From positions 1 to 64,000 of the forward strand of contig CAJOIS010000009.1 of the NCBI GenBank assembly GCA_905234645.1: a DNA stretch of 64,000 nucleotides. Reading direction: 5' to 3'. Shown piece after piece: positions 1 to 64,000 of the stretch. A model generated the notes under the pieces. It was not told where the DNA came from. It worked only from the letters and a program-made list of their open reading frames with translations, and did not search any database. This DNA comes from an uncultured Bacteroidales bacterium (lineage in GTDB: Bacteria > Bacteroidota > Bacteroidia > Bacteroidales > F082). A program made the translations under genes and the position numbers. Numbering within the stretch: position 1 is the first letter of the stretch; each line of letters begins with the position of its first letter.

Positions 1-98
1 TCGCGCACGATTTCCTCAACGGTATAAGGCACATTGGGATTCTGTTCCTTGGTGACTTCTGCGCCGCAGATGGCGGCAGTGATGATCAGTTTATCCAT
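1..98 (-). CDS. kce: 3-keto-5-aminohexanoate cleavage enzyme, N-terminal fragment cut by window edge
   Basis: Reverse-strand translation MDKLIITAAICGAEVTKEQNPNVPYTVEEIVR resembles the BKACE/Kce N-terminus; adjacent to kal and atoD. Confidence 0.75.
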   Translation of the reverse strand, partial: MDKLIITAAICGAEVTKEQNPNVPYTVEEIVR

Positions 99-186
99 TG
101 TTTAGATTTCAAGATTTGTTATTTCAAGATTTTTTGACGCGGGACTTCGGAACTCGAGACGCGGGACTTTTCTTGTCGTCGCTTCG

Positions 187-217
187 CGTCATTGCGAGGA
201 ACGAAGCAATCCAGACA
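187..217. repeat. Dispersed intergenic repeat CGTCATTGCGAGGAACGAAGCAATCCAGACA, copy 1
   Basis: 31-nt sequence recurs at 661-691 with one mismatch. Confidence 0.85.
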
Positions 218-219
218 TC

Positions 220-609
220 TTACTTTTTACGTTGGCAGTCTTTCGGCGTCACGCAGGTACCTGAAGCACGGCAAACCAGGATGGGCTCATCCAGTTCGTC
301 GGCGGCCGACGGGGAAATGTCGGGGCGAGCCACGGCCACCTTGCGGGCCTCAAACATCATGTGGCGCGAGGTGTTGCCTTCGCGGTCGATCCAACCTTCG
401 GCTTCGATGAAGTCGCCTGCATAGACAGGGGCCTTGAATTCAATCATGTCGTATGCGCAGAAGAGGCCCTCGTCGCCGTCGCGCATAATCAAAAGTTCGG
501 TAGCCACGTCACCAAAGAGGTGAACCATGTGGGCGCCGTCAACCAAATTGCCACCGTAGTGGGCATCCTTTGCGCTCATGCGCAGTCTGATCTTTGTTCT
601 GTATTCCAT
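220..609 (-). CDS. kal: 3-aminobutyryl-CoA ammonia-lyase (hotdog fold)
   Basis: [42 protein letters not shown]...; context between atoD and kce. Confidence 0.8.
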
Positions 610-660
610 ATTTGTTAGTTGTTCAGTTGTTAGTTATTCAGTTGTTCAGTTGTCGCTTTG

Positions 661-691
661 CGTCATTGCGAGGAGCGAAGCAATCCAGACA
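661..691. repeat. Dispersed intergenic repeat, copy 2
   Basis: CGTCATTGCGAGGAGCGAAGCAATCCAGACA, 30/31 identical to 187-217. Confidence 0.85.
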
Positions 692-703
692 ACCAGTTAT
701 CAA

Positions 704-1354
704 TTATTTTTCCACATAAATAGCATCGACATAAATACCAGAGGCATGCACGCACTCGGGCTTGATCTCGCCGACCTTCACCAGCTTTTCAGCTTCGACG
801 ACGACATAGTCGGCGGCGGTGGCCATCAGCGGGTTGAAGTTGTTGGTCGTGCCCAGGAACACCATGTTGCCGAACTCGTCGACGATGTTGGCGCGCAGGA
901 AAGCGATGTCGGCCTTCAAGGGCTTCTCAAGGAGGTAGTCCTTGCCGTCCACGTTCACGATTTGCTTGCCATCGGCCATGATGGTGCCAAGACCCGTGGG
1001 AGTCAAAACGCCACCGAGACCTGCACCGTAGGCGCGGATGCGCTCTGCGAGGGTGCCTTGGGGAACGTATTCCACGATAAGGGTGCCTTCGTTCTTCTGG
1101 ATGGCGGTCTGCTTGTTTGTGCCGGTGTGCGACACGATGGCTTTCTTCACCTGATGGTTGCTGACCAGTTTGCCGTGGGCCACTTCATCGTAGGCCGTGT
1201 CGTTGGCAATGATAGTGAGGTCTTTAACGCCTTTTGCAACAATAGCGTCAATGATTTGCGTGGCGCTTCCAACACCGAGGAAGCCGCCAAACATAATCGT
1301 CATGCCGTCGTGAACTCTCTCGACGGCCTGCTCTAATGTAATCTGCTTGTTCAT
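704..1354 (-). CDS. atoD: CoA transferase subunit A (acetoacetate/butyrate type)
   Basis: MNKQITLEQAVERVHDGMTIMFGGFLGVGSATQIIDAIVAKG... typical CoA-transferase A start. Confidence 0.85.
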   Translation of the reverse strand: MNKQITLEQAVERVHDGMTIMFGGFLGVGSATQIIDAIVAKGVKDLTIIANDTAYDEVAHGKLVSNHQVKKAIVSHTGTNKQTAIQKNEGTLIVEYVPQGTLAERIRAYGAGLGGVLTPTGLGTIMADGKQIVNVDGKDYLLEKPLKADIAFLRANIVDEFGNMVFLGTTNNFNPLMATAADYVVVEAEKLVKVGEIKPECVHASGIYVDAIYVEK

Positions 1355-1500
1355 AATTTGTTATGTTTTGAAATTTAAAATTGATGATTCTTATAAAGCG
1401 TGCAAATTTACTGCGTTTCCGCGCACTTTCCAAATAATTAATTATTTATTTTTTAAAGAGGTGGATAAGCGTAATAGTTACAGCGGATTGCATAAAAAGA

Positions 1501-1528
1501 AAAAGCCGCTGAACATTCAGCGGCTTTT
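1501..1528. terminator. Bidirectional hairpin terminator
   Basis: AAAAGCCGCTGAACATTCAGCGGCTTTT. Confidence 0.8.
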
Positions 1529-1574
1529 CCAATATTTATTCCTATGTGAGTTGTTGAACCCACAGAAAAACTAA

Positions 1575-2855
1575 TCACTTTTTCACAATCGTGAAACTCC
1601 TATCATCCACAGGCTCAATGACATATCCAGGATTCAATGAGATTTTCGCATCACAATGGTTTTCGGAATAAGGTATGATGAAGTATGACCAATTATTGGC
1701 TCTAATGATGCCGTTTTTAACGTCGATGGTGCCAAAATCACCTTTTAATTGCATGGTCTTGTAGATGACTCCAATGCTGTCGTATGCAACCAAACGCTCA
1801 TTCGGGTCGAAGCCAAAATTGACATTGTTATTGGGAATTACCAGCCATTTGGATTCTGAAAAAACAGCCCTCAATGCAGCATCTTTTTTGTCACGCGCTT
1901 CGAGGCGAATTCTTTCTTTGTCAAGATATTCTTTTACATTGTAACATTCTGATATTCTTTCTATTTCAGTATCATCAACCGTATCTGGAACTATAGTCAC
2001 CGTTGAGATTAGATCGGGGATGGTCTGGCCTGAACAAATACTTTTTCTCCATTCAGGAGCCAAATCATCCAATAGAAGTCCGTAAGCGGGTCCGGAAAGA
2101 TAAGCGAATGAGTTACTAAAGCCAGTGTTATCCATTCCTTTCATGATGGCAGCAGCAACCAAACCTTTCCTAATTGCCTCATTATCATCGTTCAAAGGCA
2201 AAAGTTTGAAAGCCGTATATTCCGCCATGCCTTCGTGGCACTCAAATTGGTTCTCATTTCCATTGGGGAACATGGTTTGGCGCATTTTACGTACCGTCAT
2301 GGCATCGCGCAAACCCTCTGAAAGGTCTTTGGAATCGTCTTGCAGCAATGTCTTCAAAATGCTCAACTCGAGTTTCAGCAACAGTTCACCCTCCGCTTCA
2401 TCAAGATGCTGATTGAAAGACCCGCAAGCGGGCAAACCGATTTTCTCTTGAATGCGATGCCAACTCTCATGAATCAAAAGATGCGTATTGGTCAGCAAAT
2501 CTCGGTCGCCATCCCATATCACACAAGTCCAAATTTCACCGCAATAATTTATTGCTGTATTGGCAATTATGATGTCCTCTGGAAGTTGCCCGAAAAACAA
2601 GTTTCCTTTTTGCTCAAATGAATTCTCCTTGTTTTGCTGATTGGCAACGAGATTCCGCGTTTGCACATCAACAAACATCGTCGGACCATATAATGCTTTG
2701 CCCCACAATTTGCCGTTGTCCGAATCGGAAACCTTTTTCAAGTTCTCAAAACACGGAGCGGCTTTTTCCATTGGTTTGGAATTGGATTGTGAGCAAGAAA
2801 TACTTGAAACGCAGAGAATAAGCACTAAAACTAAACTATAAAAACTCTTTTTCAT
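1575..2855 (-). CDS. Lipoprotein with HExxH motif, possible zinc metallopeptidase
   Basis: Lipobox-like LCVSSISCSQ; HESWH within LLIHESWHRIQEKIG. Confidence 0.6.
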   Translation of the reverse strand: MKKSFYSLVLVLILCVSSISCSQSNSKPMEKAAPCFENLKKVSDSDNGKLWGKALYGPTMFVDVQTRNLVANQQNKENSFEQKGNLFFGQLPEDIIIANTAINYCGEIWTCVIWDGDRDLLTNTHLLIHESWHRIQEKIGLPACGSFNQHLDEAEGELLLKLELSILKTLLQDDSKDLSEGLRDAMTVRKMRQTMFPNGNENQFECHEGMAEYTAFKLLPLNDDNEAIRKGLVAAAIMKGMDNTGFSNSFAYLSGPAYGLLLDDLAPEWRKSICSGQTIPDLISTVTIVPDTVDDTEIERISECYNVKEYLDKERIRLEARDKKDAALRAVFSESKWLVIPNNNVNFGFDPNERLVAYDSIGVIYKTMQLKGDFGTIDVKNGIIRANNWSYFIIPYSENHCDAKISLNPGYVIEPVDDRSFTIVKK

Positions 2856-3011
2856 ATCGGATAATGTTTGTATGATTTATGGTAATACGGAGAAAAAGCG
2901 AAAAAGTTACATTAAATGCAAAAAAAAGTTGCTATTGGTGAATTTTTGCCACAAATCACTGCCAAAGCGGTTCCTGCCGCCAGCCTTTCGGATTGTTGTC
3001 ACCTACACCAA

Positions 3012-3236
3012 TTACTTTGGCAAGTTTTTTCCGTCTATCTCCTCCTCCAAAACATCATAAACATAAGCAGGGCTTTGGAAATAAAGACCAGTATCCAGAT
3101 TATTGATGGCGTTGTATGTCTTTGAATTATAGACAATATCCATGGCCTCGCGCATGGTGAGTGAACGCTCTTCCATCAACCGCGCAATCAATTCGCGGGT
3201 CAATGTTTCAACCATGAATGTTTCTTTCCCGTTCAT
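3012..3236 (-). CDS. Small protein, third member of DUF3791/DUF3990 module
   Basis: ORF starts inside ATGA overlapping the stop of the upstream ORF (3233-3236). Confidence 0.7.
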   Translation of the reverse strand: MNGKETFMVETLTRELIARLMEERSLTMREAMDIVYNSKTYNAINNLDTGLYFQSPAYVYDVLEEEIDGKNLPK

Positions 3237-3703
3237 ATCTTCTGCAACAAATTGATTGCCTTTTGGGTGGCAAATAAATACTGTATCGTAACCGTATGAT
3301 ACTTAATCTCTTCCAAAAATTGTTCCTCGGAAATGATGCCTTCCTCCACACGACGGATTTGATAGCCAACCACATCATCGGCAATGGGACCAATTACGAT
3401 GTCATAGTCGTGTGCTTGAATCCGAGTGCGATTCTTACGATTGTTCAACACAAAACGAGCCCAGTCAAGCGTATAACCGTCAAAACGAAGAGTGTTGGCC
3501 TTTGTCAATGCATCATCATCCACAAAATACTTATAGACAATCACTTCGCCTTCCCCGAACTGCTCAAATTTGCGATCTGCCTGGCGGTGTGCCACTTGCT
3601 CGTCGGGAGTAAGGTAAAACCCCAACCCAAAATCCTTCCCAACACGACTTTGGGAAAGGTCGATGTTTTCGATGACTGCGTTTGTGCCATGATAGAGAAT
3701 CAT
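3233..3703 (-). CDS. DUF3990 family protein (ADP-ribosyltransferase-like fold)
   Basis: MILYHGTNAVIENIDLSQSRVGKDFGLGFYLTPDEQVAHRQA...; YHGT and GLGFYLT motifs. Confidence 0.75.
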   Translation of the reverse strand: MILYHGTNAVIENIDLSQSRVGKDFGLGFYLTPDEQVAHRQADRKFEQFGEGEVIVYKYFVDDDALTKANTLRFDGYTLDWARFVLNNRKNRTRIQAHDYDIVIGPIADDVVGYQIRRVEEGIISEEQFLEEIKYHTVTIQYLFATQKAINLLQKI

Positions 3704-3924
3704 GCCAAAGTCCCTCCCATCCGTTTGCAATACGCAGTCAAGTCCTCTACCGTGTTCTCAAAGGAAAAGGTGTGTTCCACATCATAGAACTCATCCACAA
3801 AATCGAGGCCTTTGTATTGCTGAAGATACCGATAGGCCTGCTGTGTGGAGATTTGGTGCGCCGTGGCAAACTCTGTTATCAGAGCCACGATGTAATTAAT
3901 CTTGTCTATGATTGACTTGCTCAT
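3700..3924 (-). CDS. DUF3791 family protein
   Basis: MSKSIIDKINYIVALITEFATAHQISTQQAYRYLQQYKGLDFVDEFYDVEHTFSFENTVEDL...; ATGA overlap with next gene. Confidence 0.75.
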   Translation of the reverse strand: MSKSIIDKINYIVALITEFATAHQISTQQAYRYLQQYKGLDFVDEFYDVEHTFSFENTVEDLTAYCKRMGGTLA

Positions 3925-3986
3925 AAGTGTTTTTCTTTGCTGCAAAAATACACATTTTTGGAAAAAGAACCATAATCTAACAAAAG

Positions 3987-4016
3987 AAAAAGTCGCCGAT
4001 AATTCAGCGACTTTTT
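3987..4016. terminator. Hairpin terminator
   Basis: AAAAAGTCGC cgataattca GCGACTTTTT. Confidence 0.75.
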
Positions 4017-4037
4017 CGATTCTTTGTTCCGTTCCGG

Positions 4038-4223
4038 TCAGTTGTTCATGAAAGCAACTTGACCCATCAGCCCGGTGTTCATCGACTCGTAGGCGGCGGC
4101 GTAGTCGAACAGGTAGCGCAATACGTTGCGGCTGGGTTGCTGTTGCTCGCTCTCCCTACGGAAAACCTCCTTGATTTGTGATACCAACACGGATGAGGGG
4201 TAAGAGGTGTAACTATTTGTCAT
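4038..4223 (-). CDS. Small hypothetical protein downstream of ECF sigma factor
   Basis: 61-aa ORF co-directional with the sigma factor. Confidence 0.5.
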   Translation of the reverse strand: MTNSYTSYPSSVLVSQIKEVFRRESEQQQPSRNVLRYLFDYAAAYESMNTGLMGQVAFMNN

Positions 4224-4311
4224 AGGCGTGTTTTAGGTTTGACTTTTGACCTAATAACGCAGACAATTGGGGATTATTATTTTGCCGTGAAAAAAAAAGT
4301 TTATTTTGCTA

Positions 4312-4407
4312 TTGGCCTCTGGCTGTTGGCTATTGGCAACTTCATATAAATGGGGGACTCCCATCAATGTGAAGCTGCCAGAAGCCAGAAGCCAACGGCC
4401 AGAAGCC
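4312..4407. repeat. Imperfect self-complementary intergenic element (GGCTGTTGGC/GAAGCCAGAAGCCAAC type)
   Basis: Arms GGCAACTTCA (4335-4344) and TGAAGCTGCC (4370-4379), plus outer TTGGC/GCCAG-rich arms. Confidence 0.6.
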
Positions 4408-4409
4408 GA

Positions 4410-4963
4410 CTAATACGTCAGCGTCATATTATTGGCCACCATCATCTTGCGCAAGTTGATCAAGGCGTAGCGCATGCGGCCCAAGGCGGTGTTGATGCTC
4501 ACGTTGGTGATGTCGGCGATGTCCTTGAAGCTCATGTCGTCGAAGATGCGCATACGAAGCACTTCGCGCTGCTCGTCGGGCAGGAAGGCGATCATCCTGT
4601 GGAGGTCGGAGTGCACCTGATCCACAATCATGCCCTGCTCCACCGAGGCGTCGGTAATCGGCACGTTGTCGATGTAGTTGTAGTCCTCGCTCGACGACTC
4701 CACCGTGGGGATGCGGTTCTCCTTGCGGAAGTGGTCGATGACGAGGTTGTGCGCGATGCGCATGGCGAACTGCTGACGGTCTGGATGACCTTGACGAAAG
4801 TGTCCTGAAAGACATCGTCAGCCAACTGCTTGTCTTTCACAAGCGTGAGTATGTAGGAATAAACTTGTTTCTGGTATCTACCAATCAATAATTCAAAACT
4901 ATGAACGTCGCCATCCTGGTAGCGTTCAATCAGTTCTTTGTCGCTTTTCACTATGTTGGACAT
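4410..4963 (-). pseudogene. ECF RNA polymerase sigma factor, frame disrupted
   Basis: N-terminal part (...ADDVFQDTFVKVIQTV) and C-terminal part (MRIAHNLVIDHFRKENR...LGRMRYALINLRKM) lie in different frames around 4770-4790. Confidence 0.8.
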
Positions 4964-5286
4964 CGGGTCCCCCTTTCTTTGTGCACTCAACGTAAGTGCT
5001 TGTTAATAAAGGGTATAGATCTTTCGATAGCGTCCTATGGATTGGTTAGTGAATAATTACACCGCAAAGATACGGCTTTTTTGGAAAAAGCAAGAAAAAA
5101 TGAGAATTTTTTTCGTGGGAGGGCAATAATTTTACTTTCGTTTATTTCATTTTCTTGCTAGATTTTTTCCTCCATATTCACATTTTTTACGAATTGGGTG
5201 CCAAATTTTGTGCAAACATTTTGTCAATCGCGATGCAAAAGTAGACAGAAAGTGTCTCCTTTTGCTTCTTGATTGCAATTAAAAAT

Positions 5287-5437
5287 GCAACGAATTTTGT
5301 AAATAACGCAACGAGTTTTGCAACGTCTATTTGTTTGAAACGAATGCAATCGGTTGAAAAATAATTACTTACATAAATTCATGATTGTTGTTTTTGCAAC
5401 GAGTTCAGCAAAAATGCAACGAATTCTACAACGAAAT
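5287..5437. repeat. Cluster of GCAACGARTT motifs
   Basis: GCAACGAATTTTG 5287, GCAACGAGTTTTG 5308, GCAACGTCTA 5320, GCAACGAGTTCAG 5396, GCAACGAATTCTA 5416, ACAACGAAAT 5428. Confidence 0.7.
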
Positions 5438-5507
5438 ATAAAAATGGCCCATAACGGAAAGCCGTTTAATGAGCCAATAAATTCAAATACCATTGTCTGT
5501 TCAGATC

Positions 5508-5894
5508 CTAATCATCATAGTCATCATCTAAACCTCCTCGAATTATTTGATTGCGTTGAGCTAGGATTTTAGCCTCACGAATTGCATTGAGTTCTGCACG
5601 TGTCATGTGGCGGGTCGATGCTATCCAAGCGTCAATTTCCGATTTCTTGAACTTCACGCGACGGGTTTCGTCGTCCTTGTAGAAAGGGATGTAACCGAGA
5701 CGTTTCCAACGACGGACGGTTTGATGCGATGGATGGTCGGGATGGTAAGCGCAGAATTCCTCAATAGTAAGGTAAGGATCTTTGTTGACACCCATCTCAA
5801 GGATGTCTTTGCACATGGATTTGATTTCCGCCAATTCATCCAAAATCTTGGAGACAGCTTGCGGAAGCTGATCAAAAGTGATTGTGTCTAACAT
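5508..5894 (-). CDS. Helix-turn-helix (excisionase/MerR-like) DNA-binding protein
   Basis: YLTIEEFCAYHPDHPSHQTVRRWKRLGYIPFYKDDETRRVKFKKSEIDAW pattern. Confidence 0.7.
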   Translation of the reverse strand: MLDTITFDQLPQAVSKILDELAEIKSMCKDILEMGVNKDPYLTIEEFCAYHPDHPSHQTVRRWKRLGYIPFYKDDETRRVKFKKSEIDAWIASTRHMTRAELNAIREAKILAQRNQIIRGGLDDDYDD

Positions 5895-6029
5895 AGTACT
5901 TAAGTTTAGATTCCGCAAAAATAACTATCGGATTCGCAAGATTTTAAATTTTCAACGGTTTCATTTTGAAATCCGCAAAGGCTCACAAATTTTGCAAATA
6001 TTTGTGAGTGATTTATGTTTTTCCAAAAC

Positions 6030-6830
6030 CTACACAACCAAATTCTTCTTCGGGTCAAATCCATTAGCAATGTGTTCTCCGTACGAGACATATCCTAACT
6101 GGTTGGAGGTGATTTTGGTTTTCCCTATCTGCGCGTCGATGTTGCGATGCGAGTGGCCGTAGATCCAGTAGTCAATTCCAGAATCTGCGATATAGTCGCC
6201 TAACTCCACCGTAAAGGCGCCGTTGATTTCACTACCTCGAAACTCTTCTGCTGTGCAGCGTTGGGTCGGCACATGGTGGGTAAGCACAATCTTCTTTGTT
6301 GCCTTGCTTTCAGCAACCGCCTGTTTTATAAATCGCAGACACTTCTCATGCTCTTGGTTGAAATTGTACGAATTGAGTCGATGCCCCTCATATTTTATCC
6401 GATAGAAATCGCTCACTCCATGTTCGGTGATATAGGAATAACAGGGTTCAATGTACGACCAAAGCGTGGAGACTATGATGTCGACATTATCAAGATGAAC
6501 CACAGCGTTATAGTATGCATGGATGTTGGGACGGATCTCTTTGCAATAGCCGTCCGGCATATTGGCGAGGTCATAATAACCGTAGAAATCATGGTTGCCG
6601 AAGCAGACAATGACTTGCTTATAATGTTCGGCCGCCCAATCCCAAAAAGAATAACGGGAATATGTATACTGCCCAGATTTGGGTGTGTCAAGATAGGCTG
6701 TGTCGCCGGCGATGAGCAAGATGTCTCCGGTCACTTCCAATGGATGCTCTTCTATCCAAGACCTGTTCTGTGGAAATTCCAAATGAAGATCGGAAACATA
6801 TTGTATTCTTAATAATGTGGACAATTCCAT
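6030..6830 (-). CDS. Calcineurin-like metallophosphoesterase
   Basis: SDLHLE, AGDTAYL, GNHDFYG, HHVPTQ, YGHSH motifs. Confidence 0.85.
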   Translation of the reverse strand: MELSTLLRIQYVSDLHLEFPQNRSWIEEHPLEVTGDILLIAGDTAYLDTPKSGQYTYSRYSFWDWAAEHYKQVIVCFGNHDFYGYYDLANMPDGYCKEIRPNIHAYYNAVVHLDNVDIIVSTLWSYIEPCYSYITEHGVSDFYRIKYEGHRLNSYNFNQEHEKCLRFIKQAVAESKATKKIVLTHHVPTQRCTAEEFRGSEINGAFTVELGDYIADSGIDYWIYGHSHRNIDAQIGKTKITSNQLGYVSYGEHIANGFDPKKNLVV

Positions 6831-6926
6831 ATTGCTAATTATCAAATATTTACATCTGTATATTCACGATCCACAAATTGTGAATCTATCGTCAGAATAA
6901 CCTAATCTTCCACGTTAATCAACAGA

Positions 6927-8351
6927 CTATTCGGCTGACAGTTGACGAGCCGCCATTCGGTTCACTGCATTGATATCCAATTGCGGCCAGTCCACATCTT
7001 CAGTGTCATCGAATTCCAGCAGGAAACCCATATATAAAGGGAGCGTCAGAAGCTGTCCCTCTCTACCCACATTGTAGTCGCCGAATTTGATGGCTTGATG
7101 GATGTGGTATTTCTCGGGCTTCTCCAAAACTGTGCGAATACTTTTGGCTTTGTTGGTCGTCGACTTCACTTCACAAGGGACACATTCCCCTTTTTGGCGA
7201 ATCAAAAAGTCCAATTCAAGGCCGCTGTCTTTGTGATAATAATAGAGGTTCTGGCCTTTTTTGTGCAGAAAATCTGCCATAATCCCTTCGAAGATAGCCC
7301 CTTTATAGCCAAACAGCCGGCCTTGCAGCACGTCGGCACGGGTTCCGAAATCCAACATGGCCATCAAAATTCCAATGTCGGTAAGATAAACCTTGAACAC
7401 ATCGCTTTTGGCGTTCCCGTTCAGAGGCAATTCGGGCTGTGTAGTATTGTAGCAGCGGTGAATGATTCCGGCATCTTCCAACCATTGCAAGCTTCCGGCA
7501 AATTGCGAAGCCCGACCTCCTTTCCTGACCATGGAATACTGGAATTTCTTGTTTTCTTTTGCCAACTGGGCAGGAATGGACTCAAAACACTCACGGATAT
7601 GTGGCTTGTCCTCATCATCGGCATATTTTACCATATCATCTTTGTACTCGTCGATGATGGAATCATAAACCTTGGCGACTTCCCCTATATGATTGGTCTC
7701 AAAAAAACAATTGACGGCAGCGGGCAATCCTCCAACAATGATGTAACGATAAAACAACTGCTTGAAAGCATAATGTATGCCTTCTGGAACAGGCTTCTCT
7801 TCCTGATAGCATTTGCGGACCGCCACAATAGCTTCTTGACTGATACCATTCGCCCACAGGAACTCCTCAAAGTCTAACGGATACATGGTTACGATGGTTT
7901 CATAGCCCACTGGAATAGAGTTTTTCCCAAGATGCTCATTCTTTTTCTTTCGTTTTCGTTCCCCATAGCCTTTGACGCCTAAGAGCGAACCTGTGGCGAT
8001 AACATCGTATCGGCCATCCAACTTGAATGACTTCAGCGATGTTCGGGCATCAGGACAATCCTGGATTTCATCCAAAATAATACAAGTTTTTCCAGGAACA
8101 AATTTAGCCTCGGGCATCAAAGTGGAAAGGTTCATCAGGATAGCATCCACCTTTTTGACTCCTTGAAATGCGGTTGCCTTATCTGGTTCAAGAAGAAAGT
8201 TGATATATACGACATGATCATAATGCGTCTGCGCAAACTGTTGGACAATAAAAGTCTTTCCACATTGTCGGATTCCCTTGATAACAAGTGGGTTGTGTTG
8301 TTTTTCTTCCTTCCATTGAAGCAGTGTATTCTCAATTTTTCGTTTCAGCAT
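6927..8351 (-). CDS. AAA ATPase, DUF4143 type
   Basis: VIKGIRQCGKTFIVQQFA P-loop, CIILDEIQDCPDA, C-terminal DUF4143/nuclease-like LDFLIRQKGECVPCEVKS. Confidence 0.85.
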   Translation of the reverse strand: MLKRKIENTLLQWKEEKQHNPLVIKGIRQCGKTFIVQQFAQTHYDHVVYINFLLEPDKATAFQGVKKVDAILMNLSTLMPEAKFVPGKTCIILDEIQDCPDARTSLKSFKLDGRYDVIATGSLLGVKGYGERKRKKKNEHLGKNSIPVGYETIVTMYPLDFEEFLWANGISQEAIVAVRKCYQEEKPVPEGIHYAFKQLFYRYIIVGGLPAAVNCFFETNHIGEVAKVYDSIIDEYKDDMVKYADDEDKPHIRECFESIPAQLAKENKKFQYSMVRKGGRASQFAGSLQWLEDAGIIHRCYNTTQPELPLNGNAKSDVFKVYLTDIGILMAMLDFGTRADVLQGRLFGYKGAIFEGIMADFLHKKGQNLYYYHKDSGLELDFLIRQKGECVPCEVKSTTNKAKSIRTVLEKPEKYHIHQAIKFGDYNVGREGQLLTLPLYMGFLLEFDDTEDVDWPQLDINAVNRMAARQLSAE

Positions 8352-8377
8352 AGCAGTGGTTTTACCATTTTATGGGG

Positions 8378-8385
8378 CAAAAATA
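8378..8385 (-). promoter_or_regulatory. Putative Bacteroidota -7 box TATTTTTG for DUF4143 ATPase
   Basis: Plus-strand CAAAAATA upstream of 8351; matches TAnnTTTG. Confidence 0.5.
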
Positions 8386-8510
8386 CACTTTTTCCAACGA
8401 ATAATTCCATTTTCTTACACTTTTTCAAACGAATATTTTCAAATCATTACACTTTTTTAAACGAATTGTTCGATATTCTTACAGTTTTTTAAACGAATAC
8501 TTCAATTAAA
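8383..8510. repeat. Four tandem 32-bp repeats upstream of DUF4143 ATPase
   Basis: Unit starts 8383, 8415, 8447, 8479; consensus TTACACTTTTTyAAACGAATa... Confidence 0.95.
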
Positions 8511-8519
8511 ATGATTATT

Positions 8520-8553
8520 CTGCGAAGTTTTGACTTGATAGGTCATTTCGCAG
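8520..8553. promoter_or_regulatory. Dyad-symmetric element upstream of uvrA
   Basis: CTGCGAA gttt TGAC ttgatag GTCA t TTCGCAG. Confidence 0.5.
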
Positions 8554-8578
8554 GCGTGGTCAGTATATGAAAAAAACG

Positions 8579-8586
8579 TACCTTTG
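8579..8586 (+). promoter_or_regulatory. Putative -7 box TACCTTTG upstream of uvrA
   Basis: Matches Bacteroidota TAnnTTTG. Confidence 0.55.
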
Positions 8587-8607
8587 CAGGTTCAAATTTT
8601 CCGAACC

Positions 8608-11383
8608 TTGAAAGAGCAAACAACCTCCTATATCACCATCCGAAACGCCAAGGTCAACAACCTGAAAGGCATTAGTTTGCGGATCCCTAAAAACAAGCTG
8701 GTGGTCATCACGGGCCTGTCGGGATCGGGCAAGTCGTCCTTGGCGTTCGACACGCTTTATGCCGAAGGGCAACGCCGCTATGTGGAGAGCTTGAGCTCCT
8801 ACGCACGGCAGTTCATGGGCCGCCTCAACAAGCCAGACGTGGAGAGCATCACGGGCCTCTCGCCCGCCATCGCCATTGAGCAGAAGGTGAACTCGCACAA
8901 CCCACGCTCCACCGTGGGCACCAGCACTGAGATCTACGAATACCTGAAACTCCTCTACGCCCGCATCGGCAAGACCTACTCCCCCGCCTCGGGCAAGCTG
9001 GTCAAGAAACACCAGGTGATGGATGTGGTGAACCATATCCTACGGCCTACATCGTCGCGCCGCTTCACCTGCCCGAAGGCCGCAGCCTCGAAGAGCACCT
9101 CAACATCCTTATGCAGCAGGGTTTCTACCGTATATTATATAACGGCGAGATCATCAAAATCGAGGATTTCCTCGACCAGAAGAAAAAGGTCAGCGAGAAG
9201 AAGGTGAAGCTGCTCATCGACCGCATCAAGGTCACAACGAGAGCATGGACGACGCCATAGGGCGCATCTCCGACTCGGTGCAGACCGCCTTCTACGAGGG
9301 CAAGGAGACCTGTCAGGTGATCAGCGAACTCGACGGCGAGCGCAAGGAAGCCGACTTCTCATCGCGTTTCGAGGCCGATGGCATCACCTTCGAGCCACCT
9401 ACGGCCAATATGTTCGCCTTCAACAACCCCTACGGCGCCTGCCCCACCTGTCAAGGCTTCGGCAGCGTCATCGGCATCGACCCCGACCTGGTGGTGCCCA
9501 ACAAGAGCCTGTCCATCTACGAGAACGCCATCGCCTGCTGGCGTGGCGAGAAGATGAGCGAGTGGAAAGACGCCCTCATCCGCGTGGCCGACAAGGTGGG
9601 AATCCCCATCTTCAAGCCGTTCTACGAGCTCACCGACGAACAGGTGAGCCTCCTCTGGACCGGCAACCAGTACTTCGAAGGCATCGTGGACTTCTTCAAC
9701 TATGTTGAGACACAGTCCTATAAGATACAATACCGCGTGATGCTGTCGCGCTACCGCGGCAAGACGGTCTGCCCCGAATGCCACGGCACACGCCTGCGCC
9801 GACAAGCGCAATATGTGAAAGTGGGCGGCAAGAGCATCACTGACCTCGTGCTGATGCCCTTGGACGAGCTGAAGGCCTTCTTCGACCACCTCAAACTCGA
9901 CGAGACCGACAGCAAGATCGCCTCTCGCCTGCTCGTGGAAATCAACAACCGCCTGGACTTCATCATCGAGGTGGGCTTGGGTTACCTGACCCTGAACCGT
10001 CTCTCCAACACGCTTTCGGGCGGCGAGTCGCAGCGCATCAACCTCGCGACATCGTTGGGCAGCAGCCTGGTCGGCTCCACCTATATCTTGGACGAGCCCA
10101 GCATCGGCCTACATTCCCGCGACACCGAGCAACTCATCAAGGTGCTAAAACGCCTGCGCGACATCGGCAACACCGTCATCGTGGTGGAACATGACGAGGA
10201 GATCATCCGCAGCGCCGACTACATCATCGACATCGGGCCGATGGCGGGTGCCTTTGGCGGCGAGGTCGTGTTTGAGGGCGAGATCAAGGACCTCGTCCAC
10301 TGCGAGAAGAGCCTCACCACGCAATACCTCACGGGCAAGATGAGCATCCCCGTGCCCACCCGTATAATAATAAAAGGTGCCTCGCAAAACAACCTCAAAA
10401 ACCTCACTGTGCGCTTCCCGCTCAACACGATGACCGTCATCACGGGCGTGAGCGGCTCGGGCAAGTCCACCTTGGTGAAGGACGTGCTCTGGCCCGCCAT
10501 GAAACGCCATCTCGGCGAGGCTGTGGAGCGCTGCGGCAGCTTCGGCGCTTTGGAAGGCGACCTCGGCCTCATCCAAGCTGTGGAGTTCATCGACCAGAAC
10601 CCCATCGGCAAGTCATCACGCTCCAACCCAGCGACTTATATGAAGGCCTACGACGAGATCAGGCAGTTGTTCTCGGAGCAGAAGCTGGCAAAGCTGCGTG
10701 GCGTGAAGCCCGCCTTCTTCTCGTTCAACGTGCCGGGCGGCCGCTGCGAGGAATGTGAGGGCGAGGGCGTCGTGAAGATCGAGATGCAGTTCATGGCCGA
10801 CGTCTATCTGCCTTGCGAGGCCTGTCACGGCACACGCTTCAAGGAAGAGGTGTTGGAGATCAAATACGACGGCAAGAACGTCTCCGACATCTTGAACATG
10901 AGCATCGATGAGGCCATCGATTTCTTCGAAGGCTCCTCGGAGCGCGACACCGCCGTCGTGAAACGCATCCTCTCACGGTTGAAGCCCTTGCGGGATGTTG
11001 GGCTGGGCTACCTGATGCTCGGGCAGTCGGCAAGTTCGCTCTCTGGCGGCGAGGCGCAGCGTGTGAAGTTGGCCACCTTCCTTGTCAAGGGACAAGTCGA
11101 GAAGCCCACCCTCTTCATCTTCGACGAGCCTACCACGGGCTTGCATTTCCACGATGTGAACAAGTTGTTGGAGTCGTTCAACGCCTTGATTGCCAACGGC
11201 CACAGCGTTATCATCATCGAGCACAACATGGAGGTCATCAAGTCGGCGGACTGGGTCATCGACCTGGGTCCCGAGAGCGGCAACAAGGGCGGCGAGATCG
11301 TCTTTGAAGGCACGCCCGAGGACTTGGTGAAGTGCAAGGCGTCGTACACGGGTAAAGCACTGAAAAACAAACTGAAACCATGA
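8608..11383 (+). CDS. uvrA: UvrA excinuclease ABC subunit A, two frame disruptions
   Basis: [75 protein letters not shown]; frames break near 9051 and 9231 (middle piece [43 protein letters not shown]... in a third frame). Confidence 0.95.
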
Positions 11384-11904
11384 AATCAACCGAAATAAAC
11401 CATCCTTTAAGCGAGCGGCAGCAGAAGGTCGTCGATACGCTGATCGGTCTCGGCATCGAGTTCGACATCAAGTTTCACCCGCCGTTGGGTTCCATCGAGG
11501 AGTCGCTGGCCTACTGGGGCAAGTTCGAAGCCACGCACTGCAAGAACCTGTTTTTCAGGAACCACAAGGGCAACAAGCATTACCTGGTCGTCTTCGAGTG
11601 CATGCACCAGATGGACATCCACGACTTGGAGCAGCGCCTACACCAAGGCAAGCTGACCTTCGCCTCGGAGGCGAGGATGGAGAAATACCTCGGCCTGAAA
11701 CCGGGCAGCGTCTCCCCTTTCGGCCTCGTCAACGACGCAGAGCACCACGTCCACCTCTTCATCGACAAGAACCTCCAGAACGCCCCCCGATTAAGCTTCC
11801 ACCCCAATGACAACACTGGGACGATTATCATTAGTCAGGAGGATTTTATAAAGTTCCTTGATGCTATGGGGAACTCATACGAATTCATTGAACTGTACGA
11901 TTGA
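11380..11904 (+). CDS. Prolyl-tRNA editing/YbaK-type deacylase domain protein (ProX-like)
   Basis: FHPPLGSIEESLAYWGKFEATHCKNLFFRNHKGNKHYLVVFE...LGLKPGSVSPFGLVND. Confidence 0.8.
   Translation: MKSTEINHPLSERQQKVVDTLIGLGIEFDIKFHPPLGSIEESLAYWGKFEATHCKNLFFRNHKGNKHYLVVFECMHQMDIHDLEQRLHQGKLTFASEARMEKYLGLKPGSVSPFGLVNDAEHHVHLFIDKNLQNAPRLSFHPNDNTGTIIISQEDFIKFLDAMGNSYEFIELYD
11815..11849. repeat. 35-bp direct repeat, copy 1 (inside deacylase 3' end)
   Basis: ACTGGGACGATTATCATTAGTCAGGAGGATTTTAT. Confidence 0.9.
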
Positions 11905-11941
11905 ATATTTGCGTGAAACGCCAAAAGAACCTTGAATCTTC

Positions 11942-13231
11942 CTAATTTTTCAAGCATCCTATCGGGACTACCATCACGCCGTCAGTCCTCAAATATGCAT
12001 ATTGTCCGACAGCCGTTAGCACCATCTTGAATGACGGTTTCTTCATTTTTGTTGTGTCAATCATATCGGCCAAGGAATTCAGATTGGAAGCTCCTTCTTC
12101 AATGAGAGTCTCACCGCCAAGTTTTATCTCTATCAGACCATAACTGCCATTCCTCAAATGAACGACGGCATCACATTCGAGACCATTCTTGTCACGATAA
12201 TGAAACACATCGCCCTCGTTGGCATCAGCATATACACGCAAATCCCTTACGCATAGCGTCTCAAAGAGCAGACCCATTGTTTCCAAATCATTCAGCAAAT
12301 CGTTAGGTCCCAAGCCCAATGCAGCAATGGCAATGGAGGGATCAACGAAATAGCGAGTGTCACTAGTTCGTATTGCTGTCTTTGAACGTAGATTGGGATT
12401 CCACGCGGGCATGTCCTCGATGACAAAGATTTTTTTCAGAGCCTTTATGTAAGATGCAACAGTTTCATCGCTCATCCCTTCTGGCTCGTTAGTTTTCATA
12501 TCTGCAACGATAGTGGGAACACCCGCCATAGCACCTTGAAGCCGTGCATAAGAACGCATCAGCCGCTTTGCCCGATGTTGGTCTCTCGCCACCCCATCAA
12601 CCCTTGAAATATCAGAACGAGTGATGGCTTCGAAATACTCTTTAACTTGACTAAGTGCCGCCTTGGCCGTCTTCTTGTTCAACGACTTGGGCCATCCTCC
12701 ACGACAAATGGCAAAAGCGACATCCTCCATCACCAGAGAATTGGTGCCATCCACCTTCTCTAGATGAGAAAAGAGTTCGCCAAGACTGACATCGCCTGAC
12801 GATTCTCCAGACTCCCATAGCGACATGGGGCGCATCGTAAGCCATGCAAAACGCCCTGCTCCCGTATGATGGATTTTCGAGTCATCGGCAGGAACAGCAG
12901 AACCAGTCAGCATAAAAAGGCCGTCATCTTTTCTATGGTCTGTCTCAAAACGAACAGCATCCCACAACTGAGGGGCAATCTGCCATTCGTCAATCAGTCT
13001 TGGTGTGTCGCCTTGAAGCAACCGCTTTATGTTGGTTTCTGCCAATTGCAGGTTCTGAGCCATCGTTGCAGGATCATCCATATAAAGGATACTTTTGGCT
13101 TGCTGCTCAGCCGTTGTCGTCTTGCCACAAGCTTTCGGCCCTTCTATCAGAACGGCTCCCATAGCATCCAACTTTTCCTCTAAAAGCCTATCGGCAATTC
13201 TCTTTCTGTATCCAATGCTGTTCTCTGCCAT
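11942..13231 (-). CDS. AAA ATPase, DUF4143 type (second copy)
   Basis: VLIEGPKACGKTTTAEQQA P-loop; RLIDEWQIAPQLWDAVR; C-terminal LECDAVVHLRNGSYGLIEIKLGG. Confidence 0.85.
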   Translation of the reverse strand: MAENSIGYRKRIADRLLEEKLDAMGAVLIEGPKACGKTTTAEQQAKSILYMDDPATMAQNLQLAETNIKRLLQGDTPRLIDEWQIAPQLWDAVRFETDHRKDDGLFMLTGSAVPADDSKIHHTGAGRFAWLTMRPMSLWESGESSGDVSLGELFSHLEKVDGTNSLVMEDVAFAICRGGWPKSLNKKTAKAALSQVKEYFEAITRSDISRVDGVARDQHRAKRLMRSYARLQGAMAGVPTIVADMKTNEPEGMSDETVASYIKALKKIFVIEDMPAWNPNLRSKTAIRTSDTRYFVDPSIAIAALGLGPNDLLNDLETMGLLFETLCVRDLRVYADANEGDVFHYRDKNGLECDAVVHLRNGSYGLIEIKLGGETLIEEGASNLNSLADMIDTTKMKKPSFKMVLTAVGQYAYLRTDGVMVVPIGCLKN

Positions 13232-13256
13232 ATAACATTCATTTTGTATCAGGCTG

Positions 13257-13264
13257 CAAAAATA
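13257..13264 (-). promoter_or_regulatory. Putative -7 box TATTTTTG for second DUF4143 ATPase
   Basis: Plus-strand CAAAAATA upstream of 13231. Confidence 0.5.
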
Positions 13265-13302
13265 GGCTATTTTCTTTAAAATGAAAGAATTATTTCAAAT
13301 TA

Positions 13303-13371
13303 TTTGGTTATTTGGCGCGATTCTGTTTGGTTATTTGGCGCGATTTCGTTTGGTTATTTGGCGTATTACTT
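13303..13371. repeat. Three tandem 23-bp repeats upstream of DUF4143 ATPase
   Basis: TTTGGTTATTTGGCGCGATTCTG / ...GCGCGATTTCG / ...GCGTATTACTT at 13303, 13326, 13349. Confidence 0.95.
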
Positions 13372-13978
13372 ATTGAATTACTGGGACGATTATCATTAGC
13401 CAGGAGGATTTTATTTGCCTATCGGTTATTGGTTCTTCAACATCAGGAAGATGCACCACGAACAACAAAGTCTTCGTCGGCGTGTGAATGGAAGTTTGGA
13501 TGTTGTCTTCCGATAATGTCAAGTATTTAATCGCGTTATGGATGGTAAACTCCTCCCACTTTTGGAGCCAACCATCCTTGTTGTAATAAGGCAATTTGTC
13601 GGGTATGATGAATATTTGGAAATAAGGAATGTTAGCGCATCGGATGTTTGCCGTTTCGCCCAGCATGTTCTCAAAATAATTGTTTGAGTTTTGGGAATAG
13701 TTCTGCATGACAAACTTGACTCCAATTCCCGCCAAAGGCTGTCCGTGACGTAGAATTGTGATGTCAACGACCTTGTCAATGTAGCGACCATCCAACTTCA
13801 TCTCCTTGCCTTTTCCTATGCCCAAAGAGCAAATTGAATAGCCGTCACCCAACCGTTCTTTCAGGTCTTTTGCGATTGCACCGTGAAGAATCTTCAACTT
13901 TTCATTGCTCCGCGACCCCGTTTCAAGGAACTTCTTAAAAGAGTTCCCGACTACCTTTAGAAATTCTTGATTGTCCAT
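13370..13978 (-). CDS. Putative type II restriction endonuclease with possibly replaced C-terminus
   Basis: Overlaps the methylase 3' end; RYIDKVVDITIL...GVKFVMQNYSQNSNNYFENMLGETANIR; last residues SSWLMIIVPVIQ are encoded by the duplicated deacylase fragment. Confidence 0.6.
   Translation of the reverse strand: MDNQEFLKVVGNSFKKFLETGSRSNEKLKILHGAIAKDLKERLGDGYSICSLGIGKGKEMKLDGRYIDKVVDITILRHGQPLAGIGVKFVMQNYSQNSNNYFENMLGETANIRCANIPYFQIFIIPDKLPYYNKDGWLQKWEEFTIHNAIKYLTLSEDNIQTSIHTPTKTLLFVVHLPDVEEPITDRQIKSSWLMIIVPVIQ
13380..13414. repeat. 35-bp direct repeat, copy 2
   Basis: ACTGGGACGATTATCATTAGCCAGGAGGATTTTAT, 34/35 identical to 11815-11849. Confidence 0.9.
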
Positions 13979-15386
13979 ATTTTTCCGTCAGTTTATAGTT
14001 TAAATATTGTTCTAAATCCTTTGAGGCGAATGTGTAATAGCCTCCACTCTTGTAATTTTTCAGAAGTTTTATGTAATTCATAAATTCTTCTGAATGAATC
14101 AGTTGCTTGATTGTATCAAATTCAATTTCGGTCAGAATGTAAAGGCCGCTGTATAAGCCTTTTCCTTTCGCGACTGGCTCTAGTTTTATGCTGCTTAGGT
14201 CTTTGAGAATTGTGTTGATGGCATACTTTTCCTTTGAAACATCCTTCAATGCTTGAGTGCGACCAAAAAGATACCAATACTTATCCTCTTCAATGTCTCT
14301 CTTTGACAGTTTGTCTTTGTTGTCAAGCAAATGACAATATGCTTGTTCGTTTTGTTTAAAGACCTCCAAAGGAACTGGTTTCCCTTTTTCATCATATGGA
14401 TAGATGCACCTTCTCCATTTGCCAGTCGATGCTTTCAAAATATCAATAGTTCCTCCTGTAAAATCAAAGTCGCCAATAAACACCTTATCAGCAAGGGTTG
14501 CAAAGCCGTTTTTGACCGAAACATACGGATAACCGTATGTGGTTTTCACATTTTTGAGCAACGCAAGGCTTTCTTTTTTAGAGAAATAGAAGTTCTTCCC
14601 AATTTGAATATCAGCATAAGACAATTCGTCTTGTAACACTGCCCTTCTTTCCGTTTCATCAAACACACAGTATTCGATACTGTCGAATGTCTTTGTCTTA
14701 CTAAACCGTGAAATAAGAGTGTATGTGGTGGCGTCAAACGGCTGAAAATGTCCCAAATCAATGACTCCTGACAAGTTTTGGTGAAGAATGACATAGTTTC
14801 TAAGATTGATTCCAGCCAAACTACCTAGCCACGAACTTGGTGTAATTAAACACATCAAGCCGTCTTTTGCCAACATATTGAAACCGATTTCAAAAAAGAC
14901 GATAAACAGATCTGTCATACCTCCCTCGGCGAACTTGAACTTCTTTACAGCCTTGTAACTGTCGTCAAGATTATGCACTCGCACATAAGGCGGATTACCA
15001 AACACATAATCCATTTTGCCGTTGAAGCGCTCAACGGTCAGCGTATCTGCGTTCAGGATATTCCATTGTACGCCTTGTATTCCGTATCCTACTGCGACTT
15101 CGTTGAGGTTTTGGATGCAAGCATTACATTCAACGGCATCCAATTCAATGCCATGAACATAAGTTTCCAATTCCAGTTTTAATTCAGACAAATCCCGTTT
15201 CTGTGAGAGAAACAAAGAGCAATATCTTCTCACAATTTCTGAGAGAAATGCTCCATCGCCACAACTGTTGTCAATGACATGTTTCTGTAAAATATTGGGA
15301 TTGTTATAATCGCCAAAATCAAGGATGGTTTTGACAATATAATCGGGCGTATATACCCTTCCGTGCTGTTTGACTGCCTTTGCCAT
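13935..15386 (-). CDS. N6-adenine DNA methyltransferase (Eco57I/TaqI-like)
   Basis: DNSCGDGAFLSEIVRRY motif I, VFGNPPYVRVHNLDD motif IV; ATG at 15386. Confidence 0.85.
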   Translation of the reverse strand: MAKAVKQHGRVYTPDYIVKTILDFGDYNNPNILQKHVIDNSCGDGAFLSEIVRRYCSLFLSQKRDLSELKLELETYVHGIELDAVECNACIQNLNEVAVGYGIQGVQWNILNADTLTVERFNGKMDYVFGNPPYVRVHNLDDSYKAVKKFKFAEGGMTDLFIVFFEIGFNMLAKDGLMCLITPSSWLGSLAGINLRNYVILHQNLSGVIDLGHFQPFDATTYTLISRFSKTKTFDSIEYCVFDETERRAVLQDELSYADIQIGKNFYFSKKESLALLKNVKTTYGYPYVSVKNGFATLADKVFIGDFDFTGGTIDILKASTGKWRRCIYPYDEKGKPVPLEVFKQNEQAYCHLLDNKDKLSKRDIEEDKYWYLFGRTQALKDVSKEKYAINTILKDLSSIKLEPVAKGKGLYSGLYILTEIEFDTIKQLIHSEEFMNYIKLLKNYKSGGYYTFASKDLEQYLNYKLTEKYGQSRISKGSRELF

Positions 15387-15418
15387 ACGCGATATGATTT
15401 TGCGTTTGGCAATCTGTC

Positions 15419-15559
15419 TCCTACGAACACAGTGCGTGGGCAATTTTGCCCTAACACTGCGGTCGTAGGAAACCGAATTACACAGACAAAACGCCCACGC
15501 TGTGGGTGTTTACAATCTGTTTTCGGTGTAATCTTGAAATTTCCTACGTTTCAGTGTTA
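15419..15559. repeat. Three-arm self-complementary leader (competing hairpins)
   Basis: Arm A 15419-15443 pairs with arm B 15446-15470 (20/25); arm B TAACACTG..CGTAGGAAA (15452-15472) also pairs with arm C TTTCCTACG..CAGTGTTA (15540-15559). Confidence 0.75.
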
Positions 15560-15683
15560 CTCAAACAAATAGCAAACGCTAAATTATTATGTTAGTTAAT
15601 TTATATCTTTTTGTATTTCAATATTTTAATTACAACTCAGTTTTTTGTTTTCAAATGATTTCATCCGCAAATATACAACTTTT

Positions 15684-16541
15684 TCATTCCTCCTCGCTCT
15701 CCAAAAACAATTCGCCTTCTCCCTGTGCAATCTGTTTGGCGTTCATGGTTGAGACCACTGGCTGGCCAGTTTCTTTTTCAACGGCCTTGCGTGCGTCGTT
15801 GGCCACAGCACCACCGCGTCGGGCGATACCGGCACTTTCAGCCATGCCTTTCGGGTTTTCATTCTTTGAGATTTGTGTCGTGGTGGCCTCCGCAAGCATA
15901 TTGATGGCAATCTCAAGGTCGGTCATGTTGTCGCGCAGATTCTCTTTCTTCAAGCCCTTCAGTTGCTTGTATTCCTTGGCAGAGAGACCGCTCCATTGAC
16001 GATAGATGATGTCGGTGAGCGAGGCAAACTGCTGCCCCTCCTCCAATCCTGCCCGTTTCCACTCGTCGGTCAGGTGTTTCCTCACTTCTATCGACCTCAT
16101 GCGCTGGTTAATCCATGCCTCCGAATAGCCCAGCCTGCGATAATCAGCCACGGCCTGCTCAAAGGACAATTCAGGATCTTGCATCTGATCGATACGTTTG
16201 GCTGCCACCTGCGCCATCCACTGCTTAACAGGCTCTGCTTTCGGTGATGGAATGGATTGTATAAGACGAAAAAGTTGCTCTGTATCAGCGACATCGGTAA
16301 GGCGCATTTTACCATCTGGAGCTTGGAATTTCAACTGGTAACAATTTGTTACCACTTCAAAACCTTCTTTTATCAGTCTACCCTTCAGCACTTTCCAATA
16401 CTTTCGCGCAGTTTGGTAGTCGCTGTCTGTCAGTACGGAAACCACATCAACGATGGAAAACCACCATTTTTCCTTATCAGTATCCCATGAGGTACGAACT
16501 CGCTTCTCTTCAAATAGTTGTATGGCTTGCTTTTGTGTCAT
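15684..16541 (-). CDS. Bro-N domain / DinD-like phage antirepressor-type protein
   Basis: WDTDKEKWWFSIVDVVSVLTDSDYQTARKYWKVLKGRL... Confidence 0.8.
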   Translation of the reverse strand: MTQKQAIQLFEEKRVRTSWDTDKEKWWFSIVDVVSVLTDSDYQTARKYWKVLKGRLIKEGFEVVTNCYQLKFQAPDGKMRLTDVADTEQLFRLIQSIPSPKAEPVKQWMAQVAAKRIDQMQDPELSFEQAVADYRRLGYSEAWINQRMRSIEVRKHLTDEWKRAGLEEGQQFASLTDIIYRQWSGLSAKEYKQLKGLKKENLRDNMTDLEIAINMLAEATTTQISKNENPKGMAESAGIARRGGAVANDARKAVEKETGQPVVSTMNAKQIAQGEGELFLESEEE

Positions 16542-16610
16542 AGTATTCTGAATTCTTTATTTACTCTGCAAATATACAAAATTTCAGCTTATCCTACAAG
16601 ATTATTTGTA

Positions 16611-16618
16611 TAACTTTG
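16611..16618 (+). promoter_or_regulatory. Putative -7 box TAACTTTG
   Basis: TAnnTTTG, 30 nt before the SIR2 start. Confidence 0.5.
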
Positions 16619-16647
16619 CACCAGAAAAACATCAAAGAAAAAACGCT

Positions 16648-17400
16648 ATGAATAACGAAGAAAAAATCAAGCAAGCCGCTGAGATCCTGTCGAAGGCGAA
16701 GAACATCGTGGGTTTCACTGGTGCAGGCACCTCGGCTGAGAGCGGTATCCCGCCTTTCCGTGGCGAGGGCGGCATCTGGAACCAGTACGACCCCAACTCA
16801 CTCGACATCGACTTCTACTACCGCCATACCAAGGAGTCGTGGAAGATCATCCGCGAGGTGTTCTATAACTTCTTCAGCAACAAGGACATCAAACCCAATC
16901 CTGGACATCTCATTTTGGCCAAATGGGAGAAGGAAGGCCGCCTGAGCAGCGTCATCACCCAGAACATCGACGACCTGCACACCGTGGCAGGCAACACTGT
17001 GGTGTATGAGTTTCACGGCAATATGTCGCGCTTCGTCTGCACGAAATGCTGCCACAAGGTCGATGCCAAGAGCCTGACACTCACCGAGGAACCGCCCCGT
17101 TGCGCCCAATGCGGTGGACTGATGAAGCCCGACTTCATCTTCTTCGGCGAAGGTATCCCTGAGGACGCTTACTACGGCTCGGTGCGTGCCGCCGAAAACT
17201 GTGACGCCTTTGTCATCATCGGCACTTCGGGACAGGTCAGTCCGGCCAATATGATTCCCGGCATCGCCAAACGCAACGGCGCGAAGATCATCGAAATCAA
17301 CATGGAGCCTTCGACTTATACGAACTACATCACTGACATCTATCTCGAAGGCAAGTCGGGTGAAATTCTGCCCGCGATTGACGCCTTGATGACAAGGTAA
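16648..17400 (+). CDS. SIR2-family NAD-dependent protein deacylase
   Basis: GFTGAGTSAESGIPPFRG, TQNIDDLH, Cys zinc site CTKC...CAQC. Confidence 0.9.
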   Translation: MNNEEKIKQAAEILSKAKNIVGFTGAGTSAESGIPPFRGEGGIWNQYDPNSLDIDFYYRHTKESWKIIREVFYNFFSNKDIKPNPGHLILAKWEKEGRLSSVITQNIDDLHTVAGNTVVYEFHGNMSRFVCTKCCHKVDAKSLTLTEEPPRCAQCGGLMKPDFIFFGEGIPEDAYYGSVRAAENCDAFVIIGTSGQVSPANMIPGIAKRNGAKIIEINMEPSTYTNYITDIYLEGKSGEILPAIDALMTR

Positions 17401-17967
17401 TTAGGCGCCAAATACCGCCTCAAACATCCGTTTATAAGCTTCAACTTTTTTGTCAAATGACAAAGGATAGGCTCTTGAAGATGAGGGTAATCGATACAGT
17501 GTTAAACCATCTTCAAGAGCCACTTTCGTGTTGGGCGAAGGGATCGTATCGACGTTGAAATAACTGCACACTTCCGTGGTGGCCTTCTCGCCCGTCGTGG
17601 CGATGGCATGGCATTGCGGCATTTGGGCAAGCAAGGCCCGAATGTCGGTGTGCTCGACGATTTCCAAGAAGGCATCCGAGGCATTGTCTTTCAGCCGCTT
17701 GACCGCCATGGCGGTGTCGAAGAAGGCGATGCCTTTCTCGTTGAGGAAAGCCACGATTTCATCCTTTTTGAAGCATTTATGCTCTGTATCAACGAAATGG
17801 TTGCGATCGCCAAACCAGATCTCGCCCTCGATGCGCCAGTGGTCGTTGATGAAATTGGGGTAGAAAAAGTCCATACACCAACGCTTCTTCGGCGGAGGGA
17901 AACTGCCAAGGAATAAGACTCTTGCATTTGAGGGAAGAAATGGCTCTAATGGATGATGTTCTATCAT
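17401..17967 (-). CDS. Uracil-DNA glycosylase family protein
   Basis: ARVLFLGSFPPPKKRWCMDFFYPN...FDTAMAVKRLKDNASD...YRLPSSSRAYP. Confidence 0.75.
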   Translation of the reverse strand: MIEHHPLEPFLPSNARVLFLGSFPPPKKRWCMDFFYPNFINDHWRIEGEIWFGDRNHFVDTEHKCFKKDEIVAFLNEKGIAFFDTAMAVKRLKDNASDAFLEIVEHTDIRALLAQMPQCHAIATTGEKATTEVCSYFNVDTIPSPNTKVALEDGLTLYRLPSSSRAYPLSFDKKVEAYKRMFEAVFGA

Positions 17968-18028
17968 AATAATAGCAATTCTTTTATTAATTGACTTGAG
18001 ACCGTTTTGGCACTCTTTCTCTTTTACC

Positions 18029-18114
18029 GTCATGGCGGACAAGGATCCGCCATCTCCCAAATGCGGAGACGAAACCCTCTCGCATTGGAGATTGCGGGTC
18101 AAGCCCGCAATGAC
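18029..18114. repeat. Compound inverted repeat GTCATGGCGG...ATCTCC / GGAGATTGCGGG...AATGAC
   Basis: Two related half-elements in opposite orientation, with inner ATGCG/CGCAT arms. Confidence 0.8.
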
Positions 18115-18116
18115 AG

Positions 18117-19580
18117 TTAGGGCGCAAGTTCGGTTGTTTCTGCCAAATAAGCCCCTACTTTATTAATGCACAAAGTACCCTTAAAGACTTTAAACCTGAT
18201 TCTTAATTTATCAGCCTTAACCGACTGGAAACGAACAAGTCGCTTGTAACCGACGGTGGTCGTTGGCTCGTTCACTTCGATGGGTAACCATTTACCATTA
18301 AAGTAATAATCCAAATAAAATGCATCAACATTCTGTCCCAAAGGAATATACTCTTGTAAAAGAAAGCGGTTAAAAGCGGTAGTTTTCGGAAAATCGAAGA
18401 TAAGTTCGGCTTGATGGACGCCGTCTTCCGTCGCCCAGTATTTGGTGTAGTCCTCATTCAACACGTGCTTCGGTCCGAACCGCCATGAACGGGTGTTGCT
18501 AGCTGATACCTTGCAACCTTTCAACAAGTTGTCGGCAAATTCCTTTTGCAGCTTCTGATGCCATTGCACGGCATTGGCCGAATCGATGCTCGGGATCCTA
18601 CCCTCTTGATTCACAGGGAAATTGAGCAGCAGGTTGGCATTATGGCCTACACTCTGGTAATACAAATCCATCAGTTGATCCACGGTTTTCACCAGGCTGT
18701 CTTCGCTGGCATGGTAGAACCAACCCGGACGAATGGAGACATCCACCTCGGCGGGCAGCCATGCCTCGCCATCACGATAGCCTTGTTGCAAAGCCTTAGT
18801 GTCGTTAAGCGATTCAAAATCAGTTTTGTACATACACCATTGCGTGGCACCAGCCTTGCCTTCTTCGTTGCCAATCCAACGCAGCGTAGGCACCGTGCCG
18901 CCGAAAATACTCGCCTCGGGACAGTATTTCCACACAATGTCCCTTGCTTTCTCGTAATTGTAATACTTCTCCGCGATGATGGAACGAATGTCATCGGCAC
19001 CGCCATACCAGCCCGTGCCGCCGTTAGCGCCATCAAACCAGAACTCGAACAAAGGTCCATAATTACTCACAAGTTCCTCAATCTGACGGTGATAGATGTC
19101 GACATAGCCTTGGTAACCATACTCGGCACAATTGCGGTCCCAAGGCGAGAGATACAGCCCAAACTTCAGTCCGTGCTTCTTGCAAACCTCCGCCAGTTCC
19201 TTGACCAAATCTCCTTCCCCTTTTTTGTAATGGGTGTTCCTAATACAATAGTCCGTTGTCTCGGTCGGCCAGAGGCAGAAACCGTCGTGGTGCTTCGCGG
19301 TGAGGATCACGCCTTTCATGCCAGCGGCTTTCAAAGTCAAAACCCATTGCTCGCAGTCCAGATTTGTGGGATTGAAAGTATAGGATGGCGTGTTGCCAAA
19401 GCCCCATTCCATATCATTGAAGGTATTCAGACCGAAATGGATAAAGGCATAGGTTTCAAGCTGTTGCCATTCCAACTGTTGGGGTGTCGGAACAGGTTGG
19501 CTTGGCTCAGGACGATGGGCGCAGGAGGCCAAAGCCAGGCTTGCCAAAACAATATAAGTTGCCGCTTTACGCATAAGCAT
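18117..19580 (-). CDS. GH29 alpha-L-fucosidase, lipoprotein, with C-terminal F5/8-type domain
   Basis: WFGHFGLNTF-like region, AKHHDGFCLWPTETTDYCI, LYLSPWDRN; lipobox LASCAH. Confidence 0.9.
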   Translation of the reverse strand: MLMRKAATYIVLASLALASCAHRPEPSQPVPTPQQLEWQQLETYAFIHFGLNTFNDMEWGFGNTPSYTFNPTNLDCEQWVLTLKAAGMKGVILTAKHHDGFCLWPTETTDYCIRNTHYKKGEGDLVKELAEVCKKHGLKFGLYLSPWDRNCAEYGYQGYVDIYHRQIEELVSNYGPLFEFWFDGANGGTGWYGGADDIRSIIAEKYYNYEKARDIVWKYCPEASIFGGTVPTLRWIGNEEGKAGATQWCMYKTDFESLNDTKALQQGYRDGEAWLPAEVDVSIRPGWFYHASEDSLVKTVDQLMDLYYQSVGHNANLLLNFPVNQEGRIPSIDSANAVQWHQKLQKEFADNLLKGCKVSASNTRSWRFGPKHVLNEDYTKYWATEDGVHQAELIFDFPKTTAFNRFLLQEYIPLGQNVDAFYLDYYFNGKWLPIEVNEPTTTVGYKRLVRFQSVKADKLRIRFKVFKGTLCINKVGAYLAETTELAP

Positions 19581-19668
19581 CAAATTTTCCACAAAAATAG
19601 AAAAATTCAACCCTTACAACCGATTTTTTTAGTAATTTGCGCCCAAATTGAACAAACATTTTGCATCT

Positions 19669-20814
19669 ATGACCATTGAAGAATTGAAATCCGTTTTCAA
19701 ACAACGCTTTGATAACGAGGGCGTTCTATATACCTCGCCCGGACGCGTCAACCTGATTGGAGAGCATACCGACTACAATGGTGGCTATGTCTTCCCCGGC
19801 GCCATCGACAAAGGCATCTACGCCTGCATCCGCCTCAACGGCACCGACAAGGTCCGTGCCTACTCCGCTGACTATGATGCCTATAGCGAGTTCGGCCTCA
19901 ACGAAGAGGACAAACCCAACGAGCCATGGGCACGCTATATCTTCGGCGTGTGCCGCGAGATCCAGAAGCGCGGCTATAAGGTCGCAGGCTTCGACACCGC
20001 CTTCTTCGGCAACGTGCCGCTCGGTGCGGGCATGTCGTCGTCGGCCGCCTTGGAGAGCACCTTTGCCTTCGCCCTCAACGACTTGCTGAACCTCAACATC
20101 GACAAGTTCGAGTTGGCCCGTATCGGTCAATCCACCGAGCACAACTACTGCGGCGTGAAGTGTGGCATCATGGACCAGTTCGCCTCGCTCTTCGGCAAGG
20201 CGGGCCACCTGATGCGCCTCAACTGCGCCACGATGGAGTTCGAGTATTTCCCCTTCAACCCCAAGGGCTACAAGGTGGTGTTGTTGGACACCGTCGTGAA
20301 ACACGAACTGGCATCCTCTGCATACAACCGCCGCCGTGAATCCTGCGAGAACGCCTGCGCCCACATCGCCAAGAAGCATCCCGAGGTGAAGTATCTGAGC
20401 GACGCCACTATGGCCATGCTCAATGAAATAGATGTTGAAATCCCCGCCGAGGATTACATGCGCGCGGAGTATGTCATCGGTGAGAAGCAGCGCGTCCTCG
20501 ACGTGTGCAACGCCTTGGAGCGAGGTGACTATGAGACCGTCGGTGACCGCATGTACGGTACGCACTACGGCATGAGCAAGCTCTACGAAGTGAGCTGCGA
20601 GGAACTGGACTACCTCAACGACATCGCCAAGGAATTTGGCGTGACCGGTTCCCGCGTGATGGGCGGCGGCTTCGGTGGCTGCACCATCAACCTGGTGAAG
20701 GAAAACCTTTATGATGCCTTCATTACCACGGCAAAGGAGAAATTCAATGCCAAATTCGGACATGAACCAAAGATTTATGATGTCGTGATATCTGATGGCG
20801 CTAGGAAATTGTAA
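19669..20814 (+). CDS. galK: Galactokinase
   Basis: TSPGRVNLIGEHTDYNGGYVFPGAID; PLGAGMSSSAALE; VMGGGFGGCTI. Confidence 0.95.
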   Translation: MTIEELKSVFKQRFDNEGVLYTSPGRVNLIGEHTDYNGGYVFPGAIDKGIYACIRLNGTDKVRAYSADYDAYSEFGLNEEDKPNEPWARYIFGVCREIQKRGYKVAGFDTAFFGNVPLGAGMSSSAALESTFAFALNDLLNLNIDKFELARIGQSTEHNYCGVKCGIMDQFASLFGKAGHLMRLNCATMEFEYFPFNPKGYKVVLLDTVVKHELASSAYNRRRESCENACAHIAKKHPEVKYLSDATMAMLNEIDVEIPAEDYMRAEYVIGEKQRVLDVCNALERGDYETVGDRMYGTHYGMSKLYEVSCEELDYLNDIAKEFGVTGSRVMGGGFGGCTINLVKENLYDAFITTAKEKFNAKFGHEPKIYDVVISDGARKL

Positions 20815-20816
20815 AA

Positions 20817-20877
20817 TGTAGGGGCGGACCCATGTGTCCGCCCATTCAACGGGCAGACACGCAGGTCTGCCCCTACA
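20817..20877. repeat. Inverted repeat TGTAGGGGCGGACCCATGTGTCCGCCC / GGGCAGACACGCAGGTCTGCCCCTACA
   Basis: 61-bp near-palindrome between galK and the nucleotidyltransferase. Confidence 0.9.
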
Positions 20878-20911
20878 AATAAACGATTAAACAAATAAAC
20901 AATTCAACATA

Positions 20912-21791
20912 ATGAAACCAACCCTATTAGTATTAGCCGCAGGCATGGGTTCCAGATACGGTGCCCTGAAGCAGATGGATGGCGTCGGCCCGAACAACGA
21001 AGCCATTCTCGACTATTCCATTTTCGACGCCAAGCGCGCCGGCTTCGGCAAGGTGGTCTTCGTCATCCGCGAGGACTTCGCCGAGGCGTTCATACGGCAT
21101 CCCCGTTGAATATGTCTACCAATCCCTCGACAAGCTGCCGGAGGGCTTCAGCGTCCCCGAAGGTCGCGTGAAACCCTGGGGCACCTGCCACGCCGTTCTG
21201 ATGGCCAAGGACGTGATCCACGAGCCTTTTGCCGCCATCAACGCCGATGACTTCTATGGCAAGGAAGCCTACGAGGTGCTGGCCAAGTATCTCATGGAAT
21301 GTGAAGGCAAGACGGGCGCCTACAGCATGGTGGCCTACAAGCTGCGCAACACCATGTCGGACTTCGGCACGGTCTCACGCGGCATCTGCACCGCCGATGC
21401 GGAAGGACATTTGCAAACCATCGTCGAGCGCACGGCCATCGGTCACACCGAAGACGGCGGCGCGGCCTACACCGACGAGACGGGCAGCCATCCGTTGGAT
21501 ATGGACTCGCTCGTTTCCATGAACTTCTTCGGCTTCACGCCTGACTTCTTCGAGTATTCTGAGAAGGGCTTCGTCGAGTTCCTGAAAGGTCCTGCCCAGA
21601 CCAACATCAAGGCCGAGTTCTTCATCCCGCTGATGGTCAACCAAAGCATCAACGACGGCACAGCGAAACTGAGAGTGCTGTCGAGCAACGCCTCATGGTT
21701 CGGCGTCACCTACAAGGAAGACAAGCCCGACGTAATGCGCAAAATCCGCGAGTTGATTGAAAAGGGCGTGTATCCGAATAATTTATGGTAA
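20912..21791 (+). pseudogene. NDP-sugar nucleotidyltransferase, frame disrupted
   Basis: MKPTLLVLAAGMGSRYGALKQMDGVGPNNEAILDYSIFDA...REDFAEAF then frame change to GIPVEYVYQSLDKLPEGFSVPEGR... near 21100. Confidence 0.85.
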
Positions 21792-21792
21792 G

Positions 21793-21883
21793 TATTATTG
21801 GACACGAGACTTCGAGACACGAGACGCGAGACGGTGGTTTTGTCCCGCGTCCCGCAGTCCCGTGTCCCGTGTCAAAATAATAA
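21793..21883. repeat. Inverted repeat of GACACGAGAC / GTCCCGTGTC units
   Basis: GGACACGAGACttcgagACACGAGACGCGAGAC ... GTCCCGCGTCCCGcaGTCCCGTGTCCCGTGTC. Confidence 0.8.
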
Positions 21884-21886
21884 ACT

Positions 21887-22942
21887 ATGAACATAGAAGT
21901 AAAAACCTGGGGCAAAACCCCTGACAATAAAGACATCAAGCTCTACACCCTGACCAACGCCAATGGCATTAAGGTGCAGCTGAGCGACATCGGTGCGGGC
22001 ATCGTGAGCATCGTCACACCCGACCGCAACGGCCACATGGACGACATCGTGCTGGGCTATCCCAACGCCACCGACTACTATGGTGACGGTCCCTGCGCGG
22101 GCAAGACGCCAGGTCGTTTCGCCAACCGCATCGCCAACGGTCGCTTTACGATGGACGATAAGGAATATCAACTTGAGCTGAACACGGGCGACGGCAAGCA
22201 CCACCTCCACGGCGGCAGCATCGGCTTCGCCAACCAGAAATGGGCCAGCCGCATCAATGGTGAGAACATAGTGTTCACCTACCTCTCGGCCGACGGCGAG
22301 GCGGGCTATCCCGCAGAGCTGGTGACCAAGGTGTACTACACCCTCAACGACGAAAACGAGCTGAACATCCGCTTCTGCGCCTATTCGTCTGACAAGACCA
22401 TCATCAACCTGACCAACCACACCTATTTCAACCTGAAAGGCGAAGGCAACGGCGATATCCTCGACCACAAGCTGCATTTGAATGCCTCGCGTTTTCTGCC
22501 CGCCACTAACGAGCTGATTACCACTGGTGAGATGGCCCCCGTAACTGACACCCCGATGGACTTCACTCAAGCCAAGCCGATTGGTCGTGACATCAAGGAA
22601 GCCTTCCCTGACCTCATTAATGGCAAGGGCTACGACAGCTGCTGGGTCATCGACGGCGTGGAAAAGGACAAGCTCTCGTTGGCCGCCGAGCTCTCACACG
22701 AGGGCGTGGGGCGCATGGTGAAGATCTACACCACCCAGCCTGGCGTGCAGGTCTACACCGGCAACTGGCTCTCGGGTTGTCCCAAAGGCAAAAACGGCCA
22801 TATCTACGAAGACTATTCAGGTGTCGCCTTGGAGTGCCAAGGTCTCCCCGACTCACCCAACAAGCCTAACTTCCCCAACACCTTCCTGCGTGCTGGAGAA
22901 GAATACAGCGAAACCATCATCTTCAAATTCTCAACCATATAA
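21887..22942 (+). CDS. galM: Aldose 1-epimerase
   Basis: GAGIVSIVTPDRNGHMDDIVLGY; NLTNHTYFNLKGEG. Confidence 0.95.
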   Translation: MNIEVKTWGKTPDNKDIKLYTLTNANGIKVQLSDIGAGIVSIVTPDRNGHMDDIVLGYPNATDYYGDGPCAGKTPGRFANRIANGRFTMDDKEYQLELNTGDGKHHLHGGSIGFANQKWASRINGENIVFTYLSADGEAGYPAELVTKVYYTLNDENELNIRFCAYSSDKTIINLTNHTYFNLKGEGNGDILDHKLHLNASRFLPATNELITTGEMAPVTDTPMDFTQAKPIGRDIKEAFPDLINGKGYDSCWVIDGVEKDKLSLAAELSHEGVGRMVKIYTTQPGVQVYTGNWLSGCPKGKNGHIYEDYSGVALECQGLPDSPNKPNFPNTFLRAGEEYSETIIFKFSTI

Positions 22943-22982
22943 TTTTTAAATCTTTGAATTTTAAATCTTTAAATCCAAAATA

Positions 22983-24272
22983 ATGAGTACAAAAACTAAA
23001 CAATGGGGCGCCATCATCGTGATGATTGCCCTATTCGCCATGATTGCCTTCGTGACCAACCTCTGTTCACCTATGGCCGTCATCGTGAAGAACCAATTCG
23101 GTGCTAGCAACTTTCTGTCGCAAATCGGCAACTACGGTAACTTTATCGCCTATCTCGTCATGGGTATTCCCTCTGGCATGCTCATCAAGAAGTTCGGCTA
23201 TAAGAAGACCGCGTTGATAGCCCTTGCGGTAGGTATCGTCGGTATCCTCGTGCAGTGGGCCAGCGGTAGGCTAGGCTTTGGCGTCTACCTCATCGGTGCT
23301 TTCATCGCCGGCTTCTGCATGTGCATGTTGAATACTGTCGTCAACCCGATGCTGAACCTCCTCGGTGGTGGCGGCAACAAAGGCAACCAACTCATCCAAA
23401 TCGGTGGCGTTTTCAACTCGGCCGCTGCCGTGGCGGTCTACATCCTCATGGGCGCCCTTATCGGCGAGGCTACCAAGGCCAAAATTTCCGATGCCACCCC
23501 TGCCCTGTTGATAGCATTGGCCATCTTTGTCATCGGCTTCATCGTCATCCTCTTCACCAAGATTGAAGAGCCACAACAACCCGTTGAGGTGAAGTCGGAA
23601 GTGAAGGACAAATACAGCGCCTTCTCGTTCCGTCACTTCAAGCTCGGCATCTTGGCCATCTTCCTCTATGGTGGCATCGAAGTGGGTACACCAACCTATA
23701 TCCTGCAGTATTTGACCTCCGAGCCCACTGCGGCTACGCCAGGTCTTGGCATGAGCGGCACCATCGCTGGCCTCATCGTGGCCGTCTATTGGCTGATGAT
23801 GCTTGTTGGTCGTTTCATCGGTGGCGCCATCGGCGGCAAGGTGTCATCGAAAGCCATGGTGACAACGGTTTCCATTGCAGCCATCGCTTTGGTGTTGTTC
23901 GGCATGTTTGCCCCGACCACTTGGCAGGTCAATGTGCCTGGCATCGACTGGGCTAACCTGAAGCTCATCTGGGCTGAAGTGCCCGTCGGCATCTTCGCCT
24001 TCATCCTTGTAGGCCTGTGCACTTCGGTGATGTGGGGCGCCATCTTCAACCTCGCCACGGAAGGCTTGGGCAAGTACACCGCCATCGCTTCGGGTGCCTT
24101 CATGACCATGGTATTCGGCTTCGCCATCATGGTGGGTTTGCAAGGCCTCGTCGCCGACTGGACGGGCAGCTACATGACCAGCTACGTTGTCGTGCTGTTC
24201 TGCGCCGCATACATCCTCTTCTACGCCCTTGTGGGTTCGAAGAACGTCAATAAGGACATTCCTGTAGACTGA
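22983..24272 (+). CDS. MFS sugar transporter (FucP-like)
   Basis: 12-TM-like hydrophobic protein in fucose/galactose cluster. Confidence 0.8.
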   Translation: MSTKTKQWGAIIVMIALFAMIAFVTNLCSPMAVIVKNQFGASNFLSQIGNYGNFIAYLVMGIPSGMLIKKFGYKKTALIALAVGIVGILVQWASGRLGFGVYLIGAFIAGFCMCMLNTVVNPMLNLLGGGGNKGNQLIQIGGVFNSAAAVAVYILMGALIGEATKAKISDATPALLIALAIFVIGFIVILFTKIEEPQQPVEVKSEVKDKYSAFSFRHFKLGILAIFLYGGIEVGTPTYILQYLTSEPTAATPGLGMSGTIAGLIVAVYWLMMLVGRFIGGAIGGKVSSKAMVTTVSIAAIALVLFGMFAPTTWQVNVPGIDWANLKLIWAEVPVGIFAFILVGLCTSVMWGAIFNLATEGLGKYTAIASGAFMTMVFGFAIMVGLQGLVADWTGSYMTSYVVVLFCAAYILFYALVGSKNVNKDIPVD

Positions 24273-25555
24273 TGTTCAAGAAGTTACTTGGAACAGGAGC
24301 AGCTAGGGTGGTCAATGTGCTGACGCAGTTGGCCACCCTCATCATGGGCACCAAGTTTCTCGGTGCCGTGGAATGGGGCACGGCCTTCATCGCGCAGACC
24401 GATATTACCTTTTTGTTGATTGGCATCGAGCTTATCGCCGGCAGTGGACTGGTGTATTTCACACCACGCAAGAAACTTAACACGCTGATGTCGATTTCTT
24501 ACGGTTGGATTGGTGCCGTCATGCTGCTTTACCTGCTGCTGTTCCAAGTATTCTCCTTCTTCCCTACATTTTACCATTACATCGTCCCTGAAGGCTATGC
24601 TTGGCTCGTCCTGTTGATGACCTTTGTCTACAGCCTGCACGAGTTCAACCTCAACCATGCCCTTGGAAAAGAGAAAGTTGCAACATATAACTGGCTGTTT
24701 CTCATCCAGATACTTACCCAAGTCTCCATGATGGCAGTGTTCATCTTCGCCTTGAATTTGAGGACGGCCAAAGCCCTGCTCTACTCACAACTTTGCGGTT
24801 ATAGCCTCGCCTTGGTCATTGGCTGGATTCTGCTGCTACCCAACCTGAAACATGAGGAACGTGAACCCTTGAAAGACAGCTTGAAAGAAATGCTACATTA
24901 CGGGGCATTCTTGCAACTCTCCACATTGGTCAGTACGCTGAACAAACGTTTGAGCCTCTATCTGTTGAACACGCACTGCGACGACAAATCCATCGGCGTG
25001 TATGCCTCGGGAACACAGGTCACGGAAGGTGTGAACATCGTGGGACAGAGTATCGGCTTGGTGGAGTTTTCCGCTTTGAGCAACACCGAAAAAGCGCAAC
25101 GCGCCGCATTGCTCACCTTGCGTTTCATGAAGCTCGCAGTTCTGTTGACCTTCACTGCTCTGTTGGTGATTTGCCTGCTTCCGACATCCTTCTTTGAATG
25201 GGTTTTTTCAGGTGAATTTGCCGATATTCGCCCTGTCATCCTTTTGATGGCGCCAGGCATTGTGTTTTTCTCCGCGCACACCGTTCTGGCCAACTATTTC
25301 TCCGGCACAGGCAAGCCGAAATACAACCTCTACGCCTCCCTCATCGGGCTTTCTGTCACCTTGGTTTCAGCATTCATTTTGATTCCACGGTTGGGCATTC
25401 GTGGTGCAGCCATCACCACCACACTGACCTACACGGCATTGTTCGTTTACCAATGGATTGTGTTCCATCGCCTGACGGGAAGTAAACTGAGACAGCTTGT
25501 GATTACCAAAGACGACTTGGTGTGGGCTACCACCGAAATCAAGCAGTTGTTTTAA
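24272..25555 (+). CDS. Polysaccharide biosynthesis/flippase-like membrane protein
   Basis: Multi-TM, MVF/Wzx-like; starts at last base of the MFS gene. Confidence 0.75.
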   Translation: MFKKLLGTGAARVVNVLTQLATLIMGTKFLGAVEWGTAFIAQTDITFLLIGIELIAGSGLVYFTPRKKLNTLMSISYGWIGAVMLLYLLLFQVFSFFPTFYHYIVPEGYAWLVLLMTFVYSLHEFNLNHALGKEKVATYNWLFLIQILTQVSMMAVFIFALNLRTAKALLYSQLCGYSLALVIGWILLLPNLKHEEREPLKDSLKEMLHYGAFLQLSTLVSTLNKRLSLYLLNTHCDDKSIGVYASGTQVTEGVNIVGQSIGLVEFSALSNTEKAQRAALLTLRFMKLAVLLTFTALLVICLLPTSFFEWVFSGEFADIRPVILLMAPGIVFFSAHTVLANYFSGTGKPKYNLYASLIGLSVTLVSAFILIPRLGIRGAAITTTLTYTALFVYQWIVFHRLTGSKLRQLVITKDDLVWATTEIKQLF

Positions 25556-25564
25556 TTTTTTTCG

Positions 25565-25572
25565 TACCTTTG
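25565..25572 (+). promoter_or_regulatory. Putative -7 box TACCTTTG upstream of parE
   Basis: TAnnTTTG, 17 nt before ATG. Confidence 0.55.
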
Positions 25573-25588
25573 CAGAAATAAGATTTTT

Positions 25589-27517
25589 ATGAGCGAAATC
25601 AACGACGACGACATCTTCAACCCCAACGAAGACCCCATTCCAACCACTGAAAACTATAACGACGACAGCATCGTGCACCTTGAGGACATGGAGCACATCC
25701 GTCGCCGCCCGGGCATGTATATCGGCAAACTCGGTGACGGTGCCTCGCAGGACGACGGCATCTATGTGCTTATCAAAGAGGTGATTGACAACTCCATCGA
25801 CGAGTTTACCTCCGGCTTCGGCAGAAAAATCGAGGTGACCGTCAACAAGGCGGAGAAGAAAGTCAGCATCCGAGACTATGGCCGCGGTATCCCGTTGGGT
25901 AAGTTGAAAGAAGCCGTCTCGCAACTCAACACCGGTGCCAAATACGACAGCAAGGTGTTCCAGAAGTCCGTTGGTTTGAACGGTGTCGGTACCAAGGCCG
26001 TCAACGCGCTCTCGTCCTATTTCAAGGTGCAGGCTATCCGCGAGGGCAAGACGCGTATCGTGGAGTTCGCCCAAGGCAAAATGGTCAGCGACACGGGCAT
26101 CATCCCCTCCGACGGTGACACTGGCACTTTAACCGAGTTCATTCCTGACTCCGCATTATTCGGCAACTACCACTACGTTGATGAATACATAGAGAAGCGC
26201 ATCTGGAACTACGCCTACCTTAACCGTGGCTTAAGTCTGATATACAACGACAAGCGCTATTATTCCAAGAACGGCCTCCTTGACCTTTTGCAGAACAACA
26301 TGGAAGGCGAAGGTCTCTACCCCATCATCCATATCAAGGACGGCGACTTCGAGGCCGCTTTCACGCATGTCAACGGACAGTCGAGCGACTACTTCTATTC
26401 CTTCGTCAACGGACAGCATACCACCGAGGGCGGCACACACCAGTCTGCCTTCCGCGAGGGCTATGCCCGCGTGGTGCGCGAGTTTTACCAAAAGGAATAC
26501 GAGCCTGCCGACATCCGCCAGGGTTTGGTATGCGCCTTGTGCGTGAGAATTCAGGAGCCCGTCTTTGAGGCCCAAACGAAGACCAAGCTCGGCTCCACCC
26601 ACCTCGCCCCCAACAACCCCGACGGTAGCAACGACAGCCCCGTCTTGAAGACCTATGTTTTCGACATCCTGAAACGCCATTTGGACAATTACCTGCACAA
26701 GAACCCCGAAACGGTTAGTGTTTTGCAGGCGAAGATCCAAGCCAACGAAAAGGAACGCAAGGAGATTGCTGGTATCAAGAAAGCCGCCCGCGAGAGTGCG
26801 AAGAAAGTCAGCCTGAACAACCGCAAGCTCCGCGACTGCCGCATCCACCTCAACACGACCAACGAGAAGCGCCTCGAAAGTACCATCTTCATCACCGAGG
26901 GTGACTCCGCATCGGGAAGCATCACCAAGAGCCGCGACGTGCAGACCCAGGCCGTGTTCAGCCTGCGTGGTAAGCCGCTCAACTGCTTAGGCATGACCAA
27001 GAAAGTGTGCTACGAGAATGAGGAGTTCAACCTGCTGCAAGCCGCATTGAACATCGACGAGGACATCGAGAACCTGCGCTACAACAACATTGTGATTGCC
27101 ACTGATGCTGATGTGGATGGTATGCACATCCGCCTGCTGTTGCTCACCTTCTTCTTGCAGTTCTACCCCGACCTGGTGCGCAACGGCCATGTTTATATCT
27201 TGCAAACGCCGCTGTTCCGCGTCCGCAACAAGAAGGAGACATACTACTGTTACAACGACGAGGAACGCATTGCCGCAAAAGAAAAATGTGGCAAGCAGGC
27301 TGAAATCACACGATTCAAAGGTTTGGGCGAAATCTCCCCTGATGAATTTCGGGGCTTCATTGGTCCCAACATGCGCTTGGAGCCCGTCATCTTACGCTAT
27401 GACTTCGGCATCAAGGAACTACTGGAATACTACATGGGCAAGAACACCATGGAACGTCAAAAGTTCATCATCGACAATCTGAGGATTGAGGATGATTCGG
27501 AAATGGATAAGATGTAA
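25589..27517 (+). CDS. parE: DNA topoisomerase IV subunit B
   Basis: [52 protein letters not shown]. Confidence 0.9.
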
Positions 27518-27556
27518 CGATTATTTCAGTTCTTCGGCCTTTCGACCCTTTGACAA

Positions 27557-27586
27557 GCTCAGGGACCTCAGGCTCAGGGACCTCAG
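27557..27586. repeat. Two tandem 15-bp units GCTCAGGGACCTCAG in a TTCGAC..GACAAGCTCAGG intergenic repeat
   Basis: Exact tandem duplication at 27557 and 27572. Confidence 0.85.
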
Positions 27587-27589
27587 GGT

Positions 27590-29350
27590 TTATCCTCCGA
27601 TTTCGTCCAATTCAAGCCAACGCAACTCTTTTTCGTCAAGGAGGTCCTTGATTTCCTGCAAGCGGTTGCCCATTTCTTGCAGTTTCTGATAGTCCGTCTC
27701 TCTGTTCAAGGCTTCGGTCAACATTTGTTTTTCAGCTTCAAGGTCGGCCATCTCCTGCGTCAAGGTCTCGTATTCACGTTGTTCCTTAAAGGAACGCTTC
27801 ACCTTCTCACGTTGTTTCACGGGGCGTGGTTCTTCCTTCTTCTGCGTCGATTTTTCCTTCCGCTCCTCTTTGACTTTTGCATCCAAATAGTCTTTATAAT
27901 GACTATAGTTGCCCATGAAGCCTTTCACCATGCCATCACCCTGGAAGACAAAGAGTTGATCAACGACCTCATCCATGAAGAAACGGTCGTGTGAAACCAC
28001 AAGGAGACAGCCTTTATAGCCTTGCAGGAAGTCTTCAAGCTTCTGCAAGGTCAAGAGGTCCAAGTCATTGGTAGGCTCGTCAAGGATAAGGAAATTGGGG
28101 TTCTGCACCAAAATAGTCAACAGATAGAGCCTTCTCTTCTCACCACCGCTGAGCAATGCCACAGGCTGGCGGTGCATCTTATATGGAAAGTTGAAATGCG
28201 CCAACAACTGGTCAGCGGTATAAACTTTGTCCTTGCCGTAGGTCATCACCTCAGCAATATCGCGCACTGTGCTGATGACGGTCTTGCTTTCGTCGAACTG
28301 TATGCCTTCCTGACGGTAGTAGCCGTAGGTCACGGTCTCGCCAGTCTTTACACGTCCACGGTCAGGCTGCAAGGCACCCGTGATGATATTCAAGAAGGTG
28401 GACTTGCCAACGCCATTCTTACCAATCAAGCCAATGCGCTCGCCACGTTTGAAGACATAATCGAAGTCTTTAAGAACAGTTAAGTCACCAAACGACTTCG
28501 ACACATTGCTGAGTTCCAAAATCTTGCCGCCCAAGCGTTGCATCTGCAGGCCAAACTCAAGACGTTCGTCCTGCTCCTGATACTTGGACCTTTCTTTCAG
28601 ATCATAGAAGGCATCGATGCGACTCTTCGACTTGGTGGTGCGAGCTTGCGGCATCCTGCGCATCCATTCCAACTCGTATTTCAGCAGCTGGCTGTTGCGT
28701 TCCGCAGTGGCACGTTTCACCTCCTCGCGCTCGCGACTCTTCTCCACATAATAGTCGAAGTTGCCATTGTGGGTGTACATTACACCTTGATAGAGCTCAA
28801 ATATCTTGTTGCATACCCTGTCAAGGAAATAGCGGTCGTGCGTCACCATGAGCAGCGTCATGCTCGACTGGGTGAGGAATTTCTCCAGCCACTCCACCAT
28901 CTCCACGTCGAGGTGGTTGGTGGGCTCGTCAAGGATGAGGAAATCCGGCTCATGCAACAACACCAAGGCCAAGGCCAAGCGTTTTACTTGTCCGCCCGAA
29001 AGTTCATCGACACTCTGCTCAAGGTTATCCAAGGCGAAGCGGGTCAGATACTGCCGTGCCTTAAGATGTTGTTCTTCGTTGAGGTCGGCCAACAAATCCG
29101 AAATCCGAGTCCCCGCAGGATACACGGGCAACTGCTCCAGGTAGCCGATTTTAATGTCGTTGGCGTAGGTAATCGTCCCGGAATCAGGCGACTCCTGCCC
29201 CACCAAGATCTTCAGCATCGTCGACTTGCCCGAGCCGTTGGTGGCAATCAATGCCGTCTTGTCGCCCTTTTCAATGCCAAAGGTGACATCGGCAAACAGC
29301 GTCTTGATGCCGTACGACTTGGAGATGGAATTGACCGACAGGTAATTCAT
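27590..29350 (-). CDS. ABC-F family ATP-binding protein (Uup-like)
   Basis: Two ABC domains: GSGKSTMLKILVG, LSGGQVKRLALA, GKNGVGKSTFLNIITG, LSGGEKRRLYLL; C-terminal coiled coil. Confidence 0.9.
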   Translation of the reverse strand: MNYLSVNSISKSYGIKTLFADVTFGIEKGDKTALIATNGSGKSTMLKILVGQESPDSGTITYANDIKIGYLEQLPVYPAGTRISDLLADLNEEQHLKARQYLTRFALDNLEQSVDELSGGQVKRLALALVLLHEPDFLILDEPTNHLDVEMVEWLEKFLTQSSMTLLMVTHDRYFLDRVCNKIFELYQGVMYTHNGNFDYYVEKSREREEVKRATAERNSQLLKYELEWMRRMPQARTTKSKSRIDAFYDLKERSKYQEQDERLEFGLQMQRLGGKILELSNVSKSFGDLTVLKDFDYVFKRGERIGLIGKNGVGKSTFLNIITGALQPDRGRVKTGETVTYGYYRQEGIQFDESKTVISTVRDIAEVMTYGKDKVYTADQLLAHFNFPYKMHRQPVALLSGGEKRRLYLLTILVQNPNFLILDEPTNDLDLLTLQKLEDFLQGYKGCLLVVSHDRFFMDEVVDQLFVFQGDGMVKGFMGNYSHYKDYLDAKVKEERKEKSTQKKEEPRPVKQREKVKRSFKEQREYETLTQEMADLEAEKQMLTEALNRETDYQKLQEMGNRLQEIKDLLDEKELRWLELDEIGG

Positions 29351-29811
29351 TTGGCGAAACGCTTGACGTATTCAATGGGATACTGCGACTTCTCCGAGAC
29401 CTGCTCCACCGTCATGCCCGACTCGAACAACCTCATGATGACGGCATCCATGGGCTCACCGACTTCGATGATATGAAAGTCCGGGTCATAGAAGCGGACG
29501 ACACGCTGTCCCCAAGGCGCCTCCTCTACAGGATGGACATATTGGATCTCAGGGAATTCCTTCAGGTATTCAAGGAATTTGTCGAAGTCCTTCTCCTCGA
29601 AATACAGCTCTGCGTCATTTGACTTCCTGCGGACATTGTCCGTATGGATCATCTCCTTCCATTTCTTCATCTCTTGCAGGGCGAAACCACCAGAGAATTG
29701 CACGTCCTCACCAAAGTCCATCACGACACGGTCGCCAATCACCTCTTCATAGAAAGTGATTGCCTTTTCCATGTCGGTAACCGCCAGCAGCGGGCATTTG
29801 AATTTCAGCAT
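29347..29811 (-). CDS. VOC/glyoxalase family protein
   Basis: PLLAVTDMEKAITFYEEVIGDRVVMDFG. Confidence 0.8.
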   Translation of the reverse strand: MLKFKCPLLAVTDMEKAITFYEEVIGDRVVMDFGEDVQFSGGFALQEMKKWKEMIHTDNVRRKSNDAELYFEEKDFDKFLEYLKEFPEIQYVHPVEEAPWGQRVVRFYDPDFHIIEVGEPMDAVIMRLFESGMTVEQVSEKSQYPIEYVKRFAK

Positions 29812-29844
29812 ATTTCTTAGTTTTGATATTGCAAAAATAAAAAA

Positions 29845-29870
29845 AGCCTCGCATCCGAAGACACGAGGCT
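29845..29870. terminator. Hairpin terminator
   Basis: AGCCTCG catccgaagaca CGAGGCT flanked by A/T tracts. Confidence 0.7.
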
Positions 29871-29887
29871 ATATCTTTTATGAAAAA

Positions 29888-31048
29888 TCATTTCTTCTTC
29901 TCCTTAGGCAACACGGAGAACTTGTAGATACAGAGTTGGTGATACGTGTCGCCAGGATTCAAAACCGGCTTGGGAGCCAATGTGCTGTGGTTGATGGCAT
30001 CCGGGAAATACTGGGTTTCGAGTGCCAGACCTTCACGCATGTTCAAAGGCTTGCCGCACTTGCCAATTCCCTTGCCGTCGAAAAAGTTGCCGCTATAAAA
30101 CTGCAAGCCCACCTGGTCGCTCCAAACCTGCAGCTCACGACCGCTTTCAGGCTCCGTCAGCGTGGCATTCCAAGCATATTCCTTCGGGCTTGTCTTATCC
30201 ATAATCCAGTTGTGGTCGTAACCCTTGGCGTTCTTCAGCTGCTCGTCGTCGGCAGCGATGTTGTCGCCGATACGATGCTTCTCACGGAAATCAAACGGGG
30301 TCTCTTTCACGCCAGAGAACTTACCTGTCGGAACGATGTGTTCGTCAATGGTGGTCATGTAGCGCGAGTTGATCTGAAGCTCGTGATCAATGATGGTGCC
30401 ATTGCCCTCACCCTTCAGGTTGAAGAAGGAATGGTGTGAAAAGTTACACAAGGTCGGGGCGTCAGTGGTGGCGGAATAGCGGATGACAAACTGGTTGTCG
30501 TGCGTCAAAGTATAGCTCATCGTCACCTCGAGGTTGCCGGGGAAACCATCCTCACCGTCGGCAAACACGGTGTGCATCTGAATCACGCTGTCGTTAGTGG
30601 AAACCACGTCCCACACGCGCTTGTCGGCACCGATGAGGCCGCCGTGAAGCGTGTTCTCACCATCGTTTTTCGTCAACTGGTATTCAACGCCGTTCAAAGT
30701 AAAGGTGCCATTGGAAATGCGGTTGGCGCAACGGCCCACCACAGCGCCAAGATAGCGCTCACCATTGTTGTTCAGATATTTGTCGATATGATCATAACCC
30801 AAGACGATGTCTTCAAAACTGCCACGTCTGTCGGGCATCCACAAGGCGACAACACGACCACCGTAGTTGGTGACCTGCATCGTCAGGAAACCATTGTGCA
30901 AGGTATATAACGACACTTGTTTTCCATCCACTTCCTTGTTGAAGTTCTCGGTTGGAATCAGTTTGACTTCTTTCTTGTGGCTGCAACCTACTAACAATAA
31001 GGCAATTGCAAAAATCAATAACGCTTTTTTCATCTTTTTCGATTTCAA
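29888..31048 (-). CDS. Exported/lipoprotein aldose 1-epimerase
   Basis: LLVGCSHKK lipobox; GALM motifs VVGRCANRISNGTFTLNG, NFSHHSFFNLKGEG. Confidence 0.9.
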   Translation of the reverse strand: MKSKKMKKALLIFAIALLLVGCSHKKEVKLIPTENFNKEVDGKQVSLYTLHNGFLTMQVTNYGGRVVALWMPDRRGSFEDIVLGYDHIDKYLNNNGERYLGAVVGRCANRISNGTFTLNGVEYQLTKNDGENTLHGGLIGADKRVWDVVSTNDSVIQMHTVFADGEDGFPGNLEVTMSYTLTHDNQFVIRYSATTDAPTLCNFSHHSFFNLKGEGNGTIIDHELQINSRYMTTIDEHIVPTGKFSGVKETPFDFREKHRIGDNIAADDEQLKNAKGYDHNWIMDKTSPKEYAWNATLTEPESGRELQVWSDQVGLQFYSGNFFDGKGIGKCGKPLNMREGLALETQYFPDAINHSTLAPKPVLNPGDTYHQLCIYKFSVLPKEKKK

Positions 31049-31107
31049 ATCTGGTGATTTTGGAGCGGCAAAATTACAAAAACTCTTTCATCCGTGCAAA
31101 CACAATT

Positions 31108-32559
31108 TTATTTTGTTCTCGCAACACATTGATAATCAATGGTCTTATGTCGTTTTAGGAATTCTATCAGCATTTCCTCCGATGTCATGAAGGTGCTCCT
31201 ACCCTCGTCAACACTCTCAATGATAACGGTGGAAGCCATAAAGCTGTTAAAGGCCACCTTATATGTCTTCTTCGTCGAGAAGTTGTCGCCCTCCATATTG
31301 ATCCAAACATTCCTGCCATCGTCACCCACCGTATAGGTCATACCCGACACAAATGATGGATTTCCACCGTTTTTCCTGTAGGAGTTAAGGATGAACTTCT
31401 TCAACTGCTCACCTGTCATCTGATACACAACCACTTCGTTGTTGAACGGGTCAATGGAATAGACATCCTTCACCGTGATGGGGCCTTTCTTAAGATGGTT
31501 GGCTCGCACACCACCCGGGTTCTGGAAGGCGAAGTCGGCACCACTGACTTCACGTATGGCATCGGCTATCATGCTACCTAACTCTTCCTGATTCTCAAAC
31601 TTGGTCAATGCCGTGGCGATAGGCTGGTTCAACGCCGGCGTGTCGTTAAATTCGCTCACCAGTTTCTGGATTTCGGGATTCACCTTCCACACCTTGTTGA
31701 CATCCAATACGATAGCTTCCTTCCTTACCACCTTATGGTCTTTCACTGTCAGCTTCACCAAAGTGGCATATTTCAGGTGCGAGCCCGACTGCGTGATCAA
31801 CACACCATTGGTCTCGGAAGGATTTTCTACTAAGGTGTGTGTATGTCCGCCTATGATGACATCAAGCCAAGGATTGGATTGAGCCAGTTCCATGTCGTCC
31901 TCGTAGCCGCAATGCGAAAGCATGATCACCACATCATTTTGGTTTCTTAGGTATTTGTACTCTGGCACAACCTCTCCAGGACGCCTGAAACTCACCTTGG
32001 CCACATTATTGGGATGTGCGCTCGGGATGCCGTCGTGGCCCACCTCAAGCATGCCAACCACCGCCATCTTCACGCCCTGACGCTCGATGGTGACAAACGG
32101 ATTGACATCAAGGTCGACCGTTACAGGAACGACGACATTGGCACACAGGAACGGGAAATGGGCACGCTTGATGTCGCCCTGTAAGCCGGCAATATTCGAG
32201 TCAAACTCATGGTTGCCAACAGCACTCATGTCAAAACCTGTGCGGTTCATCAACTCGATTATGGGATAGTTGACCGGATCGTATTGGTCGTTGATGGGAT
32301 TGCCCGTGCGGTTGTCACCCGCGGAAAGCAGAAGCAAGTCGGGATAGACGGCTCTCAAGCTGTCGACCAAAGCGGCAAACTTGGGGAATTGGTCGATGCT
32401 GGCGTGCATGTCGTTGACAGAAAGGATGGCAATTTCCGTTGCTCCTTCAACGGATTGGGTTTCAACGGGTTTAGGCTGATCCTCAGACTGGTTGCGGAGG
32501 ACGAGAAACAAGACTATCGCCAACAAAGCGAACATCAACAGCAGTTTCTTTTTATTCAT
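31108..32559 (-). CDS. 5'-nucleotidase / UDP-sugar hydrolase-like metallophosphoesterase
   Basis: AILSVNDMHASID; SAGDNRTGNP; VGNHEFDSN; GGHTHTLVENP. Confidence 0.9.
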   Translation of the reverse strand: MNKKKLLLMFALLAIVLFLVLRNQSEDQPKPVETQSVEGATEIAILSVNDMHASIDQFPKFAALVDSLRAVYPDLLLLSAGDNRTGNPINDQYDPVNYPIIELMNRTGFDMSAVGNHEFDSNIAGLQGDIKRAHFPFLCANVVVPVTVDLDVNPFVTIERQGVKMAVVGMLEVGHDGIPSAHPNNVAKVSFRRPGEVVPEYKYLRNQNDVVIMLSHCGYEDDMELAQSNPWLDVIIGGHTHTLVENPSETNGVLITQSGSHLKYATLVKLTVKDHKVVRKEAIVLDVNKVWKVNPEIQKLVSEFNDTPALNQPIATALTKFENQEELGSMIADAIREVSGADFAFQNPGGVRANHLKKGPITVKDVYSIDPFNNEVVVYQMTGEQLKKFILNSYRKNGGNPSFVSGMTYTVGDDGRNVWINMEGDNFSTKKTYKVAFNSFMASTVIIESVDEGRSTFMTSEEMLIEFLKRHKTIDYQCVARTK

Positions 32560-32618
32560 AGGTCAATGGTGTTTTAATTGGTGGCAAATTTAGGAAAAAG
32601 TTTTATTTTTGCGGCATC

Positions 32619-35081
32619 ATGGCGAAGAAAAGCAGAAACGAATACCCGAGCGGAAGCAGGACTAGCTGGAAGGTGGTACTCACATACCTCTTCGTCATGG
32701 CCCTTTGCGCGGCTTTGTTCTATTATATCTCCAACCTGCGCAACAGCATAGAGAACCAACGTTCCAACATCAACGAGCAGCATGACGCCCTCAACTGGGT
32801 CAACCAATTCACCAAGAATGTGCATGCAGCCCAGAATGCCGCCAACCTATACGCCTTTACCGAACAAGCCAGATACAGGAAGGAATTCAACACCTATCGC
32901 GATGCCATCAAGGTGCAAACCGACTCGCTTATGGCATTTGAAATCAGCGATGACAACAAAATGCTCGTGAATGAGATAAGCAATCTCATCAGAAGCAAAG
33001 GCAAAATCAGCAATGAGCTGTCAAAACAATTTCACGATTTCAACCCGTTGGCTGAATTCGACCGCACCATCGACGGTTACATCCCACCGGAACCGCACCT
33101 AGAAGATGAGATTGTGGTCACCACGGTTTCGAAAGACACCATCGTCCGTGTTCCAAGGGCCGCAGAAAAGAAAGGCTTCTGGAAACGCGTGGGCAAGGTG
33201 TTCAAACCGAATGAGACGGTGGAAGACAGCCTCGTCCACATCTCCATCGAACGCTCCGACACGCTTCACATCCAGCGGCAGCGCCCCGACTCCCTCACCA
33301 TCCTCGCCGATCTGCGCGTGCTCTCTGACAAGGCCAAGAAGGAGTATTGGGACAAAATCAAGGAATACGAGAAAAAGACACAGGAGCTGGTCCAGGCCGA
33401 CAACCAACTCTCGGAACAGATTTCCTCCCTGCTGATACGCCTCAACCAGGAAATCCTTAACTCCACCATCAGCGAAATCGAGAAAAGCGAAAAAATCATC
33501 GATGAAAACACCCATTATTCCATCCTTATCGGCGCCGTCACACTAGGCCTTATCATCATTTTCATCATACTGATTATCAGCGATGTAAACAAAGGATACA
33601 GGGCACGCCGTGCGGCTGAAGAGGCCAAAAGGAAGACCGAGGAAATCATGGAAAGCCGCCATAAACTGCTGCTCTCGGTATCGCACGACATCAAGACCCC
33701 ACTGAGCTCCATCCTTGGCAATGTGGAACTCATGGACAAGACAGGTAACGAAAAGGAAATCAACTCAATACAGCAGTCCGCCGACCATATCCTCAACCTA
33801 TTGAACAACCTGTTGGAGTATTCGAGCCTTGAACAAGGCAAGCTGCAAGTCAGCAATGAAGCCTTCAATTTCAGGCAACTCTGCGATGAAACAGCAGAGA
33901 TGTTTGAGTCCATTGCCCGCCACAAGAACCTGCAATTCATCTATGAGCCTAGCGTTGAAAACAGCTGTACCATCCTATCCGACAGACTGAAAATCAAGCA
34001 GATACTTAGCAACTTGATTTCCAACGGCATTAAATACACCCTCGAAGGCAGCGTCACCTTCAAGGCGAGGATGGGACGTAACTTGGTAGTGTTCGACATC
34101 ACCGACACAGGCATGGGCATTCCGCAGGATAAGCTGGAAGAGGTGTTCAAGCCCTTCGTCCGCATCGAAACCTACAACCAGTTCGCCGAAGGCAGCGGTT
34201 ATGGCATGTCGGTTGTCAAAGGTCTTGTCGATTTGCTTGGCGGTGAGATCCACATCGATTCAGAAGTAGGAAAAGGCACCCATTTTGAGGTCAGGATTCC
34301 TGTCGGAGAAGTGGACAATGAACTTAAAGAAAAAGATGAAGTAAATAAAGACAACAATAAATCGCTCAATATTTTAGTTATCGACGATGACAACACATTG
34401 CTCTCCGTCATCGACACCATGTTGCACCGGCTGGGGCATCAAGCCATTGCCTGTCGTTCCAAAAGCGATATCGAAGGCGCCATTGCACAAGTTACTGATT
34501 ACGACTACATTCTGACTGACCGCGAAATGGGTGCTGTGACTGGCAACGACATCCTACATCTTTTTAAGGAGGCTGATGCTTCAAAGCCCGTCATCCTGAT
34601 GACGGCCCGAATGGAATACACCAACGAGATGGCCAAGAAAGAAGGTTTTGATGGCTTCCTACAGAAGCCATTCAATATGAAACAGTTGGAATCTATGTTC
34701 GGAAGTGTTGCTTTAAGCGATGATGCGGGCGAAACTGCCTTCCCAGACTTCCCTGGATTCAGTGAAATGATGGGCAACGACAAGGAGGCCATGACCGACA
34801 TTCTCACCGCTTTCGTACAATCGACAGCCGACGATTTGGTTTTAATGAACACTTTAATTGAAAAGTCGGATTTCGTTGAAATGCAGAGTCTTTGCCACAA
34901 GATGCTTCCCATGTTCAAGCAATTGGAACGCGACACCGCCTTCCTCTCCAGGATGAACGAGTTGCGCGGCAAAGAAAAGAAAGAAAAACACTACCGTAAA
35001 TGGAAGGAAGACGCCCGTCAATTCATGGCACAAACCGACGAATTGATGGACTTGCTAGCCGAAAAATACGGAATCTGCTGA
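32619..35081 (+). CDS. Hybrid sensor histidine kinase with receiver and Hpt-like domain
   Basis: SVSHDIKTPLSSILGNVELM; HATPase; LVIDDDNTLLSVID receiver; C-terminal LCHKMLPMFKQLE. Confidence 0.9.
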   Translation: MAKKSRNEYPSGSRTSWKVVLTYLFVMALCAALFYYISNLRNSIENQRSNINEQHDALNWVNQFTKNVHAAQNAANLYAFTEQARYRKEFNTYRDAIKVQTDSLMAFEISDDNKMLVNEISNLIRSKGKISNELSKQFHDFNPLAEFDRTIDGYIPPEPHLEDEIVVTTVSKDTIVRVPRAAEKKGFWKRVGKVFKPNETVEDSLVHISIERSDTLHIQRQRPDSLTILADLRVLSDKAKKEYWDKIKEYEKKTQELVQADNQLSEQISSLLIRLNQEILNSTISEIEKSEKIIDENTHYSILIGAVTLGLIIIFIILIISDVNKGYRARRAAEEAKRKTEEIMESRHKLLLSVSHDIKTPLSSILGNVELMDKTGNEKEINSIQQSADHILNLLNNLLEYSSLEQGKLQVSNEAFNFRQLCDETAEMFESIARHKNLQFIYEPSVENSCTILSDRLKIKQILSNLISNGIKYTLEGSVTFKARMGRNLVVFDITDTGMGIPQDKLEEVFKPFVRIETYNQFAEGSGYGMSVVKGLVDLLGGEIHIDSEVGKGTHFEVRIPVGEVDNELKEKDEVNKDNNKSLNILVIDDDNTLLSVIDTMLHRLGHQAIACRSKSDIEGAIAQVTDYDYILTDREMGAVTGNDILHLFKEADASKPVILMTARMEYTNEMAKKEGFDGFLQKPFNMKQLESMFGSVALSDDAGETAFPDFPGFSEMMGNDKEAMTDILTAFVQSTADDLVLMNTLIEKSDFVEMQSLCHKMLPMFKQLERDTAFLSRMNELRGKEKKEKHYRKWKEDARQFMAQTDELMDLLAEKYGIC

Positions 35082-35855
35082 TTATTTGGCAAGATGGAAG
35101 CGATAACCATCCCAGACGAACTCTCTCTCCTCTTTTCCCTTGACAGAATACACCGTTGCTTTGATGTTTTTGCCCGTACGGGGTAACGACAGCTCCACCA
35201 CAGGACGATCTTCGAACCATTGGCTAAATTCCGCCGCATTCATCTGTAATCTCTTGCCGGTTACATGGTCGTTGGCATAGTACCATTCTTCACCGTCAAA
35301 CTCATATCCCTTGGACGGTGTCAAGCTGGACACTTCCTCAAAATCCATGGCATCAGGAATAGTAACCAACTTATGCGAGGTTTTGTCGTATAAATAGAAG
35401 ATGATCCCATCATACTCCCACTCGTCATGTGGCACGCCATTGACGGTACCGCCCGTGTTCTCAGCGAACACCTTATGCTTGCCATCTGCACAATTCCACA
35501 CTACCATCTCCACAAAAATGGTGTTACGAAAGATTTCGGCGGCCTCTTCGGCGTCGAATTCTTCAACGTACTCCATGTCATACCTGAAATAACCGTTCTT
35601 CTCGTCTAGAAGAATAGTAGCGCCTTCAGGCAAAGGCTTGTTCTGGAGATAAAGATTCCAAGCTTCGCTCATAGGACCACTCACCTCGTCCTCAGGTTCG
35701 GCGAGCATGTAGGAAACGAACTCCTTAATGGTTCCGGTTTTTCCAAAAGTTCCGACTTCATACATGTAGTCCTTTTCATAAGGCAGTTGTGCATGCGAGT
35801 TCAAGCCGAGAAGCATCACTATTGCTCCACAGACAATCAGAGAGATGTTTTTCAT
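35082..35855 (-). CDS. Secreted hypothetical protein
   Basis: Signal peptide MKNISLIVCGAIVMLLGLNSHAQ. Confidence 0.6.
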   Translation of the reverse strand: MKNISLIVCGAIVMLLGLNSHAQLPYEKDYMYEVGTFGKTGTIKEFVSYMLAEPEDEVSGPMSEAWNLYLQNKPLPEGATILLDEKNGYFRYDMEYVEEFDAEEAAEIFRNTIFVEMVVWNCADGKHKVFAENTGGTVNGVPHDEWEYDGIIFYLYDKTSHKLVTIPDAMDFEEVSSLTPSKGYEFDGEEWYYANDHVTGKRLQMNAAEFSQWFEDRPVVELSLPRTGKNIKATVYSVKGKEEREFVWDGYRFHLAK

Positions 35856-35871
35856 AGTAGAATTGTATTAA

Positions 35872-37209
35872 TTAGAGTTCTATTCCGTAAAGATGCATCT
35901 TATTATATAAGGTCTTGCGGTCGATCTGCAGGAGTTTGGCGGCCACAGTCTTGTTGCCTCTCGCCTTCTGCAAGGCGGCCTCGATCTGTTCCTTCTCGTG
36001 TTCCGGACGCAAGGCCCAGTCGTCCTCGTCTGTGGCGATGACGGTCTTCTTATTGGGCGCGCTAAACACTGGCAGGTCGTCCATCTCGATGTTCTCACCC
36101 TCGGCGAAGAGCACGCAACGGCGCAACACGTTACGTAGCTCGCGCAAGTTGCCGTTCCAACGCTGTTCCTTCATACGTTGCAAGGCGTCAACTGAGATGC
36201 CTTTCACGTTCTTTCCCAACTCCTCGTTGGCCTGACGGATGAAGAACGACGTCAACTCGTCGAAGTCCTCCAAGCGGTCGCGCAACGGCGGCACCTCGAT
36301 GGCGAACTCGTTGATCCTATGAAACAGATCCTGACGGAAACGCCCTTCCTCGATGGCTTGCTCTAGATTCTCGTTGGTGGCCGCCAATATACGCACATCC
36401 ACGTGGATGTCGGTAGCCGAGCCAACAGGCCTCACTTTTTGTTCCTGCAAGGCACGCAACAGCTGCATCTGCACCTCATAAGGCAGGTTGCCCACCTCGT
36501 CGAGGAACACAGTGCCGCCTTTGGCTTGCTCAAAGACCCCCTTCTTGTCGGCGATGGCAGAGGTGAACGAGCCTTTCAGATGACCGAACAACTCGCTGGG
36601 CGCCAGTTCCTTGGAAAGGCTTCCACAATCCACGGGGATGAAGGGGCCATCCTTGTATTGGCTCAAGTCGTGTATCATGCGGGCAATGTATTCCTTGCCG
36701 GTGCCACTCTCTCCGAGAATCAGCACCGAGAACTTGGTCGGCGCCACCAATTCCACATGTTTGTAGAGTCTTTGCATGGCAGGGCTTTCACCTCTCACCC
36801 ATTGCTTGTTGCCGGGAATGAAAGGCTCAGTAGCCTCTTCGTCGGTCGACTCCAAGGCGGCAGCGATCTTCTCCTCCAAAACGCTCGGGTTGATGGGTTT
36901 CTTGAGGTAGTCGAAAGCACCAAGTTTCATTGCCGACACGGCGGTCTGCACCTCGGCATAGCCCGTCATCACAATGATCGGCACCTTGCTCTTCAGCTTC
37001 TCACGCACCCATGTCATCAAAATGATGCCGTCGCCATCGGGCAGACGCAAATCGGTCAGGATCAAGCCGAAGTCCCCATTGGAAATCTCGACCTTCGCCT
37101 GTTCGTATCGCGATGCCAACACGGCCTCATAACCGTTCTTCTTCAGCCAGGTCTGAATCATCATGCCGAAGGAGGCATCGTCTTCCACAACTAGAATTCT
37201 ACATTTCAT
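35872..37209 (-). CDS. NtrC-family sigma-54-dependent response regulator
   Basis: MKCRILVVEDDASFGMMI receiver; GESGTGKEYIARMIH; GSFTSA; C-terminal Fis-type HTH. Confidence 0.95.
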   Translation of the reverse strand: MKCRILVVEDDASFGMMIQTWLKKNGYEAVLASRYEQAKVEISNGDFGLILTDLRLPDGDGIILMTWVREKLKSKVPIIVMTGYAEVQTAVSAMKLGAFDYLKKPINPSVLEEKIAAALESTDEEATEPFIPGNKQWVRGESPAMQRLYKHVELVAPTKFSVLILGESGTGKEYIARMIHDLSQYKDGPFIPVDCGSLSKELAPSELFGHLKGSFTSAIADKKGVFEQAKGGTVFLDEVGNLPYEVQMQLLRALQEQKVRPVGSATDIHVDVRILAATNENLEQAIEEGRFRQDLFHRINEFAIEVPPLRDRLEDFDELTSFFIRQANEELGKNVKGISVDALQRMKEQRWNGNLRELRNVLRRCVLFAEGENIEMDDLPVFSAPNKKTVIATDEDDWALRPEHEKEQIEAALQKARGNKTVAAKLLQIDRKTLYNKMHLYGIEL

Positions 37210-37262
37210 GTCGCAAAAGTAACAAAATTCCGTTGATTCCACAAAATTACACACAAAAAAAA

Positions 37263-37287
37263 GCCTCACATTGGGGAAATGTGAGGC
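37263..37287. terminator. Hairpin terminator
   Basis: GCCTCACATT tgggg AATGTGAGGC. Confidence 0.75.
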
Positions 37288-37332
37288 AATTTAAAAAAAA
37301 TTGAAAACGAGCAGTTCCGTTAGAAACGGATT

Positions 37333-38220
37333 TTATTTGATGGAAACTACCAAATAATTCGACATACTCCAGAAAGCTTCCTTGTCGAGGATCTGCAGCA
37401 CCTTGGCGCCGCTTTCCTCTTCGTTGACTTGGTAACTGTTTTCCGGATGGTTGGTCATGATTTTAGGCTTCTTGGTGTTCAAGGGGATAATCTCCAAGTC
37501 GCGCTTGTTGCCTTGCACAAACTGGCTTTTATCGAAGCCCTGTTTTGAAATCTCACTGGACTGAAATAGACCTCCCTTGCTGACAACGCCTTTCTCCACA
37601 AGCACATCTTGAGGTGCGATGCACACCCAAACGGTATTCAACATGGCGTCCTGGCTTTCGATGGTGGCCTGCTGTGCCGCATTCTGAACACTCATCACGT
37701 CAAGGTTGGAATTCAAAGCATCGATATCCTCATTAAGATTGGAAACCTGTTCGTTCAGGTTGGCAATTTCTTGGCGACTTTGCTGCAGCTCCTCCCTCAG
37801 GTTATTGATGAACACGTCCTTCTCTTCCAGCTGCTTCTTCAAGCGGCTCACGGTTTGGTTCAAGGCCTTAGACGTGGCACCCTGCTCAGCAAGTTGTTTC
37901 TCAAGCTTATCGATCTTATTACGGTTCTCCTGCAAAGTCTGCTGGATAGCGTTGATTTCCGAAACAGCCCTGTTGGTGTTGCCTTCCATATTCTCCATCA
38001 TGATGATGTTTTCTTGGGCGCGCACCGATTCAAGGGCATTCTCAATCTCGTTGATAGTATTCAAAGCCTGGTCGAAGCCGCCTTTGGCTGCAACGGCCTC
38101 GGTATAAAGGGAGTCACGCTCAGCGAGAAGGGTTTGGTACTTCTCCGAACGTTCCACATCACATGAAGCCACCGCAAACAGCAGCACCGAAAGAGGCACA
38201 AACAAAAACTTTGATTTCAT
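37333..38220 (-). CDS. Coiled-coil lipoprotein of unknown function
   Basis: LLFAVASCDVERSEK lipobox; long heptad-rich central region. Confidence 0.65.
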   Translation of the reverse strand: MKSKFLFVPLSVLLFAVASCDVERSEKYQTLLAERDSLYTEAVAAKGGFDQALNTINEIENALESVRAQENIIMMENMEGNTNRAVSEINAIQQTLQENRNKIDKLEKQLAEQGATSKALNQTVSRLKKQLEEKDVFINNLREELQQSRQEIANLNEQVSNLNEDIDALNSNLDVMSVQNAAQQATIESQDAMLNTVWVCIAPQDVLVEKGVVSKGGLFQSSEISKQGFDKSQFVQGNKRDLEIIPLNTKKPKIMTNHPENSYQVNEEESGAKVLQILDKEAFWSMSNYLVVSIK

Positions 38221-38331
38221 AGGTTTGAATCTTTGTCATTTTTCTTAGCATATTTCATACCTAAATTTATTAATAATTTATAAATTATTCATTATCAACA
38301 TATTACAACTAATTTCACAGCATAACAAAAT

Positions 38332-38389
38332 TGTGGAATTTTGTGGAATTTTCCACATTTTTATAAATAATGTGGAATTTTGTGGATTC
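38332..38389. repeat. Cluster of TGTGGAATT / TTTTCCACA motifs (DnaA-box-like)
   Basis: TGTGGAATT at 38332, 38342, 38371; TTTTCCACA 38349; TGTGGATTC 38381. Confidence 0.75.
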
Positions 38390-39210
38390 TACAAATACAG
38401 GAATCCCGTGCATTTATGGCGCGGTAAGGGGAAAATGGAAGTGTTCGGATCGGGATGCACGTGTTTCATGCGAAACTGCTCATAAAGACGGCTTATGGCG
38501 CATTCAGGCGTGTTATTGTTCTCACTGAGATGGCATAGCATGATGCTTTTAATGCCTGGATGGTAAATCTCGGCAATGAAACGCGCCGACTCCTTATTGC
38601 TTAAATGGCCGAACGGCCCGGAGATACGCTGCTTGAGGATGTAAGGATACGAACCGTTTTCCAGCATTTCCACATCGTAGTTCGACTCGATGACAATGTT
38701 GTCGGCACGACGGATCTGCTCCTTCACCACCTTGTCAAGCATCCCGATATCGGTGGCGATGGTCAATGTATGCCCCTCATAATTAAAATGATAGCCCACA
38801 GCTCCTCGCCCATCGTGCATCACGGGGAATGCCTCTATCGTGATGCCACTGATCTCAAAGGGTTGCATCGTCTCTATCTCATGGAACAAAGCCGTATCCA
38901 CATGGTTGGTAATCTTGCCTTCGGCGATGCCTTGCAAGCAATCCGAATGGGCATAGATCGGTATGGGGAAGTTCTTTGTAAACACTTCCATGCCTTTCAC
39001 GTGGTCGATATGGTCGTGGGTGACGAGGATGGCCTTGATGCTCGTCGGCGACAAATCATTCTGTGCCAAGCATTTCACAATCTGCTGCGATGGGATACCC
39101 ACATCGACCAAGACACCTTCGTCCTGCTTGCCCACATAATAGCAATTGCCGCTGCTGCCCGAGGCAAAGCTGCAAAAGACAAAAGGCGAAAGGCAGGAAA
39201 AAAGGTCCAT
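38389..39210 (-). CDS. MBL-fold metallo-hydrolase (YycJ/VicX-like)
   Basis: SGSSGNCYYVG, VTHDHIDHVKG, CHLSENNNTPE. Confidence 0.9.
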   Translation of the reverse strand: MDLFSCLSPFVFCSFASGSSGNCYYVGKQDEGVLVDVGIPSQQIVKCLAQNDLSPTSIKAILVTHDHIDHVKGMEVFTKNFPIPIYAHSDCLQGIAEGKITNHVDTALFHEIETMQPFEISGITIEAFPVMHDGRGAVGYHFNYEGHTLTIATDIGMLDKVVKEQIRRADNIVIESNYDVEMLENGSYPYILKQRISGPFGHLSNKESARFIAEIYHPGIKSIMLCHLSENNNTPECAISRLYEQFRMKHVHPDPNTSIFPLPRHKCTGFLYL

Positions 39211-39284
39211 CTCGAATGATTTTGGGCGCAAAAGTAGAAATTAAATTGGTTTTTTCACTATTTTTGAGGCCAAATTAATCAACA

Positions 39285-40316
39285 ATGGAAAACACCTTTG
39301 ACCCCAATGCGGCCGCCGTGGCCGACTCCGGCATCTACGGCCTGCCCTGCACCGCCGAAGAGGCGCAAATCATCATCATCCCCGTGGAGTGGGAACTCAC
39401 CACGAGCTACAACCGCGGCACCGTCGACGGCCCCGCCACCATCATGGAGGCCTCCCTACAGGTCGACCTCTGCCACCACGACTACCCCGACCTCTGGCAG
39501 AAAGGCATCTGGATGGACGAATTCCCGAAGGAACTACGCGAACTGCACGACAAGATGGCGCCTTTGAGCGAGAACATCATCAACGCACTGTATGAGGGCA
39601 CCATCGACGACGAACCAGAGAAATATGCCAAGCTTTATGCCCGCATCGAAGCCGCCACGGAAAAGAAAAACGCCTGGCTACGCGAGCGCATCGCCTATTG
39701 GAAGGCACAAGGTAAGGTCGTGGGTCTTTTGGGTGGCGACCACAGCTGTCCCCTCGCCTACCACCAATATCTCAACCAAAAAGGTGTAGAATACGGCATC
39801 CTGCATGCCGACGCCCACTGCGACCTGCGCGAGGCCTTTGAAGGCTTTAAATACTCACATGCCTCCATCTTCTACAACACGCTGAAGTTCGACAACGTGA
39901 AGAAGCTAGTGCAAGTCGGCATCCGCGACTACTGCCATCAGGAGAAGGCCTTGGCCGAGAGCCAGCCCAACCGCATCAAGGTGTTCTTCGACCGCGACTA
40001 CCGCCGCCGCATCTACGAAGGTGGCAGATGGAAAGACCTCGTGGACGAGATGATTGCCGCCTTGCCCGAGAAGGTCTACCTCTCCATCGACATCGACTCC
40101 CTCGACCCGAAACTCTGCCCCAACACAGGCACCCCCGTGCCAGGAGGCCTTGAATATGAAGAACTAATGTATCTGCTCAATCGCATCCGCGAGGCGGGCA
40201 AGGACATCATCGGCTTCGACCTCTGCGAGGTCTCGCCTGCTCCAGACGGCGGAGATTGGGACGGGAATGTCGGCGCGAGAGTTTTATTCCATCTTTGCGG
40301 GGTGGCGGCGAAATAA
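39285..40316 (+). CDS. Ureohydrolase (agmatinase/arginase family)
   Basis: VGLLGGDHSCPLAYHQ; ILHADAHCDLREA; LSIDIDSLDPKLCPNTGTPVPGG. Confidence 0.9.
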   Translation: MENTFDPNAAAVADSGIYGLPCTAEEAQIIIIPVEWELTTSYNRGTVDGPATIMEASLQVDLCHHDYPDLWQKGIWMDEFPKELRELHDKMAPLSENIINALYEGTIDDEPEKYAKLYARIEAATEKKNAWLRERIAYWKAQGKVVGLLGGDHSCPLAYHQYLNQKGVEYGILHADAHCDLREAFEGFKYSHASIFYNTLKFDNVKKLVQVGIRDYCHQEKALAESQPNRIKVFFDRDYRRRIYEGGRWKDLVDEMIAALPEKVYLSIDIDSLDPKLCPNTGTPVPGGLEYEELMYLLNRIREAGKDIIGFDLCEVSPAPDGGDWDGNVGARVLFHLCGVAAK

Positions 40317-40338
40317 TGGTTGTTTGTCTTGCCTTTTC

Positions 40339-40361
40339 GAGACGCGATGAATCGACGTCTC
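40339..40361. repeat. Palindromic intergenic repeat GAGACGCGATGAATCGACGTCTC
   Basis: Stem GAGACG..CGAT/ATCG..CGTCTC. Confidence 0.7.
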
Positions 40362-40519
40362 TACAGGCAACTCTATATACAACAACATTCGTCGGTTCGA
40401 CCGTCTGTTTTCTGTAGCAAAGCACACTATAAAGTGGGAATTTTTCATAATTTTTCACTAAAAGATGTTTTGTTCTCAAAAATAATCGTATTTTTGCAAT
40501 GTGATTAAACGGAAACAGG

Positions 40520-40864
40520 ATGATTAAGACGAAGCAAGAGGTTGAGCAGTTCCTTGCCCAATTTGGCATCAAGTTCGATGTGTGGGGCATTTTCTACCTG
40601 GACAGGGAGAAGAACGAAGAAGCCCTTAAAGCGTTGGGCATCACCCCTAAAGCTCGTGACGAGATTGTGCGCCAACTGCAAACGAACGATTATGTTGAGA
40701 CCTTGCCCACTGATAATTTCGACGAAATGTGGGTGTTCGGTAGAGACATGGAAGGAACTGAGCTATACATCAAAATCGCTTTAGGTCAGCCTAGCAGCCG
40801 AACCATTTGCATTTCGTTCCACATCGCGGAACATCCTATCAATTATGCATTCAAGGAGGAGTAA
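40520..40864 (+). CDS. MqsR-like toxin (RelE-superfamily-like)
   Basis: RQLQTNDYVETLPTDNFDEMWVFGRDMEGTELYIKIA...ICISFHIAE resembles the MqsR C-terminal half; 2 nt before the antitoxin gene. Confidence 0.6.
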   Translation: MIKTKQEVEQFLAQFGIKFDVWGIFYLDREKNEEALKALGITPKARDEIVRQLQTNDYVETLPTDNFDEMWVFGRDMEGTELYIKIALGQPSSRTICISFHIAEHPINYAFKEE

Positions 40865-40866
40865 AA

Positions 40867-41862
40867 ATGGAAAAGTATGTTGAAATAAAAAGTCCTTTCA
40901 CAGGAGGCAAAGTCAAAGAAGTCAGCACTGTGGAAGAACACGAATTCCGGAAAGAACGGTTTTCGGTACACGTGCGCTATTATGTCTGCGAAGACACCGG
41001 CGAGCGTTTTACGACCACGGAACAAGACGAACTGATGTTCAATGAGCTATATTCCCAATATCGTGTAAACCACGGCATACCCTTCCCGGAGGAAATCAAG
41101 GACATTAGGTTGCGTTATGGCCTCAATTACCAGCAAATCAGCAAGATTATGGGGTTTGGCATCAACCAGTATGCACAATACGAAAAGGGACAGATGCCTT
41201 CGGAATCCAACGGCAAGTTGATTTCGGCAGCCATGAGCCGAGAGTTCATGCTGCATTTGTTAGAAGACAGCCGTGCCGAATTTGACGATGGGGAATACAA
41301 CATATTGCTGCAATCGATTATGACCTCAGAGGTGAGACCTGAAAACGAGGTGCAAAAAAGGCTCATCTATCGCGACATCCGCCGTTCCATCTACAATGGC
41401 TTCGGCCAGCTGAACGTCGAAAAGGTGTCCGAGATGGTGAAGTATTTCGTTTGCAAAGAGGACGGCTTGTTTCCCACAAAGCTCAATAAGGAAATGTTTT
41501 ACGCCGACTTTTTGCACTACAAAAAGCATGGCCAGAGCATCAGTGGGCTTCAGTATCAAGCCATACAATACGGTCCCGTCCCCGTTCATTACGACACGGT
41601 CTATGACAACATTGAGGGCATCAGCAAAGAAATCGTGGTGGCACACGACATGGAAAGCACGCGCTTGAGCTGCAAATCATGCGACACCACGGTCTTTGAA
41701 GAGCAAGAGCTTAAAACGCTTGAAGCGGTTTTCGCCAAGATCCATACCATGAACACCCAGGAGGTGATTGACAGAAGCCACGAGGAAGACGCTTGGAAAC
41801 ACTACCGAAACGGCAACCAACTCATCCCCTATTCTGAGGCGTTTTCCATTATGCTGGTGTAA
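40867..41862 (+). CDS. MqsA-like HTH plus DUF4065/SocA (Panacea) antitoxin
   Basis: IRLRYGLNYQQISKIMGFGINQYAQYEKGQMPSESNGKLI HTH; MVKYFVCKEDGLFPTKLNKEMFYADFLHYKKHGQSISGLQYQAIQYGPVPVHYDTVYDNI DUF4065. Confidence 0.85.
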   Translation: MEKYVEIKSPFTGGKVKEVSTVEEHEFRKERFSVHVRYYVCEDTGERFTTTEQDELMFNELYSQYRVNHGIPFPEEIKDIRLRYGLNYQQISKIMGFGINQYAQYEKGQMPSESNGKLISAAMSREFMLHLLEDSRAEFDDGEYNILLQSIMTSEVRPENEVQKRLIYRDIRRSIYNGFGQLNVEKVSEMVKYFVCKEDGLFPTKLNKEMFYADFLHYKKHGQSISGLQYQAIQYGPVPVHYDTVYDNIEGISKEIVVAHDMESTRLSCKSCDTTVFEEQELKTLEAVFAKIHTMNTQEVIDRSHEEDAWKHYRNGNQLIPYSEAFSIMLV

Positions 41863-41939
41863 GGATTGGTTCGTTTGGATTCGACAGCCATCGGACTTTT
41901 AACGATTGTTTTTAGAAACCGACCCCTTTAAACAATGAC

Positions 41940-43424
41940 TTATTTAAGATTATGGACAAGGCGTACGGACAGACCATCACTGCGATCCATATGATTGTCT
42001 GCATCTAAAACATAGTTGGAAATTGACAAACAACGAATTCCCATCGCATTGTACGATGAAGCCGACCAATAATACCCAGTATTTCCATCTTGGTAAACAG
42101 AGTTGAACATTCGGCAACCCGCAGAAGGTAAAAAGATAGCTCCATTAGGCTCGAAAACGGCAATCCATTCTTCTTCCATAATTATGTTACTGTCATAAAT
42201 ACAATCATTGATGCCATTCAATGTGTATAATGAGGGATCCCAATTGTCAGGCAAAAGAACCACACCTTTTATATTGTCAATCTTCGCACCCGCGAAGCGT
42301 ATTCCCGAGTCGGTTAGACGCATGTTGAATACGTACTGCCATTCTTCCGAATTAAGTGTGCGCCAATTGTTATTAACCTCACCTCCATTTGAAATAGAAT
42401 TGTATCCCCAATCAGCTTTGCCCGTTTGATCGCTTAAATTGTAAATAGAGTCCCCATATGCAAAATACCCCCAATAGTCTCTTTCTATGCTCCAAGGCTG
42501 ATAATGAAACGCACCATGATTGTAACCACTTGTTCCCCAGCCATAAAGATCGATCCATCCGTTATTCGTTTCAGAAATATTGCTATTATTCTCTCCAATA
42601 TAATCCCATTGATTAGTAGCAAAACGCCAAGTATCGGTAGATGCTTGATATTGTAAGTTTCCTTGTGAAATATATACTTGTTGCGTTTCGCTAACCGAGA
42701 AAAGGCTGTTGATTGCTCCAATAGGAGGCGTCAAATCAAAGTAAAGCGTCATATCCTGGCTATCATATTGTTGCTGGGTGATCGTATTACTGTAAATAGT
42801 ATTGGCACCGTCAAACAGCACAGCTGTATACCGCATCATGTCGCCAGGTTGGAATTCACCTGTTGCATCACTACGCATAGACTGATTATCAGGCTTGAAT
42901 CCTGCGGAAAGTGTCTCTACTGTAACTGCATCACAGCTACCGTTGCCAGCACTTATCAAACGCAATACTTGGCGTCCTTGTGCCGTGGTCACAGCCAGTA
43001 AAGCCATGCTTGGATTGCTTAGACGAACTCTTACACTATGTAAGCCTGCCTCTAAGCGGTTCCTGTGTGTCGCCACAATTGTGCCATCGACACGAACAAC
43101 TTGGATGAGGACATCTCCAGCTTCTGACATTTCTAATGACATTTGGGTCTCATCGGTGAACGGATTAGGATAGGCTTCGCCTAAATGACAGGCCATTCCA
43201 TTCTGCTCGTTGATGCCGTCTATTGAGTTCATTACCAATACAGTATCAGGATAAGCCAACGTCTCCGTCCAACCTCGTGTAACATTGGAGACATTCACTG
43301 CATCAAAGGGGCAGTAAAGACCGTTTTGCGTGTTCGCGGTGAAGGTTAGGGTAACTGATTCTTGCGCCATTGACGATATAAAGGCTGCCAACAGTAACGA
43401 TAATAGCAAACTTACTTTTCTCAT
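41940..43424 (-). CDS. Secreted protein with internal T9SS-type-A-like module and C-terminal FISUMP/DUF1566-like domain
   Basis: Signal peptide; EAYPNPFTDETQMSLEMSEAGDVLIQVVRVDGTIVATHRN; NLQYQASTDTWRFATNQWDYIG. Confidence 0.65.
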   Translation of the reverse strand: MRKVSLLLSLLLAAFISSMAQESVTLTFTANTQNGLYCPFDAVNVSNVTRGWTETLAYPDTVLVMNSIDGINEQNGMACHLGEAYPNPFTDETQMSLEMSEAGDVLIQVVRVDGTIVATHRNRLEAGLHSVRVRLSNPSMALLAVTTAQGRQVLRLISAGNGSCDAVTVETLSAGFKPDNQSMRSDATGEFQPGDMMRYTAVLFDGANTIYSNTITQQQYDSQDMTLYFDLTPPIGAINSLFSVSETQQVYISQGNLQYQASTDTWRFATNQWDYIGENNSNISETNNGWIDLYGWGTSGYNHGAFHYQPWSIERDYWGYFAYGDSIYNLSDQTGKADWGYNSISNGGEVNNNWRTLNSEEWQYVFNMRLTDSGIRFAGAKIDNIKGVVLLPDNWDPSLYTLNGINDCIYDSNIIMEEEWIAVFEPNGAIFLPSAGCRMFNSVYQDGNTGYYWSASSYNAMGIRCLSISNYVLDADNHMDRSDGLSVRLVHNLK

Positions 43425-43590
43425 AGTGTAGTCATTTTCTTTTGTTGGCAAACGTCAGTTCAACGTCTTTCCATTATGTCTGCCATTGGCTTTGGCCGAT
43501 GACGATGCAAAAATAAGAGAATTTGTGTTTCCAATTCCATATTTTTCTAAATTTGCCCCCAAATTATACGATTTCAAACCCATTTAGGAA

Positions 43591-44241
43591 ATGGCACTAA
43601 ACAACCTTTTCACCAGAGGAAGCAGCCGCGAGAAGCACTTCTTCCCCACTTACGTCAAGCAGGCAGAAACGGCACAGGTTGCTGCAAAATACCTCAAGGA
43701 ACTCGTCAAGAGCGACGATCCCGAAGAACGCAAGCTGCTCACCCGCATGATCAAGAAACAGGAAACCACTGGCGACGAGCTACTGCGCGAGTTTTACATC
43801 GAACTGAACGGCGCTTTCGTCACGCCCTTCGACCGCGAGGACATGAACGCCCTGGCCATGGACCTCGACAAATTCCTTGACTTCATTAACCACTCGGCGA
43901 AGACCATACTGATGTACAACCCCAAGAAAATCGACAAGCAGATCAAGGAGATTGTGGACAACATCCACGAGGACGCCACCATCATCATGCAGGTGTTTGG
44001 CCTGCTCGACGACCTCGGGAAGAACCATCAGCAACTCAGCGACTTGTGTCAAAAGGTCACTCTCATCGAGCACGCCGTCGACGACATCTATGGCGACTAC
44101 ATCTCCTACCTCTTCGAGAACGAGAAGGACGAGATCGAGCTGCTGAAATACAAAGAGATAGCGCAGGTCGTGGAAGACACTACCGACCGTGCAAAGGAGG
44201 TGACAAGCACCGTCAAAAGTCTTATCATAAAAGAATCGTGA
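43591..44241 (+). CDS. DUF47 (PhoU-like) protein
   Basis: LLREFYIELNGAFVTPFDREDMNALAMDLDKFLDFIN. Confidence 0.9.
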   Translation: MALNNLFTRGSSREKHFFPTYVKQAETAQVAAKYLKELVKSDDPEERKLLTRMIKKQETTGDELLREFYIELNGAFVTPFDREDMNALAMDLDKFLDFINHSAKTILMYNPKKIDKQIKEIVDNIHEDATIIMQVFGLLDDLGKNHQQLSDLCQKVTLIEHAVDDIYGDYISYLFENEKDEIELLKYKEIAQVVEDTTDRAKEVTSTVKSLIIKES

Positions 44242-45308
44242 TGAACCTCCTGACCATAGCCATTATCCTCTCCATCGTCCTTGCCTTCGTCTTCACCTTC
44301 CTGAATGGCATGAACGACGCGGCCAACTCCATCTCAACCATCATCGCCACCAAGGTGATGACGCCATTTCAGGCCATCCTCTGGGCCTCGTTCTGGGAGT
44401 TCATGGCATTCATTTTCATCCGGTTGATTCTCAACCAACAATTTGCCGTGGGTAACACCATGGCCAACTTCGCCGAACAAAGCGTCATTGACCCCTACCT
44501 CATCCTGTCGGCCCTCGTCGGCGCCGCCATCTGGGTATGGGTCTGCACCAAGAACGGCATGCCCATCTCGACCTCGCACGCCCTCATCGGTGGCATCATC
44601 GGTGCGGCATGGTTCGTCAACGGCAGCTCGGTACTCCACATGACACCTATCCTCATCACCTTGGCCTTCATCGTGTTGTCGCCGCTCCTCGGCCTGTTCC
44701 TGGGTTTCTTCCTCGAGTGCATCTTCTTGAGGATCTTCAAGAACAGCCCCCGCAAACGCGTCGACAAGATCTTCAAGGTGCTGCAGCACTTCTCTACGGC
44801 GGCCTTCTGCGTGGGTCACGGCTCCAACGACGCGCCCAAGACCATGGGTATCATCGCCGTGCTGATGGCCAGCGTGTTCACCACGCAAGGCGTCAGCCCC
44901 GAGATGCGTGAGTTCATCAGCAACTTCTACGACAGCAGCCAGGCCTTCCACATCCCCGACACCCTTGCCGTCGTATGCTATATCATCATGTCGTTGGGCA
45001 TCTTGATTGGCGGCAAAAACGTCATCAAGACCATGGGCGGCGGCTTGGCCAAGATCACGCCCGTGCGTGGCTTCTCGGCTGAGTTTGCTGGTGCCACCAC
45101 CCTCATCGCCACCTCGTTCCTCGGCATCCCTGTCAGCACGACACACACCATCACTGGCGGCGTCATCGGTGTGGGCCTCACCGACGGTATGAAGTCGGTG
45201 AAATGGGTCACCGCCAAACGCATTGTCTTGTCGTGGATCCTCACCATCCCCGTGCCGTTGGTTATCGGCGGCGTGCTTAACCTTTTGTTCCACCTCTTAC
45301 CCATCTGA
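44241..45308 (+). CDS. PiT-family inorganic phosphate transporter
   Basis: FTFLNGMNDAANSISTIIATKV; GHGSNDAPKTMGII; overlaps DUF47 stop (TGATG). Confidence 0.95.
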   Translation: MNLLTIAIILSIVLAFVFTFLNGMNDAANSISTIIATKVMTPFQAILWASFWEFMAFIFIRLILNQQFAVGNTMANFAEQSVIDPYLILSALVGAAIWVWVCTKNGMPISTSHALIGGIIGAAWFVNGSSVLHMTPILITLAFIVLSPLLGLFLGFFLECIFLRIFKNSPRKRVDKIFKVLQHFSTAAFCVGHGSNDAPKTMGIIAVLMASVFTTQGVSPEMREFISNFYDSSQAFHIPDTLAVVCYIIMSLGILIGGKNVIKTMGGGLAKITPVRGFSAEFAGATTLIATSFLGIPVSTTHTITGGVIGVGLTDGMKSVKWVTAKRIVLSWILTIPVPLVIGGVLNLLFHLLPI

Positions 45309-45310
45309 TT

Positions 45311-45958
45311 ATGAGCCTCAACAGTTTTTTCCAGTTTTTCGTTCCAAAGGAGAAGAAGTTCTACCCGCTCTACCAGAAGCAGGCAGAATACATAGAAAAA
45401 GCATCCAAGCTCTTGAGACAGATGCTTGTGGAAACCGACCTGGAACGCTTGGAAAACCTCAGAAAGGAAATTAAAGCCTGCGAGACCGACGGCGACGATG
45501 TACTGCGCGACTTCTACAGCCAACTCTTCTCTACCGTGCTCACCCCCTTCGACCGCGAAGACGTGCACGAACTTGCCGAGATGATGGACACCTTCCTCGA
45601 CCGCATCGACGACTCTGCCAACATCGTCCTCACCCGCCGTTTCCTCGCCGTGGACGAAGACCTCACTAGGATGGCGGAGAATATCATGTTTGCCGCAGAA
45701 AACCTCAGCGGCATCATCCGCGACATGCCTGAGATGTACGACAAACGCAAAGAAATCACGCGTCTCTGCCAAGAGATCAAGACCTTGGAAAACGAAAGCG
45801 ACGTACTCTACGGCAATTACATCAGCAAGCTGTTCCAACAAAACTACAGCCTCACCGAGATCATCAAGCGCAAGGACTTGGTGCAGGTGCTGGAGAATAC
45901 GACTAACTCGGTGAAGTATATATCGGATAAAGTAAGAAGTATTATAAGTAAGTTATAA
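45311..45958 (+). CDS. Second DUF47 (PhoU-like) protein
   Basis: VLRDFYSQLFSTVLTPFDREDVHELAEMMDTFLDRID, paralogous to 43591-44241. Confidence 0.9.
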   Translation: MSLNSFFQFFVPKEKKFYPLYQKQAEYIEKASKLLRQMLVETDLERLENLRKEIKACETDGDDVLRDFYSQLFSTVLTPFDREDVHELAEMMDTFLDRIDDSANIVLTRRFLAVDEDLTRMAENIMFAAENLSGIIRDMPEMYDKRKEITRLCQEIKTLENESDVLYGNYISKLFQQNYSLTEIIKRKDLVQVLENTTNSVKYISDKVRSIISKL

Positions 45959-45960
45959 AT

Positions 45961-46029
45961 GGCTGTTAGCTTTTAGCTATTAGCTTGGCAGCCAACAAGC
46001 TAACAGCTAATTGCTAATAGCAAATAGCC
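45961..46029. repeat. Self-complementary GGCTGTTAGCTTTTAGC... intergenic repeat
   Basis: GGCTgTTAGC..TTAGCTTG / CAAGCTAAC..GCTAATAGCAAATAGCC. Confidence 0.75.
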
Positions 46030-46045
46030 CAAATAAAAACAAACC

Positions 46046-47239
46046 ATGAGACAAATCATCACCAGCCTATTAGACAACGACCTCTACACCTTCAGTGTGT
46101 GCTACGCCTATCTGCAAAAATTCCCGCGCGCCATGGGGCAATACACCTTTGTAGACCGCAACAACACGGTCTATCCCCAAGGCTTCGCCGAGAAACTGAG
46201 GGAACAGTTCGACCTCTATGGCAACATCAAGATCACTGACGAAGAGGTCCGTTTCATGAAACGGAAATGCTACTATTTCCCGCTTTGGTTCTTCACCTTC
46301 CTGAAGGGCTTCCACATGCGTCCCTCCGAGGTCGAAGTGAGCCAAGACGAGGAAGGCCATCTGCATATCACCGTGACAGGCCTATTGTGGCGTACCGTTT
46401 TCTGGGAGATGCCCATCCTGGCTACTGTTTCCGAGCTCATGCACGAGCTGAAAGGCGAGTTTGAGACTTACGACGCCGAGAAAGAATACCAAAAGTCATA
46501 CGCCAAGGGCATCCGTCTCATCGGCAACGGCGTCAAGTTCAGCGACTTCGGCACGCGTCGTCGTTTCTCATTCGAGCACCAAGACCTCGTCATCCGCAGC
46601 TTCATCGAAGCCCAGAAGCAGTTCACCAAGACCTGTTTCGTGGGTACCTCCAACGTGTTGTTGGCCATGAAATACGACCTCACCCCCATTGGCACCATGA
46701 GCCACCAGTTCATCGAGACCTGCTCGCTCTACGGCTACAACGAAGCCAACTACCTCGCCATGGACTATTGGCAGGAAGTCTACGCTGGCAGTCTAGGTGT
46801 ATTCCTATACGACACCTACACGCGCAAGGCCTTCTTCCAAAACTTCACCCAATTGCACGCCAAGTTGTTTGACGGCTTGCGCGTCGACAGCGGCGACAAC
46901 TTTGAAGCCTTAGAGGAAATCATCGAGAAATACAAGGAACTCGGCATCGACCCGGCTCAGAAGTCCATCATCTTCAGCAACGGCCTGAATGTGGACGAAG
47001 CCATCGCCATCCACGAGGCGGTCGCCGGCCGCATGCAAGACTCGTTCGGCATCGGCACCCACCTCACCTGCGACGTCGACAACGTGAAGGCTATGAACAT
47101 CGTAGTGAAACTCACAGCCGCCAAGATCACCGAGAAGCGTAACTGGAAAAAAGTGGTCAAGCTCAGCGACGACCTCGGCAAGTACACAGGCGACCCAGGC
47201 GAGATCGAGATTTGCAAGAAGACGCTGGAGATCGAGTAA
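46046..47239 (+). CDS. pncB: Nicotinate phosphoribosyltransferase
   Basis: LLDNDLYTFSVCYAYLQKFP; GTSNVLLAMKYDLTPIGTMSHQF; LRVDSGDN. Confidence 0.9.
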   Translation: MRQIITSLLDNDLYTFSVCYAYLQKFPRAMGQYTFVDRNNTVYPQGFAEKLREQFDLYGNIKITDEEVRFMKRKCYYFPLWFFTFLKGFHMRPSEVEVSQDEEGHLHITVTGLLWRTVFWEMPILATVSELMHELKGEFETYDAEKEYQKSYAKGIRLIGNGVKFSDFGTRRRFSFEHQDLVIRSFIEAQKQFTKTCFVGTSNVLLAMKYDLTPIGTMSHQFIETCSLYGYNEANYLAMDYWQEVYAGSLGVFLYDTYTRKAFFQNFTQLHAKLFDGLRVDSGDNFEALEEIIEKYKELGIDPAQKSIIFSNGLNVDEAIAIHEAVAGRMQDSFGIGTHLTCDVDNVKAMNIVVKLTAAKITEKRNWKKVVKLSDDLGKYTGDPGEIEICKKTLEIE

Positions 47240-47262
47240 AAGTTGGATATTAAAGGCAAAAG

Positions 47263-47296
47263 AAACGGGCTGCGAGAAACCTCGTAGCCCGTTTTT
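47263..47296. terminator. Hairpin terminator
   Basis: AAACGGGCTgCGAG aaac CTCGtAGCCCGTTTTT. Confidence 0.85.
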
Positions 47297-47313
47297 GATA
47301 ATGCATTCGTAAA

Positions 47314-49569
47314 TCAATTATGGTAATCCCTGTAATATATACAGTTGGATGACACCACGCTGTGGTAAATTGTGCCGGCATATTGGTCAAACTCATTGAA
47401 TTGCTCGTGGGGAACAACCATCTTGTAGGTCCAATACGAGGCATTCTGCTCCTCCAATTGTTGGGCGTTCTTGGCTTGGGCAAAAATGATATGCGCCAGC
47501 AATTCCCTATCGGTGGCCGTCTTTCTGGCCTTCTCCAGATAGGCGTTCGAAAGCTCCAACGTGTTTTTATACGCCTTGGCATCAGGACCGAACTTCCAAT
47601 AGCTGAAACCATTGTTATCGTCGAAACGCAGGTAATGGCGATAGTAGCCCGTCCGGCTCACGTTATAGAAGAAGTTGGCAATCAGATAGTTGGCCTTGGC
47701 AGCCTCGTCGCCTTTCTTTTCGCCAAGTTTCTGGAGCTGAATGAGAGCGTCGGTCACATCAAGTTCGCTCATGTTGTCGTGGATGAAGGGGAAGTCGTCG
47801 ATGTACTCACCATGCATGATCTCTTCTTCATCACCGCTAAAATACACCACGATGTTATGGCCGAAGATGAGAGGCGACACTTGGAGACGGGTCTGCTTCT
47901 CAAAGAGGCTCTTAGCTGACTTGAGGTCGCCCTCGGTGAGACGCAGCACACCCTTTATATAAGAGAGGTAATTGTTGGGATTAGCCACCTCAAGCGTGCT
48001 GTTGTCGGCGAGGTAGCACTCCAACGACGTTTTCTTCTTCTTATTAAGAAAGGCCTGGACGTCGTCGACCAGTGCCTCGGTGGGCTCGTCCGTAATTTGT
48101 ACAATGTGATGGAGCGTCAGGTACGACTTGGCCCTTTCGCCTTGCAAGGCATAGCGGTTGGCAAGCACCAAGCCGACGAAGGTGTTATACGCATAGTTGT
48201 AGTTATAATTCTCTTCACCTTTGATCAGTTCCGCGTAGTTGTCGAAGAGATAATACTCAACATCAGCATTGATTTTCGGCTGACGACAGATATCGAGATA
48301 GGCTCCAAGGTGGTTCACCATGTCTAAATAATCGTCCTTGGTTGACTGCACGTTGTCGAGGCACCTGCCAGCCAGGTCGAAGTCCTTGTTCAAAAAATGC
48401 AGATATGACGAAGCAAGGTTCCAAAAGTTCTTGTCGGAGGCCTTGTCACGCTGCGTGTCGCTGAGTCGCAGAGCTTGGTTGAAGAAGTCGCGGCTTTCCG
48501 TGTCGGTCGGACTCAGAAAGGGGTAGAGCGAGTTGTTGCCCTCTTGCTCCCAATTGGGCTCTGAAGGGAGCATGCGACGCTCGATCATGTTGACGGCACG
48601 CACCATCAGCACCTTGGCTTGTATGGCGTCGGGGTCAGTGGCCACGATCTTCTCGATTTCGTTGACGGGGTTGTTGAAGTCGCTATATCCCATCATGAAG
48701 AAGATGTCGTTGCGTTCATTGTTGTCGGCGGCACCAGCAACGAAGTCGGCGAAGTCAATGTCATTGTCCCAACCTAGGGTCAACGAGGTGTAAGCCAAGG
48801 TCTTCAGGTCGTACGAGTTGGCGAACACCTGGATGAACTCACGGTTGGCCTCCACGGTCTCACCCAAGCCACGCAGGGCACCCGCCTTCTGGCACAGGGC
48901 GTAGTAATACATCTCGGTGCGCATCTTCAGCGGCTCCACATATTGGTCGAAGAGTTGTACGGCTTCTTGGTAGCGACGGGTGTAATGTGCCAGTCGCACC
49001 AGCTGATAGCCGTAGCGCAGTTTCAGTTCCTTGTCGCTCTCGGCATTCCAACTCCTGGTAAGCACGCTCTTCACCTTGTCGTAATCCAGGTCACCGGCGT
49101 TGTACTCATACTCGGGCAGATCCCAATAGAAGTCTGCCGACTCGCCGGGGATAATGCGCATGTAAGGTTCCAGATACTTGGCATAGGCCAGATAGAGCAA
49201 GGCCTGTTTGTGCTTCTTCATGAAACTGGCCGTGGCAAAAGACATGTTGCCGTCCAACACTGCCTTGCCTTTGGAGAGGTTCTGAAGGTCCTCGCGCGAT
49301 GCCTTGAAAACCAGATATTGGGTATCTTCATAGCTCAGCCCCAGATACTGACGCCACTCCTCGATGTTGCCATTCCGAAGTGTGTCGTTGGTGTAATAGC
49401 GACTGCCATAGACCAGCAGGAAGGGCCGATAACGCTCATCGCTCATGATTTCCTGGTTGAAGAGATTGTAGTAATACCAATCCCCTTCATCCCAGCCGCA
49501 GGCAAATGACTTGCCACACAACGCCGTCAGCATGACGGCAACAAGTAAGAGTTTTTTACGCATATTCAT
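47314..49569 (-). CDS. Secreted helical-repeat (TPR-like) protein of unknown function
   Basis: Signal peptide MRKKLLLVAVMLTALCGKSFA; helical-repeat-like sequence. Confidence 0.55.
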   Translation of the reverse strand: MNMRKKLLLVAVMLTALCGKSFACGWDEGDWYYYNLFNQEIMSDERYRPFLLVYGSRYYTNDTLRNGNIEEWRQYLGLSYEDTQYLVFKASREDLQNLSKGKAVLDGNMSFATASFMKKHKQALLYLAYAKYLEPYMRIIPGESADFYWDLPEYEYNAGDLDYDKVKSVLTRSWNAESDKELKLRYGYQLVRLAHYTRRYQEAVQLFDQYVEPLKMRTEMYYYALCQKAGALRGLGETVEANREFIQVFANSYDLKTLAYTSLTLGWDNDIDFADFVAGAADNNERNDIFFMMGYSDFNNPVNEIEKIVATDPDAIQAKVLMVRAVNMIERRMLPSEPNWEQEGNNSLYPFLSPTDTESRDFFNQALRLSDTQRDKASDKNFWNLASSYLHFLNKDFDLAGRCLDNVQSTKDDYLDMVNHLGAYLDICRQPKINADVEYYLFDNYAELIKGEENYNYNYAYNTFVGLVLANRYALQGERAKSYLTLHHIVQITDEPTEALVDDVQAFLNKKKKTSLECYLADNSTLEVANPNNYLSYIKGVLRLTEGDLKSAKSLFEKQTRLQVSPLIFGHNIVVYFSGDEEEIMHGEYIDDFPFIHDNMSELDVTDALIQLQKLGEKKGDEAAKANYLIANFFYNVSRTGYYRHYLRFDDNNGFSYWKFGPDAKAYKNTLELSNAYLEKARKTATDRELLAHIIFAQAKNAQQLEEQNASYWTYKMVVPHEQFNEFDQYAGTIYHSVVSSNCIYYRDYHN

Positions 49570-49575
49570 GATGGT

Positions 49576-50574
49576 TCATTTTAGAATTTCAATGGTGAAT
49601 CGGTTGAGAAAGCCTTGGCTCAGATGGAAATAGACCCACGGGAAGTCGCGGTCGATTTGGCGGTCAAGGTATTGTTTCGCCTCGGCAAGCAGCTCTGGAG
49701 TGATGGCCTCGATCTTAATGGTGAAGCCGCTGTTGACATAAAGGCCTTGTACAAATCCGTCCTCCTTCACAAGATAGAGGTTGTCGTCTTGTTTCTCGAA
49801 CATCGGTGTTTGAAGATCGGCCTCGGTGAGCCCGTTGACAAGCTTCACCTGCCCCAGGTGGTTGGTGACGATGCCCCAAGAATAGATGGGAAGGATGACA
49901 TCGAAGTCAAGCGGGTAGTCGTTGATGTTGACAGTATAAGCCTTCAGTAGTTCCATGTCGAGGATAGAGTTACGCGTCATGCCTTCCATGGGGCTGGAGG
50001 TGGCATAGCACATCAGGCTGCCTCTGATGACGGGCGGCACGCCGGTCTTTTCGCAGTCGCGGATTTGATGCAATCGCAACGTACAACTGATGTCAAGTTG
50101 CGACTTCTCAGCCAGTATCTCGAGGAAACGGAAGTATGCCATTTTGGTACGCTCCGTCCAATCGCAGTCGATTTGTATTTCATCATAGGCGACATTGGCT
50201 TTGCCCATATAATGTTCTATGCCGTTCATGACATTGGAAACCAGTTGTGTGATGGCTTTTTCGTCTGTACAATTATAAAATGTCTCATTGGTGATGAACA
50301 CCACAGGAACCACTCTGGTGCTATCGCTCGGCAGCATGTCTTTGCTAAACCCTTGTATGGGCCCCACAGGGACGGCAACACCGTTTTCCATGGCTACATC
50401 AAAGAGTCTGACAAACAAGCGCTTGCTCTCTAACCTGTTGAAATACTCACACTCCGTCTCCCCTATCGCGCACTTCGACTTCCAGTAATAGAAATCCACG
50501 TCGTGACTATGCTTGGGCGAGCAAGCGGCCAACACAAGCGACAGCAGAACTATGACTGACAACGAGCGCTTCAT
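49576..50574 (-). CDS. Lipoprotein, possible TIM-barrel (DUF3142-like)
   Basis: LVLAACSPKHS lipobox; EIQIDCDWTERTKMAYFRFLEIL. Confidence 0.45.
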   Translation of the reverse strand: MKRSLSVIVLLSLVLAACSPKHSHDVDFYYWKSKCAIGETECEYFNRLESKRLFVRLFDVAMENGVAVPVGPIQGFSKDMLPSDSTRVVPVVFITNETFYNCTDEKAITQLVSNVMNGIEHYMGKANVAYDEIQIDCDWTERTKMAYFRFLEILAEKSQLDISCTLRLHQIRDCEKTGVPPVIRGSLMCYATSSPMEGMTRNSILDMELLKAYTVNINDYPLDFDVILPIYSWGIVTNHLGQVKLVNGLTEADLQTPMFEKQDDNLYLVKEDGFVQGLYVNSGFTIKIEAITPELLAEAKQYLDRQIDRDFPWVYFHLSQGFLNRFTIEILK

Positions 50575-50593
50575 ATCAGACATCCAAAATAAA

Positions 50594-51397
50594 CTAAACA
50601 GCTTCAGCCATCAAGTCTTTTCTGCCTATAAGGCTAAAGATAGTGATTTCGTTGTCTTCGTTGAGGATACGAAGTGTTCTCAGGATTTCGTTCAGGGTTG
50701 AGCCGCTGGTGGTCACATCATCGATAATCAGCACATTCTGCTGACAGATGGAGGCACAAAGCTTTTCGTCGGCTTCATTAGCAAATTTCAGGAAGTCCAT
50801 CATATAGGGGCGGAAACGGCTTTTCTTCACATCCTTGGCGATGGTGAAATAGTCTTTCTGATGAATTAGATCAAGCATCTTATTGATGGACTTTTTGGCC
50901 TCTTCCTTTTGCGCCTCGGTATAACGTGGACGTCCGTCTTCCAACACATCGTCGAGATACTGTTCCTGATAGGCGTCCATATCAAAGGAGATGCTCGACG
51001 GCAAAGCCTTTACCAGTTCCATCTTCCTTAATGTCGGTTGAGCGAAACGATAGATATAGCGAAGCATGTACCGATTCACCTTGCTTGATGATTCCGGCAT
51101 TACAACAAGATTGTAATCATAAAGATTGATCTTCCTATTGAGGTTATCCACAGCCTTTTTGATGAATTGCGTCAAATCAGGGCTGTCCTGCAAGGCATCG
51201 TTAAACTTCACAAACTTGATGAACGCACTACGGACATTGCTATCCACCTGATCGGAGAACTCATAGCCATAGTAGAAGCACTTTCCAAATGCTTCAACCT
51301 GATAGCCGTTGCCCGTCAGTTTGACGATGTCTTCTTTCCCGTCGTGTTCAAAGTCAAACACGAACATTTGCTTCTCGTTGTCGTATGTTACGCCCAT
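50594..51397 (-). CDS. Phosphoribosyltransferase-fold protein
   Basis: QNVLIIDDVTTSGSTLNEILRTL PRPP-binding loop. Confidence 0.7.
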   Translation of the reverse strand: MGVTYDNEKQMFVFDFEHDGKEDIVKLTGNGYQVEAFGKCFYYGYEFSDQVDSNVRSAFIKFVKFNDALQDSPDLTQFIKKAVDNLNRKINLYDYNLVVMPESSSKVNRYMLRYIYRFAQPTLRKMELVKALPSSISFDMDAYQEQYLDDVLEDGRPRYTEAQKEEAKKSINKMLDLIHQKDYFTIAKDVKKSRFRPYMMDFLKFANEADEKLCASICQQNVLIIDDVTTSGSTLNEILRTLRILNEDNEITIFSLIGRKDLMAEAV

Positions 51398-51445
51398 ATC
51401 GTTTGTTTTTATAGCTGCAAAAATACACAAATTCGGAAACAATGA

Positions 51446-51613
51446 AACCTTTTCCTTAAAAACAGCGCCCACCGCACAGGCAATCCCACCATAGATGCCT
51501 GTTTCGATGCCGACCGCTTAGACCTTGGTAGGGTTGACATCATTCCACGCCCTGAAAAGATGGCCACCAAGAAAGGCAAAAAGCTGGCAAGTCGAATCAG
51601 CAGGTGGTCATAA
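51446..51613 (+). pseudogene. C-terminal remnant of a conserved uncharacterised (HD-like?) protein
   Basis: Start-less frame: ...NSAHRTGNPTIDACFDADRLDLGRVDIIPRPEKMATKKGKKLASRISRWS*. Confidence 0.45.
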
Positions 51614-52115
51614 TGCAATTATTCTCACCAACTGATTGAAGCAATTCTATCGCTCTTTCAGCGGCCTCCTTATCAAGACCATGATAAGGATTGACAACAA
51701 TCAACCTGGACAGCTGATGCTCGTTGAAATTGCTTTCGTCAATATCGTCAAGGATGACGTATTGGCAATCCTCCTTGCATTCCTTTAGCCAAGCATCTAT
51801 TTCATCGCCTCGATGCCTGCATCCTGATAACGAAGGAGTCGCATCAATCACGTAGCCAGGCAAGCCTCTTTGTTTCCACATGTTGAGTATGTCCCTGTAA
51901 GTCATCAAAGACTTCCACGAAGACGTTACCACTATGTCGGCTCCCGTCTTTTCTATGATTTCCTTCAGATACCCAACGCAATTTGTGTCAAAGACAGCCC
52001 CGAACTCATCGTGGCAGGGAAGATCTTCTTTCCCGAGGATGTGACCATAGTAGGCTGTGTCCATTACACCGTCGAAATCAAGGAAGATAACCTTCATGGG
52101 TTTCTTGGCCTTCAT
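51597..52115 (-). CDS. HAD-family phosphatase resembling HAD_SAK (Swiss-army-knife RNA-repair-associated)
   Basis: VIFLDFDGVMDTAYYG; DIVVTSSWKSLMTYRDILNMW; YVILDDIDES. Confidence 0.7.
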   Translation of the reverse strand: MKAKKPMKVIFLDFDGVMDTAYYGHILGKEDLPCHDEFGAVFDTNCVGYLKEIIEKTGADIVVTSSWKSLMTYRDILNMWKQRGLPGYVIDATPSLSGCRHRGDEIDAWLKECKEDCQYVILDDIDESNFNEHQLSRLIVVNPYHGLDKEAAERAIELLQSVGENNCIMTTC

Positions 52116-52564
52116 CTTGATTCTTTGAAATACTCCACTATGGCATCCCAATCAGGGAATTGCTCACTACCAAATTGTATGAGTTTCCCTTGAAATTCAG
52201 AAGCACCATTTTTCATGCGGTCATCAATTAGGTAATCTCCTTTGTTTAGGTCTTTGTGATGTGTGAGAATAAGCCTTTTATAGGCAACATCCCCTAAATA
52301 CTGCTTCACCCACACAAGCTTATCCGCCCATGCTGAAGGATTGTTCCAAGGTGCCGTAGAGAGAATATATACATCGAAATGTTCAGCCAGATAGCGGTAG
52401 GCTTCGATTGCGCCTTTCATGGGCTTCATCAAAGAAAAGATGCCAGGCACATCATCCAAATGGCCTTCGTATTCTTTCATGGTTTCATTGGAAAGATATG
52501 GAAAAGCGGTAGTAAAATCCACCAGCACGTTATCCATGTCGATATAGAAGATTTGCTTTTTCAT
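52112..52564 (-). CDS. 5'(3')-deoxyribonucleotidase-like HAD phosphatase (NT5C type)
   Basis: IFYIDMDNVLVDFTTAF; DVYILSTAPWNNPSAWADKLVWVKQYLG; YLIDDRMKNGA; ATGA overlap with next gene. Confidence 0.8.
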   Translation of the reverse strand: MKKQIFYIDMDNVLVDFTTAFPYLSNETMKEYEGHLDDVPGIFSLMKPMKGAIEAYRYLAEHFDVYILSTAPWNNPSAWADKLVWVKQYLGDVAYKRLILTHHKDLNKGDYLIDDRMKNGASEFQGKLIQFGSEQFPDWDAIVEYFKESR

Positions 52565-52589
52565 CAGATTAGTATTTCATTCAACCACA

Positions 52590-53084
52590 TTAGCGGAAAT
52601 AAGGCGTTACATGTCCATTGGAGACAAACACCTTCTTTCCGTTCCATTCCTTTTCAATAGCCCAGCCCCCGTAAAGTTCATTCAATCGTTCAGCCTCTTG
52701 TACTGAGTCAACAGGGAAATAATCGGTATAGTGATCATCGTTTTCCTCGCCATGATATTCGCTTTCCTGAACTAGTATTAATCCCCCACAATTACGGCAT
52801 CGGTAAAGTTTTCTGCCTCCGTCATCCCAGGTATGAAGACAATGTCCGTTGCACATGTCGCCATAATCCCATAATTCTTCCAACATCCCACGGAAATGTT
52901 CAAAAGCCTCCGCTGCTGTCGGCAAATCAAATCCCACACTATGATGCTGGTCGTTTGGGATTTTCTTTAATAGCTCGTATTGCTCCTTTTTTCTGCGTTC
53001 GAATTCCTCCCAGTAGGCTTTTTCTTCTTCTGATGTCCTGGGAGTATCGCCTCCTCTAAATTTTTCTTTTTCCATTTCACTCAA
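52590..53084 (-). CDS. Hypothetical protein with CxxC pair
   Basis: MEKEKFRGGDTPRTSEEEKAYWEEFERRKKEQYELLKK...LYRCRNCGGLILV. Confidence 0.5.
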   Translation of the reverse strand: MSEMEKEKFRGGDTPRTSEEEKAYWEEFERRKKEQYELLKKIPNDQHHSVGFDLPTAAEAFEHFRGMLEELWDYGDMCNGHCLHTWDDGGRKLYRCRNCGGLILVQESEYHGEENDDHYTDYFPVDSVQEAERLNELYGGWAIEKEWNGKKVFVSNGHVTPYFR

Positions 53085-53330
53085 ACCGAGATAGAATTCC
53101 GTGAACTATCGGTTTTCTCTTTTGAGACCATCTGATATTTCTATTTTATCCATGGTATTTACTTCTGATTGTTTATCAACAACATTATTAAGGTCGCTTT
53201 GCTTATCCATAATGTATGACATGTGGAAAAATTCTATTCCTGCTCTTACGGCTTCGCAGGTCTTGCCTTGTGTTTTATTAAAATCGTAATCCCCTTCATT
53301 GCGGATTTGTCTGATGGCAAATTGGTTAAG

Positions 53331-53720
53331 TTATAACAACAGTTTATTCAAACCACCGTCTATCAACTTATCACACAATTCCACCAAACGGCTACCTTTC
53401 ATAATACGTTCTCCCACGCCCAATTTGATGTTGTTATTGCAAAACGGATTGGGGTTTTGCCCATCCAAGTGGTAATACAGTTTGTATTTACCGACCTTAT
53501 CAACTGTGATTTTTCTAATACTTTGGCCTCTACCTTCGACATTCGGGTCTGTCGTCAAAACCCATCTCCCATATAGATGGCCAACATACAAGTCTATGCT
53601 TTCAATAAGGGTATTTTCATCCACTCTCTCCAACACATCTGTTTCCCCGCACCAAGGGCAAGAAAAAGCCATATTACCATAGCAATGCCCGTTTTTGCAA
53701 CACTTATAACGCTTATCCAA
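53331..53720 (-). CDS. Hypothetical zinc-ribbon protein (segment of interrupted frame)
   Basis: CCKNGHCYGNMAFSCPWCGETD; coiled coil REEAERQKQIEIQKRLEKEALDKRY continues upstream in frame. Confidence 0.5.
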   Translation of the reverse strand: MDKRYKCCKNGHCYGNMAFSCPWCGETDVLERVDENTLIESIDLYVGHLYGRWVLTTDPNVEGRGQSIRKITVDKVGKYKLYYHLDGQNPNPFCNNNIKLGVGERIMKGSRLVELCDKLIDGGLNKLLL

Positions 53721-53780
53721 TGCTTCTTTCTCTAAACGTTTCTGTATTTCGATTTGTTTTTGTCTTTCTGCCTCTTCTCT

Positions 53781-54116
53781 TTACCATTCCTCATCGTACA
53801 GGATGTCGAAGAGTTTTGTATTCTGAACTTCCTGACAGGGGAAGATTATCCGAACCATATTCAGATATGCTTTCTGAGCCTCGCACAGTTTGTCAATGTT
53901 TCCTTCAATGTCAACATAATGACCAACGTGGCCGCCGCCCTCTGCTTGAAGTTTGGCCCAAGATATTCTGCATAATAAATCCCCTTTTGCCTCCTTCAAG
54001 GCATCTTTCTTCTCAGTAGGTAACTCGTCCCAATTTATCGCAGCATCTATCTGTTCTGCTTTGGCAGAAACCTCGGCGGCACATTTCATTATTGGTGTTG
54101 TATCCCAGAGTATCAT
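53781..54116 (-). CDS. Hypothetical helical protein (segment of interrupted frame)
   Basis: ATG overlaps the stop of the 54113-54847 ORF; same frame as 53331-53720. Confidence 0.5.
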   Translation of the reverse strand: MILWDTTPIMKCAAEVSAKAEQIDAAINWDELPTEKKDALKEAKGDLLCRISWAKLQAEGGGHVGHYVDIEGNIDKLCEAQKAYLNMVRIIFPCQEVQNTKLFDILYDEEW

Positions 54117-54847
54117 ACTTGATCATTTTCCCTGCTCTTACGGCTTTGCAGGTATGTTCTCGTTTTTCTTTTCGTTTCAACGCATCTGGTCTTTTCGGAT
54201 TTAGAGGACGACCTTCCTTTTATTCTCCGACGAATTTTTGATTCCTTTTTCAACAAATGCCAAAACCATTGAGGTGCTTGATTAATGACTCGAAATACCA
54301 TACAAACAAGCACACATAATATCGTTCCCATATAGACACCGATTTGCCCTTCGTCGAACAAGCCCAATACCGTCAAGACCAACATAGTAAAAAACAAGAA
54401 GCACATCCTGAACTTGGCAGGGACATCCTTTTGATTCATTATTTTAAACCACCACATTTGGTTTATTGATACGAAAAAGAATGGAATCGTTAAGTGTAAA
54501 GTATTGAGCTTTAATATATCAAACCCACCACTTCCCACTAATTCAACAACAATCGTACTGACGTACACAACAAATACTATATCAATGCAATCAGAAACCA
54601 GTGCTTTTGTAGGGTAGGATTTCTGGTACAACACGACGCCCCTCGAATAAGCCAAAACCACTTGTATTAACATGGAAAGCCAAAACAGGACACTCAGCCC
54701 TACTATTAACGCATCCGATGAAAGATCCATTTGGAAGACCTTTCTAACCATAGGGAATATGGTTTCCGTCAATGTAAATACATAATACAACATCAATCCA
54801 GGATACAGCACCTGGATGATAGGAAAATTTCGTTCTCTTTCTTGCAT
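54113..54847 (-). CDS. Multi-TM membrane protein of unknown function
   Basis: Several hydrophobic segments, basic C-terminal tail. Confidence 0.55.
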   Translation of the reverse strand: MQERERNFPIIQVLYPGLMLYYVFTLTETIFPMVRKVFQMDLSSDALIVGLSVLFWLSMLIQVVLAYSRGVVLYQKSYPTKALVSDCIDIVFVVYVSTIVVELVGSGGFDILKLNTLHLTIPFFFVSINQMWWFKIMNQKDVPAKFRMCFLFFTMLVLTVLGLFDEGQIGVYMGTILCVLVCMVFRVINQAPQWFWHLLKKESKIRRRIKGRSSSKSEKTRCVETKRKTRTYLQSRKSRENDQV

Positions 54848-55024
54848 AATCAGTTTTTTTGCTTGCTTTGAAAAAGCATTGCCAAAACACTAAAATCAAG
54901 CTGCATTTGAAAGAAACAATGCAATTATTTAAAACATTATCCTCCGCAAGCCCAAGAATTGCAGAGGATGGCTTATAATTAATTAGGGAGAAGAAGGCAG
55001 CTCTCACACAGCCCTTTTCATGGT

Positions 55025-56647
55025 TTAGTTCGTTTTCTTTTTTATTGGACGAACGCGAGCTCTACATTTCGAAGGATAAGTTACGGCACTGTTATCCAGC
55101 ACACTTCCATTATAGAAATAAACAAAATAATGATAAGAATTATTAGAATTAGAAACGGTACTAGACCAATAACCACTATAATAATAAGAATAAGGAGAAG
55201 AGTCAGATAGAGTATTAAACCCTCCAATTGAATTCCTTTCAGCATACATTTGTACCAATTCATCACGTGTGGGCATTTTCCATCCCGTCATTCCTTCTAA
55301 TGATAGATTATTGCAATAGGAACTTGCAGCACTCCATTCCATATAATTCCCTGGATCAGGAGCCACATAATAAGTATAACCTCCATATTGGAAAGTAGGA
55401 AACGCATTTGTAGTGAAAGATTTTTCCTCACCATACGCAACACCGTACGAATTTATGGCGTATGCCTTCACATAATACTTAGTGTTCTTGGTCAGATTCT
55501 CCAACTCACAAGTGAACGAACCTGTACCTGTGCCACTTGTTACTATACTATTGTTGATAGTGGGATTTGGAGCCAAACCATAGCAAACGCCTCTTTCGGT
55601 AACCGTGGAACCGCCTTGAGAGGACACATTGCCACTACAAGTGGCGCTGTTTTCAGTAATATTGATTACATCTAATGTGGCAACGGTTGGTGCGCTCTTA
55701 GTAGTGAAGCTCCTCTGCAAGCCGTATGAGGTGCCCACGCTGTTAATAGCGTATGCTCGCACATAATAAGTTTTATTCTGCGTCAAGCCCGTCAAAGTAC
55801 AAGAGAAAGCACCAACACCAGGGCCTGCACTGACACGCTGGTCGTCAATGGTCGGGTTTTCAGTTCTCGCGAAACAAATGCCCTTTTCAATCACTGTCAC
55901 TCCGCCATTATCGGTGACATCACCATTACATTTCGCACTGTTATTGGTCACCTCTTCCACTTCGCCTGTCACCACTGTGGCTGTGAACGGAACCGTTGCT
56001 TTCACAACAACTTCAACAGCTCCAGCACTCGGTGTTGTGACAATCAGGGTCGATTTGTTTTCACCGCTTCCCAACGAAGCCCTGTTGATAATCACCGTAA
56101 TCGGCTTGGTGTCGCCGATAGCCACCGTTCCTTCTGAAGGAATGACATCATCAATCCAGTTGGCGGTTTTGGTAATGGTGAAGTCTAACGTAATGTTACC
56201 GTTATTAAAGATGTTGAAGGTCTTTTGTGTCACATCCTCATCTGCGCCAAAATCCAGCATGGCAATCACATTCCCATTATTGTCAACAATTTGCAACGAG
56301 GAGGATTGTTTTTGCATTTGGACGGAACGTTGCACACTATTGCCTTTATCAATATTAATCACATAATCATCATCCAAATCCACATAACCGTTTTTGGAGA
56401 ACGACAATGAGTATGATCCAGTAGGCAAATCATTGAACTGGAAGGTGCCATCTGAACCCGTTAGCATGGTTTCACCTCGTGGGTTGAGGCGCACATTGGC
56501 ATTGGCGACAGGGTCTCCCGATGAGAAGTCGGTTACAGTACCATAGATGGTTCCAAGTTTTTCAATTTCTTCTTCAGGCGTGCAGCCGAAGAACATACAG
56601 CATACCATTAATACTGCTGCAAATTTGATAAAATGATTGGTTTTCAT
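55025..56647 (-). CDS. Surface lipoprotein: carboxypeptidase-regulatory-like, BACON-like, FN3-like repeats, DUF1566-like C-terminus
   Basis: MVCCMFFGCTPEE lipobox; GTVTDFSSGDPVANANVRLNPRGETMLTG; repeated TYYVRAYAINS. Confidence 0.75.
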   Translation of the reverse strand: MKTNHFIKFAAVLMVCCMFFGCTPEEEIEKLGTIYGTVTDFSSGDPVANANVRLNPRGETMLTGSDGTFQFNDLPTGSYSLSFSKNGYVDLDDDYVINIDKGNSVQRSVQMQKQSSSLQIVDNNGNVIAMLDFGADEDVTQKTFNIFNNGNITLDFTITKTANWIDDVIPSEGTVAIGDTKPITVIINRASLGSGENKSTLIVTTPSAGAVEVVVKATVPFTATVVTGEVEEVTNNSAKCNGDVTDNGGVTVIEKGICFARTENPTIDDQRVSAGPGVGAFSCTLTGLTQNKTYYVRAYAINSVGTSYGLQRSFTTKSAPTVATLDVINITENSATCSGNVSSQGGSTVTERGVCYGLAPNPTINNSIVTSGTGTGSFTCELENLTKNTKYYVKAYAINSYGVAYGEEKSFTTNAFPTFQYGGYTYYVAPDPGNYMEWSAASSYCNNLSLEGMTGWKMPTRDELVQMYAERNSIGGFNTLSDSSPYSYYYSGYWSSTVSNSNNSYHYFVYFYNGSVLDNSAVTYPSKCRARVRPIKKKTN

Positions 56648-56677
56648 AATATGAACAATTTTAGATTATTAACTATT

Positions 56678-58603
56678 CTATTCATTCCCTTTCTTTTTCC
56701 AAGAATAGGTATAAAAACTCACATTTTGTCCATAGACATATTGCCCTGAAGCCGTCTTCACATAAGCCCTAACATAATAGGTCTTGCTATCCGATAAACC
56801 AGTCACAGTTTTTGAATAATTCCCCGAGCCACTACCAGACACGACCACTTTATTATTTAAATAAGTTGGATCACTATATGTATTATAACAAAAGCCACGT
56901 TCAACATAAGCCGGAGACCCAGCAGAGGCCACATATCCATTAAATGTCACACTCCATGTAACCGGCCACTCTGAGGCTGTTAAATCTGTGACCTCATTTG
57001 TATAAACCATAGGAAGCTCAACTGTGGTAAAGCTCACCGTTTCCCCGTAAATGACCTCGCTATTTTGAATGGCATATGCCCGTACATAATAACGAGTTCC
57101 GCCATTGAGGCCAGTAACACTCTTGTTAAAGTTCCCCGTTACACCTACCCCACTAACAACGATTTTATGGTTACTGATGGTAGGCGTACTTGACCAATCA
57201 TCGTAACAAAAACCTCTTTCGGTATAGGCTGGTGAACCAGCATTCCTTATAACCCCATTGAATGTCGCACTATTAGCCTCCACACCCGTCACAGCAGAAG
57301 TATTGATTTGTACCGTTGTCCATGAGGTAGAGAAGTTTACAGTATTGCCATATACTGGTTGGCCGTTTTGGATGGCGTATGCTTTTACATAATAGGTGGT
57401 TTGGTATTCCAAACCACTAATATTGGCCGAATAAGCACCCGTACCACTCCCTGACACTATTTTTTTATTGTCCGAGATGCTCGGTTCGCCATTTTTTCTA
57501 TAACAGAATCCCTTTTCAGTATAGTTTGGGCTTCCTGCCACATTAATTGTTCCATTTAACATTGCGGAATTAGTACTTATATTTGTAACAGCCGAGGTTG
57601 TCAATGACGTTGGAACGCCATTAGTATTAAATGTCACATCATTGCCGTAAGCTGGGCCAAGTGTATTAATAGCATATGCCCTAACATAATAGGTTACATT
57701 GGAATTAAGACCATAAACAGTGGCCGAAAACGACGCTTGGCTGTTAACTGCCGATGTGATTTTTCCCATATTGTTTTCAAGAGTCGGTTGCGCTCTCGTA
57801 GAATACACAAAGCCTCTCTCAGTATATGAGGGTAATCCCGGATTAACAATCGTCCCATTAAATGTTACCGAACTAGAAGTAACGTTACTAATCTGTTGGG
57901 TAGTAACTGAAGGCATCCCAACTTCTTCACCAGCTGTAATACAAAGTTCCTTGCTCCCGTTACTGGAATTGATGTTCAGAATGTAGGTTTTCAAGCCGTT
58001 TCCAAGAAGTGAACGGTTAATCGTAACTTTTATCGGTTCTTGCTTACCCGACTCAAGTTCACCCGATTGATTATTGGTCAACATGGATTTCACCTCAACA
58101 ATCCAATTACAGTTTTCTTCGACCCACCACGTCAACCTTTGTGGGCTGTCATTGAAAATGCTGAATGTCCGGCTTGTCACATCTTGTTCTGCACCAAAAT
58201 CCAAGCTGGAGATGTCATTCCCATCAGCATCCAACACTCTCAATTCCACTGGCAGTTTCTCAATCTGCACATCCCGCCGCATCCGCCGTCCGTTCTTGAC
58301 CTCGATGATATAATCATCTATCAGGTCTGTATATTCCGCCTTTGAAACGATGATGGAATAATTCCCGTCCTGAATGTCCGAGAACTCATACATTCCATCA
58401 TAGCCCGTCAACGTAGTCTCACCGCTTGGGCGCAACTGTACATTGGCATTCCTCACAGGCTCGCCTGTAGCAAAGTCTGTGACTGTACCACAAATAGATC
58501 CCGTTCCAGTCCCGCCTGAAGGGTCATCTTCTTTTCCACATCCAACTATCACGCAGCATACAACCAGTAATGCCGCAAGTTTAAATAAGCGTTGCTTTTT
58601 CAT
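56678..58603 (-). CDS. Surface lipoprotein with about five FN3-like repeats, paralogous to 55025-56647
   Basis: LLVVCCVIVGCGKED lipobox; GTVTDFATGEPVRNANVQLRPSGETTLTG; repeated YTERGFCY...TYYVRAYAI. Confidence 0.75.
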   Translation of the reverse strand: MKKQRLFKLAALLVVCCVIVGCGKEDDPSGGTGTGSICGTVTDFATGEPVRNANVQLRPSGETTLTGYDGMYEFSDIQDGNYSIIVSKAEYTDLIDDYIIEVKNGRRMRRDVQIEKLPVELRVLDADGNDISSLDFGAEQDVTSRTFSIFNDSPQRLTWWVEENCNWIVEVKSMLTNNQSGELESGKQEPIKVTINRSLLGNGLKTYILNINSSNGSKELCITAGEEVGMPSVTTQQISNVTSSSVTFNGTIVNPGLPSYTERGFVYSTRAQPTLENNMGKITSAVNSQASFSATVYGLNSNVTYYVRAYAINTLGPAYGNDVTFNTNGVPTSLTTSAVTNISTNSAMLNGTINVAGSPNYTEKGFCYRKNGEPSISDNKKIVSGSGTGAYSANISGLEYQTTYYVKAYAIQNGQPVYGNTVNFSTSWTTVQINTSAVTGVEANSATFNGVIRNAGSPAYTERGFCYDDWSSTPTISNHKIVVSGVGVTGNFNKSVTGLNGGTRYYVRAYAIQNSEVIYGETVSFTTVELPMVYTNEVTDLTASEWPVTWSVTFNGYVASAGSPAYVERGFCYNTYSDPTYLNNKVVVSGSGSGNYSKTVTGLSDSKTYYVRAYVKTASGQYVYGQNVSFYTYSWKKKGNE

Positions 58604-58644
58604 ATCATATCTATTTAAATATTATACAATCAATGATTTATGAA

Positions 58645-60105
58645 TTACAATTTGTAAACTTCAGGGCTTGTGTTGATGTATTGGGGCATACACATACCCA
58701 CATTGGCACCGATATAAGTCGGGTCGCTGATGTAATAACGCTTGCCTTCATACTCGAAGTAATAGCCATTCAATTCCTCAGTATAACTAACAGCCGTGGC
58801 CAAATGACCAGGATAACTCAACAATACCACATCCAAACCGAGCAAGTCGTGGATGAGGATTGAGAACAAAATGGAACGGTCTTCGCAATCACAAAACGGA
58901 TAGAAGAACGATTCGTCAGCAAACAGAGGACGCTCATAACCGAATTGTTCCTGGTCGGTTTTGTATTCTAATGCCGTCTGCACGAAGTTTATGATGCAAT
59001 TCGCAGCCTCAATCTGACTCTTCCCAGCAATGCCCTTGCGAAGCATCGGATACAGCTTTGCTTTCACCTCTTCGCTAAGGCCCGTCCAACTATAATTAGT
59101 CCATACACATTTTGGATAGCCTTGATAAAAGTCCATAAGGTTCTTGTTTGGTGAAAGCGTAACAGAAATTTCGGGATAACGCTTCGACTTAAATTCTTTA
59201 CCCGCCGTTGGTTTATAAGCAAACTTGGGTGGGCAAGGCATTCTTAACGACATTACTCTTTCATTGTCAGAAAACGCCTTATTGAACACATAGGTTCCTC
59301 CGGTTTCATTCGTGCCAAGAATATACAGCCGCTCACCTTGATGCGTGATAAAACAGCGTTCATAGATGACTCCATCAAAAGGCAAGAGGGCGACCAAATG
59401 ACCATTTTTGTTTCCAATCCTTACCTTATAGCCGGATTGAGCCAATAGATAAACCTGCATCAGCATGGCCTCGTCCGTGGCTTTGCCAAGAAAGCTCTCG
59501 GAAAGGTCACGCAACAGGCAGTAATAAGCCCAATCGCCCAAGGACAACTCCTTTTGTAAACCAAGGCAATCTCTAATCAGTGCATCGCTTTTAGGAGAGG
59601 AAAGATGCAACCAGGCATCAGCAACAGCCGTCTGTGAAGCATCTTTTAGCTTGAATTTCAAGCTCTTGTCCAAACTCACCACGCAAGACGTACCATAGCA
59701 AGCGAATTCATATTTCGCAGATGACGGAATGGGTGATGGTTTTGGCACATCGGGGTGTTTTATGGGTCGAATGGGCGATGGCTTTGGCGTCGGGATGGGT
59801 TTATATGGAACAGGATTGGGGAGATTGGGTATTGGCGTATCTCTATTATACTCGAACGGACGAGGTGGTTCAGGAAGTTCTGGAACTGGTTCTCCTTTCA
59901 ATAGTTGAAAAGCTTCCCACTGCTCGCGCATAAACCGGGCATATTCCTCGTTAGCTTGACGGCGATAGTCATCATAGTCTTGCTTCACCGAATCCTTATA
60001 ACGTTCCAGTTCCTGCTTTTGCCTGTTTTTGTAGTCTTGATAGTCTTGGGCTTTCATTGGCAAAACGAGCATAAGCAAGCCAAAGAATATGAGCGTCTTT
60101 TTCAT
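58645..60105 (-). CDS. Secreted transglutaminase-like protein
   Basis: FCDCEDRSILFSILIHDLLGLDVVLLSYPGHLATAVSY...RYYISDPTYIGANVG (Cys/His/Asp order). Confidence 0.6.
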   Translation of the reverse strand: MKKTLIFFGLLMLVLPMKAQDYQDYKNRQKQELERYKDSVKQDYDDYRRQANEEYARFMREQWEAFQLLKGEPVPELPEPPRPFEYNRDTPIPNLPNPVPYKPIPTPKPSPIRPIKHPDVPKPSPIPSSAKYEFACYGTSCVVSLDKSLKFKLKDASQTAVADAWLHLSSPKSDALIRDCLGLQKELSLGDWAYYCLLRDLSESFLGKATDEAMLMQVYLLAQSGYKVRIGNKNGHLVALLPFDGVIYERCFITHQGERLYILGTNETGGTYVFNKAFSDNERVMSLRMPCPPKFAYKPTAGKEFKSKRYPEISVTLSPNKNLMDFYQGYPKCVWTNYSWTGLSEEVKAKLYPMLRKGIAGKSQIEAANCIINFVQTALEYKTDQEQFGYERPLFADESFFYPFCDCEDRSILFSILIHDLLGLDVVLLSYPGHLATAVSYTEELNGYYFEYEGKRYYISDPTYIGANVGMCMPQYINTSPEVYKL

Positions 60106-60134
60106 GAGTTTACAATTTGGCATTAGTCACTTAA

Positions 60135-60461
60135 TCAAATTTTCTTCTGCAAAGTCAACTTGATTTCCTTTACACTGCCAGCAACTGTGCTAATTGTTTT
60201 GCGGTTGGTGACATACCCCGTTTTCTGCACCGTTATTGTATACTGTTGTGCATCAAGGTCAAGGAATTCGAAATAGCCATCACTTCCAGTATAAGTGTTG
60301 TAACCACTTGGGCTTAAGGTCACCGTAGCCTGTTGGACGGGATCGCCCGTGTCTAAGTCGATGACCGTGCCAGAGATGGTACAGAATGTATCGTAAGTCA
60401 CAGGTTCGCACGATGTGGCCATTGCTATCAATGCCATTATTAATAGGAGTATTTTTTTCAT
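60135..60461 (-). CDS. Small lipoprotein consisting mainly of a carboxypeptidase-regulatory-like domain
   Basis: MATSCEPVTYDTFCTISGTVIDLDTGDPVQQATVTLSPSGYNTYTGSDGYFEF. Confidence 0.7.
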   Translation of the reverse strand: MKKILLLIMALIAMATSCEPVTYDTFCTISGTVIDLDTGDPVQQATVTLSPSGYNTYTGSDGYFEFLDLDAQQYTITVQKTGYVTNRKTISTVAGSVKEIKLTLQKKI

Positions 60462-60486
60462 TGTTGTATAACTTGTTGTTAGTTTG

Positions 60487-61239
60487 TCAAAAACTCATGG
60501 TTAAAGCCAATCCTGCTGATTCAGGGGTGGCGTATGGAACGAAACTGAGCATCTTCCCATCAACTGAGACGTATGGGGTGCCTCGCGCCACCAATCCGTC
60601 AATAATATTCCACGCATATATGCCTATGGCACCAGCTAGAAACCCATAACTCACATAGTTATAGGTGTTGGCACTGGCCGCATAACGCTGTTTTAAAGTG
60701 GCATTATTTGTAGAACCAATCATGGCTGCATAATAGTTTTTCTTCGTTTGAGCAAAAGCGAAGCCACCGATACAAAGAATTTCGCTGGCGATGATTGTCG
60801 AAGCTTTGATTTTCTGCCCTTTGTAAAACTGCATCCAACCTGGGACAAACACACGGGCGGAAAATGGATATTGGTTTGTGGAAGTCACCCTTTCTATGTC
60901 AGAAATCTGGTATCTTGGGTTGTTAGGGGTTTGGTATAAGAAATAACCCGTCAAGCCGTTGTTCGTGTTTTCCCAATAGGAAGCGACATAACCTGACTTT
61001 ATCCAAGCGTTTTCTTCGCCAACTTTCAGCTTCCGGCGACGTTTTATCTCGTTTTGGGCTTTGTAGATGATGTCGTCTTTGTTACTACCGCTTTCGACAA
61101 CGACTTCCAAATAGGATTTATCCAAATCCTCATGGTAAGTGGATGTAGCCCAGTTCGGCTTGTTTTGGCCTTTCACGGATAATGGCAATGTGCAGGTAAT
61201 GCACATTGCCATATAGAATAGCTTTTTCGAAAATTTCAT
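60487..61239 (-). CDS. Exported/membrane protein, DUF5683-like
   Basis: Signal peptide; VPGWMQFYKGQKIKASTIIASEILCIGGFAFAQ; C-terminal beta-like ALTMSF. Confidence 0.5.
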   Translation of the reverse strand: MKFSKKLFYMAMCITCTLPLSVKGQNKPNWATSTYHEDLDKSYLEVVVESGSNKDDIIYKAQNEIKRRRKLKVGEENAWIKSGYVASYWENTNNGLTGYFLYQTPNNPRYQISDIERVTSTNQYPFSARVFVPGWMQFYKGQKIKASTIIASEILCIGGFAFAQTKKNYYAAMIGSTNNATLKQRYAASANTYNYVSYGFLAGAIGIYAWNIIDGLVARGTPYVSVDGKMLSFVPYATPESAGLALTMSF

Positions 61240-61259
61240 GGTCTTGGCTATTTTTCTAT

Positions 61260-61898
61260 TTATTCTGACCCTTGTTCGAAGATTTTGAAAGCCGCGTCGC
61301 GAAATGCCTTTTCGTTCTGTCGTACTTGTTGTCTGATGTCGGCAGGCACATCGTCATTTTCCTCTATGCCATTCAAAAGAGCATCGACCAAGTCTGATTT
61401 TTTTACCAAAATGCCAATGTAGATGATTTGGTATCCCGCATCATCAATTTCGCCAAAGGTACGGCAATCCTCTTCAGTATCACCCAAGAACCTGTCTATG
61501 ACTTCTTCGCCTGCACTTTCAATATGGGATGCTGCCGAAGTCTTGTCGCCATAGTCCATTTGGTCAAAATAGTCACGAACAACAGCCTTGTATTTCCCCC
61601 CGATTTTTTGTTTTACTTGTTGCCTGACACTGTTCAGAAGCTTGTTGATGACGAGAGTAAAGTCACGTTCGCCCACACCATCACCTCCGACCTTTACTCT
61701 TGTATAACCACTTCCCGCAAAGTATTCGTCATCATCATAACGCATGCAAGGTTGGATGGTCGTTTCTTCAGTTACGCGAAGGTCGCTTTCGCGTTCTCTC
61801 ATTCTGTCATTTCTGCCACTTCTATTGTTTTGTGCATATAGAGATTGTACGCTAACAATCATCAGAAACGACATCACGAAAATTTTTACAGTTCTCAT
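61260..61898 (-). CDS. Secreted protein, paralog of 61914-62654
   Basis: Shared YDDDE..., YKAVVRDYFDQMD, SHIESAGE, EKAFRDAAFKIFE. Confidence 0.65.
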   Translation of the reverse strand: MRTVKIFVMSFLMIVSVQSLYAQNNRSGRNDRMRERESDLRVTEETTIQPCMRYDDDEYFAGSGYTRVKVGGDGVGERDFTLVINKLLNSVRQQVKQKIGGKYKAVVRDYFDQMDYGDKTSAASHIESAGEEVIDRFLGDTEEDCRTFGEIDDAGYQIIYIGILVKKSDLVDALLNGIEENDDVPADIRQQVRQNEKAFRDAAFKIFEQGSE

Positions 61899-61913
61899 GG
61901 TAATTCTAATTTA

Positions 61914-62654
61914 TTATTGTTGGTTTTCTTTGAATTCGTTGTATTCTTTGTTGTTTGACTCCTCAAACACTTTAAAGGCACTGTCGCGGAATTGCTTTTC
62001 GTTGAAACGCACTTCCAATTCCTTGTCCTCTGTCAACTCTTTTACCGCATTGTCAATGAACTTCTTTTTGCTCGCCTTAATGGTCATATACATTATCATG
62101 TTACCATTTTCATCCGGATCCGTGGTCTTACGACAAACTTCGTATGTCTCATTTATCATAGCACGGACAACAAGGTCTCCTGCACTTTCAATGTGCGACC
62201 TTTCATAGCTGCCTTCCTCGGTGTCCATCTGGTCGAAATAATCGCGTGTGACGGCCCTGTATTGAGCAGATAGTTTTTGACGCATTTGTTGTTGGGCAGC
62301 ACGAAGTGTTGCAGTAACGGCAGTGTTGATGGAATTAGCTTTGACTTGACGCATTGCAGTGGCATAGAACCACTCGTCGTCATCGTACATTTGGCAAGGC
62401 ATCTCAGTAGCTTCGGCTGCACGGGCTGCCTGCCTTTGTGCGATTTCTTCTCCAACAGCAGCATTGGCCTCACGTTGCCTTTGGGCTTGTTCAGCTTGTG
62501 CTTTGGCATCCTCGTTACGTTGTCTTGCTTGAATCAGCTCGGTTTCCTGGTTGAGTCGTTCAATTTCCGAATTAGTTGCTTGTTTGTTGCTCCTGCATCC
62601 AGCAAGAGCAAGCATGGCCAGCATAGCCATTCCGAGTTTACTTAATGTTTTCAT
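61914..62654 (-). CDS. Lipoprotein, paralog of 61260-61898
   Basis: MLALAGCRSNKQ lipobox; YDDDEW, YRAVTRDYFDQMD, SHIESAGD, EKQFRDSAFKVFE. Confidence 0.65.
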   Translation of the reverse strand: MKTLSKLGMAMLAMLALAGCRSNKQATNSEIERLNQETELIQARQRNEDAKAQAEQAQRQREANAAVGEEIAQRQAARAAEATEMPCQMYDDDEWFYATAMRQVKANSINTAVTATLRAAQQQMRQKLSAQYRAVTRDYFDQMDTEEGSYERSHIESAGDLVVRAMINETYEVCRKTTDPDENGNMIMYMTIKASKKKFIDNAVKELTEDKELEVRFNEKQFRDSAFKVFEESNNKEYNEFKENQQ

Positions 62655-62854
62655 CTTTTTGGATAACCTCATCTTTTTTTCCGTCAAATACCCAAACCCG
62701 GAATGTAACATTTTCACTTTTTTCTATACATATAAAAAGAAAAGCGGGGTATCTGTGCTTCTGCTCGTTTGTTCCATTAGGTCCTGAGAAACCTGCACAA
62801 TAAACAAACAGAATTGACACCCACGCCCTTGGATATATTAAAACTCCCGAAAGA

Positions 62855-62885
62855 GTGTGCACGAGGACAAACGTCCTCTGCACAC
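62855..62885. terminator. Strong hairpin between topB and the exported-protein operon
   Basis: GTGTGCACGAGGAC aaac GTCCTCTGCACAC. Confidence 0.6.
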
Positions 62886-63169
62886 TAAACGGGAAGTAAT
62901 ATACCTCCACGCGGCATCTACACTGCATTGTCTTTGATTGTGCTTATTGAGTTTCTCAGGTTCAATGAAACCAAAAACAAGCGTCAGCAAACGCCTTCTC
63001 ATTATGTCATCCCCACCCGCTCGCCCAAGTCGGGTTTACGGATAAAGACGGGCAAAGAAACAAAAAAAAAGTGAAATAGACAATGAAATCAAAGTTTTTT
63101 CATCACAAATTCTTGGTTATAACTCGATTTTTTTGAGGTTATAGCCAAACTTTTTGGACGCAAAGCATG

Positions 63170-64000
63170 TCAAAGCGCCTTCCGCCACCCGCAGCCATTT
63201 CGCCACTCGGAACAGCCGTAGGCGGTCTTTCCTTTGATAATATGACCCTTGCCGCAGAGCGGACATGGTTGGCCGATGATGGCATCAAGATTTGTTTGGG
63301 AAGGCATGTCATCCCTGCGTGGACCAGCGGGACGGCTGGGATCTATGCCTTCCGAAGCTTTCTTAGCTTTAGGTGCAGCCTTTTTCTTCGATACTGCCTT
63401 TTTCGGTTGCTCCACCACAGTCGTAACACGCCGATTGCTATTGTCGAGCATCACCGTATTGACAATCTCCGTCACCATCTGCTTCAGCTCATCCAAGAAC
63501 TGCCGCGCCTCGTATTTGTGTTGCTCGATTTCACGGAGCTTCTTCTCCCAGATGCCCGTCAGTTCGGCGCTCTTCAACAAATCTTCATGGATAAGGCCGA
63601 TGAGCTCGATGCCCGTAGGCGTGGGCTCCAGGCTCTTGCGTACCTTTCTTATATAGTTACGCTTGAACAGCGTCTCGATAATGGCAGCACGTGTTGAAGG
63701 GCGCCCAATGCCGTTCTCTTTCATCACCTCGCGCAAGGATTCGTCATCAACCAGTTTTCCCGCAGTCTCCATGGCACGCAACAAAGTGGCCTCGGTGTAA
63801 GGCTTTGGCGGCGTGGTCCACTTCTCGGCTAACTGTGGCTTGTGCGGCCCATGCTCGCCCTTCTCGAAGAGGGGCAAGGTCTTCTCCTCGTCCTCCTGCC
63901 CTTCCTTCTTCTCCTCTTCCTGCTTCACGGGCTTGATGACTTCACGCCAACCCGGCACCAGGATCTGCTTGCCCGAGGTCTTGAACTCCACCTCCTCCAC
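63170..64000 (-). CDS. topB: DNA topoisomerase III (type IA), C-terminal part cut by window edge
   Basis: PPKPYTEATLLRAMETAGKLVDDESLREVMKENGIGRPSTRAAIIETLFKRNYI; C-terminal zinc motif CPLCGKGHIIKGKTAYGCSEWRNGCGW. Confidence 0.85.
   Translation of the reverse strand: MEEVEFKTSGKQILVPGWREVIKPVKQEEEKKEGQEDEEKTLPLFEKGEHGPHKPQLAEKWTTPPKPYTEATLLRAMETAGKLVDDESLREVMKENGIGRPSTRAAIIETLFKRNYIRKVRKSLEPTPTGIELIGLIHEDLLKSAELTGIWEKKLREIEQHKYEARQFLDELKQMVTEIVNTVMLDNSNRRVTTVVEQPKKAVSKKKAAPKAKKASEGIDPSRPAGPRRDDMPSQTNLDAIIGQPCPLCGKGHIIKGKTAYGCSEWRNGCGWRKAL

Follow-up and report, generated by a model that had tools for sequence, protein, structure and literature searches.

Private tandem arrays upstream of DUF4143 ATPase genes are likely autoregulatory operators

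We found that many bacterial DUF4143 ATPase genes are preceded by a short tandem array of their own. From the sequences, it is likely that each array is a cognate autoregulatory operator in the promoter of the ATPase gene, and the autoregulation is probably repressive. Judged from the same comparisons, the ATPase with its private, putative operator array is a real, old, and general cognate pairing. In the mechanism that we propose, the ATPase unites three parts in one chain, namely the AAA+ domain, the winged helix, and the PD-(D/E)XK-like domain at the C-terminus, and the winged helix would read a core of some 16 bp that recurs with a period of 23 bp (32-33 bp in the other clade). As the core is repeated at a fixed period, several subunits could sit at constant spacing beside the promoter, and, bound to the array, they would regulate the gene that encodes them, most likely as repressors. 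The specificity block of the core co-varies with the recognition helix; thus, each paralog would have a private switch. The array and the gene would be inherited and transferred as a self-contained cassette of about 1.4 kb, and in a possible defence role the switch would be released on infection. The pairing, the period by clade, the core and spacer anatomy, the promoter register, the covariation, and the joint transfer were shown by sequence statistics; actual binding and an oligomer on the DNA are inferred.

The stretch of DNA that we analysed (the window, 64,000 nucleotides) contains two of these ATPases, designated A and B. ATPase B (positions 11942-13231, minus strand, 429 aa) has AAA_14, a winged helix, and a DUF4143/PD-(D/E)XK-like domain, according to Pfam and a structural model. 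The preliminary description had claimed a 3 x 23-bp array upstream of this gene, and we confirmed both the array and its placement. TTTGGTTATTTGGCG starts at 13303, 13326, and 13349 with an exact 23-bp period, TRF reports 13303-13363 (period 23, 94% matches, score 108), and the array lies 63-131 bp 5' of the ATG. The score is the second in the window, below that of the array at 8384-8503 (142). Read in register, that is, on the minus strand in the orientation of the gene, the unit is GCCAAATAACCAAAC plus a spacer. The sequence and the in-register alignment, with TRF for the first two, gave three units on this strand: the distal unit 1 (13340-13362) with the core GCCAAATAACCAAACG and the spacer AAATCGC, unit 2 (13317-13339; GCCAAATAACCAAACAGAATCGC), and the promoter-proximal unit 3 (13294-13316), in which the core GCCAAATAACCAAAT is retained and the spacer has diverged, like the last unit of other arrays. 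The 15-mer TTTGGTTATTTGGCG has exactly three copies in the 2.59-Mb assembly, all in this array; as the scan of the whole assembly gave no other exact site, no regulon was seen. Near matches with two mismatches numbered six, against three for the reversed control pattern, which are small numbers from one genome. An Eco57I-like adenine methylase (Pfam; 13935-15443) and a 202-aa ORF with no known domain (13370-13978) adjoin ATPase B and are possibly a restriction system outside the ATPase cassette.

ATPase A (6927-8351, minus strand, 474 aa, AAA_14 and DUF4143 in Pfam) belongs in the tree to the clade with periods of 32-33 bp. Its array (8384-8503, minus strand) has a period of 32 and 3.8 copies of the unit TTCGTTTGAAAAAGTGTAA plus a spacer in TRF, and in the sequence the last unit is fused with the -7 element. 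This array is also private, differing from that of ATPase B in both sequence and period. The ATPases had been called unrelated, which is right at the clade level, as the tree places them in two long-separated clades. The arrays had also been called exactly periodic; this is true of the spacing but not of the sequence, the array of ATPase A being only 79% uniform.

In the source assembly, seven of the eight DUF4143 genes have a visible tandem array directly 5', all differing in sequence. Other genomes of the genus have up to 52 DUF4143 genes; G015, G019, and related genomes carry about 50 each in 2.7-3.5 Mb. We called an array when the TRF score was 60 or more in the 250 bp upstream, and compared 126 unique ATPases with 238 control genes from the same loci. 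Enrichment over other genes, on which the pairing had been staked beforehand, was clear: arrays precede 61 ATPases (48%) and seven controls (3%; Fisher p = 6e-26), and at least three of the seven control hits (L108, L110, and L119) are, by position, neighbours that share the intergenic array of an ATPase. Two classes of period were seen, one of 22-23 bp and one of 32-33 bp. When they were compared with the phylogeny of the 126 proteins, as the preliminary description had proposed, the period followed the clade; all 15 members of the fully supported clade of ATPase B have a period of 23 bp, and 23 of the 39 members of the clade of ATPase A have 32-33 bp. About half of the tested ATPases are without a TRF array and are concentrated in particular subfamilies; thus, a protein of this fold can do without an array.

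When GTDB genomes were scanned with the alignment of the ATPase B clade, 80 relatives were found in Bacteroidota, Bacillota, Spirochaetota, Actinomycetota, Verrucomicrobiota, and Pseudomonadota. Where enough upstream DNA was available, 67 of 77 had a TRF array with a score of at least 60, and the period was 23 or 46 bp in nearly all. Among distant plasmid homologues (about 25-64% identity), arrays of 22-23 bp were found in Bacteroides, Collinsella, Prosthecochloris, Rhizobium, and Spartinivicinus; those of Lentilactobacillus and Actinomyces were recognised by eye, and no array was visible in Thermus, Moraxella, Agrobacterium, and Treponema succinifaciens. Among relatives of ATPase A, those of Fusobacterium, Vibrio, Acinetobacter, and Criblamydia have arrays with a period of about 32 bp, and those of Ruminococcus and Vescimonas have weaker ones; those in Parabacteroides and Glaesserella gave no TRF array. 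Arrays of both period classes combined occur in at least nine bacterial phyla. The earlier proposal of a general, paralog-specific pairing of ATPase and repeat is thus strongly supported by the enrichment, the clade-specific period, the conservation across phyla, and the cognate specificity described below.

The DUF4143/AAA_14 ATPases, which we take to be COG1373, have clear domain assignments; PF13635 and PF13173 score 109.1 and 49.8 bits in the window ATPase against curated cut-offs of 28.1 and 27. Both window ATPases match the PDC-S01 profile of PADLOC at full length (1.1e-63 for ATPase B, where the match covers residues 8-427, and 6e-155 for ATPase A). In an alignment of 15 sequences, Walker A/B and an E-x-D...E-x-K motif are invariant; in ATPase B this nuclease-like motif is E352-x-D354 ... 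E368-x-K370 (12122-12178, minus strand). In an AF2 model from the 15 sequences, of moderate quality (pLDDT 77), the AAA+ core is followed by helices, by a winged helix made up of helices 218-230, 238-248, and 255-268 and subsequent strands, and by the C-terminal domain that contains E-x-D...E-x-K. The top Foldseek match of the model is the archaeal AAA+ protein SSO1545 (PDB 2fna; E 1.5e-4, TM-score 0.24, 14% identity), followed by Card1/Cdn1 nucleases with low TM-scores, which probably match the model through a nuclease domain; a sequence search of PDB gave no convincing relative. By the invariant motifs and the fold matches, an ATPase is fused to a PD-(D/E)XK-like domain with a predicted nuclease activity, and the same make-up, ATPase plus PD-(D/E)XK, is given for PDC-S01 in the passages on it in [PMC12988326]. 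There, PDC-S01 is the fourth most common defence across prokaryotes and most candidates of its type still await validation, and in the corresponding passage of [PMC13356809] it is the individual locus found most often in genomes from the rumen. No mechanism of PDC-S01 was found in the literature searched. The gene, which is very common in bacteria, is a candidate ATPase-nuclease for defence against viruses.

We aligned 91 arrays of the 23-bp clade in register and used the best 86 for position statistics. The core of the unit spans about 16 bp, approximately G-C-C-A-A-[ACG]-[TC]-N-N-C-[CG]-[AG]-A-A-[TC]-[AG], with an AT-rich 7-bp spacer after it (91 arrays); the consensus positions are partly a result of the motif-based alignment, and the period was confirmed by TRF, which is independent of the motif. 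In the five-base block at core positions 8-12, the difference between arrays is 3.9-8.4 times that within arrays, and at spacer positions 17-23 the ratio is 0.6-1.4 (86 arrays). The last copy of the arrays retains the core and not the spacer. Among the 86 arrays, 65 different cores (positions 1-13) were found, and relatives differ in copy number, with 2 to 8 units.

The arrays are also in register with promoter elements, which we predicted from the consensus. In Bacillota and Actinomycetota, 16 of 23 genes (1.3 expected) have a -35-like hexamer that begins within positions 19-22 of the last unit (position 20 in the Bacillota register), and the -10 box follows 16-18 bp beyond it. In Bacteroidota, the -7 element TAnnTTTG was found in 52 of 55 cases (3 expected), most often starting at 52-55 from the start of the last unit; that of ATPase B (TATTTTTG, 13257-13264, minus strand) starts at position 53 and is within this family register. 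In seven cases from Spirochaetota, a TATAAT-like box tends to come directly after the last unit. Arrays of the 33-bp clade often have a last unit that merges with the -7 element, as in ATPase A, where GGAAAAAGTG is directly followed by TATTTTTG. Judged by these predicted elements, the sites keep a constant register to the promoter of their own gene, as is characteristic of an autoregulatory operator, and this register ties the array to the ATPase's own predicted promoter. The overlap with core promoter elements would favour repression over activation; as the distance between array and promoter differs between phyla, however, the position does not by itself reveal the sign of the regulation.

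The arrays are transferred together with the genes. In several close pairs of near-identical ATPases from different genomes, a single homology block extends from the array to the stop codon or at most about 40 bp past it, with unrelated flanks (L059/L223, with 97% DNA identity from -151 to +1332 for a gene of 1293; L173/L224; and L177/L197); other pairs are syntenic or share longer blocks (L169/L171, L217/L218, L074/L229, and L162/L164). One homology block with unrelated flanks indicates that array and gene were transferred as one cassette of about 1.4 kb. The array might then be the end of a single-gene mobile element, with an excision or insertion site used by the ATPase-nuclease. Besides the block itself, this is consistent with flanking direct duplications being commoner at ATPases (27 of 124) than at other genes (5 of 178) and with the S4-gene site, of which empty and filled versions both exist in the genus. 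However, the flanking duplications are mostly absent and range from 16 to 310 bp where present, and neither a fixed-length target duplication nor terminal inverted repeats were found. Inverted flanks (7 of 124 ATPases and 0 of 178 controls) gave no pattern, array units occur also 3' of the gene in only one of 61 cases, and the promoter register is not expected of a mere transposon end. We consider this reading unlikely, and a transposon or insertion sequence of the ordinary kind was rejected because of the downstream copies (1/61) and the variable, mostly missing duplications. The single gene with its own array units downstream is L054 (G019), where they lie 57-125 bp past the stop codon. At the S4-gene site, L293, L294, L296, L297, L300, and L302 carry inserts of about 1.3-2 kb between the S4-domain gene and its neighbour, and the ATPase HMM has no match within these inserts.

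The site of ATPase B offers a further comparison. Just past its array, a fragment of the 3' end of a ybaK-like gene (13383-13418, plus strand; a copy of about 11818-11853) was recognised in the comparison of flanking duplications, and from its sequence we read it as a trace of insertion or recombination. At the ybaK site of the genus (L312-L322 and L327), copies of the final 50-200 bp of the ybaK-like gene occur up to several times downstream, between different inserted genes, and by this pattern the site is an insertion hot spot. In another genome (L319), a non-ATPase gene too lies between such duplicates, and arrays with no adjoining ATPase, with the window core or one base off, occur at L319 (2010-2070) and L327 (3944-4052); these arrays are either remnants or serve some separate function. 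The duplicates around a non-ATPase gene and the gene-less arrays fit homology-assisted integration better than transposition driven by the ATPase. In L316 (G102:C6:21000-27500), at 2200-4320, an IS with a 518-aa transposase-like ORF lies inside the array of an ATPase B orthologue, and a duplication of promoter and array, over 100 bp long, is found on either side of it. Long duplications of this kind are known for the IS1634 type.

The preliminary description had also suggested a self/non-self or regulatory system. The regulatory part is supported by the fixed promoter register; the self/non-self part remains a hypothesis. If the array marked self, the ATPase-nuclease would tell DNA with the cognate array from foreign DNA, or would stay sequestered there until infection. 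In favour of this are the PDC-S01 annotation of both window ATPases, the many paralogs with private specificities, and the divergence of members of the 23-bp clade that live in one genome: none of 27 pairs is at least 70% identical (maximum 66%; p = 0.023), and near-identical members occur between genomes. However, the site is not clearly depleted elsewhere in the genome, exclusion of identical cores within a genome was not significant (0 observed and 1.0 expected among 46 genes; p = 0.32), and the promoter register is explained without self marking. In viral contigs, no decoy array with three cores was found, only one chance-like two-core match inside a coding frame, and we therefore set the decoy reading aside. 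Taken together, a self mark seems quite doubtful. Seven relatives of the ATPase are themselves found in viral contigs (L339-L345); five of the six loci examined have a 23-bp upstream array in TRF, and the sixth (L339) has only a weak in-register array. A broader speculation, which we rate as rather improbable, is that each PDC-S01 gene forms a single-gene unit, either selfish or defensive, with a private array that would both switch the gene and hold the ATPase-nuclease as an inactive phased oligomer. Infection or an incoming cognate copy would disturb this state, leading to mutual exclusion of copies with the same specificity, a DNA-encoded code of self-recognition, and many orthogonal locks per genome.

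The operator reading requires that the ATPase itself reads the core, and we examined this by covariation in 116 array/protein pairs with 58 independent sister pairs, permuting within strata of overall divergence. Changes in residues 236-262 of the winged helix (12446-12526 in ATPase B, minus strand; recognition helix from 255 in the model) follow the number of changes in the core (p = 1.1e-5 compared with the remaining protein). Among all 15-residue windows of the protein, 243-257 performs best, and the spacer control was negative (p = 0.13). The top pair, residue 256 with DNA position 11, has p = 8.9e-6 among 2044 tests. Partial correlation with core distance (5968 pairs) is +0.245 for the winged helix, +0.10 for residues 161-217, and -0.04 to -0.08 for other regions, and an earlier test with 42 pairs agrees. 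A first plain MI attempt was dominated by near-invariant columns, and in an MI/shuffle version the HTH was not clearly enriched (5 of the top 30, 3.1 expected). The sister-pair and stratified tests replaced MI after the first results were known, and their p values should be read accordingly. Recognition of the array core by the ATPase's own winged helix is supported by these comparisons. A separate host regulator could instead bind the array, with the ATPase merely as its target gene, since transcription factors bind tandem sites too. This is very improbable, as the core specificity co-varies with the winged helix more than with the other ATPase domains, the array and the ATPase move between genomes as one block and recur together in several phyla, and the site has no second exact copy in the genome. 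A neutral minisatellite from replication slippage, which would fit the variable copy number, is practically refuted, because a core kept beside a free spacer, last unit included, indicates a selected protein site, the period is fixed by clade, likewise in other phyla, and the array is in register with the promoter. A CRISPR array, with identical repeats and unique spacers of about 30 bp, does not match the 2-8 copies of a 16-bp core with a 7-bp AT-rich spacer, and no cas domain was found by Pfam in eight neighbouring ORFs.

The pairing of array and gene and its specificity appear to be unreported in the literature searched. In open-access papers, a narrow search, which is weak evidence of absence, gave none that joins DUF4143 to tandem repeats, and the passages on PDC-S01 cited above contain nothing on operator arrays. 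BrickBuilt, a MITE-like element of Porphyromonas gingivalis, shares with the ATPase arrays the 23-nt tandem repeats in Bacteroidota, and its repeats have promoter activity; unlike them, its copies are dispersed with terminal inverted repeats, and the word ATPase is absent from that paper [PMC4596501]; the element was set aside.

The arrays provide a predicted DNA ligand for each protein and a predicted reading helix (236-262, above all 255-256). Binding, autoregulation, and the defence role of PDC-S01 thereby become directly testable, dozens of candidate orthogonal protein/operator pairs are now available, and the whole forms a large natural library for decoding winged-helix specificity.

Among known systems, iterons with their Rep initiator and other phased operator arrays consist of short direct repeats that are regularly spaced, about 22 bp apart, and as with iterons, the repeats here are apparently read by a winged helix of the adjacently encoded protein. 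Unlike iterons, the ATPase arrays are chromosomal, stand in promoter register, and differ in specificity between paralogs within one genome. The operators of toxin-antitoxin and restriction control systems are autoregulated, and the ATPase cassettes resemble them in having a defence-type gene, its own promoter, and a self-encoded putative DNA binder. Unlike in those systems, a single gene provides the ATPase, the predicted DNA reader, and the nuclease-like domain, and no antitoxin or controller gene travels along.
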